In this document: positions 1 to 64,000 of the stretch, one piece after another
How the letters are laid out: every line of letters starts with the position of its first letter
Numbering within the stretch: position 1 is the first letter of the stretch
NCBI GenBank assembly: GCA_003719395.1
Contig: RHMC01000006.1
Span: 1-64,000, forward strand
Direction of reading: 5' to 3'
DNA length: 64,000 nt
Source of the DNA: Streptomyces altiplanensis
Lineage (GTDB): Bacteria > Actinomycetota > Actinomycetes > Streptomycetales > Streptomycetaceae
Made by a program: the position numbers and the translations under genes
Notes under the pieces: model-generated
What the model was told of the DNA's origin: nothing
The model's input: only the letters and a program-made list of their open reading frames with translations
The model's database searches: none

Positions 1-100
1 CGACGAACGTGGTCTTGCCCACGCCGAAGCCGCCCGCCACCACGATCTTCGCGGAAGTCGTGGTGCGGGCCGTCCCGCCGCTAGAGCTGGCGAAGTCCAC
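1..100 (-). CDS. cvnD: CvnD-type GTP-binding protein, partial (N-terminus only)
   Basis: The window begins inside this gene, so only about 33 N-terminal residues are present. They read from a GTG at 100 and carry a P-loop, GGFGVGKTTFV, preceded by KIVVAGGFG. This is the start of the small Ras-like GTPase that closes conservon operons. The GTG lies inside the last codons of the upstream DUF742 gene (20 bp overlap), which indicates translational coupling. Family knowledge: CvnD works at the membrane with the CvnA sensor, the CvnB roadblock protein and CvnC, loosely like a eukaryotic G-protein receptor complex. The rest of the GTPase (switch regions, NKxD) lies beyond the left edge and cannot be checked. 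Confidence 0.9.
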   Translation of the reverse strand, partial: MDFASSSGGTARTTTSAKIVVAGGFGVGKTTFV

Positions 101-488
101 TGAGCACCCTTTCCAGCAGCGTGACGTCCGGCGTGCCGCCGGCCTCTCCATTGCCCGGCTGGTGGATCGCCACCATGCCGGCCTCCGCCAGGTCGGCGAC
201 GAGGATCCGGGCGACGCCGAGCGGCATCGACAGCAGTGCCGACACCTCCGCCACCGACTTGACCTCACGGCACAGATGGCAGATCCGCTGGTGCTCGGGG
301 AGCAGCGTGGACAGGTGTGCGGGATCGGCGGTGGTGCTGACCAGTGCCTCGATGGCGAGCTGGTAGCGCGGCCGGGTCCGGCCGCCGGTCATCGCGTACG
401 GACGTACCAGCGGCTGGTCGCCCTCGTGGTCGTACGACGCGTCGTAACGCGTCCCGTACGGATCACGAGAGGCGGGGGGCGGGGTCAT
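81..488 (-). CDS. cvnC: CvnC, DUF742 conservon protein
   Basis: This 135-residue protein matches the DUF742 family that forms the third member of conservon operons. It contains the family-typical stretch VRPYAMTGGRTRP near residue 30 and a winged-helix-like C-terminal part (VAEVSALLSMPLGVARILVADL). I chose the ATG at 488 because a GGAGG ribosome site lies 8 bases upstream; a TTG at 512 is in frame but has no such site. It overlaps cvnD by 20 bp and follows cvnB after 115 bp. DUF742 proteins are thought to be DNA-binding or scaffolding partners in Cvn signalling, and no enzymatic residue is visible. The frame is intact. Confidence 0.92.
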   Translation of the reverse strand: MTPPPASRDPYGTRYDASYDHEGDQPLVRPYAMTGGRTRPRYQLAIEALVSTTADPAHLSTLLPEHQRICHLCREVKSVAEVSALLSMPLGVARILVADLAEAGMVAIHQPGNGEAGGTPDVTLLERVLSGLRQL

Positions 489-603
489 GGATCGATCCTC
501 CGGGCATGACAACAGGGGATGGGCCTGCGGTCTGACGGGGCCGGGGTGGGGGGCTGCGCGCGGCCTTTACGGTCTGTTCTCGGCAATACCTGCGGTGCGC
601 GGT

Positions 604-1026
604 CTAGTGGAGAAGACTGCCCTGAAGCTCCGCACGGAGGTCCGGGGTGAGAACGCTGCCGGCCCGGTCGACCAGCAGCGCCATCTCGTAGCCGACGAGG
701 CCGATGTCGCAGTCGGGGTGGGCGAGCACGGCCAGCGAGGAGCCGTCGGACACGGACATCAGGAAGAGGAAGCCGCGCTCCATCTCGACGACGGTCTGGG
801 TCACAGCCCCGCCCTCGAAGATCCGGGACGCCCCCGCGGTCAGCGAGGTCAGGCCGGAGGCCACGGCCGCCAGCTGGTCGGCACGGTCGCGCGGGAAGCC
901 TTCGGACATCGCCAGAAGGAGTCCGTCGGCGGAGACCACCACCGTGTGGGACACCCCTGGGGTGTTGTCCACGAAGTTGGTGATCAACCAGTTCAGGTTC
1001 TGGGCCGCCTGGCTCATCGGACTCAA
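604..1026 (-). CDS. cvnB: CvnB, roadblock/LC7-domain protein
   Basis: This 140-residue protein is a roadblock/LC7 fold: an N-terminal helix (AQNLNWLITNFVDNTPGVSH) followed by the typical VVVSADGLLLAMSEGF strand pair and a second helix-strand unit ending LVDRAG. Roadblock proteins bind small GTPases, and in conservons CvnB is believed to regulate CvnD. The start is the TTG at 1026, directly after the TAG of cvnA and six bases from an AGGAG site; an ATG at 1017 (MSQAAQ) is the alternative. Immediate adjacency to cvnA implies coupled translation. The frame is intact, unlike that of its upstream neighbour. Confidence 0.92.
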   Translation of the reverse strand: MSPMSQAAQNLNWLITNFVDNTPGVSHTVVVSADGLLLAMSEGFPRDRADQLAAVASGLTSLTAGASRIFEGGAVTQTVVEMERGFLFLMSVSDGSSLAVLAHPDCDIGLVGYEMALLVDRAGSVLTPDLRAELQGSLLH

Positions 1027-4000
1027 CTAACGCTCCTGCTGGTGAGTGGGGTCAATGGTGAAGCTGCCGGTCGTCGAGCCGTTGCTGCCGGCCTGGCGAC
1101 CCTGCTGGATACCCCGACGAAGATTGGTCAGCCGGCCGCGTACGTCGTCAGGCGCACGCGAGACCTGCGGACCGGTCTGGTGGTTCTGCTGCTGCGCGGT
1201 GCCCGGCACCAGATTGGCGCGCGGGACGCGACGCGGCAGACCCGAGGTCGTGACACCGCCGGCTGCGGGCTTCTTGACCCGCTCGGCCTGCTTTACGAGT
1301 TCGTCGTTCGGCGAGGTGCGCCAGGCGGCGCCGTTGGTGGCGTTCGTACCGTTGGTGGTGCTGCTCGCGGCACCCGTGTCGCGCGCCTGGGCGCGCTGCG
1401 GCATCGGAGGGGTGGCGGCGTGCGCGGCAGAGGTCTGCTGCGCCGGCCGCCCGGACTGCTGCTGGGGCTGCTGGGGCACGGGGGGTGCGCTGCTGCTGCT
1501 CGCCCTGCTGGAACCAGTTCGACTCGAGCGTGTCGAAGAGCGGCGTACGTTCGTCACTGGGGCCGGGGGCGGGCGGCAGCTCGTGCTGCGGCTGCTGCGG
1601 AGGCAGGCTCGCGACGGCGGACGCGGCGCGGCGCCGGAGTTCGCGGGGTTCCCCGTGTTCTCGCGGCCGTGCCGGCGCGGCGCCACCGGGCCGAGGCCCT
1701 GGGGCGCGCCCTGGCCCGGGTGCTGACCCTGGCCGTGCGGCTGCATCTGGCCGCCGTAGCCCGCCGGGCCGGTCTGCTGCGGGGCGCCGAAGTCCGGTCC
1801 GGCGAACTGCGCGGTGGACGCGGTCCTGCGGAGCCTGGAGCTCGGGCCGCTGGTACTGGCCGGCCGGGCCGTTGCCCTGCGGGGCGTTCGGCCCGGGCCC
1901 GGCGAACTGGCTTGTGGACGCAGGGTCCTGCGCACCGCGGGCACCGGGACGCTCGTACTGCCCGGTCGCCTGCTGGTTCACGGGACCGCGTACGTCGGAA
2001 CGCTCGAACCGGCCCGTGGAGGCGGGCGGCGGTCCGTCGAAGTCCGGCCGCTGGAACTCGGCGGTCGAGCCGGGACCCTGCCGGTCCGCGGCCTCTTCGT
2101 GACCGCGCGGCTGGTCGGTGCCCCAGCTGGTGGTCTGCGGACGCGCCGGACGCTGCGGGGCGGCGGAGCCGGGCAGTTCGGCACGCTGGCCCTGGCCGCC
2201 ACGGGACGGCGGCTGCTGCTGCGCACCGCCCCCCTGACCGCCCTGGGCGGGGTCGCTCTTCTGGAAGGCGTCCCGGCGTACGCCGGGACGCTCGCGGTTG
2301 CCGGCCTGCCGGCTGCCGCCGAAGGCACCGGAAAGACCGCCGCCCTGACCGGACCGGCCCGGAGCGGAGCCGGGCTGCTGGCCCTGGCCCTGGCCCCCGT
2401 CGCGCCCGGGCAGCGCGGCACGCGGACCGGAGCCCGCGACCTGGCCGCGCGCGCCACCGGAACCGGCGGGCAGCCGTCCCGCCGGAGCGGAGCCACCGGC
2501 GAGACCGGGACGGGCACCGCCGGCCGGCCCACGGCCGCCGGGGCCGGAGGGCACCTGCGGCTGGGCCGCCGCGCCGGTCTTGGTCGGAGCCTGCTTGCCG
2601 CCCTGGGCGAGATCGACGGCAGCATGACCAGCGCGGTCGTGCCACCGGAGTCGGAGGGACGCAGCTGGATGCGGATGCCGTGCCGCAGGGACAGGCGGCC
2701 GACCACGAACAGACCCATGCGGCGCGAGACCGAGACGTCCACGGTGGGCGGCGAGGCGAGCCGCTCGTTGATCGCGGCGAGGTCCTCCGGCGACAGGCCG
2801 ATACCGGTGTCGTGGATCTCGACGAGCACCCGCCCGTCGGGCAGCGCGTGACCGGTGACGCGGACTTTGGTCTGCGGAGAGGAGAACGACGTGGCGTTCT
2901 CCAGCAGCTCGGCGAGGAGGTGCACGAGGTCGTTGACGACGCGTCCCGCGACCTCGGTGCCCGGCACCGAGGACAGCTCGATGCGCTCGTACTGCTCCAC
3001 CTCGGACGCGGCGGCACGCAGGACGTCGACGAGCGGCACGGGCCGGGTCCAGCGGCGGCCGGGCTCTTCACCGGCGAGAACGAGCAGGTTCTCGCCGTTG
3101 CGGCGCATGCGGGTCGCGAGGTGGTCGAGCTTGAAGAGCGAGGAAAGCTGGTCGGGGTCGGCCTCGCGCGACTCCAGCTCGGAGATGAGCGAGAGCTGAC
3201 GCTGGATGAGGCCCTGCGAACGCCGCGACAGGTTGGTGAACATCGCGTTGACGTTGCTCGCAGCAGCGCCTGCTCGGCGGCGAGGCGGACCGCCTCGCGG
3301 TGCACGTCGTCGAAGGCCGCGGCCACCTTGCCGATCTCGTCGCGCGAGTGCACGCCGACGGACTCCACGGACGTGTCGACGTCCTGCGGGTCGGCCTCGG
3401 AGAGCTGCTTGACGAGCTCGGGGAGACGGTCCTGGGCGACCCGGGTGGCGGTGTCCTGGAGCCGGCGCAGCGAGCGGATCATGGAGCGGGCCACGACGAA
3501 CGCGCCGACGAGCGAGACACCGAGGACGAGCAGGATCAGCGCACCGTTGAGGATGGCGTCCTGCTGCGACTCGTCGCGCAGCTCACGAGCCTTCTGCTCC
3601 ATCTCGTTGAGGAGCGTGGTCTCGATCTGCTTCATGGCCTGGATCTTGTTGGAGTCCGCGTCCGTCCAGTCCATGTACGAACGCGGGAGCTCACGCCTGA
3701 GCCCGCCCGACGTCTGCAGAATCCGGTGCGCGTACTTGTCGGCGGCCTCGATGTCGGGCTTGCCGGTGTCCAGCGGCGCGGTCAGTTCCTCGGCGTCGCC
3801 CACGTAGACGGAGGCGAACGAATTGCGCGCCGCGTCCTCGCTCTCCATCGCGGACTTGGCGAAGAGACGGTCGCCCTCGTTGAGCTTGCCCGTCTCCCGG
3901 TTGTTGGCCGGCAGCGCCGCGGCGATGATCGCGCGCTGGATGGAGGCGTACTCCTTGGCGGAGGAGAAGGCCGCCAGGGCGCGCGTCCGCTTGATCATCT

Positions 4001-4732
4001 CCGGGTTGGAGGTGGCCTGCGCCATGTCCTGGGAGAGGCTCAGCAGCGAGGTGATCAGCTGGCTGTAGTTGTTGACCGTCTGCGAGTTGGACGTCTTCTG
4101 GTACGCGTCCTCGCGGATCTGGCGGATGGAGTTCAGCCGGCCGGCGATGTCCCGGAGGCTGACGCGGATGCTCCGGAGGCTCTCGTCGCCTTCCGTCTCG
4201 ATGTTGTTCGTACCGGCGATGAACGCGTCCCTGGCCCGGTCGGTCTTGTCCCGGGGACCCTTCACCTTGAAGTCGGCGGGGCTGGTGCCGTTGGCGAGCG
4301 GACCGGCCGACTTGTCGCGCTCCTCCTGGAGCGCGGCGGCGAGCTCGGTCGCCTGCTTGGTCATGTCGGTCAGCAGCTGCATGTGCTCCAGCTGCTCCAT
4401 GTCGTTCATGGACTCGTTGATGCGCAGACCGCCGAGCGTGGTCGCCGCGACCACCGGCAGGGCCAGCAGGGAGACCAGACGGGTGCTGATGCGCCAGTTG
4501 CGCAGGGCTATTCGCGAGCCCGTGGAAGTGGGCTCCTTGGCTCTCACGGGAGCGGCCTGAGCCGCCTGCTCACCGCCGCCCTTGGCCGCGGTGCGCGCGC
4601 CGCGATCGCCGCCACCGTCGCCGCCGCGGCCGACGCGTGCTTCTGGGCGTGCTGGGGCGAGGATCCGCGGTCGGTCCCGCGCGGCTCCTGCTCCGCCGCA
4701 GCGCTGCCATCCCTCTTGAAACGTCCCTGCAC
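1027..4732 (-). CDS. cvnA: CvnA, nitrate/nitrite-type sensor histidine kinase (several frameshifts)
   Basis: Membrane sensor kinase of the conservon. Reading from a GTG at 4732, it has a charged N-tail, a membrane helix near 4440-4500 (LVSLLALPVVAATTLGG), a long extracytoplasmic nitrate-sensor-like helical domain (4400-3600), a second membrane helix (LILLVLGVSLVGAFVVARSM, about 3480-3540), HAMP, a dimerisation helix (LSRRSQGLIQRQLSLI), an HATPase domain with ELLENATSFS and IHDTGIGLS, and a very long proline/glutamine/glycine-rich C-terminal tail to 1027. The frame breaks near 4600, 3256 and 2617 and about three times between 1830 and 1480, mostly single-base losses. All pieces are conserved and colinear, so I treat it as one gene. 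It heads the cvnABCD operon. Confidence 0.88.
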
Positions 4733-5245
4733 TAGCGTCGCAACCTCTGGACCAGGCGTTCCTCCGCGTGAACGGCGGAACGGTGTCGAGTCGTGGGGCA
4801 CCGAACGGCCCCATGGGTGGTCGTGAGTGACCGGCGCTTCTCCCCTTCCCGCCGCCACTCGGCGCTGCGTTGTGCGCCCTGCGCGCCGGCTGGAATCTCG
4901 CGGCGGTCCGGGGAATTCCAGCACAGTGCCGGATCTCCAACAAGGCCCGCGTGTCGGGCCGCGACCAGCGTGACAGGGCGTGAGGGATGCGTGACAAGGT
5001 GTAGAAACAATTCGGGTCTAAAAGGGGCAAAAGGGAGTGAGTCGCTTAGGGGTGGGGGGTGTCCCAGTCCTGATGATCAGGAGCGGAATCATGCCTTCAG
5101 TGGCGCAATGTCCGTTTCCCCGGTCCGAGGATCCCGCCCGAAATGATCGATATGCCTGCCATCTCGTGAGGAAACTCACACACTGTTCCCGTCTGCTTCA
5201 CATCTTTGACGGGGAAGCGGGTGTTTAGCCTGACGCTTTACAGGG
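4733..5245. other. Intergenic region between cvnA and the TANPRRT peptide gene
   Basis: This 513-bp non-coding stretch separates the divergent cvn operon and the small peptide gene, so promoters for both should lie here. I see a triple GCGTGA direct repeat (4968-4994) and a possible -35-like TTGACG at 5206 with a TAGCCT at 5226, although that spacing is short. Nothing in it looks like a conserved protein. Confidence 0.5.
4968..4994. repeat. Three GCGTGA direct repeats at helical spacing
   Basis: GCGTGA occurs at 4968, 4978 and 4989, spaced 10 and 11 bp. Two of the copies continue as GCGTGACA. This phasing is what a protein binding one face of the helix would need. The site is about 240 bp upstream of the cvnA start and 250 bp upstream of the small peptide gene. 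A regulator is not identified. Confidence 0.4.
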
Positions 5246-5485
5246 ATGGCGAATCCGACAATCACCGCGCCCGGCCGACCGGCGCCCCTACCGACAAGGC
5301 TTGAACAGCAGATGAACACCATGACGATGTTCCGCAGCACCGCCAACCCGCGCCGCACCACGCTGGCGCACCTCGAGGACGCCACGGACCTGCAGACGGC
5401 CGAGCGGCCGGAGCACCCCGTCGAGCTCCCCTCCGAGACCGCCAACCCGCGCCGGACCATCCTCATGGAAGCCCCCGCCGCCTAG
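5246..5485 (+). CDS. Small peptide with duplicated TANPRRT(T/I)L motif, unknown function
   Basis: I do not recognise this family. The longest reading gives 79 residues from ATG 5246; in-frame ATGs at 5312 (MNTMTMF) and 5321 would give about 57 and 54 residues. The initiation site is uncertain: an AGGG abuts the first ATG, and an AAGG lies 12 bases before the second. The striking feature is STANPRRTTL in the middle and ETANPRRTIL near the C-terminus, separated by an acidic segment (LEDATDLQTAERPEHPVE). There is no cysteine, membrane segment or signal peptide. A short repetitive design resembles a precursor peptide or a bivalent binding peptide, but no modifying enzyme lies beside it. It sits between the divergent cvn operon and the FAH-family gene. 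Confidence 0.7.
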   Translation: MANPTITAPGRPAPLPTRLEQQMNTMTMFRSTANPRRTTLAHLEDATDLQTAERPEHPVELPSETANPRRTILMEAPAA

Positions 5486-5583
5486 TCGGACGCGGCGGCG
5501 ATACGGGAGGCGGGACCCCTCGGCCGCGTTAGCCTGGAGCGTCAGTCTCCGGCCAGCCAGCAAGTAAGGGGCGGCAGCATCCC

Positions 5584-6390
5584 GTGCGCATCGCCAGGTT
5601 CTCCATCGACGGCAATGTCGCCTTCGGCGCGGTTGAGGGTCCCAGCGCCCCAGGCGCAGAGGCAGACCTCGTCCTCGACATCATCAAGGGCATCCCGTAC
5701 GCCGACTTCGAGCTCTCGGGCGTCAAGGTCCCGCTGAGCAAGGTCCGGCTCCTGCCGCCCGTGCTCCCCAGCAAGGTCGTGGCCGTCGGCCGCAACTACG
5801 CGGAGCACGCGGCGGAACTGGGCAACGCCGTCTTCGACGATCAAGGCCGTCCGGACGCGCCCCTCACCTTCTTCAAGCCGTCCACCTCGGTGACCGGCCC
5901 GGGTGACGACATCGCGTACCCCTCCTTCTCCAGCGAGCTGCACCACGAGGCCGAACTGGCCGTGGTCATCGGCCGCATGTGCCGTGAGGTCCCGCGCGAG
6001 CGCGTCAAGGACGTCGTCCTCGGCTACACCTGCGCCAACGACGTCACCGCACGCGACGTCCAGCAGCGCGAGAAGCAGTGGGCCAGGGCCAAGGGCTTCG
6101 ACACCTCGTGCCCGCTCGGCCCCTGGGTGGAGACCGATCTCGACCCCGGCGATCTCGCCATCCAGTGCACGGTCAACGGCCAACAGCGCCAGCTCGGACG
6201 CACGAGCGACATGATCCGCTCCGTCGAGGACCTGATCGTGCACATCTCCGAGGCCATGACACTGCTCCCGGGCGACGTCATCCTCACGGGTACCCCGGCC
6301 GGAGTCGGACCCCTGAACGTCGGCGACGAAGTCGCCGTCACCATCGAAGGCATCGGCACTCTCACCAACAAGGTGATCAAGCGTGGCTAG
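5584..6390 (+). CDS. Fumarylacetoacetate hydrolase family protein
   Basis: This 268-residue protein begins at a GTG with an AAGGGG site upstream. It carries the FAH fold: an N-terminal adapter part, then [13 protein letters not shown], the metal-binding [14 protein letters not shown] (acidic ligands), and a C-terminal [17 protein letters not shown]. The family acts on C-C bonds of 2-oxo or diketo acids (acylpyruvases, oxaloacetate decarboxylases, hydratases) with Mg2+. The sequence does not fix the substrate. Its stop overlaps the gltX start by 8 bp, so the two are probably cotranscribed and translationally coupled. The frame is intact. Confidence 0.9.
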
Positions 6391-7858
6391 CGCACCCGTA
6401 CGTGTACGTTTCTGTCCCTCGCCGACCGGCAACCCCCACGTGGGCCTGGTCCGCACCGCCCTGTTCAACTGGGCGTTCGCCCGGCACAACGGCGGCACGA
6501 TGGTCTTCCGCATCGAGGACACCGACGCCGCCCGCGACTCCGAGGAGTCGTACAACCAGCTGCTCGACTCGCTGCGCTGGCTGGGCCTCGACTGGGACGA
6601 GGGCCCCGAGGTCGGCGGCCCGCACGCCCCGTACCGCCAGTCGCAGCGGATGGACATCTACAAGGACGTCGCCCGGAAGCTGATGGCCGGCGGCTACGCG
6701 TACGAGTGCTTCTGCACCGCCCTGGAGCTGGAGGTCCGCCGCGACGCCGCCCGCGCGGCCGGCAAGCCGTCCGGCTACGACGGCACCTGCCGCAACCTCA
6801 GCGCCGAGCGCATCGAGCGGTACAAGGCCGAGGGCCGCGAGGCCATCGTGCGCTTCCGGATGCCCGACGAGCCGATCACCTTCACGGACCTGGTCCGCGG
6901 CGAGCTGACCTTCAACCCGGACAACGTCCCGGACTACGGCATCGTCCGCGCCAACGGCGCCCCCCTCTACACGCTCGTCAACCCGGTCGACGACGCGCTG
7001 ATGGAGATCACCCACGTCCTGCGCGGCGAGGACCTGCTGTCCTCCACCCCCCGCCAGATCGCGCTCTACAAGGCGCTGATCGAGCTGGGCATCGCCAAGG
7101 AGATCCCGCAGTTCGGGCACCTCCCGTACGTCATGGGCGAGGGCAACAAGAAGCTCTCCAAGCGCGACCCCGAGGCGTCCCTCAACCTCTACCGCGAGCG
7201 CGGCTTCCTCCGGGAGGGCCTGCTGAACTACCTGTCCCTCCTGGGCTGGTCGATCGCCGAGGACCGCGACATCTTCACGATCGAGGAGATGGTGGCGGCC
7301 TTCGACATCAAGGACGTCAACGCCAACCCGGCGCGCTTCGACCTGAAGAAGTGCGAGCACATCAACGCCGAGCACCTGCGCAAGCTCTCGGTCGACGACT
7401 TCGCCGCCGCCTGCGAGCCGTGGCTGAAGGCGCCGTACGCCAACTGGAAGCCGGAGTCCTTCGACCGGGCGGCCTTCGAGGCGATCGCCCCGCACGCCCA
7501 GACCCGCGTGACGGTCCTCTCCGACATCACCGCCAACGTCGACTTCCTCTTCCTCGACGAGCCGGTCGAGGACGAGGCGTCGTGGGCGAAGGCGATGAAG
7601 GGCGAGCCGGTCCCGCTCCTCACCACCGCCCGCGCCAACCTCGAAGCGGCCGACTGGACCAGCCCCGAGTCCCTCAAGGGGGCCGTCCTGGCCGCCGGCG
7701 AGGCCCACGGCCTGAAGCTCGGCAAGGCCCAGGCCCCGGTCCGCGTCGCGGTCACCGGCCGCACGGTGGGCCTGCCGCTCTTCGAGTCCCTGGAGATCCT
7801 GGGCAAGGAGAAGACCCTGTCCCGCATCGACGCGGCCCTGGCGAAGCTCACCGCGTAA
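6383..7858 (+). CDS. gltX: Glutamyl-tRNA synthetase
   Basis: Cytosolic class I aminoacyl-tRNA synthetase of 491 residues that charges tRNA-Glu, and in actinobacteria usually also tRNA-Gln for later amidation. The HIGH-type motif is [11 protein letters not shown] (residues about 13-22) and the KMSKS-type motif is [11 protein letters not shown] (about residue 258). The helical anticodon-binding C-terminal domain is present, and length fits the family. It starts at a GTG overlapping the FAH-family gene. The cluster of tRNA-Gln and tRNA-Glu genes 1 kb downstream fits functionally. A strong 17-bp terminator follows. The frame is intact. Confidence 0.98.
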
Positions 7859-7875
7859 GCACGGCCCGTACGCAC

Positions 7876-7912
7876 GAGGGGCCCGGAAGCCGCACCGGCT
7901 TCCGGGCCCCTC
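7876..7912 (+). terminator. Rho-independent-type terminator after gltX
   Basis: A perfect 17-bp inverted repeat (GAGGGGCCCGGAAGCCG and its complement) with a 3-base loop starts 18 bp after the gltX stop. It lacks a clear U tract, as is usual for Streptomyces terminators. Confidence 0.85.
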
Positions 7913-7914
7913 GC

Positions 7915-8058
7915 GTGCCGTCGGGGCATGCCGGTCCGCGCCGTGGCCCGGGACATCGGCACTGTGTTCTTCGGGGGGCGACCCCGAACCCCCAGCCGGG
8001 AGCCGGCGTCACGGGTACCGTCGGGGCATGCCGATCCGCGCCGTGGTCTGGGACATCG
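7915..8058 (+). repeat. 44-bp direct repeat duplicating the start region of the HAD gene
   Basis: Bases 7915-7958 and 8015-8058 match at 40 of 44 positions, exactly 100 bp apart. Both copies carry TCGGGGCATGCCG with an ATG (7928 and 8028) and encode MP-(V/I)-RAV. Only the second copy continues into the HAD phosphatase; the first runs into unrelated sequence. It is a partial duplication of a gene start in the upstream spacer. Confidence 0.85.
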
Positions 8059-8747
8059 ACGACACGATCTTCGACTACGCGAGCGCCGACACCGCAGGCA
8101 TGCGTGATCACCTCGCGGCCGAGGGCCTGCTGGACGGGTACGACTCCGTCGACCAGGCCCTCGACCGCTGGCGCGAGCTCACCGAGCTCCACTGGGCGCG
8201 GTTCGCCGCCGGTGAGGCCGGTTTCGAGGAGCAGCGGCGCGACCGCGTCCGGTCCTTCCTCGGTACGCCGCTGAGCGACGACGCGGCGGACGAGTGGTTC
8301 CTGCGGTACGTCGCCCACTACGAGGCCGCCTGGAAGCTGTTCCCCGACACCGTCCCGGCGCTGGACGTCCTGGCGGACGACTACCGCCACGCCGTGCTGT
8401 CCAATTCCAGCATCCACAACCAGGACCGCAAGCTGCGGATCCTCGGCGTGCGCGACCGCTTCGAGGCGCTGCTGTGCGCCGCCGAGCTGGGCTTTTCCAA
8501 GCCCGCGGCCGAGGCGTTCCACGCGGCCTGCGACGCGCTCGACCTGCCCCCGCACGAGGTGGCGTACGTCGGCGACCAGCCCGACATCGACGCCCGGGGC
8601 GCCGACGCCGCCGGCCTGGCGGGCATCTGGCTCGACCGCGGCGGAGTCGGCGGCCGCCCGGAGCTCGTCCGGATCACCGGCCTTGAGCAGCTACCTGGCC
8701 TGTTGCGGGGCGATACCCGTTTTGGAGCGCCGTCCACCTTCGGGTAA
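8028..8747 (+). CDS. HAD-superfamily hydrolase
   Basis: A 239-residue haloacid dehalogenase-like phosphatase. Motif I is WDIDDTIFDY with the nucleophile Asp and general acid Asp two residues on, motif II is the VLSNSS segment, and motif III/IV are the Lys in GFSKPAAE and VGDQPDIDARGA. An alpha-helical C1 cap lies between residues about 20 and 90. The family hydrolyses small phosphomonoesters; the substrate is not predictable here. The start at ATG 8028 is preceded by a duplicated copy of its own initiation region. It is followed by a short terminator-like hairpin and then tRNA genes. The frame is intact. Confidence 0.9.
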   Translation: MPIRAVVWDIDDTIFDYASADTAGMRDHLAAEGLLDGYDSVDQALDRWRELTELHWARFAAGEAGFEEQRRDRVRSFLGTPLSDDAADEWFLRYVAHYEAAWKLFPDTVPALDVLADDYRHAVLSNSSIHNQDRKLRILGVRDRFEALLCAAELGFSKPAAEAFHAACDALDLPPHEVAYVGDQPDIDARGADAAGLAGIWLDRGGVGGRPELVRITGLEQLPGLLRGDTRFGAPSTFG

Positions 8748-8807
8748 TGTTCTTTCTGCGCCGCCCGAGAGGGCCGAAAGGTCCGGCCGGGAAGCGCAAA
8801 CCAAACA

Positions 8808-8825
8808 AACCCCCACTAGGGGGTT
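8808..8825 (+). terminator. Small hairpin with T-rich tail before the tRNA genes
   Basis: AACCCCC-ACTA-GGGGGTT is followed by GAGTTTT. This is a plausible terminator of the HAD gene, ending 10 bp before the first tRNA. It could instead be a processing signal in the tRNA precursor. Confidence 0.5.
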
Positions 8826-8834
8826 GAGTTTTGG

Positions 8835-8906
8835 TGGGCTATGGTGTAATTGGCAGCACGACGGTTTCTGGTTCCGTTAGTCTAGGTTCGAGTCCTGGTA
8901 GCCCAG
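8835..8906 (+). tRNA. tRNA-Gln (CTG), copy 1
   Basis: A 72-nt cloverleaf: acceptor TGGGCTA pairs perfectly with TAGCCCA (8899-8905), the discriminator is G, the T-loop is GGTTCGAGTCC, and anticodon CTG lies at 8868-8870. The anticodon stem is ACGGT/TCCGT with a T-T at the loop end. CCA is not encoded. Confidence 0.95.
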
Positions 8907-8944
8907 CTCGCAGGAGCTGTTGATTCAAGTGCAGCATCTGCAAG

Positions 8945-9017
8945 GCCCCCGTTGTGTAGCGGCCTAGCACGCCGCCCTCTCAAGGCGGTAGCGCCGGTTC
9001 GAATCCGGTCGGGGGTA
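8945..9017 (+). tRNA. tRNA-Glu (CTC), copy 1
   Basis: A 73-nt cloverleaf: acceptor GCCCCCG pairs with CGGGGGT (G-U at the end), anticodon stem CCGCC/GGCGG is perfect, anticodon CTC lies at 8979-8981, and the T-arm is CCGGTTCGAATCCGG. CCA is not encoded. Confidence 0.95.
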
Positions 9018-9047
9018 CTGTTTAAACCGCATTGGTCTAAACCACCA

Positions 9048-9119
9048 TGGGCTATGGTGTAATTGGCAGCACGAGGGTTTCTGGTTCCCTTAGTCTAGGT
9101 TCGAGTCCTGGTAGCCCAG
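9048..9119 (+). tRNA. tRNA-Gln (CTG), copy 2
   Basis: Almost identical to copy 1, with anticodon CTG at 9081-9083. It differs by a compensatory pair in the anticodon stem (AGGGT/TCCCT here, ACGGT/TCCGT in copy 1), so the C-G pair became G-C and folding is kept. This supports both copies being functional. Confidence 0.95.
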
Positions 9120-9142
9120 CTCGCAGAGCTCGTTTCTGCAAG

Positions 9143-9214
9143 GCCCCCGTTGTGTAGCGGCCTAGCACGCGCCCTCTCAAGGCGGTAGCGCCGGTTCGAA
9201 TCCGGTCGGGGGTA
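9143..9214 (+). tRNA. tRNA-Glu (CTC), copy 2, one base short in the anticodon stem
   Basis: Matches copy 1 except for one missing C in front of the anticodon stem (CGCGCCC instead of CGCCGCCC), giving 72 nt. The anticodon stem loses one pair (G-G mismatch at the end). The change has the same form as the single-base indels in neighbouring protein genes, so it is probably a sequence error; otherwise this is a weakened tRNA. Confidence 0.85.
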
Positions 9215-9221
9215 CGTACGA

Positions 9222-9254
9222 AGAAGGCCTCCCGCACTGCGCGGGGGGCCTTCT
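9222..9254 (+). terminator. Terminator after the tRNA cluster
   Basis: AGAAGGCC (9222-9229) pairs with GGCCTTCT (9247-9254), with inner TCCCGC/GCGGG pairing, 7 bp after the last tRNA. Confidence 0.8.
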
Positions 9255-9284
9255 CGCATGCCGGTTGCCCGGGGAGCGCCGGCA

Positions 9285-9623
9285 TTGGAATCCCTCGTAC
9301 GCACCGCGGAGTTATGCGTCGTCCGGACCCGCCGGCCGGACGGGCTCCGCATCGAAGGCGTCGTGGACGCCCAGGGTCACCGGCACCTCCGCACCGCCCT
9401 GGAAGTGGTCGGGCAGGTCGACGGAGACATCCAACTCGACCTGTCGCGGCTGGAGTTCCTCGATCTCGGCGGGCTGCGGCTGCTGATGGCGTTCGCCCGG
9501 TCACGTGCTGCGGGAAGCCAGGTGGAGCTGGTGGGTCTCGCTCCGCATCTGCGTGAAGCGATCTCACTGGTCGGCTGGGACGAGACCCCCGGCCTGCGCC
9601 TGGGAGGCGACCATGGCAACTGA
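9285..9623 (+). CDS. STAS-domain protein (anti-sigma factor antagonist type) with a TTA codon
   Basis: A protein of about 112 residues made essentially of one STAS domain: strand LRIEGVVDAQGH, the DLSRLEFLDLGGLRLLMAFA core and a C-terminal LVGLAPHLREAISLVG helix. The position of the usual phosphorylated Ser/Thr reads LEFLDLGG without an obvious Ser, which is unusual. I prefer the TTG at 9285 because GGGGAG lies 8 bases upstream; an ATG at 9258 sits at the edge of the tRNA terminator. A leucine TTA codon at 9312-9314, near the N-terminus, would make translation depend on the bldA tRNA. Its stop overlaps the MEDS gene by 11 bp. Confidence 0.75.
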   Translation: MESLVRTAELCVVRTRRPDGLRIEGVVDAQGHRHLRTALEVVGQVDGDIQLDLSRLEFLDLGGLRLLMAFARSRAAGSQVELVGLAPHLREAISLVGWDETPGLRLGGDHGN

Positions 9624-10579
9624 CAGGGGTGCGAACGGCGCGGGCTTCGTCCACCACGCCTCTTGGTACGACAGCGACGAAGCGTTCCTCGCGATGGCCC
9701 TTCCCTTCGCAGAGGAGGGGCTGGAGGCGGGGAGCCGGTGCTCGCCGCGACCACGCCCGGCAACATCGAACTGCTCCGCGACGCCCTCGGCGCGCGGGCC
9801 CACGCTCGACACGGCGGAGACGGCCTACTTCGGCCGCAGACCCGTGGAGCGTGTCTCCTCGTCCCTGCGCTACGTGAACCGCCGCGAGGTGCCGGGCCGG
9901 CGGATCCGGACCATTGCCGAGCCCCTCTGGGCGGGCAGGTCCGCCCGCCAGATCGCGGAGTGGAAGCGCATGGAGTCCGGGCTGAACGTGCTGCTCGCGG
10001 ACGCCGACCTCTGGATGATCTGTCCGTACGACACCAGGACGGTCCCCGAGGACGTCGCCGCGGCCGCCCGGGCCACCCACCCGGGACACGTGGCCGGGGC
10101 GGAGATCCTGCCCTGTGCGGGTACGTCGATCCGGACGTGTACGCGGCGGCGGCGGACCCCCGCTGCACCCGCCGCCCCCGGGCGCGGACCGGCTGGACGG
10201 GCCGGCCACGCCCGCCGCCGTACGCGCCTTCGTGCGCGGCAGTGCCGCGGCGGCCGGCCTCGCGGGGGGCGCGCCTGGCGATGGCCGAGATCGTCGCCGA
10301 CGAAGCGCCGGCCTGCCTGTTCGGCCACGGGGCGGCAGGTGCGGAGGTGTGTGCCTGGGAGGAGCCCGGCATCGTCGCCTGGGATCTGTTCGCCACCGGA
10401 CCGGCGGTCTCGGTTCCGGCGGCCTGGGCGGGGTTCGCGCCGCCCGGTGTGCGGGCCGGGCCGTTCGACGGGCTGTGGCCGATGCGCAGTCTCTGCGAGT
10501 CGGTGGAGATCCGCCGGTGGACACCGGGCTGCGGCTGCGGTTGCGGTACTCCGGAAAGAACAACGCCGAGCGCATCTGA
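9613..10579 (+). CDS. MEDS-domain sensor with anti-sigma-type ATPase domain (frameshifted)
   Basis: Starts at ATG 9613 behind GGGAGG and overlaps the STAS gene. The N-terminal about 170 residues are a MEDS/DcmR-type sensory domain: FVHHASWYDSDEAFLAMALPF, then PVLAATTPGNIELLRDALGA, YVNRREVPGRRIRTIAEPLW and DLWMICPYDTRTVPEDV. The C-terminal half resembles a HATPase_c serine-kinase/anti-sigma domain, ending near GLRLRLRYSGKNNAERI at 10579. The frame breaks near 9735, 9790, 10120, 10160, 10265 and 10530, mostly single-base indels in G or C runs. With the preceding STAS gene it forms a likely partner-switching pair; the ligand and target sigma factor are unknown. Confidence 0.7.
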
Positions 10580-10654
10580 GCGGGGCGGCGCACCGGCCCG
10601 CTCACAGGTCCTCGGCCGCCCCCGGTCTCCCCCCGGCCGGGCCCCCTGCGGCCC

Positions 10655-11374
10655 TCAGCCGCCCGAGCGGCGCAGTGCCTCCGACAGGCGCGCGGCCGAG
10701 TCGATGACCGCCTGGGCGTGCATCCGGCCCGGGTGGCGGGTCAGCCGCTCGATCGGTCCGGAGACCGAGACGGCCGCGACCACGCGGTTGGACGGGCCGC
10801 GCACCGGCGCCGACACCGACGCCACACCCGGCTCGCGCACGCCGATCGACTGGGCCCAGCCCCGGCGGCGTACACCGGACAGGGCGGTCGCCGTGAAGCG
10901 GGCGCCCTGGAGGCCGCGGTGCAGGCGCTCCGGCTCCTCCCAGGCCATCAGGATCTGGGCGGACGAGCCCGCCTTCATGGTGAGCGTGGAGCCCACCGGG
11001 ACGGTGTCCCGCAGTCCGGACAGCCGCTCCGCCGCGGCGACACAGATCCGCATGTCGCCCTGGCGGCGGTAGAGCTGGGCGCTCTCGCCGGTCACATCGC
11101 GCAGGTGCGTGAGCACGGGGCCCGCCGTGGCCAGCAGCCGGTCCTCGCCCGCCGCGGCGGACAGCTCTGACAGCCGCGGGCCCAGGATGAACCGGCCCTG
11201 CATGTCCCTCGCCACCATCCGGTGGTGTTCCAGTGCCACGGCGAGCCGGTGTGCCGTGGGTCGTGCGAGCCCGGTCGCCGCGACCAGCCCGGCGAGGGTG
11301 GCCGGACCGGACTCCAGAGCGCTCAGTACCAGAGCTGCCTTGTCGAGAACGCCGACGCCGCTAGAGTTGTCCAT
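10655..11374 (-). CDS. ndgR: IclR-family regulator NdgR
   Basis: A 239-residue IclR-type regulator with an N-terminal winged helix ([32 protein letters not shown]) and a C-terminal effector domain ([38 protein letters not shown]). The ATG at 11374 ([13 protein letters not shown]) gives the family length. It is transcribed divergently from leuC, the arrangement known for NdgR, which controls leucine and other amino-acid biosynthesis genes and affects antibiotic production. A 9-bp perfect inverted repeat in the shared promoter region is a candidate operator. The frame is intact. Confidence 0.93.
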
Positions 11375-11404
11375 GCGTCGATACTCGCGTCTCACTCTGT
11401 GAAA

Positions 11405-11433
11405 CGCAAGTTCAATTTTTCCGGGAACTTGCG
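11405..11433. promoter_or_regulatory. Inverted repeat between ndgR and leuC, candidate NdgR operator
   Basis: CGCAAGTTC (11405-11413) and GAACTTGCG (11425-11433) are perfect 9-bp arms around an 11-base AT-rich spacer. It lies 31 bp upstream of the ndgR start and 116 bp upstream of leuC, suited to autoregulation and control of leuC. Assignment to NdgR is inference from position. Confidence 0.6.
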
Positions 11434-11516
11434 AATCTGGGGGAGAGGCCGCACAACGGCCCGCAGTCACCGCCCCGTACGGGGGTCGAGGCGAGGGCGA
11501 TCCGAATCTCTAGATG

Positions 11517-11536
11517 GGCCGGCGAAGACGCCGGCC
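11517..11536 (+). promoter_or_regulatory. Stem-loop just before the leuC ribosome site
   Basis: GGCCGGCG-AAGA-CGCCGGCC forms an 8-bp perfect stem ending 12 bp before the leuC ATG, touching the ribosome-binding region (GAAGGGAAAG). It could limit initiation or be part of an attenuator; no leucine-rich leader peptide is obvious. Confidence 0.45.
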
Positions 11537-11548
11537 GAAGGGAAAGCG

Positions 11549-12973
11549 ATGGGTAGGACACTTGCGGAGAAGGTCTGGGACGACCATGTCGTCAGGCGCG
11601 CCGAGGGCGAGCCGGACCTGCTCTTCATCGATCTGCACCTGCTGCACGAGGTGACCAGCCCGCAGGCCTTCGACGCCTCCGCAAGAGCGGCCGCCAGGTG
11701 CGGCGGCTCGACCTCACCATCGCCACCGAGGACCACAACACCCCGACCCTCGACATCGACAAGCCGATCGCGGACCCGGTCTCCCGGGTGCAGCTGGAGA
11801 CGCTGCGCAAGAACTGCGCGGAGTTCGGCGTACGGCTGCACCCGCTCGGCGACGTCGAGCAGGGCGTCGTCCACGTGGTGGGACCGCAGCTGGGCCTGAC
11901 CCAGCCCGGCACCACCGTGGTCTGCGGCGACAGCCACACCTCCACGCACGGCGCGTTCGGCGCGCTGGCCTTCGGTATCGGTACGTCGCAGGTGGAGCAC
12001 GTCCTGGCCACCCAGACGCTGCCGATGGCGCCCCCGAAGACCATGGCGATCACGGTCGAGGGCGAACTGCCCGCCGACGTAACCGCCAAGGACCTGATCC
12101 TGGCGATCATCGCGAAGATCGGCACCGGCGGCGGTCAGGGCTACGTGCTCGAATACCGCGGCTCCGCCATCGAGAAGCTCTCGATGGAGGCCCGGATGAC
12201 CATCTGCAACATGTCCATCGAGGCCGGCGCGCGCGCGGCGCATGATCGCCCCGGACAAGACCACCTTCGACTACCTCCAGGGCCGTGCGCACGCCCCGCA
12301 GGGCGAGGACTGGGACGCCGCCGTCGCCTACTGGCAGACGCTGCGCACCGACGACGACGCCGTCTTCGACGCGGAGGTCGTCATCGACGCCGCCGCTCTG
12401 GCGCCGTTCGTCACCTGGGGCACCAACCCGGGCCAGGGCGCGCCGCTGTCGGCGAACGTCCCCGACCCTGCTTCGTACGAGGACCCTTCGGAGCGCTTCG
12501 CCGCCGAAAAGGCCCTGGAGTACATGGGGTTGACCGCGGGGCAGCCGCTGCGCGACATCAAGGTCGACACCGTCTTCGTAGGTTCGTGCACCAACGGCCG
12601 CATCGAGGACCTGCGGGCCGCGGCCGCGCTGATGGACGGCCGCAAAGTCGCCGACGGCGTACGGATGCTGATCGTCCCGGGCTCCGTACGGGTCGCGCTC
12701 CAGGCCATCGAGGAGGGTCTGGACAAGGTGTTCACCGCCGCCGGGGCCGAATGGCGGCACGCGGGCTGCTCGATGTGCCTGGGCATGAACCCCGACCAGC
12801 TGGCCCCCGGTGAGCGCTCCGCGTCCACCTCCAACCGCAACTTCGAGGGCAGGCAGGGCAAGGGCGGCCGCACCCACCTGGTGTCGCCGCAGGTGGCCGC
12901 CGCGACGGCGGTGCTGGGCCACCTGGCCGCGCCCGTCGACCTGTCCGACGTTCCGACGCTCGTGGAGGCCTGA
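11549..12973 (+). CDS. leuC: 3-isopropylmalate dehydratase large subunit (two frameshifts)
   Basis: Aconitase-family Fe-S subunit that isomerises 2- to 3-isopropylmalate in leucine biosynthesis with LeuD. Conserved parts are [41 protein letters not shown], the first cluster cysteine in VGSCTNGR, the other two in [10 protein letters not shown], and [12 protein letters not shown]. The frame shifts near 11675, where one G of GACGGCCTC is missing, and near 12235, where one base is added in a GC run. Corrected, it gives about 475 residues, the normal length. It starts at ATG 11549 and is followed 5 bp later by leuD. Expression is probably controlled by NdgR from the divergent promoter. Confidence 0.95.
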
Positions 12974-12978
12974 TCACC

Positions 12979-13577
12979 ATGGCCATGGAAGCTTTCACCG
13001 CACACACCGGCCGGCCGTTCCGCTGCGCCGCAGCAACGTCGACACCGACCAGATCATCCCGGCCCACTGGCTGAAGAAGGTCACCCGCGACGGCTTCGAG
13101 GACGGGCTCTTCGAGGCCTGGCGCAAGGACCCGGAGTTCGTCCTCAACCGCCCCGAGCGGGAAGGTGCCACGGTTCTGGTGGCGGGTCCCGACTTCGGCA
13201 CCGGCTCCTCCCGCGAGCACGCCGTGTGGGCCCTGCAGAACTACGGCTTCAAGGCCGTGATCTCGTCGCGGTTCGCGGACATCTTCCGCGGCAACTCGCT
13301 CAAGAACGGCCTGCTGACCGTCGTACTGGACCAGAAGGTCGTCGACGCGCTCTGGGATCTCGTCGAAGCGGACCCGACGGCCGAGATCGCCGTGGACCTC
13401 CAGGACCGCCAGGTGCGGGCCGAAGGCATTACGGCTGATTTTGACCTTGACGAGAACGCCCGCTGGAGGTTGCTGAACGGTCTGGACGACATCAGCATCA
13501 CCCTCCGGAACGAGCCCGACATCGCGGCTTACGAGGCCCGCAGGCCGTCGTTCAAGCCGAGCACGGTGCAGGTCTGA
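12979..13577 (+). CDS. leuD: 3-isopropylmalate dehydratase small subunit (one frameshift)
   Basis: Small subunit of isopropylmalate isomerase, about 199 residues. It shows [18 protein letters not shown], the substrate-recognition segment [32 protein letters not shown] and a C-terminal [15 protein letters not shown]. One G is missing in the GGCCGGGCC run near 13015, which separates [10 protein letters not shown] from the rest. ATG 12979 and ATG 12985 are both possible; the second matches the usual N-terminus MEAFT. It is directly behind leuC and ends at a strong terminator. Confidence 0.95.
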
Positions 13578-13594
13578 CACCTTCCCGTCACTCT

Positions 13595-13626
13595 GTTGCC
13601 CCCCGCCGTCCACGGCGGGGGGCAAC
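13595..13626 (+). terminator. Terminator after leuCD
   Basis: A perfect 14-bp stem GTTGCCCCCCGCCG / CGGCGGGGGGCAAC with a 4-base loop starts 18 bp after the leuD stop. Confidence 0.9.
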
Positions 13627-13769
13627 AGCATGTTTCGGCCTCAACTTCCGTGGTAGAAGCCGGACATGGGGTGAGTGCGGATCATGGCTGCGGGGCCTTC
13701 TGGAGGCTCGGATTCCACTAGTTGCCCCCGCCGGAGGCGACAACTCGCCCCAGATGGCACAATCGGTGC

Positions 13770-13997
13770 ATGGAACGCGACAGCCAACTCGAGCTCTACG
13801 AGGCGGTCGCGGACCGGTTGAAAGAAGCACACACAGCGGTGCGCACACTGCAAGTCCCGGAGGGCGTACGGATGGCGCTGACCCGGAAGCTGCTGGTCAT
13901 AACGGCCGCGGCGAAACACGATCTCGCCGGTGCGGCAAGACGCCTGGACAGGTTGATGAAGGACCTCGACGAGGGTCGATTCCCTGAAGGCGGCTGA
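13770..13997 (+). CDS. Conserved small hypothetical protein, 75 aa
   Basis: This is a 75-residue, mostly helical, charged protein (ELYEAVADRLKEAHTAVRTL, ALTRKLLVITAAAKHDLAGAARRLDRLMKDLDEG). I recall it as a conserved streptomycete hypothetical but know no function. There is no ribosome site upstream; a CACAAT hexamer 7 bp before the ATG could be a -10 box, which would make the transcript leaderless. It stands alone between the leuCD terminator and hupS. A DNA-associated role near hupS is speculation. Confidence 0.7.
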   Translation: MERDSQLELYEAVADRLKEAHTAVRTLQVPEGVRMALTRKLLVITAAAKHDLAGAARRLDRLMKDLDEGRFPEGG

Positions 13998-14141
13998 GAC
14001 CTGTGGAACTCCCGCAAGGTCTACTTCGTTGCGGCACTAGGGTGATTAGCCCGTTTCGTGTTTGATTTGCGGTATATATCTGCCTAACGTGCGAAAAAGC
14101 TTGAACACATTCGTTCTGGCAATGTCTCCGAAGGGGAAGAC

Positions 14142-14767
14142 GTGAACAAGGCGCAGCTCGTAGAAGCGATTGCAGACAAGGTCGGCGGCCGTCAGCAGGC
14201 CGCGGACGCGGTCGACGCGGTACTCGACGCGATCGTCCGTGCAGTGGTCGCCGGCGACCGTGTTTCGGTCACCGGCTTCGGATCGTTCGAGAAGGTCGAC
14301 CGTCCGGCCCGTTACGCCCGCAACCCGCAGACGGGCGAGCGGGTGCGGGTCAAGAAGACCTCGGTTCCGCGCTTCCGCGCCGGTCAGGGTTTCAAGGACC
14401 TGGTCAGCGGTTCGAAGAAGCTCCCCAAGGGCGGCGAGGTCGCCGTCAAGAAGGCCCCCAAGGGCAGCCTTTCGGGTCCTCCCCCCACCATCGCCAAGTC
14501 CGCGACCAAGAAGGCCGCCACCAAGAGGGCGTCCGCCGCGGCGAAGAAGGCCACCCCGGCGAAGAAGACCACGGGCGCCGCCAAGAAGACCACCGCGACG
14601 GCGAAGAAGGCCACCCCGGCGAAGAAGACCACGGGCGCCGCCAAGAAGGCCACGCCCGCGGCCGCCAAGAAGACCGCCCCGGCCAAGAAGGCCACCGCGA
14701 AGAAGGCGCCGCCAAGAAGACCACGGCGCGCAAGACCACCGCCAAGAAGACCGCTGCCGGGAAGTAG
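14142..14767 (+). CDS. hupS: HupS, HU protein with lysine-rich C-terminal tail (one frameshift)
   Basis: Nucleoid-associated HU-family protein. Residues 1-90 are a complete HU domain (NKAQLVEAIADKVGG, VTGFGSFEKVDRPARYARNPQTGE, with the Pro-containing DNA arm). Residues 100-208 form a tail of KKATPAKKTTGAAKK-type repeats, like mycobacterial Hlp/HupB and eukaryotic H1. HupS is sporulation-associated in Streptomyces and compacts spore chromosomes. One G of GCGCCGGCC is missing near 14710, which throws the last about 18 residues out of frame; corrected it ends TAAGK at the TAG at 14765-14767. Two 50-bp tail repeats lie 60 bp apart. A terminator follows. Confidence 0.95.
14539..14648 (+). repeat. 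Tandem 60-bp repeat within the hupS tail
   Basis: Bases 14539-14588 and 14599-14648 are identical over 50 bp, encoding AKKATPAKKTTGAAKK twice. Such repeats let the tail length vary by recombination or slippage. Confidence 0.9.
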
Positions 14768-14794
14768 GAGCAGCAGAGCAAGGACTCACGCGCC

Positions 14795-14822
14795 GGCCGG
14801 GCTCCCTACGGGGAGCCCGGCC
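14795..14822 (+). terminator. Terminator after hupS (convergent with the cofC region)
   Basis: A perfect 12-bp stem GGCCGGGCTCCC / GGGAGCCCGGCC with loop TACG, 28 bp after the hupS stop; it probably works in both directions. Confidence 0.85.
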
Positions 14823-14882
14823 CGCGGTGTGTCCCGGGGGCGCACCGGGCCGGACGGGGTGAGCCCGGCGGTCCGGGGACCG

Positions 14883-15085
14883 TCAGAACGTCTGCAGGGT
14901 CACCAGGGTGATGCGCAGCGCCGCTCCCTCGCCGTCCCCCTCGATACGCACCCGCTGCCCGGGACGCAGCAGCCGCAGGCGCCCGCGTCGAAGGCCTTGG
15001 CGTCGAAGTCCACCGGGGTGCCGTCGTCGAGCAGCACACTGCCGCTGCGGGTCTCGGAGTCGTACGTGTACGCGGTCGCCTGCAT
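14883..15085 (-). CDS. Small OB-fold-like hypothetical protein downstream of cofC (one frameshift)
   Basis: From ATG 15085 it reads MQATAYTYDSETRSGSVLL, then DDGTPVDFDAKAFDAG; after one missing base near 14985 it continues LRLLRPGQRVRIEGDGEG and ends LVTLQTF at 14883. The alternation of short strands with a GQRV turn recalls cold-shock/OB-fold proteins, but I do not recognise a named family. In this sequence the cofC frame runs into it with no stop between, so it is either a C-terminal extension of CofC or, more likely, a separate small gene whose upstream stop is masked by an indel. Confidence 0.6.
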
Positions 15086-15780
15086 GACCGCAGCGTATCG
15101 GCCGGTGACCGCCGCGCTCAGCCGGGCCGTGCGCGGGCCCACGCCGAGTGTCACGGCCGCCCGCAGATCGTCGCCCGTGTCCACGTCCCGGCGTACGGAA
15201 TCGACTCCGGCGAGAGGTATTTCCAGGGCCCCGGATGCCGAATGGCGGGCACGCGAAGGACCGCCGAAGAACGGTGACAATTCCACCCCCGGCGCGGCGG
15301 AAAGCAGCGTTGTGCCGATTCCGGCCGCGTCCGACAGAAATGCGCGCGGAAATGCGGCGGCATATTCGAGCACCTGCTGCAATTCAGCGGGCCGCAGGGC
15401 CGGCAGATCGGCATTCAGTGCCGCGACGGCGGCGCGGGGACGCAGCGCCCGGACCGCGCGCGCCCCGTGCGCCAGCGCGCGTTGAGACCCGCCGCCGGGG
15501 TGTCCGGCGCGATCCGTGCACCGAGGGCGGCCAGGGCGGCGCCCGCGGGGGCGTCGTCCGTGACGACCACCACATCCCGTACGGCGGAGCAGGCCAGCGC
15601 GGCGGCCACGGTGTCCTCGGCGAAGGCCAGAGCGAGCCGTCGGCGCAAGGTGTCGCCCGCCGTGGGAGAGAGCCTGCTCTTGGCCAGCGACAGGGGTTTG
15701 AGGGGGACGACCAGGGACCAGAAGGCGGTCCGGAGCGTGTTCAGTGGCCTGCCCTCCGTCCAGTGCGCGTCGGCCCCCAT
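15086..15780 (-). CDS. cofC: 2-phospho-L-lactate guanylyltransferase-like CofC (one frameshift)
   Basis: Nucleotidyltransferase of coenzyme F420 biosynthesis that joins GTP to phospholactate or phosphoenolpyruvate. Motifs are WSLVVPLKPLSLAKSRL at the N-terminus, VVVVTDDAPAG, GGLNAALAHGA, the catalytic ALNADLPAL, DAAGIGTTLL and DSVRRDVDTGDDL. One G of GCGGCG is missing near 15480. The start at ATG 15780 is the longest reading; the family core begins about 20 residues later. The 3' end is uncertain because no stop precedes the next small frame. It is convergent with hupS and divergent from plsC. Confidence 0.85.
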
Positions 15781-15927
15781 TGTGGCCTGCGCGTACGGCG
15801 GGCAGGGGGTCCGGGGCCCTGTCCGGGGCGTACGGTGTTCTCGACAGACAGGGGACCTGGAGCGACACTTGTGCGGCTGACCAGGCGCATACGTACAAGC
15901 AGCCCGGTCTTAGAGGAAGGTGTCCGA

Positions 15928-16680
15928 GTGTCCCGCCGCAGAATCGGCTTCTGGTACCGCTTGGCGGCGGTCATCGCCAAACCGCCGCTGGTGGTGCTGT
16001 TCAAGCGGGACTGGCGTGGAATGGAGAACATTCCGGCCGAGGGCGGATTCATCACCGCGGTCAATCACAACTCGTACCTGGACCCGCTCTCCTACGGGCA
16101 CTTCCAGTACAACACCGGACGCGTTCCGCGGCTGCTGGCCAAGGCGGCCCTCTTCAAGACCCCCTTCGTCGGCATGATGCTGCGCGGTACGGGCCAGATC
16201 CCCGTCTACCGCGAGACCACCAACGCACTCGACGCCTTCCGCGCGGCGGTCGCCGCCATCGAGCGCGGCGAATGCGTCGCCTTCTACCCCGAAGGCACGC
16301 TCACCCGCGACCCCGGCATGTGGCCGATGGCGGGGAAGACCGGAGCGGCGCGCGTGGCCCTCATGACGAAGGCCCCCGTCATTCCGGTCGCCCAGTGGGG
16401 TGCCAACTTGGCGATGCCGCCGTACGCCAAGGAGAACAAGCTTCAGCTCTTCCCGCGCAAGACGCTTCAGGTGCAGGCGGGTCCGCCGGTCGACCTGGAC
16501 CGGTTCTACGACAAGGAACCGACGCCCGAGGTGCTGCGCGAGGCGACCGAGACCATCATGTCCGCCATCACCCAGCAGCTCGCCGAGCTGCGCGGCGAGC
16601 CCGTGCCCGCCGAGCCGTACGACCACCGCAGGGCCCGCGCGCAGCAGCGCCGAAAGGCCGAGGGAGAGAGCGCAAAGTGA
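15928..16680 (+). CDS. plsC: 1-acyl-sn-glycerol-3-phosphate acyltransferase
   Basis: A 250-residue membrane-associated acyltransferase that makes phosphatidic acid. It has the catalytic NHNSYLD (HX4D) motif near residue 50, the binding motif FYPEGTLTRDP, and an N-terminal hydrophobic segment (LAAVIAKPPLVVLF). The GTG at 15928 follows a GAGGAAGG site. The C-terminus is basic (HRRARAQQRRKAEG). It overlaps gpsA by 4 bp, so the two lipid-precursor enzymes are translationally coupled. The frame is intact. Confidence 0.93.
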   Translation: MSRRRIGFWYRLAAVIAKPPLVVLFKRDWRGMENIPAEGGFITAVNHNSYLDPLSYGHFQYNTGRVPRLLAKAALFKTPFVGMMLRGTGQIPVYRETTNALDAFRAAVAAIERGECVAFYPEGTLTRDPGMWPMAGKTGAARVALMTKAPVIPVAQWGANLAMPPYAKENKLQLFPRKTLQVQAGPPVDLDRFYDKEPTPEVLREATETIMSAITQQLAELRGEPVPAEPYDHRRARAQQRRKAEGESAK

Positions 16681-17690
16681 CACGCCAGCCGGTCAGGGCG
16701 GCCGTATTCGGAACAGGCTCCTGGGGCACGGCCTTCGGCATGGTGCTGGCCGACGCGGGCTGCGAGGTGACCCTCTGGGGCCGCCGCTCCGAAGTCGCCG
16801 ACGCCATCAACAACGGCCGTACGAACCCCGACTATTTCCCGGGCGTCGAGCTGCCCGGCGCGATGCGCGCCACCACCGACCCGGCCGAGGCCGCCGAGGG
16901 CGCCGACTTCACGGTGCTCGCCGTCCCCTCGCAGACGCTGCGCGCCAACCTCGCCGCGTGGGCACCGCTGCTGCCCGCCGACACCGTCCTCGTCTCCCTC
17001 ATGAAGGGCGTCGAACTCGGCACCGCCAAGCGGATGAGCGAGGTGATCGGGGAGGTCGCCAAGGCGCCGGCCGAGAGGGTCGCGGTGGTCACAGGACCCA
17101 ACCTCGCCAAGGAGATCGTGGCCAGGATGCCCGCCGCCGCGGTCGTCGCCTGCCGCGACGAATCGGTGGCCACCCGGCTCCAGTCCGTCTGCCACACCCC
17201 GTATTTCCGCCCGTACACCAACACCGACGTCGTCGGCTGCGAACTCGGCGGCGCGGTCAAGAACGTCATCGGCCTCGCCGTCGGCATCGCGGACGGCATG
17301 GGCCTGGGCGACAACGCCAAGGGCTCGCTCATCACCCGCGGCCTCGCCGAAACGACCCGCCTGGGCCTGGCGATGGGAGCCGACCCGCTGACCTTCGCCG
17401 GTCTCGCCGGCCTCGGGGACCTGGTCGCCACCTGCTCGTCGCCGCTCTCGCGCAACCACACCTTCGGCACCAACCTCGGCCGCGGAATGACGCTCGGAGA
17501 GACCATCGCGGTCACCAAGCAGACCGCGGAGGGCGTCAAATCATGCGAGTCGGTGGCCGATCTGGCCCGCCGCCACGGCGTCGACATGCCGATCACGGAC
17601 ACGGTCGTCGACATCGTCCACCACGGGAAGCCGCCGATCGTGGCGCTGAAGGAGCTGATGTCACGCAGCGCCAAGCCCGAGCGCCGATGA
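16677..17690 (+). CDS. gpsA: Glycerol-3-phosphate dehydrogenase (NAD(P)+)
   Basis: A 337-residue cytosolic enzyme that reduces dihydroxyacetone phosphate to sn-glycerol-3-phosphate, the acyl acceptor used upstream of PlsC. The Rossmann motif AVFGTGSWGTAFG lies at residues about 9-21; TGPNLAKEI and the catalytic-lysine region GGAVKNVIGLAVGIADG follow. The C-terminal domain ends in TVVDIVHHGKPPIVALKEL. The GTG start overlaps the plsC stop. Length and frame are normal. Confidence 0.97.
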   Translation: MTRQPVRAAVFGTGSWGTAFGMVLADAGCEVTLWGRRSEVADAINNGRTNPDYFPGVELPGAMRATTDPAEAAEGADFTVLAVPSQTLRANLAAWAPLLPADTVLVSLMKGVELGTAKRMSEVIGEVAKAPAERVAVVTGPNLAKEIVARMPAAAVVACRDESVATRLQSVCHTPYFRPYTNTDVVGCELGGAVKNVIGLAVGIADGMGLGDNAKGSLITRGLAETTRLGLAMGADPLTFAGLAGLGDLVATCSSPLSRNHTFGTNLGRGMTLGETIAVTKQTAEGVKSCESVADLARRHGVDMPITDTVVDIVHHGKPPIVALKELMSRSAKPERR

Positions 17691-17836
17691 CCCCTTCTCC
17701 CGGCACCTTTCGCGCCGCTGCGCGGGCTTCGAGGTGCGCGGTGGCCTGCGGTCACCGGCCCCGGGGAGCCGGGCAGCACGCCGCGCCCGCGCCCGCACTC
17801 CCCGGCACCGGATGTGCACGGTAGTCTCAACCCGAT

Positions 17837-18995
17837 ATGAGCAGCGAGAACCTCCCCCAGAGCCCTGCGCAGGAGTCCCGCAAGCCGCGGGTGGCCGTCG
17901 TCTTCGGCGGTCGCAGCTCCGAGCACGCCATCTCGGTCGTCACGGCCGGCGCCGTACTGCGGTCCATCGACCGGGAGAAGTACGACGTACTGCCGATCGG
18001 CATCACGACGGACGGCCGCTGGGCGCTGACCGCCGACGAGCCCGACCGGATGGCCATCGCCGACCGGACGCTGCCGAGCGTCGAAAACCTCGCCGAATCG
18101 ACCGAGGGCGGCGTGGTGCTCTCGGTCGACCCGAGCAGCCGCGAAGTCGTCTACAGCGAGCCGGGCTCGGTGCCCAAGGCGCTGGGCGAGGTCGACGTGG
18201 TCTTCCCCATGCTGCACGGCCCGTACGGCGAGGACGGCACCCTCCAGGGCCTCCTGGAGCTCTCCGGTGTCCCGTACGTCGGCTCCGGTGTGCTCGCCTC
18301 GGCCGTCGGCCAGGACAAGGAGTACATGAAGCGGGTGTTCCTCTCCTTCGGGCTGCCGGTCGGCCCGTACGAGGTCATCCGTCCCCGGGAGTGGGAAAAC
18401 GATCCTTCCGCCGCCCGCAAGAAGATCGTCGACTTCGCCGGCGAGCACGGCTGGCCGCTCTTCGTGAAGCCCGCCCGCGGCGGCTCCTCGATGGGCATCA
18501 CCAAGGTGGACGACCTGTCCGGCCTCGACGCGGCGATCGAGGAGGCGCAGCGCCACGACCCCAAGATCCTCGTCGAGTCGCTGCTGCGCGGCCGCGAGAT
18601 CGAGTGCGGTGTGCTGGAGTTCGAGGACGGGCCCGCGCGCGAGCGTGCCCGCCGAGATCCCGCCCGTCACGGCCCACGACTTCTACGACTTCGAGGCGAA
18701 GTACATCGACTCGGCGGCCGGTCTGGTGCCCGCGCCGCTGACCGAGGAGCAGACCGCCGAGGTGCGGCGGCTCGCGGTCGAGGCGTTCGACGCCGCGTCC
18801 TGCGAAGGTCTCGTACGGGCCGACTTCTTCCTGCTCGACAGCGGCGAGTTCGTCATCAACGAGATCAACACGATGCCGGGCTTCACGCCGATCTCCATGT
18901 ACCCGCGGATGTGGCAGGAGACCGGGGTGTCCTACCCGGAGCTCGTCGACCGGCTGATCCAGGCCGCCCTGCGCCGCCCGACGGGACTGCGCTGA
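17837..18995 (+). CDS. ddlA: D-alanine--D-alanine ligase (one frameshift)
   Basis: ATP-grasp ligase making the D-Ala-D-Ala dipeptide of peptidoglycan. Features are VAVVFGGRSSEHAIS, MLHGPYGEDGTLQGLLE, the ATP-grasp LFVKPARGGSSMGITKV, and the Mg-binding VINEINTMPGFTPISMYP. An extra C in GGGCCCGCG near 18640 breaks the frame between ECGVLEFEDG and SVPAEIPPVTAHDFYDF; corrected it is about 385 residues, normal for DdlA. It starts at ATG 17837 after a 146-bp gap from gpsA. Convergent with the DUF3515 gene. Confidence 0.95.
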
Positions 18996-19017
18996 AGACG
19001 GGAGCCGGGCGGCAGCG

Positions 19018-19487
19018 CTAGAGGCTGTCCGGCACCGTCTTCTCCACCGGCCCCGCGAAGGCCGCCAACGGCGTGACGTCGTGGGCGTACTTCGCGGGGA
19101 GCGTGACTTCGACGTACGCCTCGCGGTACGTGGTGGTGAACCGCGGGCCGCCGTCCTCCTGCCGTTCCAGCATCCAGTTGACGCCGTCCGCTTCCACCCC
19201 CTGCGCCTGCGGATCGCTCATCTTCTCCGGCCGGGGGACGCCGCAGCGCAGTACGATCGCCGGATCCCCCCATACGGCGGTGAGGTCCGACTCCGGGTCG
19301 CGGTGCGCCGCTCCTGCCCGTCGACGGTCTCGGGCAGTTCACGGTGCAGCGCCCGGCACACCTCGGCCTCTTGCGAGGACGGGGTGGGAACCGGGACCGC
19401 CACGGCATCGTCCGTGAAGGAGCAGCCGGATGCGGCAAGCAGCAGGGCGGCGGACGACAGCGACAGCAGCCGGCGGGAAGTGGTCAC
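19018..19487 (-). CDS. DUF3515-type lipoprotein (one frameshift)
   Basis: From GTG 19487 it has a signal sequence with lipobox: MTTSRRLLSLSSAALLLAAS followed by GC, so Cys21 would be lipidated. The mature part contains PTPSSQEAEVCRALHRELPET, a WGDPAIVLRCGVPRPEKMSD segment and ends VEKTVPDSL. One base is missing near 19305. About 156 residues when corrected. The family is common in actinobacteria; the function is unknown and it is probably located on the outer face of the membrane. The product may be in an operon with the Lrp-type gene 20 bp upstream. Confidence 0.8.
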
Positions 19488-19507
19488 CGGCCAAGGGTAG
19501 ACGGGGG

Positions 19508-19741
19508 CTAGAGGTGCACGACCGGGCAGGTCAGCGTGCGGGTGATGCCGTCCACTTGCTGGATCTTGGCGACCACCATGCGGCCGAGTTCGTCCACGGT
19601 GTCGGCCTGTGCGCGCACGATCACGTCATAGGGTCCGGTCACGTCCTCGGCCTGGATCACTCCCGGAATCTTGCCGATGAGGTCGGCGACGGTCGACGCC
19701 TTGCCCACCTCGGTCTGAATGAGGATGTACGCCTGTACCAC
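19508..19741 (-). CDS. Stand-alone Lrp/AsnC effector-binding domain protein
   Basis: A 77-residue protein that is only the ligand-binding (RAM) domain of Lrp/AsnC regulators: VQAYILIQTEVGKASTVADL, IPGVIQAEDVTGPYDVIVRA, and ITRTLTCPVVHL. There is no helix-turn-helix, so it does not bind DNA by itself; such proteins form oligomers that bind amino acids and may modulate full-length partners. The GTG at 19741 has a GGAGG 4 bases upstream. It is divergent from thiL and upstream of the DUF3515 gene. Confidence 0.88.
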   Translation of the reverse strand: MVQAYILIQTEVGKASTVADLIGKIPGVIQAEDVTGPYDVIVRAQADTVDELGRMVVAKIQQVDGITRTLTCPVVHL

Positions 19742-19944
19742 GGAACCTCCAGGGCGGCCACGAGGATCATGTGGGGGAAAGAGACGCCACCGTATCGCGT
19801 CGTCGCGGGCAGCGGGGAGACCTGCGCGGCCGTCGTCGTCCGGCGCGTGGCGTACGGAGATCAGAAGTTGACGTATGTGTTGACGGTACCTACAGCAGTG
19901 ATGGCTCGCGACCGCAAGCGCACTGGGGCAGAAGGGGCACATCC

Positions 19945-20931
19945 ATGAAGGGCACTGTGGGTGAACTGGGGGAGTTCGGGCTCATCGACAAGCTCACCTC
20001 CCGGCTCACCACCACCCCGGCGGTACGGCTGGGGCCCGGCGACGACGCCGCCGTCGTGGCCGCGCCCGACCGGCGGGTCGTGGCGAGTACGGACATCCTG
20101 CTCGAGGGGCGCCACTTCCGGCGCGACTGGTCGACGGCGTACGACGTGGGCCGCAAGGCCGCGGCCCAGAACCTCGCCGACATCGCCGCCATGGGCGCGG
20201 TTCCGACCGCGCTGCTCCTCGGCCTGGTCGTCCCCGCCGAACTCCCGGTCAGCTGGCCGACCGAACTCATGGACGGCATCAGGGACGAATGCCAGGTCGC
20301 GGGCGCGGCCGTCGTCGGCGGTGACGTCGTACGCGGCGAGACCATCACCGTGGCGATCACCGCGCTCGGCGATCTGCGCAACCACGAACCGGTGACCCGG
20401 TCCGGCGCCCAGCCCGGCGATGTCGTCGCCGTCACCGGCTGGTTGGGCTGGTCGGCGGCCGGACTCGCGGTCCTCTCGCGCGGCTTCCGCTCGCCGCGCG
20501 CCTTCGTCGAGGCGCACCGGCGCCCCGAGCCGCCGTACCACGCCGGCCCTGCGGCGGCCGGGCTCGGCGCCACCGCCATGACCGACGTCAGTGACGGGCT
20601 CGTCGCCGACCTCGGGCACATCGCGCAGGCCAGCAAGGTCCGCATCGACCTGCGGTCCGGGCTCATCGACATCCCGAGCCAGATGTCGGACATCGGGCAG
20701 GCGGTGGGCGTGGACCCGCTCCAGTGGGTGCTGACCGGGGGAGAGGACCACGCCATCGTGGCGACGTTCCCGCCGGACACGAAGCTGCCCGCCCGCTGGA
20801 AGGTGATCGGCGAGGTCCTCAACCCGTCGGCGCTGCCGCAGGTGACGGTCGACGGGGCGCCCTGGACGAGCAAGGGCGGCTGGGACCACTTCGGGGACGA
20901 TCACTTCGGGGACATCGAGACCGCCCCGTAG
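19945..20931 (+). CDS. thiL: Thiamine-monophosphate kinase
   Basis: A 328-residue enzyme of the AIR synthase/ThiL fold that phosphorylates thiamine monophosphate to the active diphosphate. Motifs are RLGPGDDAAVV, the metal/ATP site STDILLEGRHF, AAAQNLADIAAMGA, GGDVVRGE and TDVSDGLVADLGHI. It starts at ATG 19945 with an AAGGGG-type site. thiD follows after 24 bp, giving a thiamine pair. Length and frame are normal. Confidence 0.96.
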   Translation: MKGTVGELGEFGLIDKLTSRLTTTPAVRLGPGDDAAVVAAPDRRVVASTDILLEGRHFRRDWSTAYDVGRKAAAQNLADIAAMGAVPTALLLGLVVPAELPVSWPTELMDGIRDECQVAGAAVVGGDVVRGETITVAITALGDLRNHEPVTRSGAQPGDVVAVTGWLGWSAAGLAVLSRGFRSPRAFVEAHRRPEPPYHAGPAAAGLGATAMTDVSDGLVADLGHIAQASKVRIDLRSGLIDIPSQMSDIGQAVGVDPLQWVLTGGEDHAIVATFPPDTKLPARWKVIGEVLNPSALPQVTVDGAPWTSKGGWDHFGDDHFGDIETAP

Positions 20932-20955
20932 CCGGGGCGTACTAGATTCACAGGT

Positions 20956-21756
20956 ATGCGAATACTTCCTTGCGTCCTCACCGTCGCCGGATCCGACTCC
21001 GGCGGCGGTGCGGGCATCCAGGCCGACCTCAAGACGATGCTGGCCCTCGGTGTGCACGGCATGAGCGTGCTCACCGCGGTGACGGCGCAGAACTCCCTGG
21101 GCGTGCAAGGCGTCTGGGACCTGCCGGTGGAGGCCGTACGGGCCCAGTACCGCAGCGTCGTCGACGACATCGGCGTACAGGCCGTGAAGACCGGAATGCT
21201 GTCCTCGGCCGAACTCGTCGGGACGGTCGCCGAACTGCTGGCCGGAACCGAGGCCCCGGTGGTCGTCGACCCGGTGGGCGTCTCCAAGCACGGCGACCCG
21301 CTGCTCGCCGCCTCGGCCCTCGAATCCGTACGGACGAAGCTCCTGCCCACGGCGACCGTCGCCACCCCGAACCTCGACGAGGTGGCCCAGCTCACCGGCG
21401 TACGCGTCGAGTCCGAGGCCGGTCTGCGGCGGGCGGCCGGAGCGCTGCTCGAATTCGGGCCCCGCTGGGTGCTCGTCAAGGGCGGACACCTGCCGGGCGA
21501 CGCGGTGGACCTCCTGACGGACGGCACCGAGGAGCACTGGCTCCGCGCTCCCCGGCACGACAACCGGCACACCCACGGGACGGGCTGCACGCTGGCCTCC
21601 GCGATCGCCTCGGGCCTGGCCAAGGGGCTCGACGTGCCGCAGGCCGTGGCCGCCGCCAAGGAGTACGTGACCGAGGCCATCGCCGCCGGGTTCGCGCTCG
21701 GTGCGGGGATCGGGCCGGTCGACCACGGCTGGCGGCTCAGGAACAGCCAGGAGTAG
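20956..21756 (+). CDS. thiD: Hydroxymethylpyrimidine/phosphomethylpyrimidine kinase
   Basis: A 266-residue ribokinase-fold enzyme that phosphorylates HMP and HMP-P in thiamine biosynthesis. Signatures are [20 protein letters not shown] at the N-terminus, [15 protein letters not shown], and the anion-hole motif [18 protein letters not shown]. It begins at ATG 20956 behind thiL and ends before a bidirectional terminator. The frame is intact. Confidence 0.97.
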
Positions 21757-21811
21757 CCCTTCAGCGCCTCCGGCAGGTCAGCGAGGCGCCGGGGCTTGCC
21801 CGGACACAAAA

Positions 21812-21846
21812 AAGAACCGGCCCACCGCGAGGGTGAGCCGGTTCTT
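21812..21846. terminator. Bidirectional terminator between thiD and rpmB
   Basis: AAGAACCGG (21812-21820) pairs with CCGGTTCTT (21838-21846), extended inward by CCACC/GGTG; A-rich upstream on one strand and T-rich on the other suit both convergent genes. Confidence 0.85.
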
Positions 21847-21880
21847 AAGCAACCAGCAGGTGGCCGCGCTTGGCGTTACG

Positions 21881-22066
21881 TCAGCGCGAGACCTTGCCGG
21901 CCTTGATGCACGAGGTACAGGCGTTGAGCCGCTTCGGCGTCCGACCGACCACTGCACGCACGCGCTGGATGTTGGGGTTCCAGCGACGGGACGTACGGCG
22001 GTGCGAGTGCGAAATGTTGTTGCCGAAGCCCGGCCCCTTGCCGCAGACGTCGCAGTTGGCAGCCAC
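21881..22066 (-). CDS. rpmB: 50S ribosomal protein L28 (zinc-ribbon form)
   Basis: A 61-residue L28 with two CxxC pairs ([12 protein letters not shown] and [12 protein letters not shown]), so this is the zinc-binding C+ form; streptomycetes also keep zinc-free paralogues elsewhere for zinc starvation. Conserved [18 protein letters not shown] is present. It starts at ATG 22066. A perfect 20-bp palindrome lies 35 bp upstream in the leader. Monocistronic, facing thiD. Confidence 0.97.
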
Positions 22067-22100
22067 GGGTCACTCCAAAGACTTCAGATGCACTTACAGG

Positions 22101-22120
22101 GATCCCGGCATGCCGGGATC
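22101..22120. promoter_or_regulatory. Perfect 20-bp palindrome upstream of rpmB
   Basis: GATCCCGGCATGCCGGGATC is its own reverse complement and ends 35 bp before the rpmB ATG. As RNA it folds into an 8-bp stem with a CAUG loop; as DNA it could be an operator. Either way it is positioned for leader regulation. Confidence 0.6.
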
Positions 22121-22319
22121 GAAGAATCGAGTGGCGTAGCCGGGGGAAAGTCCCGATTTTCATCGGGCAACCGGAGCAGCATACATCGGCTGCTCCCGTA
22201 CAACGAAACTACCACGGCTCCCGGGCCCCCCGTCCGGTCCCCCGGCTCCGCCCCCGCCTCCTGCGTGGCGCATCGCGCGACTACCCTGCGGTGCAACCCG
22301 CTCTCAAGGAGGACGCCAG

Positions 22320-23972
22320 GTGCCGCAGACCCTCGACGCCGTCGCGGTACGCACCTGGTGCTCGCTCGCCCTGGAGGCGCTGGGCAGGGCCCGCGAGGAA
22401 ATCGACGCGATCAACGTCTACCCGGTCGCGGACGGGGACACCGGCACCAACCTCTACCTGACCGTGGAATCCGCCGCCCAGGCCGTCGAAGCGGTCTTCA
22501 CCGCGCACGAGACCGTCACCGGCGCCGCCGCTGTGCAGGCCCCGGGCCCGGCTCTCGCGGACGCGGTACGGGCGATGGCGCACGGCGCCCTCATCGGCGC
22601 CCGGGGCAACTCCGGAACCATCCTGGCGCAGCTGCTGCGCGGCATGGCACAGGTGCTGTCCGACGGCACCGCCGACGCCGACGGTCTGCGCCGCGCACTG
22701 CGCAGGGCCGCCGAATCGGCGTACCAGGCGGTCGCGCACCCCGTCGAAGGCACGGTCCTCACTGTCGCCACCGCCGCTGCCACGGCCGCCGGGAGCACGG
22801 GCACCACCCCCGCCGAGGTGGTGCGCGCGGCGTACAGAAGGGGCGCGCACCGCACTCGACGCGACCCCCCACCAGCTGGCCGTGCTCGGCCGCGCGGGCG
22901 TCGTCGACGCGGGCGGGCGGGGTCTGGTGGCCGTGCTCGGCGCCCTGGTCGAAGCGGTCTCGGGCGAGGCCGTCGCCGTACGCAAGCGGGAAGCGCCCGC
23001 GCCGCTGCCCGCCGCCGACGGCTGCCCGGCGGACGTGGAGCGGGCGGACGCGGTGCCGGAGGGCGGCCCCGCCTTCGAGGTGATCTACCTCCTGGAGGCG
23101 GACGACACGGCGGTGGCCCGGCTGCGGACCCGGCTCGACGGACTCGGGGACTCGCTCGACGACGTCGGCGGCGACGGCCTGTGGAACGTGCACGTGCACG
23201 TCGACGACGCGCGTGGCCGCGGTGGAGGCGGGCGTCGAGGCCGGCCGGCCGTACCGGATCCGCATTACGCACTTCGCCGCCGACCGGATCGCGCCGCCCC
23301 GGGAACGCGCCGCATCGCGCGGTCGTCGCGGTCGTGCCGGCGAAGGCCTCGCGGGACTGTGCGCGGAGGCCGGCGCGACCACGGTGCTCGCGCGCCCGGG
23401 GGAGCCGCCCGCGAGCGGGGAACTGGCGGAGGCGATCCGGCGCGCCCACGCGCGCGAGGTCGTCCTGCTGCCCAACGACGCCGACCTGCGGCACACCGCG
23501 GCCGCGGCGGCGGAACAGGTCCGTGCCGAAGGGGTACGGGTCGCCCTCATCCCGACCCGCGCGGCGGTCCAGGGCATCGCGGCCCTCGCCGTCCACGAAC
23601 CGGAGCGCCGGCTTCGACGAGGACGTCGTCGCGATGACGTCGGCGGCCGGCGCCACCCGATACGGCGAACTGACCGTCGCCGAACGCCAGTCCTGGACGA
23701 TGGCCGGCATCTGCCAGGCCGGCGACGTGCTCGGCCTGATCGACGGCGACGTGGTCGTGATCGGCTCCGACCTGACGGCGGCGGCCCGCACGGTCCTGGA
23801 CCGGATGCTGGCGGCGGGCGGCGAAATGGTCACCCTGGTCCTGGGGGAGGCGGCGCCGGAGAGCCTGGCGGAGTACCTGGAGGCGCACGTCCGGGAGTCC
23901 CACCTGGCGGTGGACACGGTGACGTACGACGGCGGCCGCCAGTCGTCCCCCCTCCTGATCGGCGTCGAGTAG
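22320..23972 (+). CDS. DAK phosphatase (DhaL/YloV-type) domain protein (frameshifted)
   Basis: A YloV/FakA-like protein. The N-terminal DhaL domain reads INVYPVADGDTGTNLYLTVES (the DGDTGTN metal/nucleotide site) and GARGNSGTILAQLLRGMA. A central part (RAGVVDAGGRGLVAVL, FEVIYLLEADDTAVARL, GDGLWNVHVHVDD) and a C-terminal DegV-linked part (VVLLPNDADLRHTAAAAAEQ, GLIDGDVVVIGSDLTAAART) follow. The frame breaks near 22850, 23210, 23300 and 23610, all short indels. FakA-type proteins phosphorylate fatty acids carried by DegV/FakB, but no fakB is adjacent. GTG 22320 follows an AAGGAGG site. Upstream of recG, as in many actinobacteria. Confidence 0.85.
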   Translation: MPQTLDAVAVRTWCSLALEALGRAREEIDAINVYPVADGDTGTNLYLTVESAAQAVEAVFTAHETVTGAAAVQAPGPALADAVRAMAHGALIGARGNSGTILAQLLRGMAQVLSDGTADADGLRRALRRAAESAYQAVAHPVEGTVLTVATAAATAAGSTGTTPAEVVRAAYRRGAHRTRRDPPPAGRARPRGRRRRGRAGSGGRARRPGRSGLGRGRRRTQAGSARAAARRRRLPGGRGAGGRGAGGRPRLRGDLPPGGGRHGGGPAADPARRTRGLARRRRRRRPVERARARRRRAWPRWRRASRPAGRTGSALRTSPPTGSRRPGNAPHRAVVAVVPAKASRDCARRPARPRCSRARGSRPRAGNWRRRSGAPTRARSSCCPTTPTCGTPRPRRRNRSVPKGYGSPSSRPARRSRASRPSPSTNRSAGFDEDVVAMTSAAGATRYGELTVAERQSWTMAGICQAGDVLGLIDGDVVVIGSDLTAAARTVLDRMLAAGGEMVTLVLGEAAPESLAEYLEAHVRESHLAVDTVTYDGGRQSSPLLIGVE

Positions 23973-24051
23973 CGCTTTCCCTGCCCGCCCGGCCCCGGGA
24001 GCGGCGCCGCCCGTGAGGGAGGGTGGCCCGTTGTCAGTGGCGTGGTGTGCA

Positions 24052-26264
24052 ATGGATCCCGTGCCCGCGCTCGACGAACCACTCAAGAAGACGCTCGGCG
24101 GCACCACCGCGAAGGTGATGGCCGAGCACCTCGACCTGCACACGGTCGGTGACCTGCTGCACCACTACCCCCGGCGGTACGCCGAGCGCGGTGAGCTGAC
24201 CCAGCTCGCCGACATCCCGCTCGACGAACACGCCACCGTGGTCGCCCAGGTCGCCGACGCCCGGGTCCTGCGGTTCAACAACGGCAAGGGCCAGCGCCTG
24301 GAGGTGACCCTCACCGACGGCAGCGGACGGCTCCAGCTGGTCTTCTTCGGCAAGTCGATCTACCACCACCAGAAGGAACTGCTGCCGGGCCGCCGCGGCA
24401 TGTTCTCCGGCAAGGTCGGCATGTTCCGCAACATCCGCCAGCTCTCCCACCCGGCGTACGAAATGCTCGGCAAGGACAGCGGCGCCGATGCCGTCGAGGC
24501 CTGGGCGAACCAGCTGATCCCGCTCTACCCGGCCTGCTCCCAGATGGAGAGCTGGAAGATCGCCAAGACGGTCGACGTGGTCCTGGCCTCGATGGAGGCC
24601 ACCGACTGGCAGGAGATCGCCGACCCCCTGCCGCCCGCCCTGCGCCGGGGCCGCGGGCTCACCGGCCTGCCGACGCGTTCCGCAAGGTCCACCGCCCGCG
24701 CACGAAGGCGGACATCGCCGAGGCGCGGGACCGTCTCAAGTGGGACGAGGCGTTCGTCCTCCAGGTGGCGCTCGCCCGGCGCCGGTTCGCCGACACCCAG
24801 CTCCCGGCCGTCGCCCGCAGGCCCGCCCCCGGCGGCCTGCTCGACGCGTTCGACGCCAAGCTGCCCTTCACCCTCACCGACGGCCAGCAGAAGGTCTCCA
24901 AGGAGATCTTCGACGACCTGGCCACCGACCACCCCATGCACCGCCTCCTCCAGGGCGAGGTCGGCAGCGGCAAGACCATGTCGCGCTGCGCGCCATGCTC
25001 GCCGTCGTCGACGCGGGCGGCCAGGCCGCGATGCTCGCGCCCACCGAGCGCTCGCCCAGCAGCACCACCGGTCGATCACCGAGATGATGGGCGAGCTGGC
25101 CGAGGGCGGCATGCTCGGCGGCGCGGAGCAGGGCACCAAGGTCGTACTGCTCACCGGCTCCATGGGCGTGCCCGCCCGCCGCCAGGCCCTCCTCGACCTG
25201 GTGACGGGCGAGGCGGGCATCGTCATCGGTACGCACGCGCTGATCGAGGACAAGGTGCAGTTCCACGACCTCGGCCTGGTCGTCGTCGACGAGCAGCACC
25301 GCTTCGGCGTCGAGCAGCGCGACGCCCTGCGCTCCAAGGGCAAGCAGCCCCCGCACCTGCTGGTGATGACGGCGACCCCGATCCCGCGCACGGTCGCGAT
25401 GACCGTCTTCGGGGATCTGGAGACCTCGGTGCTCGACCAGCTTCCGGCCGGCCGCTCGCCCATCGCCACCCACGTGGTCCCCGCCAAGGACAAGCCGCAC
25501 TTCCTCGCCCGCGCGTGGGAGCGCGTGCGCGAGGAAGTGGAGAACGGACACCAGGCGTACGTCGTCTGCCCCCGCATCGGCGACGGCGACGACGACCCGA
25601 AGGCCGCCAGGGCCGCCACGAAGAAGCAGGCCGAGGAGGACCCCGAGAAGCGGCCGCCGCTCGCGGTCCTGGAGATCGCCGAGCAGATCGCCGCCGGGCC
25701 GCTCAAGGGCCTGCGCGTCGAAGTCCTGCACGGACGGATGCAGCCCGACGACAAGGACGCCGTGATGCGCCGCTTCTCCGCGGGAGAGACGGACGTCCTG
25801 GTCGCCACCACCGTCATCGAGGTCGGCGTGAACGTCCCCAACGCCACCGCGATGGTGATCATGGACGCCGACCGGTTCGGCGTGTCGCAGCTGCACCAGC
25901 TGCGCGGCCGGGTGGGGCGCGGCGCGGCCCCCGGGCTGTGTCTGCTGGTCAGCGAGGCGCACGAGGCGAGCCCGGCCCGCGCCCGCCTCTCCGCGGTGGC
26001 CGCCACCCTCGACGGCTTCGAGCTGTCCCGCATCGATCTCGAACAGCGCCGCGAGGGCGACGTACTCGGCCAGGCCCAGTCCGGTGTCAGGTCGTCCCTG
26101 CGGATGCTCGCCGTCATCGAGGACGAGGAGGTCATCGTGGCGGCCCGCGAGGAGGCCGTCGCGTCGTCGCCGACGACCCCGAGCTCGAACGGCTCCCCGA
26201 GCTGCGCACCGCCCTCGACGCTCTTCTCGACAAGGAGAGGGAGCAGTATCTCGACAAGGGCTGA
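24052..26264 (+). CDS. recG: ATP-dependent DNA helicase RecG (frameshifted)
   Basis: Branched-DNA helicase acting on stalled forks and Holliday junctions. The N-terminal wedge/OB domain has LLHHYPRRYAERGELTQLAD; the helicase core has the Walker A GEVGSGKT, DEQHRFGVEQR (DExH), TATPIPRTVAMT, and QLHQLRGRVGRG (motif VI). Four frame breaks, near 24670, 24980, 25050 and 26165, each fit loss of one G from a GG doublet (CCGGAC, ATGGTC, GAGGCG, GCGGTC). Corrected length is about 738 residues, normal. Start ATG 24052 (MDPVPALDEPLKK). Confidence 0.95.
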
Positions 26265-26333
26265 CAATGGGTGGAGCGGTATCCCCTCCGCTCATGGCCC
26301 GTCCACCGCACACGACCCTAGGACCCGACACCC

Positions 26334-26917
26334 ATGACCCGCGTGATCGCCGGCACGGCCGGCGGACGCCGCCTGGCCGTCCCGCCGGGCAACGGCACCC
26401 GCCCCACATCCGACCGCGCGCGCGAGGGCCTCTTCTCCACCTGGGAGCGCTGCTCGGCACGCTCGAAGGCACCAGGATCGCCGACCTGTACGCGGGCTCG
26501 GGCGCCGTGGGCCTGGAGGCGCTGTCCCGCGGCGCCGTGCACGCCGCTGCTCGTCGAGGCGACAGCAGGGCCGCCCGCACCGTCCGGGACAACGTCCGTA
26601 CGCTCGGCCTGCCCGGCGCCGAGGTCAGGGCGGGCAAGGCGGAGCAGATCGTCACGGGCCCGGCCCCCGGGACGCCGTACGACGTGGTGTTCCTCGACCC
26701 TCCGTACGCCGTCACCGACGACGATCTTCGCGAGATCCTCCTCACACTCCGCACCCAGGGCTGGCTCACGGACGATGCCGTCGCCACCGTGGAGCGCAGC
26801 ACCAGAGGCGGCGAATTCAAGTGGCCCAAGGGATTCGAGCCACTGCGGGCCCGTCGCTACGGCGAGGGGACGCTTTGGTACGGTCGCGCCGCCGCTACGT
26901 GCGAAGACGCACGATGA
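26334..26917 (+). CDS. rsmD: 16S rRNA (guanine966-N2)-methyltransferase RsmD (frameshifted)
   Basis: SAM-dependent methyltransferase acting on 16S rRNA in the 30S subunit. It has the N-terminal [14 protein letters not shown] and [14 protein letters not shown], motif [19 protein letters not shown], and the catalytic FLDPPYA. One G is missing in GAGGCG near 26448, and an inserted and a deleted C lie between 26540 and 26565. Corrected length is about 194 residues, slightly longer than usual. coaD begins 26 bp downstream, a common pairing. Confidence 0.92.
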
Positions 26918-26943
26918 CCGGACCGGAGAGCGAGGGACTTCAG

Positions 26944-27423
26944 ATGCGCCGCGCAGTCTGTCCCGGGTCATTCGACCCGATCACCAATGGACATCTCGAC
27001 ATCATTGCCCGCGCCTCCAAGCTGTACGACGTCGTACACGTCGCGGTGATGATCAACCAGTCGAAGCAGGGACTGTTCACGATCGAGGAACGGATCGGCC
27101 TGATCCGCGAGATCACCGCCGAGTTCGGCAACGTCGAGGTCGAGTCCTTCCACGGCCTCCTCGTCGACTTCTGCAAGGAGCGCGACATCCCGGCCATCGT
27201 GAAGGGCCTGCGCGCGGTCAGCGACTTCGACTACGAGCTGCAGATGGCCCAGATGAACAACGGCCTCTCGGGCGTCGAGACCTTGTTCGTCCCCACCAAC
27301 CCCACCTACAGCTTCCTCTCCTCCAGCCTGGTCAAGGAGGTCGCGGCCTGGGGCGGCGACGTCTCCCACCTGGTCCCCCCGAGGGTCCTCGGCGCGCTCA
27401 CCGAGCGTCTCGCCCGGAAGTGA
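26944..27423 (+). CDS. coaD: Phosphopantetheine adenylyltransferase
   Basis: A 159-residue enzyme that makes dephospho-CoA from 4'-phosphopantetheine and ATP. The (T/H)xGH-type nucleotide motif is [15 protein letters not shown] at the N-terminus; the second motif is [12 protein letters not shown]. Start ATG 26944 ([12 protein letters not shown]) matches the family. It sits directly after rsmD. The frame is intact and length exact. Confidence 0.98.
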
Positions 27424-27520
27424 CGATCTGACGGAACGTCATCAGGTGTCGGACGGGGGCCGACTGCCCGTACAGTCGTCCCGTCCGTCTCCAGCCGGAA
27501 GAACAGGTGGCGAGCACACG

Positions 27521-28564
27521 GTGGACGTGCAGAAGAAGCTCGACGAGATCGTCGAGGCGGTCGGCAGCGCCCGGTCCATGCCCATGTCGGCCTCGTGCGT
27601 GGTCAACCGCGCCGATCTCCTGTTGATGCTCGAAGAGGTGCGCCAAGCCCTCCCCGGCTCCCTCGCGCAGGCCCAGGAGCTGATCGGCGACCGCGAGCAG
27701 CTGGCCGAGCAGGCCCGCCAGGAGGCCGAGCGGATCATCGAGTCGGCGCACGCCCAGTGTGGTTCGCTGATCTCCGACACCGAGATCGCCCGGCGTTCCC
27801 AGGAGGAGGCCGACCGTATCCTCAGCGAGGCCCGCCGGGAGGCGGAGGAGATCCGCGCCGAGGCCGACGAGTACGTCGACTCCAAGCTCGCCAACTTCGA
27901 AGTCGTCCTCACCAAGACCCTCGGCTCCGTCGACCGCGGCCGCGAGAAGCTGCTCGGCAGGGGCCCCGGACTGGACGACCACGGTTACGCCGACGAGGAG
28001 GCCCCGGAGCGCAGCCACGACCCGGAGACGCTGAGGCGGCGCGCGGACGAGTACGTCGACACCAAGCTCGGTGCCTTCGAGGCCGTGCTCTCCAAGACCC
28101 TCGACGCGGTCGGCCGCGGCCGGCAGAAACTGCACGGACGGGTGGCTTCGGACGAGCTCGGCGCCCACATGGTGGCCCAGGACGAGGCGGGACAGCAGCA
28201 CAGCAGCGACGCGGACTTCCTCGCCGACCTGGCCGAGCCGCAGCAGGCCGTGCACGCGCCGCAGATCCCCGCGCAGCAGCCGTACGACCCGTATGCGTAC
28301 CAGCAGCAGCAGCAGCAGCCGCAGGACGCCTACACGTACCAGCAGCCGCAGGATCCGTACGCCGAGCAGCAGCACGATCCGTACGCGTACCAGCAGCAGG
28401 ACCCTTACGCCTACCAGCAGCAGGGCTACGACCAGGGCTACGGCGGGCAGCCGGAGATGACCGGGCAGCCCCAGCAGCAACAGGCCGCGCTCGACGAGAC
28501 CAGCCTCTTCGACACCAGCATGATCGACCTCGATCAGCTGCGGGAGTACGAACAGGGGCGGTAG
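27521..28564 (+). CDS. DivIVA/SepIVA-like coiled-coil protein with Q/Y-rich tail
   Basis: A 347-residue cytoplasmic protein. Residues 1-150 are strongly helical and coiled-coil-like (VQKKLDEIVEAVGSARSMPM, LLMLEEVRQALPGSLAQAQE, EQARQEAERIIESA, EEADRILSEARREAEEI). Two copies of ADEYVDSKL/ADEYVDTKL-(A/G)-x-FE-x-VL-(T/S)-KTL follow. The last third is a low-complexity tail of PYAYQQQ units. This resembles DivIVA-type scaffold proteins (the mycobacterial SepIVA is encoded at the same locus after coaD). A polar-growth or division role is inference. GTG 27521 is the chosen start. Confidence 0.85.
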   Translation: MDVQKKLDEIVEAVGSARSMPMSASCVVNRADLLLMLEEVRQALPGSLAQAQELIGDREQLAEQARQEAERIIESAHAQCGSLISDTEIARRSQEEADRILSEARREAEEIRAEADEYVDSKLANFEVVLTKTLGSVDRGREKLLGRGPGLDDHGYADEEAPERSHDPETLRRRADEYVDTKLGAFEAVLSKTLDAVGRGRQKLHGRVASDELGAHMVAQDEAGQQHSSDADFLADLAEPQQAVHAPQIPAQQPYDPYAYQQQQQQPQDAYTYQQPQDPYAEQQHDPYAYQQQDPYAYQQQGYDQGYGGQPEMTGQPQQQQAALDETSLFDTSMIDLDQLREYEQGR

Positions 28565-28672
28565 GGCGCCGGGGTCCGGATTGGGCCCTGAGCGAAGCGT
28601 CAAGTATCCTGGCTCTTCGGTCGCGCGTATGCCCGCGATCACTGCTGCCCGCTTCGCTTCCGCGACAGCGAC

Positions 28673-29353
28673 ATGGTGGCCCTCCACAGCGAACCGAAAG
28701 CAGGAAGACCCCTGAACGCCCACCTCGACCACCGCAACCCCCTCGTGTTCGACACGCACGAGCTGGGCCGGCGTCCCGGTGCGCTCCAGCGGCTGACCCG
28801 CTCGGTGGGCGCCCCCAAGGACCTCGGTCTCGACGGGGTCATCGGAGTGCCCGAGGGCGCACCGGTGGATCTCAAGCTCCGCCTCGAATCCGTCATGGAA
28901 GGGGTGCTTGTCACAGGCACCGCCCGTGCGACGGCCAAGGGGGAGTGCGTAAGGTGTCTGGAGCCGCTGGAGATCGACGTTGCAGCGGACTTCCAGGAGA
29001 TGTTCTCGTACCCTGCCGCCGATGACCGGGGCCGCGCAAAAGCGGAACCGGCCGACGACGACGAGGACGACGAGGACACGCTCTACCTCGAGGACGGCCT
29101 GTTCGACCTCGAGTCCGTGCTGCGTGATGCGGTGGTGCTCGCACTGCCGATGCAGCCGGTGTGCCGGGAGGACTGCCCCGGCCTGTGCCCGCAGTGCGGG
29201 ATCAGGCTGGAAGAGGACCCCGATCACAACCATGACGCCGTCGACATTCGTTGGGCGGCACTGCAAGGACTCGCCGGGACCATCCAGGACGGCGAGAAGG
29301 ACAACACTGGCGACGCCGCCGAGTCGGGCGTCGACGAGAAGCAGGAGAAGTAG
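28673..29353 (+). CDS. DUF177 (YceD-like) protein
   Basis: A 226-residue protein of the DUF177 family, nearly always placed before rpmF. It has [29 protein letters not shown], an acidic loop (DDDEDDEDT), and [19 protein letters not shown]; the four cysteines suggest a zinc site. YceD-type proteins are linked to 23S rRNA processing or accumulation. ATG 28673 lacks a clear ribosome site, and initiation at a later codon near [13 protein letters not shown] is possible. rpmF follows after 2 bp. Confidence 0.9.
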
Positions 29354-29355
29354 CC

Positions 29356-29529
29356 GTGGCTGTTCCGAAGCGGAAGATGTCGCGCAGCAACACGCGCCAC
29401 CGCCGGTCGCAGTGGAAGGCTGCGGTCCCCACCCTGGTTTCGTGTGAGCGTTGCCAGGAGCCGAAGCTCCAGCACATCGCGTGCCCGAGCTGCGGCACGT
29501 ACAACAAGCGCCAGGTCCTCGAGGTCTGA
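29356..29529 (+). CDS. rpmF: 50S ribosomal protein L32 (zinc-ribbon form)
   Basis: A 57-residue L32 with [20 protein letters not shown] and two pairs CERC and CPSC, the zinc-binding C+ form. GTG 29356 is 2 bp behind the DUF177 stop, so the two are coupled. rnc follows after 19 bp. The frame is intact. Confidence 0.98.
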
Positions 29530-29548
29530 GCGGCTGGTGAGAGGCACG

Positions 29549-30379
29549 ATGTCTGACGCCAAGGCGGACAACGCCAAGAAGCCGGCGGAGAACACGGCCT
29601 CGTCCCACACGCTTCTGGAAGGGCGGCTCGGGTATCAGCTCGAGTCCGCCCTTCTGGTGCGTGCGCTGACCCATCGTTCGTACGCGTACGAGAACGGCGG
29701 CCTGCCCACCAACGAGCGTCTGGAGTTCCTCGGGGACTCCGTGCTCGGCCTGGTGGTCACGGACACGCTGTACCGGACCCACCCCGATCTGCCGGAAGCC
29801 AGCTGGCCAAACTGCGGGCCGCGGTGGTCAATTCTCGTGCACTCGCGGAGGTGGGCCGCGGCCTCGAACTCGGCTCCTTCATCCGGCTCGGCCGGGGCGA
29901 AGAGGGCACGGGCGGCAGGGACAAGGCATCCATCCTGGCCGACACCCTCGAAGCGGTGATCGGTGCGGTCTACCTCGACCAGGGTCTCGAAGCCGCATCG
30001 GAACTGGTGCACCGGCTCTTCGATCCGCTGATCGAGAAGTCTTCGAGCCTCGGTGCGGGCCTGGACTGGAAGACCAGTCTCCAGGAACTCACCGCGAGCG
30101 AGGGCCTCGGCGTACCCGAGTACCTCGTCTCGGAGACCGGACCCGACCACGAGAAGACCTTCACTGCTGCTGCCCGCGTCGGTGGTGTCTCGTACGGCAC
30201 CGGCACCGGCCGCAGCAAGAAGGAAGCGGAACAGCAGGCGGCGGAGTCCGCGTGGCGCGCCATACGCGCGGCTGCGGACGAGCGCGAGGCGGGGCCGCGG
30301 CCCCCGCCGAGGCCGAGCCGACGCCCGTGACGGCCACGCCGACGACGCGACCACCGCCGCGGCTCCGGCCACTGCCTGA
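29549..30379 (+). CDS. rnc: Ribonuclease III (frameshifted)
   Basis: Double-strand RNA endonuclease processing rRNA precursors and structured mRNAs; in Streptomyces the gene is also known as absB, a global regulator of antibiotic synthesis. The catalytic signature is [16 protein letters not shown], the second acidic site [13 protein letters not shown], and the C-terminal dsRNA-binding domain has [20 protein letters not shown] and [16 protein letters not shown]. One G is missing in GAAGGCCAG near 29800. The alanine-rich tail after 30290 is also out of frame in places, so the stop at 30379 is my best estimate (30328-30330 is the alternative). Start ATG 29549. Confidence 0.93.
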
Positions 30380-30395
30380 GTCACGCAAGCACTGC

Positions 30396-30435
30396 CCGCT
30401 GTGCCCCTGCCGGAATCCGGCAGGGGGCACAGCGG
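30396..30435 (+). terminator. Long hairpin between rnc and mutM
   Basis: CCGCTGTGCCCC-TGCCGG and CCGGCAGGGGGCACAGCGG form an about 18-bp stem with one bulged G and a 3-base loop. It ends 12 bp before the mutM GTG, so besides terminating rnc transcripts it may restrict mutM translation. Confidence 0.7.
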
Positions 30436-30447
30436 TATGCTGCATCC

Positions 30448-31314
30448 GTGCCTGAGCTGCCCGAAGTCGAAGTCGTCCGGCGTGGGCTGGAGCGCTGGGT
30501 CACCGGCCGTACCGTCTCCGAAGTGCAGGTGCTGCACCCCCGGTCCGTACGCCGCCACCTCGCGGGCGGTGAGGATTTCGCCGTACGCCTCAAGGGGCAC
30601 CGCATCGGGGCCGCCCGCCGCCGCGGCAAGTACCTGTGGCTGCCGCTCGAAGACACCGACGCCTCCGTCCTCGGCCACCTCGGGATGAGCGGCCAGCTGC
30701 TCGTACAGCCCGAGTCCGCCCCCGACGAGAAGCACCTGCGCATCCGCGTCCGCTTCGACGACGTGCTCGGTACGGAGCTGCGCTTCGTCGACCAGCGCAC
30801 CTTCGGCGGGCTCTCGCTGCACGACAATTCCCCGGACGGGCTTCCCGACGTCATCGCGCACATCGCGCGCGACCCCCTGGACCCGCTCTTCGACGACAAC
30901 GCGTTCTACGCGGCGCTGCGCCTGCGCCGTACGACCGTCAAGCGCGCCCTGCTCGACCAGTCGCTGATCAGCGGCGTCGGCAACATCTACGCGGACGAGG
31001 CGCTGTGGCGCGCGCGGCTGCACTACGAGCGCCCCACCGCGACCCTCGCGCGCCCCCGCGCGACCGAGCTCCTCGGTCACGCCCGGGACGTCATGAACGC
31101 CGCGCTCGCCGTCGGCGGCACCAGCTTCGACAGCCTCTACGTCAATGTGAACGGCGAGTCGGGCTACTTCGAGCGGTCCCTGGACGCGTACGGGCGTGAG
31201 GACGAGCCCTGCCGTCGTTGCGGTACGGCGATGCGCCGGCGCCCCTGGATGAACCGCTCCAGCTACTTCTGCCCGCGCTGTCAGCGCCCGCCCGTCTCCC
31301 GCCGCCCTCAGTAG
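30448..31314 (+). CDS. mutM: Formamidopyrimidine-DNA glycosylase
   Basis: Base-excision repair glycosylase/AP-lyase for oxidised guanine. It begins (M)[13 protein letters not shown], with the catalytic Pro2 and Glu3, has [14 protein letters not shown] and a C-terminal zinc finger CRRC...CPRC (residues about 255-280). GTG 30448 is fixed by the invariant N-terminus. 288 residues; the frame is intact. Confidence 0.98.
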
Positions 31315-31318
31315 AGCG

Positions 31319-31732
31319 CTACGCGCGTGCCCCTCGGTCGCCGCGCGCCTCGTCGTAACGCGACCGCGCCGTCAGTACCTCCGGCATGCGCCCCTCCACC
31401 AGCTCGATGAGGGCGAGCAGCCGTTCTCCGATCTCCTGCCCCAGCGGCGTCAGCTCGTAGTCCACGCGCGGCGGGTTGGACGGCTGCGCCTGCCTGCTGA
31501 CGAGGCCGTCGCGCTCCAGCGCGTGCAGCGTCTGGGACAGCATCTTCTCGCTCACCCCGTCGACCCGGCGGCGCAGCTCGTTGAAGCGCAGAGTGCCGCC
31601 CTCCCGCAGGGCGCCGATGGTCAGGCTGCCCCAGCGTCCCGTCACGTCCTCCAGCGTGCCGCGCGACGGGCAGAGCCGGGAGAACACGTCGAACGCCAAG
31701 TCGCCGCAGGCCTGCTGCGCTGTGCTGTCCAT
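31319..31732 (-). CDS. HxlR-family transcriptional regulator
   Basis: A 137-residue winged-helix protein of the HxlR type: VTGRWGSLTIGALREGGTLRF, LRRRVDGVSEKMLSQTLHAL, ERDGLVSR and the wing VDYELTPLGQEI. A cysteine (CGDLAF) near the N-terminus and another (LCPSRG) could be redox sensors, as in related quinone/aldehyde-sensing HxlR proteins. It is divergent from a flavodoxin-like oxidoreductase gene, and a CTAACTT/AAGTTAG inverted repeat lies between. It very likely represses that neighbour and itself. Confidence 0.92.
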   Translation of the reverse strand: MDSTAQQACGDLAFDVFSRLCPSRGTLEDVTGRWGSLTIGALREGGTLRFNELRRRVDGVSEKMLSQTLHALERDGLVSRQAQPSNPPRVDYELTPLGQEIGERLLALIELVEGRMPEVLTARSRYDEARGDRGARA

Positions 31733-31757
31733 GACGCCAGCGTACTCTGAGACAGTG

Positions 31758-31789
31758 CTAACTTTTAGGTTGCGCTATATAGAAGTTAG
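31758..31789. promoter_or_regulatory. Candidate HxlR operator
   Basis: CTAACTT (31758-31764) and AAGTTAG (31783-31789) form an inverted repeat in an AT-rich spacer between the divergent hxlR-type and flavodoxin-like genes. AT-rich half-sites separated by about 18 bp are typical of this family. Confidence 0.6.
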
Positions 31790-31845
31790 TGCTTTCCTTC
31801 TGGTGTCAGCCGTTGAGCAGAAGCCCCGACGAGGAGACCGTCACC

Positions 31846-32448
31846 GTGACCACCCCTGCTGTTCCGCCCGTCGTCTCGATTGCCTACCACTCCGGCTTCG
31901 GTCACACGGCCGTCATCGCCGAGGCCGTCCGGGGCGGCGCCGCCGACGCCGGCGCCGTCGTCCACCTGATCAACGTCGACGGGATCACCGACGACCAGTG
32001 GGAGCTGCTCGACGCCTCCGACGCGATCGTCTTCGGCTCGCCCACCTACATGGGGACCGCGTCCGGCGCCTTCCACCGGTTCGCCGAGGAGACCTCCAAG
32101 CGCTGGTTCACCGGGGCCTGGCAGGACAAGCTCGCCGCGGGCTTCACCAATTCCGGCTCGAAGAGCGGCGACAAGCTGCACACGCTCCAGTTCTTCCAGA
32201 CGCTCGCGGCCCAGCACGCCATGCACTGGGTGAATCTCGGTCTCAAGCCCGGCTGGAACTCCGCCGAGGGTTCCGAGAACGACCTCAACCGCCTCGGCTT
32301 CTTCTCCGGCGCCGGATCCCAGACCAATTCCGACGAGGGCCCTGAGGGCGTGCACAAGGCGGACATCGCCACCGCCGAGCACCTCGGACGCCGTGTCGCG
32401 CAAACCGCCAAGGTCTTCACGTCGGGCCGGGAAGCCGTCGCTGTCTGA
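31846..32448 (+). CDS. Flavodoxin-like NAD(P)H:quinone oxidoreductase (WrbA-like)
   Basis: A 200-residue flavodoxin-fold protein: VSIAYHSGFGHTAVIAEAV is the FMN phosphate loop, IVFGSPTYMGTASGAFHRF the second FMN loop, and WQDKLAAGFTNSGSKSGDKL the third. WrbA-type enzymes reduce quinones by two electrons and protect from electrophiles, which fits control by the divergent HxlR-type regulator. GTG 31846 has GAGGAG 9 bases upstream. A strong terminator follows. The frame is intact. Confidence 0.9.
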   Translation: MTTPAVPPVVSIAYHSGFGHTAVIAEAVRGGAADAGAVVHLINVDGITDDQWELLDASDAIVFGSPTYMGTASGAFHRFAEETSKRWFTGAWQDKLAAGFTNSGSKSGDKLHTLQFFQTLAAQHAMHWVNLGLKPGWNSAEGSENDLNRLGFFSGAGSQTNSDEGPEGVHKADIATAEHLGRRVAQTAKVFTSGREAVAV

Positions 32449-32477
32449 CCTCCCACGTCTGCGCCGATACGCGAAAG

Positions 32478-32511
32478 CGAAGGCCCCCGTCGCCGTGGAC
32501 GGGGGCCTTCG
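32478..32511. terminator. Terminator between the flavodoxin-like and CAP genes
   Basis: CGAAGGCCCCCGTC / GACGGGGGCCTTCG, 14 bp perfect with a 6-base loop, between two convergent genes. Confidence 0.88.
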
Positions 32512-32542
32512 TGCTGTGTGCGTACCGGGTGCGGAAGCGGGA

Positions 32543-33514
32543 TCAGAAGCCGAAGTTCTGGGTCCACCAGGGGCCGCCGGGACCCATGTGAACGCCGACG
32601 CCCAGAGTCTTGAAGTTGCAGTTGAGTATGTTCGCCCGGTGGCCTTCGCTGTTCATCCAGGAGTCCATCACCGACTCGGCGTCGGTCTGGCCACGCGCGA
32701 TGTTCTCGCCGCCCAGGCCGTCGATGCCCGCCTTCTCGGCGCGGTCCCAGGGGGTCGCCCCGTCCGGGTCGGTGTGGTCGAAGAAGCCGCGGGCGGCCAT
32801 GTCCTGGCTGAAGTTCTCGGCGAGCAGGGCCAGTGAGGCGTCGGCCCGGACCGGGGAGCAGCCGGCCTTCGCCCGTTCCTGGTTCACCAGGGCCAGGACG
32901 GTGGCCTCGGCGGTGGCTTCGGAGCCGGAGCCGGAGCCGGTGGTGTTGCCGTTTCCGTCGCCCCTCCCGTTCTCCGGGGCCTTCGCCGCGGGGGCGGGAG
33001 TGCTGCGCTCGGGCTTCGGGCTCTTCCCCGACCCGGCGGGCTTGCCGGCGTCGGGGCGGCTGTCCGTGGCCGTCTGCCGTTCGGAAGGCTTCGCGGACGG
33101 CTTGGCCGACGGCTTGGTGGAGGGCTTCGCGGTTTTCGTGGGCTGGGTGGGCTTCGGAGAGGGGGACTTCGACGGCGCGTGCGCACGCCCGTCGCCGTCG
33201 GGAGCGGGCGTCGTCACCGTGTCCGTGGGTTCCCCCGTGCTGCCGCCCTGCGACTCGAGCCCGGCCGGACCTTCGGTGCGTACCCGGTCGCCCGCACTGT
33301 CACCGCTGATGGAGTAGCTGTCCCCGCCGGGCAGCACCCCGGAGGTGACCGCCACGGCGCCCAGGGCCACGGCGGCGGAGACACCGAGCAGCCCGGTGCG
33401 TACGGGCGCGGCCCGCTTCTTCCGGCGGCGTACGCCACCCTGGTGCCGGCCTGCCGGGTCGTCCGCGTGCTCTGCTGCGACGGATCCGGCGGCGGAGCGA
33501 CGATGGCGTCCCAT
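32543..33514 (-). CDS. CAP (SCP/PR-1-like) domain membrane-anchored protein
   Basis: From ATG 33514 (MGRHRRSAAGS; GAGGAAGG 8 bases upstream) a basic cytoplasmic N-terminus (RRRKKR) precedes one hydrophobic segment (TGLLGVSAAVALGAVAVTSG). Then comes a Pro/Ser/Thr/Lys-rich linker of about 120 residues with repeats (KPSAKPSAKPS) and a C-terminal CAP domain: VLALVNQERAKAGCSPV, FFDHTDPDGATPWDR, GENIARGQTDAESVMDSWMN, SEGHRANILNCNF. Extracytoplasmic proteins of this type occur widely in Streptomyces; biochemical function is unknown. The linker would span the wall. The frame is intact. Confidence 0.9.
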   Translation of the reverse strand: MGRHRRSAAGSVAAEHADDPAGRHQGGVRRRKKRAAPVRTGLLGVSAAVALGAVAVTSGVLPGGDSYSISGDSAGDRVRTEGPAGLESQGGSTGEPTDTVTTPAPDGDGRAHAPSKSPSPKPTQPTKTAKPSTKPSAKPSAKPSERQTATDSRPDAGKPAGSGKSPKPERSTPAPAAKAPENGRGDGNGNTTGSGSGSEATAEATVLALVNQERAKAGCSPVRADASLALLAENFSQDMAARGFFDHTDPDGATPWDRAEKAGIDGLGGENIARGQTDAESVMDSWMNSEGHRANILNCNFKTLGVGVHMGPGGPWWTQNFGF

Positions 33515-33659
33515 CTGCTGTGCCTTCCTCATGCTTGCTCGACGTGGTCCACGTCAATGCGATTCACCCGAAAGAGTGAGGCTTATTTCGTCGGGACTGT
33601 ACGCCATGACGGGTGGGGGTGAAGTGCCTCCTGAGCTATTGGCCGGTTAGCGTGCAGTC

Positions 33660-33941
33660 ATGAACGAAGACGTACGGCTCACCGCTTGGGTGCGCGGCCG
33701 AGTACAGGGAGTGGGCTTCCGCTGGTTCACCAGGGAAAATGCTCTGGAAATCGGAAGGCTCACCGGCTTCGCCCTCAATCTGGACGACGGCCGGGTGCAG
33801 GTGGTCGCCGAGGGGCCGCGTGAGAATTGCCACCGTCTGCTGGAGTGGCTGCGCTCCGCCGACACTCCCGGGCGCGTTGACGGAGTGACTGAGATCTGGG
33901 GCACACCGCGCGGCGGCTATACGGGCTTCGCGGTCCGCTGA
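33660..33941 (+). CDS. acyP: Acylphosphatase
   Basis: A 93-residue enzyme hydrolysing acyl phosphates. It has the signature [18 protein letters not shown] (catalytic Arg) and the catalytic Asn in [17 protein letters not shown]. It starts at ATG 33660 and stands alone between the CAP gene (divergent) and the smc-proximal small gene. The frame is intact. Confidence 0.96.
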
Positions 33942-34311
33942 CCGGATCCCGGCGTACGGGCCTGCCGGCGCATTCCGGAGATGCCCATGTCAGGGGCCTG
34001 GAGCAGAAACGGCCTGGTGGTTGCCAAGAAACGCTTGCCGTGGAAAGCTGCCGAGGCAAGGATGATCTCCACGCCCCCAGGGCCCCGCAGCAGAGGCGGC
34101 GCCGCGCATTCGCGGCCGCGCGCCCCCGGGTCGCCCGTCGATACGGGGCGTGATCGTGTTGACCGTCAAACTTTTTGGTGAGACTCTGGAAGCCCCGCGC
34201 ACCTTAGCTGTTTGGCATTGAGAACAACAGAGATGACAAGCACCGCGGGTGCGATTCCCTCACGACCCACCACCGCTTCGGTCGGTCACTCAGTGTGGAG
34301 GCCCATCCATC
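33942..34311 (+). other. Intergenic region with a possible promoter at 34159-34187
   Basis: 370 bp without a recognisable gene. TTGACC (34159-34164) and GACTCT (34182-34187), 17 bp apart, could be the -35 and -10 of the following small gene; TTGACCGTCAA is itself a short inverted repeat that an operator protein could use. Confidence 0.4.
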
Positions 34312-34527
34312 ATGGCAAAGGCGCTTCTCGGTTACGTCGGCGGCTCCGACCCGCGACTCCTCGCCGAGATGCGACGGCTTCAGCAGCGCGTTCAGGATCT
34401 TGAGTCCGAGCTCAACCGGATTCAGTCCGAGAACGACGAGCTGAGCGCCGCCGCTCACCACCGCGGAGATTCGCTGCTCGACAGTATCGACATCGACGTA
34501 CCCCAGGCGGAGCCTGCGCTCACCTGA
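34312..34527 (+). CDS. Small coiled-coil protein upstream of smc
   Basis: A 71-residue protein: MAKALLGYVGGSDPRLLAEM then a heptad-like helix RRLQQRVQDLESELNRIQSE and an acidic tail (LLDSIDIDVPQAEPALT). I recall it as conserved in streptomycetes without a known function. A GGAGG lies 10 bases upstream of ATG 34312. A short coiled coil next to smc might serve chromosome biology or simply be a neighbour; a U-tailed terminator follows, so it is not cotranscribed with smc. Confidence 0.8.
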   Translation: MAKALLGYVGGSDPRLLAEMRRLQQRVQDLESELNRIQSENDELSAAAHHRGDSLLDSIDIDVPQAEPALT

Positions 34528-34610
34528 TCGGGTTCGTAGAAGAAGAACCCGTCGGGCTGTCCGTATCAGCCGCTTGAGATCTGCTCAAGATCTATCCAGC
34601 AAGACATTGC

Positions 34611-34640
34611 AAGGGACGCTTCGGCGTCCCTTCTTTCTTT
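34611..34640 (+). terminator. Terminator with T-rich tail upstream of smc
   Basis: AAGGGACG / CGTCCCTT with a CTTCGG loop followed by CTTTCTTT: an unusually classical intrinsic terminator for this organism. Confidence 0.85.
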
Positions 34641-34727
34641 CCGCCGTCGCGCGCGACCTCTCCCTTACCGTCTGATGTGCCCTGCGCGTTCATGAGTGAA
34701 ACCGCCGGTGAAAGGTAGAGTGCGGCG

Positions 34728-37700
34728 GTGCATCTCAAGGCCATGACTCTCCGCGGTTTCAAATCCTTCGCATCGGCCACAACACTTCGGTTCGAACCAG
34801 GCATCACCTGCGTCGTGGGACCCAATGGTTCGGGCAAGTCCAACGTGGTGGACGCGTTGTCCTGGGTGATGGGGGAGCAGGGAGCGAAGTCGCTGCGCGG
34901 CGGCAAGATGGAGGACGTCATCTTCGCCGGGACGACCGGGCGGCCGCCGCTCGGCCGTGCCGAGGTCTCGCTGACCATCGACAACTCCGACGGCGCGCTG
35001 CCCATCGACTACGCCGAAGTGACCATTACGCGGATCATGTTCCGCAACGGCGGCAGCGAATATCAGATCAATGGCGATACGTGCCGGCTGCTCGATATCC
35101 AGGAGCTGCTCTCCGACTCCGGTATCGGGCGGGAGATGCATGTGATCGTCGGGCAGGGCCGGCTCGACTCCGTACTGCATGCCGATCCGATGGGGCGCAG
35201 GGCTTTCATCGAGGAGGCCGCGGGTGTTCTCAAGCACCGCAAGCGGAAAGAGAAGGCGCTGCGCAAGCTGGACGCGATGCAGGCGAATCTCTCGCGCATA
35301 CAGGATCTGACCGATGAACTGCGGCGACAGCTCAAGCCGCTGGGCCGGCAGGCCGCGGTGGCGCGTCGGGCCGCCGTCATCCAGGCGGACCTGCGCGACT
35401 CCCGGCTGCGGCTGCTCGCCGACGACCTGGTGAAGCTGCGCGACGCACTGCGCACGGAGCTCGCCGACGAGGCGGCGCTCAAGGAGCGCAAGGACGCGGC
35501 CAGGCACAGCTGGAGGCCGCGCTGGCGCGCGAGGCCGAGCTGGAGGAGGAGGTGCGCCGCCTCGCGCCGCGACTGCAGCGGGCGCAGCAGACCTGGTACG
35601 AACTGTCGCAGCTGGCCGAGCGGGTGCGCGGCACGGTCTCGCTCGCCGAAGCCCGGGTGAAGAGCGCTACGGCCGCCCCGGAGGAGGAACGGCGCGGCCA
35701 GGGATTCAGGGACCCCGAAAGCATGGAGCGCGAGGCCGCCAGGATCCGCGAGCAGGAGGCGGAGCTGGAAGCCGCGCTGGAGGCGGCGCAGCGGGCGCAG
35801 GACGACGCGGTCGAGCACCGGGCCGGACTCGAACGGGAGTTGGCCGCCGAGGAGCGCAGGCTCAAGGACGCCGCCCGCGCCATCGCGACCGGCGCGAGGG
35901 CCTCGCCCGGCTGAGCGGCCAGGTCAACGCGGCCCGCAGCCGGGCCGGTTCGGCCCAGGCCGAGATCGACCGCCTGGCGCCGCGCACGAGGCGCCCAGCA
36001 GGCGGCGCGCCGAGCAGGAGGAGTACGAGCAGCTCAGGGCCGAGGTGGAGCAGCTGGACGCGGGCGACGCCGACCAGGGCGGAGCAGTACGAAGCGGCCA
36101 GGCGGGAGCTCGCCGGGGCGGAGGCCGCGCTCACGGCCGCCCGGGAGGCGGCCACCTCCACCGAGCGCCGGCGGGCCGCGACATCCGCCCGGCACGACGC
36201 GCTGGCCCTGGGACTGCGGCGCAAGGACGGCATGGGCGCGCTGCTCGGAGCGCGGCCCCGGCCGGCCGGGCTGCTGGGCCCGGCGGCGGAGCTCCTCGCG
36301 GTGGCCCCGGGCTTCGAGATCCCCGTCGCCGGCGGCGCTCGGCGCCGCGGCCGACTCGATCGCGGTGACCGACCCGGCCACGGCCGCCGACGCGATCCGG
36401 CTCCTGCGCAAGCAGGACGCGGGCCGGGCGGTCCTCCTGCCGGGCAGTACCCCACCGCAGCCGGGCGGAAGTGTCCCCGTCCGGGACGCGGCGCCGGCCC
36501 GGGCCGAGACGGACGGCTGCCCCGGTGGCCCCGGGGACGTCCCCGGGCGGGGAGACGCGTCCGCGCGGGCGGACCACGGCCCCCGGCCGGGCCGTCCCGA
36601 AGGCGCTCGGCGCGCCGGAGGCGGAAGGTGCGGGGGCGGCCGCGCCCAGTCGTGCGGCCGGGCGGGCGCGGGCCGTCGCGGACCTCGTGCAGGGGCCCGA
36701 GGAGCTGATGCCCGCCGTGCGGCGGCTCGTACGGGACATGGTCGTCGTCGGGACGCTGGCGGACGCCGAGGACCTGGTCGCCGAACACCCCGGGCTGACC
36801 GCTGTGACCGCCGAGGGCGATGTCCTCGGGGCGTACTTCGCGCAGGGCGGGTCGGCCGGGGCGCCGAGTCTGCTGGAGGTGCAGGCATCCGTCGACGAGG
36901 CCGCGCTCGAGCTGGCGGAGCTGGCCGTACGGTGCGAGGAGCTGGCCGGGGCGCAGCACCGCGCCGGGGAGCGGCGGGACGCGGCTGCCGCGCTCGTGGA
37001 GGAGCTGACGGAGCAGCGCCGGGGCCGCCGACCGGGAGAAGTCCGGGGGTCGCGGCAGCGGCTCGGGCGGGCTCGCCGGTCAGGCGCGCGGCGCGGGCGG
37101 ACGAGGCCGAGCGGTCGGCCGCTGCCGCCGCCGGGGCCCGCGACGCGCTGGAGCGCGCCCACCGAGGAGGCACAGGAGCTGGCGGAACGGCTGCTGGTGG
37201 CCGAGGAGTCCTTTCCCTTCGGCGACAAGGGGGAGGACGAGCCGGACACTTCCGTGCGGACCGCTGGCCGCCGACGGGGCCGAGGCCCGCCGGACGGAGA
37301 TGGAGGCCAGGCTCCAGGTCCGTACGCACGAGGAGCGGGTGAAGGGCCTCGCCGGACGGGCGGACGCACTCGACCGGGGGGCGCGCGCCGAGCGCGAGGA
37401 GCTCGGCGCGCGCCGAGCAGCGGCGCGCGCGGCTGCGGCACGAGGCACAGGTGGCGGGGGCCGTCGCCTCGGGAGCGCGTCAGCTGCTGGCCCACGTCGA
37501 GGTCTCGCTCGTACGGGCCGGTGAGGAGCGCGGCGCGGCCGAAGCGGCCAAGGCGGAGCGCGAGCGCGAACTCGTGGCGGAGCGTGACCGCGGCCGGGAC
37601 CTGAAGGGCGAGCTCGACAAACTGACTGATTCGGTTCACCGCGGTGAGGTACTCGGCGCGGAGAAGCGGCTGCGCATCGAGCAGCTGGAGGCCAGGGCGC

Positions 37701-38485
37701 TGGAGGAACTGGGCGTGGAACCGGTGGTACTGGTGGCGGAGTACGGGCCCGACCGGCCCGTGCCGCCGTCACCGCCGGCCGAGGGCGAGGAGGTGCCGGA
37801 GGACCCGGAGGACCGCCGCAACCAGCCGCGGCCGTTCGTGCGCGCGGAGCAGGAAAAGCGCCTCAAGGCTGCCGAACGGGCGTACCAGCAGCTCGGAAAG
37901 GTGAATCCGCTGGCCCTGGAGGAGTTCGCGGCGCTGGAGGAGCGTCACAAGTTCCTCTCCGAACAGCTTGAAGACCTGAAGAAGACGCGCACCGATCTGA
38001 TGCGGGTGATCAAAGAGGTCGACGAGCGCGTCGAGCAGGTCTTCAGTGAGGCGTTCCGGGACACCGCGAGGGAGTTCGAGGGGGTCTTCGCGCGGCTCTT
38101 CCCGGGCGGCGAGGGCCGACTGATTCTGACGGATCCCGACAACATGCTCACCACGGGGGTCGAGGTCGAGGCCAGGCCGCCGGGCAAGAAGGTGAAGCGG
38201 CTCTCGCTGCTCTCCGGCGGAGAGCGGTCGCTGACCGCGGTGGCCATCCTGGTGGCGATCTTCAAGGCCAGGCCGAGTCCGTTCTATGTGATGGACGAGG
38301 TCGAGGCCGCGCTCGACGACACCAATCTCCAGCGGCTGATCGGGATCATGGAAGAGCTCCAGGAGAGTTCCCAGCTGATCGTGATCACTCATCAGAAGCG
38401 GACGATGGAGGTGGCCGACGCGCTGTACGGCGTCTCCATGCAGGGGGACGGCGTCTCCAAGGTCATCAGCCAGCGTCTTCGCTGA
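34728..38485 (+). CDS. smc: Chromosome segregation ATPase SMC (many frameshifts)
   Basis: SMC condensin core, about 1,250 residues when corrected. The N-terminal head has [15 protein letters not shown] and Walker [15 protein letters not shown]; a first long coiled coil runs to about 36200; a hinge region lies around 36240-36850 ([40 protein letters not shown]); a second coiled coil follows; the C-terminal head has the signature [13 protein letters not shown], Walker [14 protein letters not shown], and [13 protein letters not shown]. Roughly nine frame changes occur between 35500 and 37450, all within coiled coil or hinge, where GC runs are dense. Both heads are intact. It starts at GTG 34728. 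With ScpA/ScpB it organises chromosomes for segregation. Confidence 0.95.
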
Positions 38486-38499
38486 CAGTCCCCATTAGT

Positions 38500-38586
38500 C
38501 TTCAAAACTTGAACACAAGCCACCACGCCGTGGTCACAAAATTCACTAGCTCTTCCTCTTGACTTCGAAACTTGAAGGCATAGTCT
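38500..38586 (+). promoter_or_regulatory. glcP promoter with paired CTTCRAAACTTGAA repeats
   Basis: CTTCAAAACTTGAA (38500-38513) and CTTCGAAACTTGAA (38563-38576) match at 13 of 14 bases, 63 bp apart (six helical turns). The second lies between TTGACT (38559-38564) and TAGTCT (38581-38586), a good -35/-10 pair with a 16-bp spacer. A related inverted CCTTCAAGT follows near 38617. A repressor bound at both copies would occlude the promoter. Confidence 0.6.
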
Positions 38587-38692
38587 CGGCAACGTCGTTT
38601 TTACCTTCAAGTGGTGGGCCACTCGATGTTGTGCCCCACTTGGAGTGCTTGCCCCCCACGCCAGGCAACGCGGCCAGGCACCAGGAGTTAAT

Positions 38693-40111
38693 GTGACCAG
38701 CACTGCGCAACCACCGGCGTCCGGAGCCCGCGAAGCCCACCCGGATCACCTCGGCCACGTCATTTTCATCACGCCGCGGCCGCGATGGGCGGTTTCCTCT
38801 TCGGCTACGACAGCTCCGTCATCAACGGCGCGGTCGAAGGCATCCGAGGCAAGTACGACGTGGGGTCCGCGACTCTCGCGCAGGTCATCGCCATCGCCCT
38901 GATCGGCTGTGCCATCGGCGCCGCCACCGCGGGCCGCATCGCCGACCGCATCGGCCGTATCCGCGTCATGCAGATCGCGGCCGCGCTGTTCACGATCAGC
39001 GCCGTCGGCTCCGCGCTTCCCTTCGCCCTGTGGGACCTCGCCTTCTGGCGGGTCCTCGGGGGCATCGCCATCGGCATGGCCTCGGTCATCGGCCCCGCCT
39101 ACATCGCAGAGGTCGCCCCGCCGGCGTACCGAGGCCGCCTCGGCGCCTTCCAGCAGGCCGCCATCGTCATCGGCATCGCCGTCTCCCAGCTCGTCAACTG
39201 GGGCATCCTCAACCTCGCCGACGGCGACCAGCGCGGCAAGCTGCTCGGCATCGAAGCCTGGCAGGTCATGCTCGGCGTCATGGTGGTCCCTGCCGTGCTC
39301 TACGGTCTGCTCTCCTTCGCCATCCCCGAGTCGCCGCGCTTCCTGATCTCCGTGGGCAGGGTCGACAAGGCCAAGGAGATCCTGGCCGACGTCGAGGGCA
39401 AGAACGTCAACCTCGACCTGCGCGTCTCCGAGATCGAGCACGCGATGCGCAGCGAGCACAAGTCCACGTTCAAGGACCTCCTCGGCAGCCGCTTCGGCTT
39501 CCTGCCCATCGTCTGGGTCGGTATCGGCCTCTCGGTCTTCCAGCAGCTCGTCGGCATCAACGTCGCGTTCTACTACTCCGCGACGCTGTGGCAGTCGGTC
39601 GGCATCAACCCGAGCGACTCGTTCTTCTACTCGTTCACGACGTCGATCATCAACATCGTCGGCACCGTGATCGCCATGATCTTCGTCGACCGGATCGGCC
39701 GCAGGACCGCTCGCGCTCATCGGCTCGACCGGCATGGCGCTCGCCCTGGCCTTCGAGGCCTGGGCCTTCTCCGCGAACCTGGTCGACGGCAAGCTGCCGC
39801 ACACCGAGGGCATCGTCGCGCTGATCGCGGCCCACGTCTTCGTGCTCTTCTTCGCCCTCTCGTGGGGCGTCGTGGTCTGGGTCTTCCTGGGCGAGATGTT
39901 CCCGAACCGGCTCCGCGCCGCCGCGCTCGGCGTCGCCGCCTCCGCACAGTGGATCGCCAACTGGGCGATCACCGCGAGCTTCCCGAGCCTCTCCGAGTGG
40001 AACCTCTCGGGGACGTACGTGATCTACACATTCTTCGCCGTGCTCTCGATCCCCTTCGTGCTCAAGTTCGTGAAGGAGACCAAGGGCAAGGCGTTGGAGG
40101 AGATGGGCTAA
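38693..40111 (+). CDS. glcP: Glucose permease GlcP, MFS sugar porter (two frameshifts)
   Basis: Sugar:proton symporter with 12 predicted membrane helices, the major glucose uptake system of Streptomyces. Family motifs are GGFLFGYDSSVINGA, GRIADRIGRIRVM, PESPRFLISVGR, FQQLVGINVAFYYS and the C-terminal VKETKGKALEEMG. GTG 38693 has AGGAG upstream. One G is missing near 38770 (ATCACGGCC expected) and one base is extra near 39710. Corrected length is about 472 residues. In Streptomyces glucose repression depends on glucose kinase, and GlcP expression is glucose-induced; the repeats in the promoter may be the responsible operator. The assignment to glucose rests on close similarity recalled from GlcP. 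Confidence 0.92.
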
Positions 40112-40141
40112 TCCCCGCTGCCCGTCTCCTCGACCACGGAA

Positions 40142-40172
40142 CTGCCCCGGCTCAGCTTCTGAGCCGGGGCAG
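40142..40172. terminator. Terminator between glcP and the NCS1 gene
   Basis: CTGCCCCGGCTCAG / CTGAGCCGGGGCAG, 14 bp perfect with a 3-base loop, serving two convergent genes. Confidence 0.9.
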
Positions 40173-40207
40173 CCTTGTCGTGTCGTCGTTGCGTCAGCCG
40201 GGTCGCG

Positions 40208-41683
40208 TCAGACGGACAGGCTTTCGGCGGGCTCGGCCTCGCGCCCGGTCCCGGACCGCGGCTCCGGCGTCGCGGCCGGTGCCACGGGCTTCGTCCTCGG
40301 CAGCACCGCGTACAGCAGCGCCGCCACGACGACCGTCGCCGCCCAGCCCAGGCCGTTGCGCCCGATCCAGGAACCGGCGAGCGGCCCGGTGAACCAGTCG
40401 ACCTTGGTGAACAGCAGGCCCGCCACCAGGGCGACGCCCCACGCCACCATGGCCTGCCAGGCGAAACCGGCCCGGTACCAGTAGCCACTGGTGCGGGTGG
40501 TGTCCATGAGCGCCTCACCGTCGTACGTACGACGGCTGAGCATGTCCACACCGAAAACGCCGATCCACGCGGAGAACGCCACGGCCAGCAGCGTCAGGAA
40601 GGAGATGAACGAGCCGAAGAAGCTCGTCGCCACCACCATCAGCAGGAAACCGAAGATCAGGCTGATGACCGCGTTGACGCTCACGGCCCAGGCGCGCGGC
40701 ACCTTGATGCCCAGCGTCTGCGCGGTGAATCCGGCCGAGTACATCGACATCGAGTTGATCAGCAGCATGCCGATCAGGGCGATCAGCAGGTACGGAACGG
40801 CGATCCAGGTCGGCAGCAGCTCGCCGATGAAGGACACCGGGTCGGCGGCCGACGCCAGGTCCGGCGTACTGACGGCCATGACCGCGCCCATCACCACCAT
40901 CGGCAGCACGACGACGCCCGCACCGCCGATGGTCGTGGAGACCAGGGCCTTGCCCGACGCCGTACGCGGCAGATAGCGCGTGAAGTCCGGGCCCGAGGGG
41001 ACCCAGCTGATGCCGCCGGCCGCGATGGTGCCGATGCCCGCGATCATCATCGCGGTGGAACCGGCGGGCTTGGCGAACACGGCGGACCAGTCGGTGCCGG
41101 CGATCAGATAGACCAGCACGAGCACGCTGAAGGCGCCGAAGAGGTACGTCGACCAGGTGCTGCACCGGCGCAGGGCGTTGATGCCCAGACCCGACACCAG
41201 GAAGGTGCAGCCGACGAAGAGCAGCAGCGTCACGATGATCAGCGTGGTGTTGCTCTTGATGCCGAAGAGCAGATCGAGCACGGTCAGCACGGCGTACGCC
41301 CCGGTCACCGCGTTGATCGTCTCCCAGCCCCAGCGCGCGACCCAGATCAGCGAGCCGGGGAAGAGGTTGCCGCGCTGGCCGAACACCGCCCTGGAGAGCG
41401 CCATGCCGGGGGACCCGCCGCGCTTGCCCGCGATCGAGATCAGGCCGACGAGCCCGTACGAGACGACGGGCCCGGCGACGGCCACGGCCAGCACCTGCCA
41501 GAAATTCAGGCCGTTGAAGACGACCAGGCCCGCGCCCATGGTGAGCAGGAGCACGCTGATGTTGGCGGCGACCCAGGTGGGGAAGAGCTCGCGGACGCGG
41601 CCCGAGCGCTCGTGGTCGGGAACGGGCTCGAGACCGCGGGTCTCTATCGCGCCCTCGGACTCGGGGGCGGACGCTTCAGGCAT
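40208..41683 (-). CDS. NCS1-family purine/cytosine permease
   Basis: A 491-residue membrane protein with about 12 hydrophobic helices. It shows the NCS1 pattern: ELFPTWVAANISVLLLTMGA at the N-terminus, GSPGMALSRAVFGQRGNLFP, WETINAVTGAYAVL, WVPSGPDFTRYLP and INSMSMYSAGFTAQTLG. Members import cytosine, purines, allantoin, hydantoin or thiamine precursors by Na+ or H+ symport; the substrate is not clear from sequence. Start ATG 41683. It stands alone, with no adjacent deaminase or hydrolase. The frame is intact. Confidence 0.9.
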   Translation of the reverse strand: MPEASAPESEGAIETRGLEPVPDHERSGRVRELFPTWVAANISVLLLTMGAGLVVFNGLNFWQVLAVAVAGPVVSYGLVGLISIAGKRGGSPGMALSRAVFGQRGNLFPGSLIWVARWGWETINAVTGAYAVLTVLDLLFGIKSNTTLIIVTLLLFVGCTFLVSGLGINALRRCSTWSTYLFGAFSVLVLVYLIAGTDWSAVFAKPAGSTAMMIAGIGTIAAGGISWVPSGPDFTRYLPRTASGKALVSTTIGGAGVVVLPMVVMGAVMAVSTPDLASAADPVSFIGELLPTWIAVPYLLIALIGMLLINSMSMYSAGFTAQTLGIKVPRAWAVSVNAVISLIFGFLLMVVATSFFGSFISFLTLLAVAFSAWIGVFGVDMLSRRTYDGEALMDTTRTSGYWYRAGFAWQAMVAWGVALVAGLLFTKVDWFTGPLAGSWIGRNGLGWAATVVVAALLYAVLPRTKPVAPAATPEPRSGTGREAEPAESLSV

Positions 41684-41836
41684 GGGGGGACTCCGTGCAG
41701 TGGTGGGGGGATCAACAGCATCTTACGGGCACAGCGGCGCACGCTCCCCCCAAAAGGTCCAAATCCACACCATGTACCTCGTGTGATCCTCCGAGGATCC
41801 TCCCCGGGCGCAGGTGTGGCTGATACTGGATGAGTT

Positions 41837-43059
41837 ATGGAAATCGTCATCCTTGCTGTAGTCATCGCCCTGGTCGCGATCGGCGCGATCAGCGGGCTCG
41901 TGGTCAGCAGCCGCAAGAAGAAGCAGCTGCCGCCCCAGCGCCGCCGAGCACGCCGACCATCACCGCTCCGCCCGCCGAACCGCAGGTCGGCGAGGACGCG
42001 GCGCCACCGCGCGACGAAGCGCGCCGGACCATCGAGGAGGTGGATCTCCCGGACGCGTCGACCGCCGTCAAGGAGCCCGTCGCCGTCGAGGATCCGGTCG
42101 TCGCCGAACCCGTCGCGCCCGAGATCGAGATCCCCGAGCCCACCGCCGGCCGCCTGGTGCGGTTGCGCGCCCGGCTCGCCCGCTCGCAGAACACGCTCGG
42201 CAAGGGTCTGCTGACCCTGCTCTCCCGCGAACATCTCGACGAGGACACCTGGGAGGAGATCGAGGAAACGCTGCTCACCGCGGACGTCGGCGTCGCCCCG
42301 ACCCAGGAACTGGTCGACCGGCTGCGTGAGCGCGTACGGGTGCTCGGCACGCGTACGCCGGGCGACCTGCGACTCCTGCTCCGCGAGGAGCTGCTGAACC
42401 TGCTCGGTACGGACATGGACCGGGCGGTGAAGACCGAGAGCGGCCTGGACACCCCGGGCGTGGTCATGGTCGTCGGCGTCAACGGCACCGGCAAGACCAC
42501 CACCACCGGCAAGCTCGCCCGCGTCCTGGTGGCCGACGGCCGCAGCGTGGTGCTCGGCGCCGCGGACACCTTCCGCGCCGCTGCCGCCGACCAGCTCCAG
42601 ACCTGGGGCGAGAGGGTCGGCGCGCGCACGATCCGGGGCCCCGAGGGCGGCGACCCGGCGTCGATCGCCTTCGACGCGGTGAAGGAAGGTATCGCCGAGG
42701 GCGCCGACGTCGTACTCATCGACACGGCGGGACGGCTGCACACCAAGACCGGGCTCATGGACGAACTCGGCAAGGTCAAGCGCGTCGTGGAGAAGCACGG
42801 CCCGCTCGACGAGGTGCTGCTGGTGCTGGACGCGACGACCGGGCAGAACGGCCTGGTGCAGGCGCGGGTGTTCGCCGAGGTCGTGGACATCACCGGCATC
42901 GTGCTGACGAAGCTGGACGGCACGGCCCGGGGCGGCATCGTGATCGCGGTCCAGCGCGAGCTCGGTGTACCGGTGAAGCTGGTCGGCCTGGGGGAGGGCG
43001 CGGACGACCTCGCGCCGTTCGAGCCGGAGGCGTTCGTCGACGCGCTCATCGGCGACTAG
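41837..43059 (+). CDS. ftsY: Signal recognition particle receptor FtsY (one frameshift)
   Basis: SRP receptor GTPase. MEIVILAVVIALVAIGAISG is an N-terminal membrane anchor, unlike E. coli FtsY, followed by an acidic, proline-rich linker. The NG domain contains GVNGTGKTTTTGKLA (G1), DTFRAAAADQL (G2/insertion box), DTAGRL (G3) and TKLDGTARGG (G4). One G of CCGGCC is missing near 41930. About 407 residues when corrected. It partners Ffh, encoded 7 kb downstream, to deliver nascent membrane proteins to SecYEG. Confidence 0.96.
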
Positions 43060-43105
43060 CCCGAGGCTCCGCCCCGGACCCCGGTCCCGGCTGTCGACCG
43101 GCCCT

Positions 43106-43145
43106 CAATCGCCGGACGAGCTCCATGCGAGCCGTCCGGCGATTG
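43106..43145. terminator. Terminator between ftsY and the primase-polymerase-like gene
   Basis: CAATCGCCGGACG / CGTCCGGCGATTG, 13 bp perfect, between convergent genes. Confidence 0.85.
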
Positions 43146-43162
43146 CCGTTGCCGACGCGCCG

Positions 43163-43864
43163 TTACGCCGGAGAACGGTGTGCGATGTACGCCAGCGTTC
43201 CCAGCAGCAGCCGGGCCTGCGGCGGTGACTGCGCCGTGTCCAGCGCCGGGGGGCGGAGCCAGCGGACCGGGCCGAGGCCGCCGAGATCGGACGGCGGCGC
43301 CACGATGTGGTCGCCGGGGCCCAGCCCGCGCAGATCGAGTTCCGCGTCGACCCAGCCCATCCGGTAGAGCAGCCGGGGGAGCTCGGCGGCTGCTCCCGGG
43401 GCGACGAAGAAGTGGGCCCGGCCGTCCGGCGTCGCTGCCACCGGTCCCAGCGGCAGCCCCATCCGTTCCAGCCGTACGAGCGCCCGGCGCCCGGCGGCCT
43501 CGGCGACCTCGATGACGTCGAACGTACGGCCCACGGGCAGCAGTGCCGCCGCGCCGGGGAACCCCGACCAGGTCTTGGTGACCTCGTCGAGGGTGGCGCC
43601 CGCGGGGACCTCGGGTGCGAAGGCCAGTGGATGGGCACCCGGCGCCCGGCACGCCGTGTCGCCGCACGAGCAGTGCCGTGCTCCGACGCGGGCGGAAGCG
43701 GGCCTCGCCGGGGCGGAGCCGGCCGGACCTGCTGCCGATGCTCTGGCGCCCGGCACCACCGCCCAGCCCCACAGCCCGGTGTACTCGGCCACCGTTGTGC
43801 AGTCCGACATGCGGTCGCGGCGCCGTGAGCCGGACAGTGTCTCCCGGCCGATCGTGAAGCCCAT
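43163..43864 (-). CDS. Small bifunctional DNA primase/polymerase N-terminal-like protein
   Basis: A 233-residue protein resembling the prim-pol (archaeo-eukaryotic primase) N-terminal domain seen in phage and plasmid replicases: YTGLWGWAVVPGARA, HCSCGDTACRAPGAHPLAFA (a Cys-rich element), WSGFPGAAALLPVGRTFDVI, DGRAHFFVAPGAA and LGPGDHIVAPPSDLGGLGPV. No helicase domain is attached. ATG 43864 has GGAGGGGG immediately upstream. In Streptomyces this stand-alone form is chromosomally conserved near nsdA, so it is not simply a phage remnant. Whether it polymerises anything is unknown; catalytic acidic residues are not obvious. Confidence 0.75.
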   Translation of the reverse strand: MGFTIGRETLSGSRRRDRMSDCTTVAEYTGLWGWAVVPGARASAAGPAGSAPARPASARVGARHCSCGDTACRAPGAHPLAFAPEVPAGATLDEVTKTWSGFPGAAALLPVGRTFDVIEVAEAAGRRALVRLERMGLPLGPVAATPDGRAHFFVAPGAAAELPRLLYRMGWVDAELDLRGLGPGDHIVAPPSDLGGLGPVRWLRPPALDTAQSPPQARLLLGTLAYIAHRSPA

Positions 43865-44272
43865 GCCCCCTCCAACGGTTCGAGTGCACCGATGGTTACG
43901 AACCGGAGCCGTATCGTGACGCTCCGCTGCGTCCGGACCGGTCCGGCGGTGCACGGTGTCGCGAGAGGTGGCGCGGACCGGGCCGCACCACCTGACGCGC
44001 ATCGCTCCGCCGACTCTCGATCGTCGTACGTCAAGTGAAGCGCGCCCGGCCCCGGGAGAGTTCATTCGAAGGGGTGGCGAATGGTGGCGTTTATGGAAAC
44101 GCCATGGCGGATGGGTGATCGTAAGATTACTTTCGGTGCATGAACCCCCCGGAGATCACGACACGTGCGGGTATGCCGGAGGCAAGCCGGATTCGTGTTC
44201 GAGAGGGGCATTCCTCGGACGGCAGGGCGTGACTCGCGGCATTCTGTTACGGGTTCGCGCATAGAGGTTTCA
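43865..44272. other. Divergent intergenic region upstream of nsdA
   Basis: About 400 bp separate the primase-polymerase-like gene and nsdA. Promoters for both must lie here. I see an AT-rich element (GATCGTAAGATTACTTTCGG, about 44117-44136) but no convincing repeat, RNA gene or further coding sequence. Confidence 0.4.
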
Positions 44273-45769
44273 GTGGATGGGGGCGTTCCAGTGGGCGGCA
44301 GTGGCGCAGGCGGTACGAACGCTGGAAAGCGCCCGAACGAGCAGCTGGGCTCGTGGTTCGTGCGCAGCGGCTGGTCGAAGGGCGAGCTCGCCCGCCAAGT
44401 GAACCGCAGAGCGCGCCAGATGGGCGCGCACCACATCAGCACGGACACCTCACGCGTGCGCCGCTGGCTGGACGGCGAGCAGCCGCGCGAGCCGATCCCG
44501 CGCATCCTCTCCGAGCTCTTCTCCGAGCGGTTCGGCAGCGTCGTCGCCGTCGAGGACATCGGTCTGCGCTCCGCGCACCAGTCACCCTCCGTGTCCGGAG
44601 TCGACCTGCCCTGGACGGGCCCCCAGACGGTCGCCCTGCTCAGCGAGTTCTCACGCAGCGACCTGATGCTCGCGCGGCGCGGCTTCCTCGGGACCTCGCT
44701 GGCGCTCGCCGCGGGACCCGCCCTCATCGAGCCCATGCAGCGCTGGCTCGTCCCCCGGGCCCCCCGGCGGCCCCGACCGCCCGGAGGCGGCCGCGCCCTC
44801 GCGGCGGCCGTCCCGGCTCTCGGGGCCGGAGCTGGACCTGCTGGAGTCCACGACCATGATGTTCCGCCAGTGGGACGCCCAGTGCGGCGGCGGGCAGCGG
44901 CGCAAGGCCGTCGTCGGACAGCTCCACGAAGTCACGGACCTGCTCCAGGAACCGCAGCCCGGGGCCACGTCCAGGCGGCTCTTCAAATGCGCCGCCGAAC
45001 TGGCCGAGCTGGCCGGCTGGATGAGCTACGACGTGGGCCTGCACCCCACAGCGCAGAAGTACTTCGTGCTCGCCCTGCACGCCGCCAAGGAAGCCGGTGA
45101 CAAGCCGTTCGGCAGTTACGTCCTGTCGAACATGAGCCGCCAGATGATCCACCTCGGCCGCCCCGACGACGCGCTGGAACTCGTCCACCTCGCGCAGTAC
45201 GGCAGCCGCGACTGCGCCACGCCCCGGACCCAGGCGATGCTGTATGCGATGGAGGCCCGCGCCTACGCCAACATCGGCCAGCCCAGCAAGTGCAAGCGGG
45301 CCGTCCGGATGGCCGAGGACACCTTCGCGGACGCCGGCCTGGACGGCGAGCCCGAGCCCGACTGGATCCGCTTCTTCTCCGAGGCCGAACTCAACGGCGA
45401 GAACGCCCACTCGTACCGCGACCTGGCCTATGTCGCCGGACGCAGCCCCACCTACGCCTCGCTCTCCGAGCCCGTCATGGAGCGCGCGGTGGAGCTCTTC
45501 GGCAAGGACGACGAACACCAGCGTTCGTATGCACTGAACCTCATCGGCATGGCCACCGTGCATCTGCTGAAACGCGAACCCGAACAGTCCGTCGTACTGG
45601 CCGAAAAGGCTCTCGTGGTCGCCAAACGCGTCCGTTCCGAGCGGGTGAACAACCGGCTCCGCAAGACCGTCGACACCGCCGCCAGGGACTTCGGCGACGT
45701 CGCCTCGAAGTCCTCGATCTCACCGACAGGCTCGCAGCCCAGCTGCCCGAAGCCGCGGAAGCGGTCTGA
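44273..45769 (+). CDS. nsdA: NsdA, negative regulator of differentiation and antibiotic synthesis (frameshifted)
   Basis: A protein of about 500 residues with no catalytic domain. The N-terminal part (NEQLGSWFVRSGWSKGELAR, HISTDTSRVRRWLDGEQPRE) is a helix-turn-helix-like fold; LMLARRGFLGTSLALAAGPA resembles a twin-arginine-like segment but lies internally; the C-terminal half is TPR-like helical repeats (LAELAGWMSYDVGLHPTAQ, FVLALHAAKEAGDKPFGSYV, ALNLIGMATVHLLKREPEQS). In S. coelicolor NsdA represses sporulation and actinorhodin production. Frame changes occur near 44760-44830 and near 45705, where one G of TCGGAA is missing. GTG 44273 follows GAGG. Confidence 0.9.
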
Positions 45770-45945
45770 GACCCGGCCCGCGCCGCCCCATGCGCCGGTC
45801 GCGACCGGCCACCCCGTAAAGCCCGACTCGGCTCCCCCGCGCCAGGCCAGCAGGGTGGCGGTCGCGACGGTTTTCGCTGTGCGGCGCCTGCCGTGGGCAG
45901 AGGGTATCGACGGCCGACGGCCCCGGTCCGGCGGTTCACCCGTAC

Positions 45946-45981
45946 GTAACACGCACGACCTCTTCGTCACTGGTGCGAAAC
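45946..45981 (+). promoter_or_regulatory. GlnR-type operator upstream of amtB
   Basis: GTCAC-N6-GAAAC (45966-45981) matches the GlnR a-b box pair exactly, and a further GTAAC half-site lies at 45946-45950, though its phasing is 2 bp off the usual 22. It sits 145 bp before amtB, in the position where GlnR activates amtB-glnK-glnD under nitrogen limitation. Confidence 0.75.
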
Positions 45982-46031
45982 ATCGGGTGGCATCGGCCGA
46001 AACCGCGCTGCGCCAACCTCATGGCCCATAA

Positions 46032-47825
<1,794 letters not shown>

Positions 47826-47868
47826 CCGGACGTCCTGGTACCGGAACGCACAGAACGGGAGCTGCTGG

Positions 47869-50351
47869 GTGACGAGCGTTGAAGTGACCACCGAACCGTC
47901 CGACGACTCGGGACCCAGCGGCTACGCGGCGGCCCGGCTGCGACTTCTCCAGGAGAAGTCGCGGTCCGGGCCGCCGCGCCGCTCCGGCCTCGCCCGGCTG
48001 ACCGACGACTGGCTGGGCGCGCTGTTCACCACGGCCGCCCTCGAAACGGGGGTCCGCGGCGCGGCCCTCGTCGCCGTCGGCGGATACGGCCGGGGCGAGC
48101 TTTCGCCGCGCAGCGACCTCGACCTTCTCCTCCTGCACGACGGAAGCGCCGACAAGGCCGCGATCGCGACCCTCGCCGACCGCGTCTGGTACCCGGTGTG
48201 GGACCTGGGCATCGCCCTCGACCACTCCGTACGCACGCCCGCCGAGGCCCGCACCACCGCCGGCGAGGACCTCAAAGTGCACCTCGGACTCCTCGACGCC
48301 CGGCACGTCGCCGCGACCTCGGCGTCACCGCGGGACTGCGCACCGCCGTACTCGCCGACTGGCGCAACCTCGCCCCCAAGCGGCTGCCCGAACTCCACGA
48401 GCTCTGCCAGGAACGGGCCGTACGCCAGGGCGAACTGCAGTACCTCCTCGAACCCGACCTCAAGGAGGCACGCGGCGGTCTGCGCGACACCACCGCCCTG
48501 CGCGCCGTCGCGCTCCTGGCTCGCCGACGCCCCGCGCGAGGGCCTCGACGCGGCGCGGCGCCGGCTCTTCGACGTACGCGACGCCGCTGCACCTGACCAC
48601 CGGACGCGCCACCGACCGCCTCGCCCTCCAGGAGCAGGACCAGGTCGCCGCCGAGCTCGGTCTGCTGGACGCCGACACCCTGCTGCGCGAGGTGTACGAA
48701 GCGGCGCGCACCAGTCTCCTACGCCGCGACGTCACCTGGCGCGAGGTGAACCGGGTCCTGCGCGCCCGGTCGCTGCGCCCCCGGTTGCGCGCCATGCTCG
48801 GCAGCAGAACCCCTGCCACCGACCGCACCCCGCTCGCGGAAGGAGTCGTCGAGCAGGACGGCGAGGTGGTGCTCGCCCGCACCGCGCGCCCCGCAGCTCG
48901 ACGCCGTGCTCCCGCTGCGGGCCGCCGCCGCCGCGGCCCAGTCGGGGCTGCCCGTCTCCCTGCACGCCGTACGCCGCCTCGCGGCCGTCGCCAAGCCGCT
49001 GCCCGTGCCCTGGCCGGCCGAGGCGCGCGAGGAACTCGTCACCCTCCTCGGCGCGGGCGAGGCGACCGTCGGGGTGTGGGAGGCACTGGAGGCCGAGGGA
49101 CTCATCACCCGGCTGCTGCCGGACTGGGAGCGGGTGCGGTGCCGCCCGCAGCGCAACCCCGTCCACACCTGGACCGTCGACCGGCACCTGGTCGAGACGG
49201 CCGTACGGGCCTCCGCGCTCACCCGCCGGGTCGGGCGCCCCGACCTGCTGCTGACCGCCGCCCTGCTGCACGACTTCGGCAAGGGCTGGCCCGGCGACCA
49301 CTCGGTGGCCGGCGAGATCGTCGCCCGCGACATCGCCACCCGGATCGGCTTCGACCGCGCGGATGTCGGCGTGATCGCCACGCTCGTACGCCACCACCTC
49401 CTCCTCGTCGAGACCGCGACCCGGCGTGACCTGGACGACCCGGCCACCGTCCGCTCCGTGGCCGACGCGGTCAAGGCGACCGGCACCCTCGAACTCCTGC
49501 ACGCCCTCACCGAGGCCGACGCGCTGGCCACCGGGCCCGCCGCCTGGTCCACCTGGCCGCGCCTGCGCTCGTCGCCGACCTGGTGAAACGCGTCGCCGCC
49601 GTCCTCGCGGGCGAAGCCCCGGCCGAACCCGAACCCGCCGCCCCCAGTGCCGAGCAGGAACGCCTCGCCGTCGAGCGTTCCGTACCGGCGGGCCCGTCCT
49701 CTCGCTGCGCGCGCAGCCGGAGGGCCACGGGGAGGACGCGGCCGAGGAGCCGGAGCCGCTCGGCGTCGAGCTGCTGATCGCCGTACCGGACCAGCCCGGT
49801 GTCCTGCCCGCGGTGGCCGGAGTACTGGCGATGCACCGGCTGACCGTACGCACGGCGGAACTGCGGGCCGCCGAACTTCCGCCCTCGGTGGTGGCCGGCG
49901 CCCCGGCGTCGAGGGCCGCGTACTGCTGCTCGACTGGCGGGTGGCGGCGGAGTACGGATCGCTGCCCCAGGCCGTCCGGCTGCGCGCCGATCTCGTACGC
50001 GCCCTGGACGGCTCGCTCGACATCCCGGCCCGCCTCGCGGAGCGGGAGCGCGCGTACGAGAAGAACCCGCGCAGGCGGGGCGCACAGGCCCCGCCGCCCC
50101 GCGTGACGGTCGCCCCCGCCGGGTCCCGGCTCGCGACGGTGATCGAGGTGCGCGCACAGGACGCCCCGGGCCTGCTGCACCGCATCGGCCACGCCCTGGA
50201 GTCGGCAAAGGTGCGGGTGCGCAGCGCGCACGTCTCGACCCTGGGCGCGAACGCGGTCGACGCCTTCTACGTCACAGGGCCCGAAGGCGCCCCGCTCCCG
50301 GAGATCGAGGCGGCCGAGGTGGCCAGGTCACTGGAGGGCGCGCTCCGCTGA
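47869..50351 (+). CDS. glnD: PII nucleotidyltransferase GlnD (frameshifted)
   Basis: Bifunctional enzyme that modifies and demodifies GlnK (adenylyltransferase in streptomycetes). The N-terminal nucleotidyltransferase has VGGYGRGELSPRSDLDLLLL; the GlnD helical part has LLEPDLKEARGGLRDTTALR; the HD phosphohydrolase domain has LLHDFGKGWPGDHSVAGE; two C-terminal ACT domains (LLIAVPDQPGVLPAVAGVLA and IEVRAQDAPGLLHRIGHALE) sense glutamine. Around eight frame changes occur between 48310 and 49910, for example one G missing in GCCGGCGAC near 48312. Corrected length is about 828 residues. GTG 47869 lies 43 bp behind glnK, closing the amtB-glnK-glnD operon. Confidence 0.93.
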
Positions 50352-50455
50352 GGAGCGGGGGGGCGGGCCGGGGGGGCAGACCCCACCGCGGACGGACAGA
50401 TACCCTGGGGGCATCTGTGTCCACCCGTCCCCCGACCCGAGGATTCGCGACCGCC

Positions 50456-52006
50456 GTGTTCGATACTCTTTCCGACCGCCTCGCAGCGACATTCAAAAAC
50501 CTCCGGGGCAAGGGCCGCCTGTCCGAGGCGGACATCGACGCCACGGCACGTGAGATCCGTATCGCGCTGCTGGAAGCGGATGTCGCGCTGCCCGTCGTCC
50601 GGGCGTTCATCAAGCAGGTCAAGGAGCGTGCCGCCGGGGCCGAGGTCTCGCAGGCGCTGAATCCCGCGCAGCAGGTCATCAAGATCGTCAACGAGGAGCT
50701 CGTCGGCATCCTCGGCGGCGAGACCCGCCGTCTGCGGTTCGCCAAGAACCCGCCCACCGTGATCATGCTCGCGGGTCTCCAGGGCGCCGGCAAGACGACC
50801 CTCGCCGGAAAGCTGGGCCTGTGGCTCAAGGGCCAGGGCCACTCGCCGATCCTGGTCGCCTGTGACCTCCAGCGTCCCAACGCCGTCAACCAGCTGAGCG
50901 TCGTCGCCGAGCGCGCCGGTGTCGCGGTGTACGCGCCGGAGCCCGGCAACGGCGTCGGTGACCCGGTCCAGGTCGCCAAGGACTCCATCGAGTACGCCAA
51001 GAACAAGCTGCACGACATCGTCATCGTCGACACCGCGGGCCGCCTCGGTATCGACCAGGAGCTGATGCAGCAGGCCGCGGACATCCGCGACGCCGTCAGC
51101 CCCGACGAGGTCCTCTTCGTCGTCGACGCGATGATCGGCCAGGACGCGGTCAACACCGCCGAGGCCTTCCGCGACGGCGTCGGCTTCGACGGCGTGGTGC
51201 TGTCCAAGCTCGACGGTGACGCCCGTGGTGGTGCCGCCCTGTCGATCGCCAAGGTGACCGGCCGCCAGATCATGTTCGCCTCCAACGGCGAGAAGCTGGA
51301 CGACTTCGACGCGTTCCACCCGGACCGCATGGCGTCCCGCATCCTCGGCATGGGCGACATGCTGTCGCTCATCGAGAAGGCCGAGCAGACCTTCAGCCAG
51401 CAAGAGGCCGAAGCGATGGCGGCCAAGCTGGCGAAGGGCCCGAAGGAGTTCACGCTCGACGACTTCCTGGCCCAGATGGAGCAGGTCAGGAAGATGGGCT
51501 CCATCTCCAAGCTGCTCGGCATGATGCCCGGCATGGGGCAGATCAAGGAGCAGATCGCCAACATCGACGAGCGCGACGTGGACCGTACGGCCGCGATCAT
51601 CAAGTCGATGACCCCCGCCGAGCGCCAGGACCCGACGATCATCAACGGCTCGCGCCGGGCCCGTGTCGCCAAGGGCTCGGGCGTCGATGTCAGTGCCGTG
51701 AAGAACCTGGTGGAGCGGTTCTTCGAGGCGCGCAAGATGATGTCGAAGATGGCCCAGGGCGGCGGGATGCCGGGCATGCCCGGCATCCCGGGCATGGGCG
51801 GTGGCCCCGGCCGTCAGAAGAAGCAGCAGAAGCAGGCCAAGGGCAAGCGCAAGAGCGGCAACCCGATGAAGCGGAAGCTGGAGGAGCAGGCCGCGGCCGA
51901 GCGCCGTGAGCAGGCCGCGCAGTCGGGCGGCGCGCTGGGCCTGCCGGCCGGCCAGGGGGACCAGAACTTCGAACTGCCCGACGAGTTCAAGAAGTTCATG
52001 GGCTGA
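50456..52006 (+). CDS. ffh: Signal recognition particle protein Ffh
   Basis: SRP54 homologue of 516 residues. N domain, then G domain with GLQGAGKTTLAGKLGLWL (G1), DLQRPNAVNQL, DTAGRLGIDQELM (G3) and SKLDGDARGGAAL (G4); the methionine-rich M domain has GMMPGMGQIKEQIANIDER and a GMPGMPGIPGMGGG stretch, and a basic Lys-rich C-terminus. Start GTG 50456 (VFDTLSDRLAATFKNL) matches the family; an upstream ATG-like frame at 50417 adds 13 unconserved residues. It recognises signal sequences at the ribosome and docks to FtsY. The frame is intact. Confidence 0.97.
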   Translation: MFDTLSDRLAATFKNLRGKGRLSEADIDATAREIRIALLEADVALPVVRAFIKQVKERAAGAEVSQALNPAQQVIKIVNEELVGILGGETRRLRFAKNPPTVIMLAGLQGAGKTTLAGKLGLWLKGQGHSPILVACDLQRPNAVNQLSVVAERAGVAVYAPEPGNGVGDPVQVAKDSIEYAKNKLHDIVIVDTAGRLGIDQELMQQAADIRDAVSPDEVLFVVDAMIGQDAVNTAEAFRDGVGFDGVVLSKLDGDARGGAALSIAKVTGRQIMFASNGEKLDDFDAFHPDRMASRILGMGDMLSLIEKAEQTFSQQEAEAMAAKLAKGPKEFTLDDFLAQMEQVRKMGSISKLLGMMPGMGQIKEQIANIDERDVDRTAAIIKSMTPAERQDPTIINGSRRARVAKGSGVDVSAVKNLVERFFEARKMMSKMAQGGGMPGMPGIPGMGGGPGRQKKQQKQAKGKRKSGNPMKRKLEEQAAAERREQAAQSGGALGLPAGQGDQNFELPDEFKKFMG

Positions 52007-52032
52007 CGCCCGGCCGTAGTACGTACAGCGCC

Positions 52033-52069
52033 GTGGGCGCCCCGCTCCTTCCCCGGAGCGGGCGCCCAC
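52033..52069. terminator. Terminator after ffh
   Basis: GTGGGCGCCCCGCTCC and GGAGCGGGCGCCCAC form a 15-bp stem (one bulged C) between convergent ffh and the methyltransferase gene. Confidence 0.88.
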
Positions 52070-52074
52070 GCCGC

Positions 52075-52974
52075 TCACGGCGTACGCGCGATCAGGTAGC
52101 GGAAGACGTTGGACATCCAGACCGTTCCGTCCCGCCGCACATGGGGGTGGAGAGCCTCGGTGAGCTCCTTCGTCACCTGCGCCGGGTCCGTGGCCCGTAC
52201 TGCCGCGTCGAACAGTCCGGTCGACAGGAGTCCGCGTACGGCGCTGTCCATGTCGGCGTAGCCGAAGGGGCACGCGACCCGCCCCGAGCCGTCCGGTTTC
52301 AGTCCGGCCCGCGAGGCCACGTCCTCCAGGTCGTCCCTGAGCGCGGGACGCCAGCCGCGGCCGACGGCGCGCGGGCTCTCGGCCAGCCGGGAGGCGACCC
52401 GCAGCACCGCGGAGGTCGCACAGCGCTCGGGCGGTCCCCAGCCGGCCAGGACCACTTCACTGCCCCGTTCGGCGAGCGGTATCGCGCTTTCGAGCGCCGC
52501 GGTGAGCCCGTCGGAATCACCGGCCGCGCAGCCCAGCGGCTCGAACGCGGTGACGAGGTTGTACGCGGGGGCGGCGGTGTCGCAGACCTCCGCCGAACCG
52601 CCTTCGAACAACCGGGTGGTTCCGTGAGGCGCGCCCTCCCGGCCGCCGCTCTGCGGCGCGTCCGACAGCAGGCGCTCACGGGCCAGCGCGACCCGGGCGC
52701 GGTCGGATTCGACGCCTGTCACGTGCGCACCGCGCGACGCGGAGATCAGCAGGGCGAGGCCCGAACCGCAGCCGAGGCCGAGCAGCCGGGTGGCGGGGCC
52801 TACCTCGAGCCGCTCGTACGCCGCTTCGTACAGCGGGACCAGCATCCGTTCCTGGATCTCGGCCCAGTCGCGGGCGCGTGCACCCGCGTCCGTCGCCGGC
52901 GGCGAAGCCGCGTTCGGGTGGTGCCGGACGAGCGTAGGTGTCATCGAAAGCGCCCCAATCCGCCGAGAGGTCAT
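52075..52974 (-). CDS. SAM-dependent methyltransferase (class I)
   Basis: About 300 residues. Motif I is ATRLLGLGCGSGLALLISAS, motif II/acidic loop GVESDRARVALAR, and a post-motif VTAFEPLGCAAGDSDGL; the C-terminal part has DLEDVASRAGLKPDGSGRV. ATG 52974 (MTSRRIGALSM) has AGGA 6 bases upstream; the alternative ATG 52944 (MTPTLVRHHP) has a weaker site. The acceptor is unknown; similar genes lie at this locus in other streptomycetes. The frame is intact. Confidence 0.82.
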   Translation of the reverse strand: MTSRRIGALSMTPTLVRHHPNAASPPATDAGARARDWAEIQERMLVPLYEAAYERLEVGPATRLLGLGCGSGLALLISASRGAHVTGVESDRARVALARERLLSDAPQSGGREGAPHGTTRLFEGGSAEVCDTAAPAYNLVTAFEPLGCAAGDSDGLTAALESAIPLAERGSEVVLAGWGPPERCATSAVLRVASRLAESPRAVGRGWRPALRDDLEDVASRAGLKPDGSGRVACPFGYADMDSAVRGLLSTGLFDAAVRATDPAQVTKELTEALHPHVRRDGTVWMSNVFRYLIARTP

Positions 52975-53522
52975 TACGTGTCCTGATGGACGTCCCCCGT
53001 GTGCGTGCGCTCGTACTCCCCGTATGCCAGGGAACTCCGCATCCGGCACCAAGTCCAGGGGTTGAAGGGCAATGCTTGCGTGCCCCTGCCGTGCGCCCCC
53101 GCGCCGGAGCGGATATCAGGTTCCAGAGTGCCGCCGACGAGCCGATCGCGCCACGGGAGGGGAACGCGACCGTGCGAGGCCGCGGCCGTGCGGCGTCTGT
53201 TTCCGGGGGCGGGGCGGTGCCGGAGGCCGGGAGCGACCCCAGTACTGTCGCTGCCGTGGCCCGTGCCCGCGGGAACGCCCGCCGGCGCCCGGAGAGCCAC
53301 TCGCGCCGCCCGGAGCAACTGATGCCCCGGCGTGCGGTCTTTGTCTACGCGCCGGGGCGTACGCGCGGGTACGCCCCGTGTTGACGGGTGCTGGGCGAGT
53401 CCTCCGCAGATCAGCGCACCCGCCCTCGTCAGGACGCATCAACGGCAACTGACGGGTACGTGCAAATTATTTGGGATGGCCCGGAATAGGAACACCGGGG
53501 CACCCCGGCTCGTTGTCACGAC
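52975..53522. other. Intergenic region upstream of the SprT-like gene
   Basis: 548 bp with scattered short reading frames but no conserved protein. The right end is distinctive: an AT-rich element (CAAATTATTTGGGATGG, about 53463-53479), unusual in this genome, followed by an ECF-type promoter. The rest shows nothing I can name. Confidence 0.5.
53489..53514 (+). promoter_or_regulatory. ECF-sigma-type promoter, GGAAC-N17-CGTT
   Basis: GGAAC (53489-53493) and CGTT (53511-53514) are separated by 17 bp, matching group-IV sigma factor promoters. An inverted repeat CCGGGG-CA-CCCCGG fills the spacer. The GTG of the next gene begins 8 bases after CGTT, so the transcript would be leaderless. Confidence 0.65.
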
Positions 53523-54114
53523 GTGAGCACGACACCACCTGTTCTCGCCGCAGAGCTGGCGCAGGCGTGGGCCGACATTCAGCGGTACCACCCCGAGCTG
53601 CCAGATCTAGCCGCGCCCGAGTCCCTGATCGGAGAGTCCTCGTCCGCCTGCGGAGCGGAACTCTCCTTCGAACGACTGCTGCACGAGGCAGTCCACGGCA
53701 TCGCCGCCGCACGCGGTGTCCGTGACACCTCACGTGCCGGCCGCTACCACAACCGCAGATTCCTCGCGATCGCCGAGGAGATGGGCCTCGACCACCCCGA
53801 GGAGCCGCACCCCAGCAGCGGCTTCTCGCTGGTCTCGCTCAACCCCGAGGCGAGGCGGCGTTACCGGCCGACGATCGAGCGGCTCCAGCGCGCCCTCAAG
53901 GCGCACACGGTCGCGACGCCGCGGACACCAAGCGCACTTTCCGCGGGCCTGCCGCCCGGCACGGCTCGTCCGGCGGCGGGGTGCGGGTCAAGGCAGTCTG
54001 CGACTGCGGGCGCAACGTCCGCGTCGTTCCGTCGTCCTGGCCCAGGCCCCGATCGTGTGCGGCGGCTGCGGAAAGCCGTTCCGCATCCCGGAAGTGGTGG
54101 CCGCGGCGAGCTGA
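53523..54114 (+). CDS. SprT-like zinc metallopeptidase-type protein with C-terminal zinc ribbon (two frameshifts)
   Basis: About 197 residues when corrected. The central FERLLHEAVHGIAAARGV contains HExxH (HEAVH), as in SprT-like metallopeptidases, and is followed by RYHNRRFLAIAEEMGLDHPE. The C-terminus has a zinc ribbon: VKAVCDCGRNVRVV and IVCGGCGKPFRIPE. One G is missing at GCGGAC near 53920 and another at TCGGTC near 54035. There is no Shine-Dalgarno sequence; the GTG follows an ECF-type promoter so closely that translation is probably leaderless. SprT-like proteins include DNA-protein-crosslink proteases; activity here is inference. Confidence 0.75.
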
Positions 54115-54330
54115 CCGTCCTTTTTGTCGTTGCTTCCGCCAGGTGGGCAGCGGTGCCGGCCGGGTGATGCCGTGTCGCAGGTGTGTGGCACAATGGCTAG
54201 CTGTACTCGACAGCCGCACAGGAACCCTCTCGCCTCCGGCTGACGCGTCCATCGGGCACCCCGAGTACCGCAACCCCACGTGGCATCTTGTTGTGCCCCA
54301 CCACGTCATAGACCAGGAGACACCACTCCA

Positions 54331-54777
54331 GTGGCAGTCAAGATCAAGCTGAAGCGTCTGGGCAAGATCCGTTCGCCTCACTACCGCATCGTCGTCGCCG
54401 ACTCCCGTACCCGCCGTGACGGCCGGGCCATCGAGGAGATCGGTCTGTACCACCCGGTGCAGAACCCCTCGCGCATCGAGGTCAACTCCGAGCGTGCCCA
54501 GTACTGGCTTTCCGTCGGCGCCCAGCCGACCGAGCCGGTCATGGCCATCCTGAAGCTCACCGGCGACTGGCAGGCGCACAAGGGCCTTCCGGCCCCCGCG
54601 CCGCTGCTCCAGCCGGAGCCGAAGGCCGACAAGCGTGCCGCGTTCGACGCGTTCGCCAAGGGTCTCGAGGGTGGCGACGAGTCCAAGGGCGAGGCGATCA
54701 CTCAGAAGGCGAAGAAGGCCGACAAGAAGGCCGACGAGGCTCCCGCGGCCGAGTCCACCGAGTCGACCGAGGCCTGA
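54331..54777 (+). CDS. rpsP: 30S ribosomal protein S16
   Basis: A 148-residue S16. The conserved core ([51 protein letters not shown]) ends near residue 90; a long Lys/Ala/Glu-rich tail ([20 protein letters not shown]) roughly doubles the bacterial length, as is usual in streptomycetes. GTG 54331 follows AGGAGA. It heads the rpsP-KH-rimM-trmD-rplS cluster. Confidence 0.98.
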
Positions 54778-54779
54778 GC

Positions 54780-55019
54780 ATGCTCGAGGAGGCTCTTGAG
54801 CACCTCGTGAAGGGCATTGTCGACAACCCCGACGATGTGCAGGTGGCCTCGCGCACCCTGCGCCGCGGGCGCGTGCTGGAAGTCCGGGTTCACCCGGACG
54901 ACCTCGGCAAGGTGATCGGCCGCAACGGCCGCACCGCTCGCGCCCTGCGTACGGTCGTGGGCGCCATCGGCGGCCGTGGCATCCGCGTCGACCTCGTCGA
55001 CGTGGACCAGGTCCGCTGA
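54780..55019 (+). CDS. khpA: KH-domain RNA-binding protein (KhpA-like)
   Basis: A 79-residue protein with a single type-II KH domain: LEEALEHLVKGIVDNPDDV, LEVRVHPDDLGKVIGRNGRT (GxxG motif) and GIRVDLVDVD. KhpA proteins bind RNA, often with KhpB/Jag, and affect cell-size control in other Gram-positives. ATG 54780 is 2 bp behind rpsP, implying coupled translation. The frame is intact. Confidence 0.95.
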   Translation: MLEEALEHLVKGIVDNPDDVQVASRTLRRGRVLEVRVHPDDLGKVIGRNGRTARALRTVVGAIGGRGIRVDLVDVDQVR

Positions 55020-55052
55020 CAAAGTTGACCGCTTTACCTAGATACGCCGGCT

Positions 55053-55088
55053 CGGGCCGGGGAGGGCTCCAGAGCCTTCCCCGGCCCG
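55053..55088 (+). terminator. Long hairpin between khpA and rimM
   Basis: CGGGCCGGGGAGGGCTC and GAGCCTTCCCCGGCCCG pair over 17 bp with one mismatch and a tiny loop, 22 bp before rimM. It may attenuate or process the operon transcript between ribosomal-protein and modification genes. Confidence 0.65.
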
Positions 55089-55110
55089 TAGTCGTACGAC
55101 AGGAGAAGAA

Positions 55111-55692
55111 GTGCAGCTCGTAGTCGCGCGGATCGGCCGCGCCCACGGGATCAAGGGCGAAGTCACGGTCGAGGTACGTACGGACGAGCCGGAGCTTCGG
55201 CTCGGACCGGGCGCCGTGCTCGCCACGGACCCGGCCTCCGCCGGGCCGCTGACGATCGAGACCGGCCGGGTGCACAGCGGCAGGCTGCTGCTGCGCTTCG
55301 CGGGCGTCAAGGACCGTACGGCCGCCGAGGCACTGCGCAACACCCTCCTCATCGCCGAGGTCGATCCGCAGGAGACTCCGGAGGACCCCGAGGAGTTCTA
55401 CGACCACCAGCTGATGGACCTCGACGTCGTCCTGGCCGACGGCACCGGGATCGGCCGGATCACCGAGATCACCCACCTGCCCTCCCAGGACCTGTTCATC
55501 GTGAAGCGGCCCGACGGCAGCGAGGTGATGATCCCCTTCGTCGAGGAGATCGTCGCCGAGATCGACCTGGAGGAGCAGCGTGCGGTGATCACCCCGCCGC
55601 CGGGGCTGATCGACGGCAGCCAGGCCGAGGTCGCCTCGTCGGGGGACGAGACCGGTGACGGGAGCGACAGGAGCGGGGACGGCGGCGCATGA
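55111..55692 (+). CDS. rimM: Ribosome maturation factor RimM
   Basis: A 193-residue 30S assembly factor. The N-terminal domain has [20 protein letters not shown]; the PRC-barrel has [39 protein letters not shown] and [15 protein letters not shown]. It is followed by an acidic Gly/Ser-rich tail. GTG 55111 lies after AGGAGAAGA. It overlaps trmD by 4 bp. The frame is intact. Confidence 0.96.
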
Positions 55693-56506
55693 GGCTCGAC
55701 GTCGTCACGATCTTCCCCGAGTACCTGGAACCGCTGAACGTCTCGCTCGTCGGCAAGGCCCGCGCGCGCGGGCAGCTCGACGTCCGTGTGCACGACCTCA
55801 GGGAGTGGACGTACGACCGCCACAACACGGTCGACGACACCCCTTACGGCGGCGGCCCCGGCATGGTCATGAAGACCGGCCCCTCGCCGCCCTCGACGAC
55901 GCCCTGGCCGACGGCTACGAGGGCGGGGCGCACGGCCCGGTGCTGGTCGTGCCCACCCCCAGCGGCCGCCCCTTCACCCAGGAACTCGCCGTGGAGCTCT
56001 CCGAGCGGCCGTGGCTGGTCTTCACGCCCGCACGCTACGAGGGCATCGACCGCCGCGTCATCGACGAGTACGCCACCCGGATGCCGGTGTACGAGGTCTC
56101 CATCGGGGACTACGTCCTGGCCGGCGGCGAGGCCGCCGTACTGGTGATCACCGAGGCCGTGGCCCGGCTGCTGCCCGGTGTCCTCGGCAACGCCGAATCG
56201 CACCGCGACGACTCCTTCGCGCCCGGCGCCATGGCCAGCCTCCTCGAAGGCCCCGTCTACACCAAGCCGCCCGAGTGGCGCGGCCGCGAGATCCCGGACG
56301 TCCTGCTCAGCGGGCACCACGGGAAGATCGCCCGGTGGCGGCGGGACGAGGCGCTGCGCCGTACGACCGCCAACAGGCCGGACCTCATCGAGCGCTGCGA
56401 TCCCGCGGCCTTCGACAAGAAGGACCGCGAGATGCTGAGCATCCTCGGCTGGCGGCCCGGCCCCGACGGCCGATTTGGGCGTAACCCCGAGGCCGTGGAA
56501 GAATGA
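55689..56506 (+). CDS. trmD: tRNA (guanine37-N1)-methyltransferase TrmD (one frameshift)
   Basis: SPOUT-class methyltransferase acting on G37 of tRNAs, preventing +1 frameshifting. Motifs are [28 protein letters not shown], the knot [32 protein letters not shown] and [20 protein letters not shown] with the catalytic Asp. One C is missing in a run near 55885 (GGCCCCCTC expected). Corrected length is about 272 residues. It starts at ATG 55689 overlapping rimM. Confidence 0.96.
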
Positions 56507-56637
56507 GCCGCTGCTGTACGTCCGGCGTGCGCCCCTGCCACAGGGGGAACGACGCCCGCCCGACGCGGACAGCACCCCGAAACTCTCTTATCGAATTCCG
56601 TCGATGACCTGTGGCATCGGCGAGGAAGCAGACTCAC

Positions 56638-56988
56638 ATGTCCAGCCTTCTCGACTCCGTCGACTCCGCATCGCTGCGCACCGACCTTCCCGCGTTCCGT
56701 CCCGGTGACACCGTGAACGTCCACGTTCGCGTCATCGAGGGCAACCGCTCGCGTGTGCAGCAGTTCAAGGGCGTAGTCATCCGCCGCCAGGGTTCGGGCG
56801 TCCGCGAGACCTTCACGGTCCGCAAGGTCTCCTTCTCCGTCGGCGTCGAGCGCACCTTCCCGGTGCACAGCCCGATCTTCGAGAAGATCGAGCTCGTCTC
56901 CCGCGGTGACGTCCGTCGCGCGAAGCTGTACTTCCTCCGTGAGCTGCGCGGCAAGGCCGCGAAGATCAAGGAGAAGCGCGACCGCTGA
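56638..56988 (+). CDS. rplS: 50S ribosomal protein L19
   Basis: A 116-residue L19 with [37 protein letters not shown] and [23 protein letters not shown] 56638 follows GAGGAA. A 131-bp leader separates it from trmD. The frame is intact. It ends the ribosomal part of the cluster; signal peptidase genes follow. Confidence 0.98.
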
Positions 56989-57033
56989 TCGCGGACTCGG
57001 CTCCTGGGACCGGCCGGATAGGCTCACGTCCCG

Positions 57034-57794
57034 ATGGACACCGAACCACACGACACGGAGCGCGACCGTTCCTCCGGCCCCGCAGCAGGGGAGGAGGAGC
57101 GGTCGCGCTCCGTGCGTTTTCTCGACGCCCCGTGGCGCAGGCCGGCCCTGCTGGGCCTCACGTGCACGGCTTTCCTGCTGCTGTTCAGCACCTTCGTGAT
57201 GCAGCCCTTCCTGATTCCCAGCGGCTCGATGCAGCCCACCCTCGCCATCGGCGACCGGGTGCTCGTCAACAAGTTGGCGTACCGTTTCGGGTCCGTACCG
57301 CTCCGCGGTGACGTGGTCGTGTTCGACGGCACCGGGTCCTTCGTGCGCGAGGAGCCCGCCGGGAACCCGGTCGCCGGGCTGGTGCGGTGGGCGGCGGCGG
57401 CCGTGGGTCTGGCCGAGCCCGCCGAGACCGACTACATCAAGCGCGTGGTGGGTGTGGGCGGCGACCGGGTCGTGTGCTGCGACAAGCGGGGGAGGGTCGA
57501 GGTGAACGGCCGGCCGGTGGACGAGGAGTACCTGTACCCGGGCGACGCCCCGTCGCAGGTGCCGTTCGACATCGTCGTACCGCAGGGCACGCTGTGGGTC
57601 ATGGGCGACCACAGGTCGCACTCCCGCGACTCCCGCGACCACCTGGGCGAGCCGGGCGGCGGCATGGTCCCCGTCGAGAAGCTTGTCGGGCGGGCGGACT
57701 GGATCGGCTGGCCGGTGGGCCGCTGGACCTCGCTGGACGGATCCCGTACTTCACCGGCGTCACCGCGCCCGGTCCGGCCGGGTCCCATGGGTAA
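57034..57794 (+). CDS. sipW: Type I signal peptidase, first of four (SipW-like; frameshift at 3' end)
   Basis: Membrane serine protease that removes Sec and Tat signal peptides. One N-terminal membrane helix (LLGLTCTAFLLLFSTFVMQP), box B IPSGSMQPTL with the catalytic Ser, box D DYIKRVVGVGGD with the catalytic Lys, and box E MGDHRSHSRDSR. One G is missing near 57744 (CCCGGTAC expected); with it restored the protein ends YFTGVTAPGPAGSHG at the TAA at 57792-57794. As given, the frame instead runs into the next signal peptidase, giving a 599-residue double enzyme. About 253 residues when corrected. Confidence 0.9.
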
Positions 57795-58833
57795 CCGCGG
57801 GCGGTCCCGGGCGAGCCACCGTGCGGACACCCGCTGCCCGACGGGTACGCGGCCGACGGGCGGGCCCGCGCTGCCGGGCAGGGCGGACCGGCGCAAGCTG
57901 GCACGGCGGGTGAAACGGCGGCGGCAGCGGTCGGCCGTGAAAGAGATACCGATCCTCATCACGGTGGCGCTGCTGATCGCGCTCGTACTCAAGACCTTCC
58001 TGGTACAGGCCTTCGTGATCCCGTCCGGCTCGATGGAGCAGACGATCCGGATCGGCGACCGGGTGCTGGTCGACAAGCTGACACCGTGGTTCGGGTCGAA
58101 GCCGCAGCGCGGTGACGTCGTGGTCTTCAAGGACCCCGGCGGCTGGCTGCAGGAGGAGAAGACCGGCGTCCAGGACGATCCGGTGGTCGTCAAGCAGATC
58201 AAGGAAGCCCTGACGTTCATCGGACTGCTGCCGTCCGAGGACGAGCAGGACCTGATCAAGCGGGTGGTCGCGGTAGGCGGGGACACCGTCACGTGCTGCG
58301 ACAAGGACGGGCGGGTCACCGTCAACGGCGTACCGCTCGCGGAGCCGTACCTGAATCCCGGCGACCGCCCCTCCGAGCTGGAATTCGATGTGGTGGTGCC
58401 CGCCGGGCGGCTCTTCGTGATGGGGGACCACCGGTCGAACTCCGCCGATTCCCGCTTCCACCTGGACGAGGAGTTCCAGGGCACCGTCGGGGAGGAGAAG
58501 GTCGTCGGGCGCGCCGTCGTCATCGCGTGGCCCTTCGGGCACTGGCGGAAGCTGGAGGAGCCCGGGACGTACGCGACGGTCCCTGACGCGCGCGCCGGGG
58601 CGGCCTCGGCGGCCGGACCGTCGAATAGGGTGTCGTCCCAGGATCCGAACGCGGTGATCCTGCTCCCGACCCCTGCGGAACTCCCGCTCGTTATGGGAGT
58701 GGTGGGCCTGCGCCTGACATGGCGCGGGCGGTGGAACGGAGTGAGGAGTGGATGTGGGGGATTTGGCGGTCGGCGCACGATCCGAACGCGACGAGCCCGA
58801 GGAACGACCGGAGTCACCCGCAGCCGTGACTGA
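57787..58833 (+). CDS. sipX: Type I signal peptidase, second of four (SipX-like)
   Basis: From ATG 57787, overlapping sipW by 8 bp. A basic N-tail (RRKLARRVKRRRQR), membrane helix (IPILITVALLIALVLKTFLV), box B IPSGSMEQTI, DRVLVDKLTPWFGSKPQRGD, box D DLIKRVVAVGGDTV with the catalytic Lys, box E MGDHRSNSADSR. A second, C-terminal hydrophobic segment (ELPLVMGVVGL) suggests two membrane anchors. The frame as given ends at 58833, overlapping sipY by 86 bp; one further indel would end it at the TGA at 58742-58744 (about 319 residues), which fits the known SipX size better. Confidence 0.9.
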   Translation: MGNRGRSRASHRADTRCPTGTRPTGGPALPGRADRRKLARRVKRRRQRSAVKEIPILITVALLIALVLKTFLVQAFVIPSGSMEQTIRIGDRVLVDKLTPWFGSKPQRGDVVVFKDPGGWLQEEKTGVQDDPVVVKQIKEALTFIGLLPSEDEQDLIKRVVAVGGDTVTCCDKDGRVTVNGVPLAEPYLNPGDRPSELEFDVVVPAGRLFVMGDHRSNSADSRFHLDEEFQGTVGEEKVVGRAVVIAWPFGHWRKLEEPGTYATVPDARAGAASAAGPSNRVSSQDPNAVILLPTPAELPLVMGVVGLRLTWRGRWNGVRSGCGGFGGRRTIRTRRARGTTGVTRSRD

Positions 58834-59671
58834 TGACGCACGAGGCGAAGACACGACCAGCAACAGCGCAGGCACCAGCAGCGACGGCATCGGCAGCGCG
58901 GGCCCGAAGAAGCCGCGTTCGTTCTGGAAAGAGCTGCCGCTGCTGATCGGCATCGCGCTCCTGCTCGCCCTGCTGATCAAGACCTTCCTGGTGCAGGCGT
59001 TCTCCATCCCTTCGGACTCGATGCAGAACACCTTGCAGCGGGGCGACCGGGTGCTGGTCGACAAGCTGACGCCCTGGTTCGGCTCTGAGCCGCAGCGCGG
59101 CGAGGTCGTGGTGTTCCACGACCCGGGCGGCTGGCTGGAGAACACCGCGGCGCCGGAGCCGAACATCGCCCAGAAGTTCCTCAGCTTCATCGGCCTGATG
59201 CCGTCCGCGGAGGAGAAAGACCTGATCAAGCGGGTCATCGCGGTCGGCGGGGACACGGTCGAGTGCAAGAAGAACGGGCCGGTCGAGGTGAACGGGAAGG
59301 CGCTCGACGAGAAGTCGTTCGTCTTCCCCGGCGACACCCCGTGCAACGACGAGCCGTTCGGACCGCTCAAGGTGCCCGACGGCCGGATCTGGGTGATGGG
59401 CGACCACCGGCAGAACTCGCTGGACTCGCGTTACCACCAGGAACTGCCCGGCCACGGCACGGTCTCGAACGACGAGGTCGTCGGGCGCGCCGTCGTGGTG
59501 GCGTGGCCGATCGACCGCTGGTCCGTGCTGTCGGTTCCCGGCACCTTCGACCAGCCGGGGCTGAGTGCGGCCGCGATGTCCGCGGCGCCCGGTGCCCTGG
59601 GGCTCGCGGGAGCGGTGCCGCTGGTGCTCTGGCGCAGGCAAAGGCTGACCGGCGGACGTACCGCCGGGTAG
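58748..59671 (+). CDS. sipY: Type I signal peptidase, third of four (SipY-like)
   Basis: A 307-residue signal peptidase. After an acidic Ser/Asn-rich N-tail comes one helix (LPLLIGIALLLALLIKTFLV), box B IPSDSMQNTL (Asp replaces the usual Gly before the catalytic Ser), DLIKRVIAVGGDTVECK (catalytic Lys), box E MGDHRQNSLDSRYH and a C-terminal membrane helix (AAPGALGLAGAVPLVLW). GTG 58748 follows GAGGA. Its close similarity to SipX implies tandem duplication. The frame is intact. Confidence 0.95.
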   Translation: MDVGDLAVGARSERDEPEERPESPAAVTDDARGEDTTSNSAGTSSDGIGSAGPKKPRSFWKELPLLIGIALLLALLIKTFLVQAFSIPSDSMQNTLQRGDRVLVDKLTPWFGSEPQRGEVVVFHDPGGWLENTAAPEPNIAQKFLSFIGLMPSAEEKDLIKRVIAVGGDTVECKKNGPVEVNGKALDEKSFVFPGDTPCNDEPFGPLKVPDGRIWVMGDHRQNSLDSRYHQELPGHGTVSNDEVVGRAVVVAWPIDRWSVLSVPGTFDQPGLSAAAMSAAPGALGLAGAVPLVLWRRQRLTGGRTAG

Positions 59672-59721
59672 GGTGCCGCTCGGATCAGCGATTTTCGATC
59701 TCCGAGGCGGGGAGCGCTGCG

Positions 59722-60462
59722 ATGAGCGGAACAGGACGTACAGAAGGCGGCCGCGGCCGGCTCGGCAACGCATTGTCCGGGCTGGCCGTGGCCGTCGGCT
59801 GTGTGCTCTTCCTCGGCGGCTTCGCCTGGGGAGCGGTGCAGTACAAGCCGTACACGGTCCCGACCGATTCGATGGCCCCCTCGATCAAGGCGGGGGCCCG
59901 GGTGCTCGCCCAGCGCATCGACGGGGGTGAGGTGCGGCGCGGAGACGTGGTGGTCTTCACGGACCCGGTGTGGGGCGATCTGCCGATGGTCAAGCGCGTG
60001 GTCGGGGTCGGCGGCGACAAGATCGCCTGCTGCGACGAGGACGGACGTCTCACGCTGAACGGCAAGCCCCTGGACGAGCCGTATCTGCGGGACGGAGAGC
60101 CGGCGTCGACCACCCCCTTCACCTCCGAGGTGCCCGAGGGGCACCTCTTCCTGCTGGGTGACGAGCGGCGTACGTCGGTGGACTCGCGGGGACATATCCA
60201 GGACGCTGCGAAGGGAACGGTTCCGGTGAGCCGTGTGGACTCGCGCGTGGACGCCGTGGCCTGGCCGCCGGGCGGGATGATCGACCGGCCGACGGCCTTC
60301 GCGGCACTGCCCGGCGGGGTTTCGGCGCCGGGGCCGGTCGCCCCCGTGCTGGCCGCTGTGGTGGCGGGCGTGGTGCTGATCTTCGGCGGGGCGGCGTACG
60401 GGCCTGTCGCACAGCGAGTCGGGCGGAGCAAGGCGGGTACCGGTGGACGCGGTGGACGGTGA
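59722..60462 (+). CDS. sipZ: Type I signal peptidase, fourth of four (SipZ-like)
   Basis: A 246-residue, more divergent member: helix GLAVAVGCVLFLGGFAWGAV, box B VPTDSMAPSI with the catalytic Ser, PMVKRVVGVGGDKIACC (catalytic Lys), box E LGDERRTSVDSRGH (LGDER instead of MGDHR), and a C-terminal helix (VAPVLAAVVAGVVLIFGGAA). ATG 59722 follows GGGGAG. It overlaps the Nudix gene by 20 bp, matching the known sipZ-mutT-like arrangement in S. lividans. The frame is intact. Confidence 0.95.
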   Translation: MSGTGRTEGGRGRLGNALSGLAVAVGCVLFLGGFAWGAVQYKPYTVPTDSMAPSIKAGARVLAQRIDGGEVRRGDVVVFTDPVWGDLPMVKRVVGVGGDKIACCDEDGRLTLNGKPLDEPYLRDGEPASTTPFTSEVPEGHLFLLGDERRTSVDSRGHIQDAAKGTVPVSRVDSRVDAVAWPPGGMIDRPTAFAALPGGVSAPGPVAPVLAAVVAGVVLIFGGAAYGPVAQRVGRSKAGTGGRGGR

Positions 60463-61027
60463 GGTGACGGTGGAAGCGGAAATGGCGGCGGCGGGAGCGC
60501 AGGCGGAACCGGAGCCTCGGGCGGAGGCCGGGCCGGAGGCGCAGACGCGGCTCCGGAAGGTCGCGCGGGTGATCCTGCTCGACCCGGACGACCGCGTCCT
60601 GCTGATGCACGGGTACGAGCCGGAGGACCCGGCGAACACCTGGTGGTTCACCCCGGGCGGCGGGCTCGAGGGCGACGAGACACGGGCCGAGGCCGCGCTG
60701 CGCGAACTCGCGGAGGAGACGGGGATCACAGAGGTCGAGCTCGGCCCGGTGATCTGGCAGCGGCACTGCTCGTTCCGGTTCGACGGGCGCCGCTGGGACC
60801 AGGACGAATGGTTCTACCTCGCCCGTACGGCGCAGACCGAGACCGCCCTGGACGGGCTGACCGTACTGGAGCGGCGGAGCGTCGCGGGCCTGAGGTGGTG
60901 GACCTCCGCCGAACTGTCCGCGACGCGTGAGACGGTGTACCCCATCAAGCTCGCCGGGCTGCTGCGTACGCTGCTCGACGAGGGTCCCCCTGGTACGCCG
61001 ATGGTCTTGGCCCCGGAAGTCGCATAG
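60443..61027 (+). CDS. Nudix hydrolase
   Basis: A 194-residue protein with the Nudix box GGGLEGDETRAEAALRELAE followed by ETGI (GX5EX7REUXEEXGU fits), preceded by KVARVILLDPDDRVLLMHGY. Nudix enzymes cleave nucleoside diphosphate-linked compounds; the substrate is unknown. The N-terminal about 30 residues are Ala/Glu-rich and may not be translated if a later start is used. GTG 60443 overlaps sipZ. The frame is intact. Confidence 0.92.
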   Translation: MDAVDGEVTVEAEMAAAGAQAEPEPRAEAGPEAQTRLRKVARVILLDPDDRVLLMHGYEPEDPANTWWFTPGGGLEGDETRAEAALRELAEETGITEVELGPVIWQRHCSFRFDGRRWDQDEWFYLARTAQTETALDGLTVLERRSVAGLRWWTSAELSATRETVYPIKLAGLLRTLLDEGPPGTPMVLAPEVA

Positions 61028-61083
61028 GGGCGCACGGGGCTGGCGCACAATAGTGGGGACGCAAGGCTGAAGGGGAACATGCC

Positions 61084-61392
61084 ATGAGCGCCGAGGACCT
61101 CGAGAAGTACGAGACCGAGATGGAGCTGAAGCTCTACCGGGAGTACCGCGACGTCGTCGGTCTGTTCAAATACGTGATCGAGACCGAGCGGCGTTTCTAC
61201 CTCACCAACGACTACGAGATGCAGGTGCACTCGGTCCAGGGGGAGGTCTTCTTCGAAGTTTCCATGGCGGACGCCTGGGTCTGGGACATGTACAGGCCGG
61301 CGAGGTTCGTCAAGCAGGTACGGGTACTCACGTTCAAGGACGTGAACATCGAGGAGCTCAACAAGAGCGATCTCGAGCTTCCGAGTGGCTGA
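61084..61392 (+). CDS. DUF2469 protein
   Basis: A 102-residue acidic protein conserved across actinobacteria at this locus: MSAEDLEKYETEMELKLYRE, YRDVVGLFKYVIETERRFYL, FFEVSMADAWVWDMYRPARF and VRVLTFKDVNIEELNK. Its function is unknown. Start ATG 61084. The neighbourhood sip-nudix-DUF2469-yraN is strongly conserved. The frame is intact. Confidence 0.95.
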   Translation: MSAEDLEKYETEMELKLYREYRDVVGLFKYVIETERRFYLTNDYEMQVHSVQGEVFFEVSMADAWVWDMYRPARFVKQVRVLTFKDVNIEELNKSDLELPSG

Positions 61393-61474
61393 GTTGTCCA
61401 CAACTGGCGGGTTGTCCACCAAGATCCACTAACTGGCGGTGATCGCGGCACATTCGGTTCCGGAGGTGGACCGG

Positions 61475-61843
61475 ATGAACGCGAAGAACGCCACAGGAGC
61501 TCTCGGCCGGTACGGCGAGGATCTCGCCGCGCGCAAGCTCGTCGAGGGCGGTATGACCGTCCTGGAACGCAACTGGCGCTGCCGGGCGGGAGAGATCGAC
61601 ATCGTCGCCCGGGACGGCGACGCACTGGTCGTCTGCGAGGTCAAGACCCGCAGGGCCGGACCGTTCGAGCACCCGATGCAGGCCGTCAGGACCACGAAGG
61701 CGGGGCGGCTGCGCCATCTCGCCGAGCGCTGGATGCACGAGCACGGGGGGCCGCCGCCGGGTGGAGTGCGTATCGACCTCGTCGGGGTGGTGCTGCCCCG
61801 GCGTGGAGCGCCCGTCGTCGAGCATGCGCGGGGGGTGGCGTGA
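61475..61843 (+). CDS. YraN-family (UPF0102) nuclease-fold protein
   Basis: A 122-residue protein with [40 protein letters not shown] and VCEVKTRR. The E-x-D...ExK pattern is the restriction-endonuclease-like core, resembling Holliday-junction resolvases, though activity is not established for the family. ATG 61475 has GGAGG upstream. It overlaps the comM-like gene by 4 bp, consistent with a DNA-processing operon with dprA. The frame is intact. Confidence 0.93.
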
Positions 61844-63471
61844 TGGGGTTCGCGCGTACGTGCTCGGTGGCCCTGGTCGGCGTCGAGGGCGTGGTGGTGG
61901 AGGTCCAGGCCGACCTGGAACCGGGAGTGGCAGCCTTCACGCTGGTGGGGCTGCCGGACAAGAGCCTGGTCGAGAGCCGGGACCGGGTGCGGGCGGCGGT
62001 GGTCAATTCCGGCGCCGAGTGGCCGCAGAAGAAGCTCACGGTGGGGCTCAGTCCGGCCTCCGTACCCAAAAGCGGCTCAGGGTTCGACCTCGCCGTCGCC
62101 GTCGCCGTGCTCGGGGCGACGGAGCGTATCGACCCCAGGGAGATCGCTGACCTGGTGGTGATCGGGGAGCTGGGGCTGGACGGCAGGGTCCGGCCGGTGC
62201 GCGGCATCCTGCCGGCCGTCCTCGCCGCTGCCGAGGCCGGGTACGGCCAGGTCGTCGTGCCGGAACAGACGGCGGCGGAGGCCGCGTTGGTGCCGGGGGT
62301 CTCGGTCCTCGGTGTACGGAGCCTGCGTCAGCTCATCGCTGTGCTGACCGGAGCCGAGGTGCCCGAGGAGGAGCGGGCCGAGGAGGGGCGGCCCGACGCC
62401 ATGCTCGCCGGGCTGATGGTGCCGGGTGCGGGGGTGGGCACCGGGCTGGCCGTCGGTGACCGTGGGGGCGGGGGCGACAGCGCCGTCCTCGGCGGACGTC
62501 GCGGGGCAGTACGCCGCGCGCACGGCCCTGGAGGTCGCTGCCGCCGGAGGCCACCACCTCCTGCTCCACGGGCCGCCGGGCGCCGGCAAGACGATGCTGG
62601 CGGAGCGGATGCCGGCCGTCCTGCCGCCGCTGACCAGGAAGGAGTCTCTGGAGGTGACCGCGGTGCACTCGGTGGCGGGCATCCTGCCACCGGGCGAGCC
62701 GCTGGTCAGGACGGCGCCGTACTGCGCCCCGCACCACTCCGCGACGATGCAGTCGCTCGTCGGAGGAGGCAACGGGCTGCCGAGGCCGGGAGCCGTGTCG
62801 CTCGCGCATCGCGGCATTCTCTTTCTGGACGAGGCGCCCGAGTTCAGCGGGCGGGCCCTGGACTCGTTGCGCCAGCCGCTGGAGTCGGGGCATGTGGTGG
62901 TGGCGCGCAGTGCGGGCGTGGTGCGGCTGCCGCGCCCGCTTCCTGATGGTTCTGGCGGCCAACCCGTGCCCGTGCGGACGGCACACCCTGCACGGTTCGG
63001 GGTGCGAGTGCCCGCCGTCGGCGATCCGCAAGTACCAGGCGCGGCTGTCGGGACCGCTGCTCGACCGGGTCGACCTGCGGGTCGGGGTGGAGCCGGTGCA
63101 ACGCGCCGACCTGCTGGGCCGGGGTGGACGCGGTGAGCCGACGGCGGTGGTCGCGGGGCGCGTACGGGAAGCACGGTGCGCGGGCGGCGGCGCGGCTGGA
63201 AGGCACCCCGTGGAACACCAACAGCGATGTGCCGGGGCATGAACTGCGTACGCGCTGGCAGCCCGCGCCCGGAGCCCTCGGCGCGGCCGAACGGGACATG
63301 GAACGCGGACTGCTGACGGCCCGTGGCCTCGACCGGGTGCTGCGTGTCGCCTGGACCGTCGCCGACCTGGCCGGCTGCGACCGGCCCGACGACCGCCACG
63401 TCGACCTGGCGCTGGAGTTGCGGACCGGCATCGCACGGGGCGCTCCTGCGCTGATCGGAGGCGCGGGATGA
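61840..63471 (+). CDS. ComM/YifB-like Mg-chelatase-family AAA+ ATPase (frameshifted)
   Basis: AAA+ ATPase related to ComM, which promotes branch migration during DNA uptake. The N-terminal domain has [39 protein letters not shown] and [20 protein letters not shown]; Walker A is [20 protein letters not shown]; Walker [11 protein letters not shown]; then [20 protein letters not shown] (zinc-like Cys cluster) and [14 protein letters not shown]. Frame changes occur near 62450, 62935 and 63150. Corrected length is about 543 residues. GTG 61840 or ATG 61843 starts it. It overlaps dprA. Confidence 0.93.
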
Positions 63472-64000
63472 GCGGAACGGTGAGCGGAGGGGCGGTCGAC
63501 GGAGTGGTCGAGGGCTCGGGCGAGGGGCTGCGGGAGGGAGAGCGCGAGAGGGAACGACTGGCCAGGGCGGCGCTGACCCGGGTCATCGAGCCCGGGGACG
63601 AGACCGGTGGGCGGTGGCTGCGGGAGTGCGGCGCGGTGGAGTTGATGCGCAGGCTCACCTCGCTGGAATTCGACGAAGCGGCCGAGGTGCTGACCGGCGT
63701 GACGGGCAAGCGGCTCGGCGGTTACCGGATGCGGGCGGCGGAGGCCGACCCGCGCGGGATCTGGCGGCGGTGGCCGCGGTCGGAGGGCGTTTCGTCTGCC
63801 CCGGTGACGAGGAGTGGCCCGGGCAGCTCGACGATCTGGGGGACGGCAGGCCGGTCGGGCTGTGGGTACGGGGACGGCCGTATCTGCGGATGTGGGCGCT
63901 GCGGTCCGTCGCCGTCGTCGGAGCCCGGGCCTGCACGTCGTACGGGGCGCACATGGCGGCCTCCCTCGGCACCGGGCTCGCGGAGCGCGGCTGGGTCGTG
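63468..64000 (+). CDS. dprA: DNA-processing protein DprA, partial (one frameshift)
   Basis: N-terminal part of DprA/Smf, the ssDNA-binding RecA loader. After an acidic N-tail comes a SAM-like region (RLARAALTRVIEPGD, LTSLEFDEAAEVLTGVTGKR), then FVCPGDEEWPGQLDDLGDGR and the Rossmann-fold start VAVVGARACTSYGAHMAASL. A single-base loss near 63765 separates the two parts. The gene runs off the right edge. It overlaps the comM-like gene by 4 bp. Streptomyces are not known to be naturally competent, so a recombination role is more likely. Confidence 0.92.
   Translation, partial: MSGTVSGGAVDGVVEGSGEGLREGERERERLARAALTRVIEPGDETGGRWLRECGAVELMRRLTSLEFDEAAEVLTGVTGKRLGGYRMRAAEADPRGIWRRWPRSEGVSSAPVTRSGPGSSTIWGTAGRSGCGYGDGRICGCGRCGPSPSSEPGPARRTGRTWRPPSAPGSRSAAGS

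Follow-up and report, generated by a model that had tools for sequence, protein, structure and literature searches.

A 57-codon gene with two copies of a short motif lies divergent from cvn1

The window, a 64,000-nucleotide stretch of a Streptomyces altiplanensis contig (RHMC01000006.1), carries conservon genes on its minus strand: cvnC1 (81..512; DUF742, Pfam PF05331), cvnB1 (604..1026; roadblock/LC7, Pfam PF03259), and cvnA1 (1557..4732; NIT, HAMP, and HATPase domains by Pfam, the NIT domain at E 7.2e-44). On the plus strand lie a gene of 57 codons for a twin-motif mini-protein (5312..5485) and an FAH-family gene (5584..6390; Pfam PF01557 and PF10370), its usual but not obligatory downstream neighbor. 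The original prediction had described an open reading frame with two decamers around a spacer, divergent from cvnABCD and upstream of an FAH-family gene; this arrangement was confirmed for the frame, the decamers, the FAH-family gene, and cvnA, cvnB, and cvnC, with cvnD lying outside the window.

The predicted start of the mini-protein gene at 5246 was corrected to the ATG at 5312, which gives a product of 57 amino acids. A start at 5246 would lie near the expected transcription start; the stretch 5246-5311 is unconserved, conservation begins at the ATG, and the frames of some relatives (loci L006, L009, and L021) open only just upstream of the conserved start, and it is for these reasons that we place the start at 5312. 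The start codon is GTG in many relatives. The protein contains TANPRRTTL (copy 1; 5339..5365, plus strand) and TANPRRTIL (copy 2; 5438..5464, plus strand) with 24 residues between them, giving the consensus [T/I]ANPRRTxL, and the repeat is also visible in the DNA (22 nt, 95% identity, 99 nt apart).

As had been predicted, the mini-protein belongs to no known family that we searched: it matched nothing in Pfam, NCBIfam, or PHROG, a family scan of 26 members returned only one-member matches at E 0.0099 or worse, and comparisons with PDB, plasmid, and phage sequences gave no match. AlphaFold returned no confident fold (mean pLDDT 58.2, pTM 0.15; a low-confidence model built from 31 similar sequences). 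The protein has no membrane, secretion, or hydrophobic export segment (best 19-residue mean, -0.28) and a net charge of about -2 (6 K+R, 8 D+E). Its Streptomyces coelicolor counterpart is probably SCO5545, since a table in PMC4595836 lists sco5544-sco5545 as flanking an ScbR2 site; SCO5545 is annotated there as a "putative uncharacterized protein." The literature searched, which lay outside supplementary files and most subscription papers, yielded no study of the mini-protein or its motif.

Two further observations concern cvnA1, which is frameshifted in the assembly. The frame from its conserved GTG at 4732 stops after 62 codons, the NIT/HAMP and HATPase domains fall in different frames, and leuC near 12240 also looks split by eye; as the assembly consists of 458 contigs, sequencing error is the likely cause of these broken frames. 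The start region of cvnA1 (4706..4758, minus strand; GTG at 4732, N-terminus read as MQGRFKRDGS) is almost invariant DNA in an alignment of 109 loci and has no Rfam match; this near-invariance suggests that translation initiation is additionally constrained or that the region holds an RNA element.

The mini-protein is found across almost all of one family

Our first search found the mini-protein in 35 of 61 genomes: 35 of the 37 same-genus genomes, counting the window's own, and none of the 24 others. The two same-genus misses were G001, which is 79% complete, and G010. In the family sample, a profile search gave a best E value of 6e-15 or better in every same-genus genome; the family-sample tally of 297/297 used a threshold of E <= 1 and includes at least one spurious match (G098). 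In an order-wide sample at E <= 0.01, 230 of 245 genomes matched, with 230/230 in the family, presumably the Streptomycetaceae, and 0/15 in two other families. Among the best-scoring 80 of 454 loci, the named records were Streptomyces in 79 and Kitasatospora in 1. When 30 family genomes were chosen, mostly weak scorers or members of other genera, 28 carried at least two motif copies; the other genera within this set were positive in 21/22 genomes and 15/16 genera. The peptide has been lost in G098 (another genus) and G010 (own genus), both of which keep cvn1.

Outside the genus, a class-level search matched 9 of 354 genomes at E values of 5e-4 to 0.01, where about 3.5 would be expected at 0.01. 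Three of these nine marginal matches were topoisomerase A subunits, and one was a small frame in G776 (L248 1426-1830, minus strand). This 135-amino-acid frame has a single LANPRRTKLD near a possible start (MDTALANPRRTKLD); it matched no family, and no cvn, FAH, or gltX match was found within its 3 kb. It is either a one-motif relative or a chance occurrence.

Both motif copies are under purifying selection

At least two motif copies, with one substitution allowed, were present in all 148 genuine loci (30 from the first search, the best-scoring 80 of 454, 28 of 29 from the chosen family genomes, and 10 from the class-level search; some genomes may recur between these sets). The pair was found by script in 146 loci and by reading in the other two, L017, where one copy reads NPLRT, and L154, where the protein ends at the second copy. 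The motif duplication is not due to chance. Since the regular expression used for the motif itself fixes A, N, R, T, and L/V, invariance was taken from an alignment of 26 members that spans the family (the window, 23 divergent, and 2 close sequences); here, neither copy shows any change at A, N, the second R, or T, and the spacer between the copies varies from 18 to 38 residues. Three motif copies are present in G423, and the G433 protein stops directly after the second motif. Substituted motifs read NPQRT and NARRT or NVRRT in G192 and G339, NPNRT in G092, and NPLRT in G012.

We then compared nonsynonymous and synonymous variation by region in 80 sequences (the window and 79 of the best-scoring 80 of 454 loci, L112 having been dropped for lack of a complete frame; 1,200 sampled pairs). 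Motif 1 had a pN/pS ratio of 0.000 and motif 2 one of 0.108, against 0.467 in the spacer between them, 0.322 in the N-terminus, and 0.658 in the tail, with pS of 0.17 in the N-terminus and 0.27-0.38 elsewhere (0.28 in motif 1 and 0.37 in motif 2). The absolute values are biased low because the loci are the best scoring of 454, and in such close relatives it is the contrast between regions that matters. Low pN/pS with varying synonymous sites means that the motif residues are kept while their codons change. On this point the original prediction holds: next to a conservon stands a small protein, not described before, whose two repeats are functional. Its frame and repeats are conserved across the family, which was the conservation check that the prediction had set.

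The 100 neighborhoods scanned contained no ANPRRT motif other than the peptide's own; the two motifs flagged off locus proved to be the peptide's own first copy. We rejected the idea that the motif is common to other Streptomyces proteins: an ANPRRT DNA pattern matched 39/41 genomes with scattered off-locus matches, but this pattern also admits serine codons, and off-locus matches were counted irrespective of frame. In G089 (L190 near 9838), the open frame holds an extra KTANPRRT ahead of the usual start codon, possibly the result of a local duplication.

A single-copy palindrome and a promoter-like block precede the gene

Upstream of the gene lies the palindrome GTGAGGAAACTCAC (5166..5179), of the CRP/GlxR type GTGA-N6-TCAC. 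Of 61 same-genus genomes, 53 contain the exact 15-mer GTGAG[C/G]AAACTCACA a single time, and no genome contains the reversed control; a looser form, GTGANNAAANTCACA, occurred once in 39/41 genomes, with one control match. The peptide follows the palindrome in 29 of 30 loci checked, the exception being G010. Between GTGA-N6-TCAC and a TAGCCT-like element, the distance was 46 nt in 75 and 45 nt in 5 of the best-scoring 80 of 454 loci. This element is the -10-like TAGCCT (5226-5231) of a promoter-like block, GGGAA(t/g)-N4-TGTTTAGCCTGACGCTTTACA (5212..5242, plus strand), most of which is at least 90% conserved in the 109 aligned loci, a set selected by presence of the palindrome. The exact 13-mer core of the block was found once each in 24/41 genomes, at this locus by coordinates; we rejected a sigma-factor regulon, as the core in the exact form searched occurs only here.

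G010 and G098 lack the peptide but still have the palindrome (in G098 as GTGACGAAAATCAC); it may therefore serve cvn1 or FAH too. GTGAG[C/G]AAACTCAC fits the GTG(N)8CAC pattern of Crp/GlxR operators but does not have the G found in the S. coelicolor Crp consensus GTG(N)6GNCAC, and 393 target genes are reported for Crp (PMC10033298), whereas the palindrome here is single copy; Crp is a candidate binder. In BldO, the dedicated repressor of whiB, Streptomyces has an example of a regulator devoted to a single target (PMC5485038). A dedicated regulator is a possible binder of the present palindrome; if there is one, the single-copy palindrome would be a clean route to it. No Rfam match was found at 4600-5650.

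A second intergenic block conserved in the 109-locus alignment (5058..5090) contains GTGTC, or GACAC on the minus strand, which we take to be a WhiA-type site. WhiA/B, BldC, and BldD bind the cvn1 promoter (PMC6428758; PMC4850268). At 5085..5108 lies a candidate counterpart of the ScbR2 site between sco5544 and sco5545, with 20/24 bases alike by eye (PMC4595836, Table 2); the exact site given there was present in no fetched locus. PMC4595836 also gives sco5544-5545 among the ScbR2 targets, with expression that hardly changes (1.024 and 0.952). The conserved blocks are compatible with the reported binding of BldC, BldD, WhiA/WhiB, and ScbR2.

The gene stays with cvn1 when it is separated from FAH

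A cvnA-like sequence was found in the fetched stretch of 148/149 loci, the exception being the spurious G098 match; cvnA is thus beside the peptide in all genuine loci. It lies on the strand opposite the peptide gene in 146/146 loci tallied, and FAH lies on the same strand as the peptide gene in 138/138. FAH was absent from 8 of 148 loci, namely, four at contig ends (L007, L080, L081, and L112) plus L010, L148, L149, and L156. In G126 (L156) and G349 (L149), an inversion has turned cvn2, cvn1, and the peptide gene as one block with respect to FAH-gltX, leaving the peptide with cvn1; the downstream context in G180 (L148) looks similar to this inversion by eye. In G007 (L010), two predicted open reading frames on the opposite strand lie between the peptide gene and FAH (L238 8353-9828). 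The inversion and the insertion both leave the peptide beside cvn1, so that FAH is a separable neighbor. Two separating events are few, and the shared promoter region itself may prevent the peptide and cvn1 from parting.

Five genomes from other families had a best CvnB match of 80-82% identity; the best FAH match was on another contig in three of them and 1.8 and 7.6 Mb away in the other two. No FAH lay within 16 kb around the best CvnB match in the four other-family genomes fetched (4/4).

The genome of the window encodes CvnB twice, at 96% and 99% identity to the query (G000:C235:3550-3966 and window 607-1026). CvnB pairs lie 5-7 kb apart in G010, G098, and G126, as tandem conservons, and a second cvnA in the loci examined is about 28-33% identical to cvnA1.

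The mini-protein may be a bivalent docking peptide for the Cvn1 complex

The best explanation, to which we give a probability of about 0.4, is that the gene encodes a bivalent docking peptide that stays in the cytosol and has the Cvn1 G-protein-like complex as its most likely target. The product would be a cytosolic, probably disordered protein of 57 residues with two short linear motifs on a flexible linker. Each motif copy would dock in the same pocket of a partner, so that the protein could bind a dimer, or bridge two molecules, by avidity. The most likely partner would be the divergently encoded Cvn1 system next to it, through its roadblock protein CvnB1, through CvnC1, or through the kinase-like CvnA1. 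The peptide may tune or localize this complex; its control would be developmental and perhaps, via a CRP-type operator, nutritional too. We infer translation, disorder, and docking, and the choice of Cvn1 as partner comes from linkage alone.

Duplicate conserved short motifs on a variable linker suggest bivalent docking, and of the two mechanisms proposed originally, a bivalent docking peptide and a precursor of two processed units, it is the former that fits the variable spacer, the invariant motifs, the three-copy member, and the lack of a confident fold or a hydrophobic segment. What points to Cvn1 is that cvnA accompanies the peptide, that the inversion and the insertion keep the peptide with cvn1, and that genomes of other families lack the peptide. 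Against Cvn1 docking, G010 and G098 keep cvn1 without the peptide, the linkage may reflect only a shared regulatory region, and the 100 neighborhoods scanned held no ANPRRT motif outside the peptide. In G192 and G339, which have altered motifs but may simply be close relatives, CvnB1 shows no shared private change, and CvnC1 shows five private changes, two of them at the nearly invariant positions 18 and 129.

The dynein intermediate chain and LAMTOR1/p18 are disordered proteins that partner with roadblock dimers. These would be a structural precedent for the putative docking on CvnB1 by analogy, but they are eukaryotic and their motifs differ from [T/I]ANPRRTxL. Closer to hand are CvnE and CvnF, extra proteins that are likewise genetically tied to a conservon, of which CvnF8 modulates the kinase CvnA8 (PMC13343842). 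CvnE belongs to the P450s and CvnF to the GAF proteins, whereas the mini-protein has no Pfam or NCBIfam domain; both are encoded at the operon end, whereas the mini-protein gene is divergent from cvnA1; and they accompany CvnA proteins without a sensory domain (PMC13343842), whereas CvnA1 has a NIT domain, which counts against Cvn1 as the partner. The conservon signal path is described as poorly understood (PMC13343842), and a small, easily synthesized peptide with a near-invariant nonamer would give a direct handle on it.

Alternative readings of the twin motif

The peptide could instead dock on a partner that is neither Cvn nor topoisomerase, for example, a Ser/Thr kinase, an FHA protein, or a protease adaptor, with its adjacency to cvn1 being a regulatory coincidence. 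We regard this as doubtful but deserving of weight: the same motif evidence applies, the threonine of RRT could be a phosphorylation site, G010 and G098 have kept cvn1 after losing the peptide, and CvnB1 has no private change to go with altered motifs. Against it, cvnA stays beside the peptide in 148/148 genuine loci, and through an inversion.

An improbable reading is that the peptide is a twin mimic of a segment of type IIA topoisomerase A subunits and binds or modulates gyrase or topoisomerase IV. The three topoisomerase matches of the class-level search (G700, G514, and G669; L242, L245, and L249; identified by NCBIfam) fall at the same place in the enzyme, a segment that presumably follows the coiled coil in the ParC/GyrA dimer. 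They read YANPRRTVLMD, HANPRRTVLLE, and HATPRRTLLME, respectively (longer stretches, EVANEYANPRRTVLMD, EVAHAHANPRRTVLLE, and EVAQAHATPRRTLLME). The ten residues ANPRRTVLMD of the G700 enzyme, from another actinobacterium, are near-identical to motif copy 2 of the peptide, and none of 500 shuffles reached the match of copy 2 to TANPRRTVLMDAP in G700; for copy 1, 2/500 did. The enzymes have 820-880 residues and a single copy, whereas the peptide has two copies in 57 amino acids. In the Streptomyces genome G005, by contrast, the ParC-like protein reads FGTDRRTVLLES at that place, a weak match to copy 2 (reached by 21/500 shuffles) and none to copy 1 (314/500), and the GyrA-like protein reads FGDDRRSKL and matches neither (500/500 and 359/500). 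At this position, solved structures of gyrase A show residues like DDRRTRI or NDERRTEI. The likeness was moreover seen post hoc, with per-genome E values of 4.7e-4 to 0.01 in a search of 354 genomes, and the three matches amount to one resemblance, which could be a coincidence. The mycobacterial mfp conservon is linked with gyrase. The mfp conservon of Mycobacterium tuberculosis has been tied to fluoroquinolone resistance (PMC13015309), which favors this reading. By analogy, a conservon-linked double mimic might let Cvn1 act on gyrase or topoisomerase IV in development, as a counterpart to the mfp-gyrase link, an idea we consider decidedly improbable.

We think it very unlikely that the paired Arg-rich motifs contact RNA or DNA. 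Both contain Arg-Arg, and unusually conserved DNA blocks lie nearby, but the net charge is negative, no known nucleic-acid-binding family was matched, and R is no more invariant than A, N, and T. The second mechanism proposed originally, a precursor of two processed signaling peptides or a RiPP, is highly unlikely: the near-identical units and the third unit in G423 would suit it, but there is no secretion segment, the G433 protein stops right after its second motif, and the neighbors scanned (a subset) are roadblock, DUF742, kinase-like, FAH, tRNA synthetase, HAD, and IclR proteins rather than known maturation enzymes. Barely credible, finally, is a leader peptide controlling FAH-gltX by translation or attenuation, which the shared strand with FAH would favor, as its synonymous sites are free, no run of regulatory codons was seen by eye and no Rfam match was found, and we rejected it on the inversion and the insertion, which part an intact peptide from FAH in G126, G349, and G007 and show that this linkage is not obligate.
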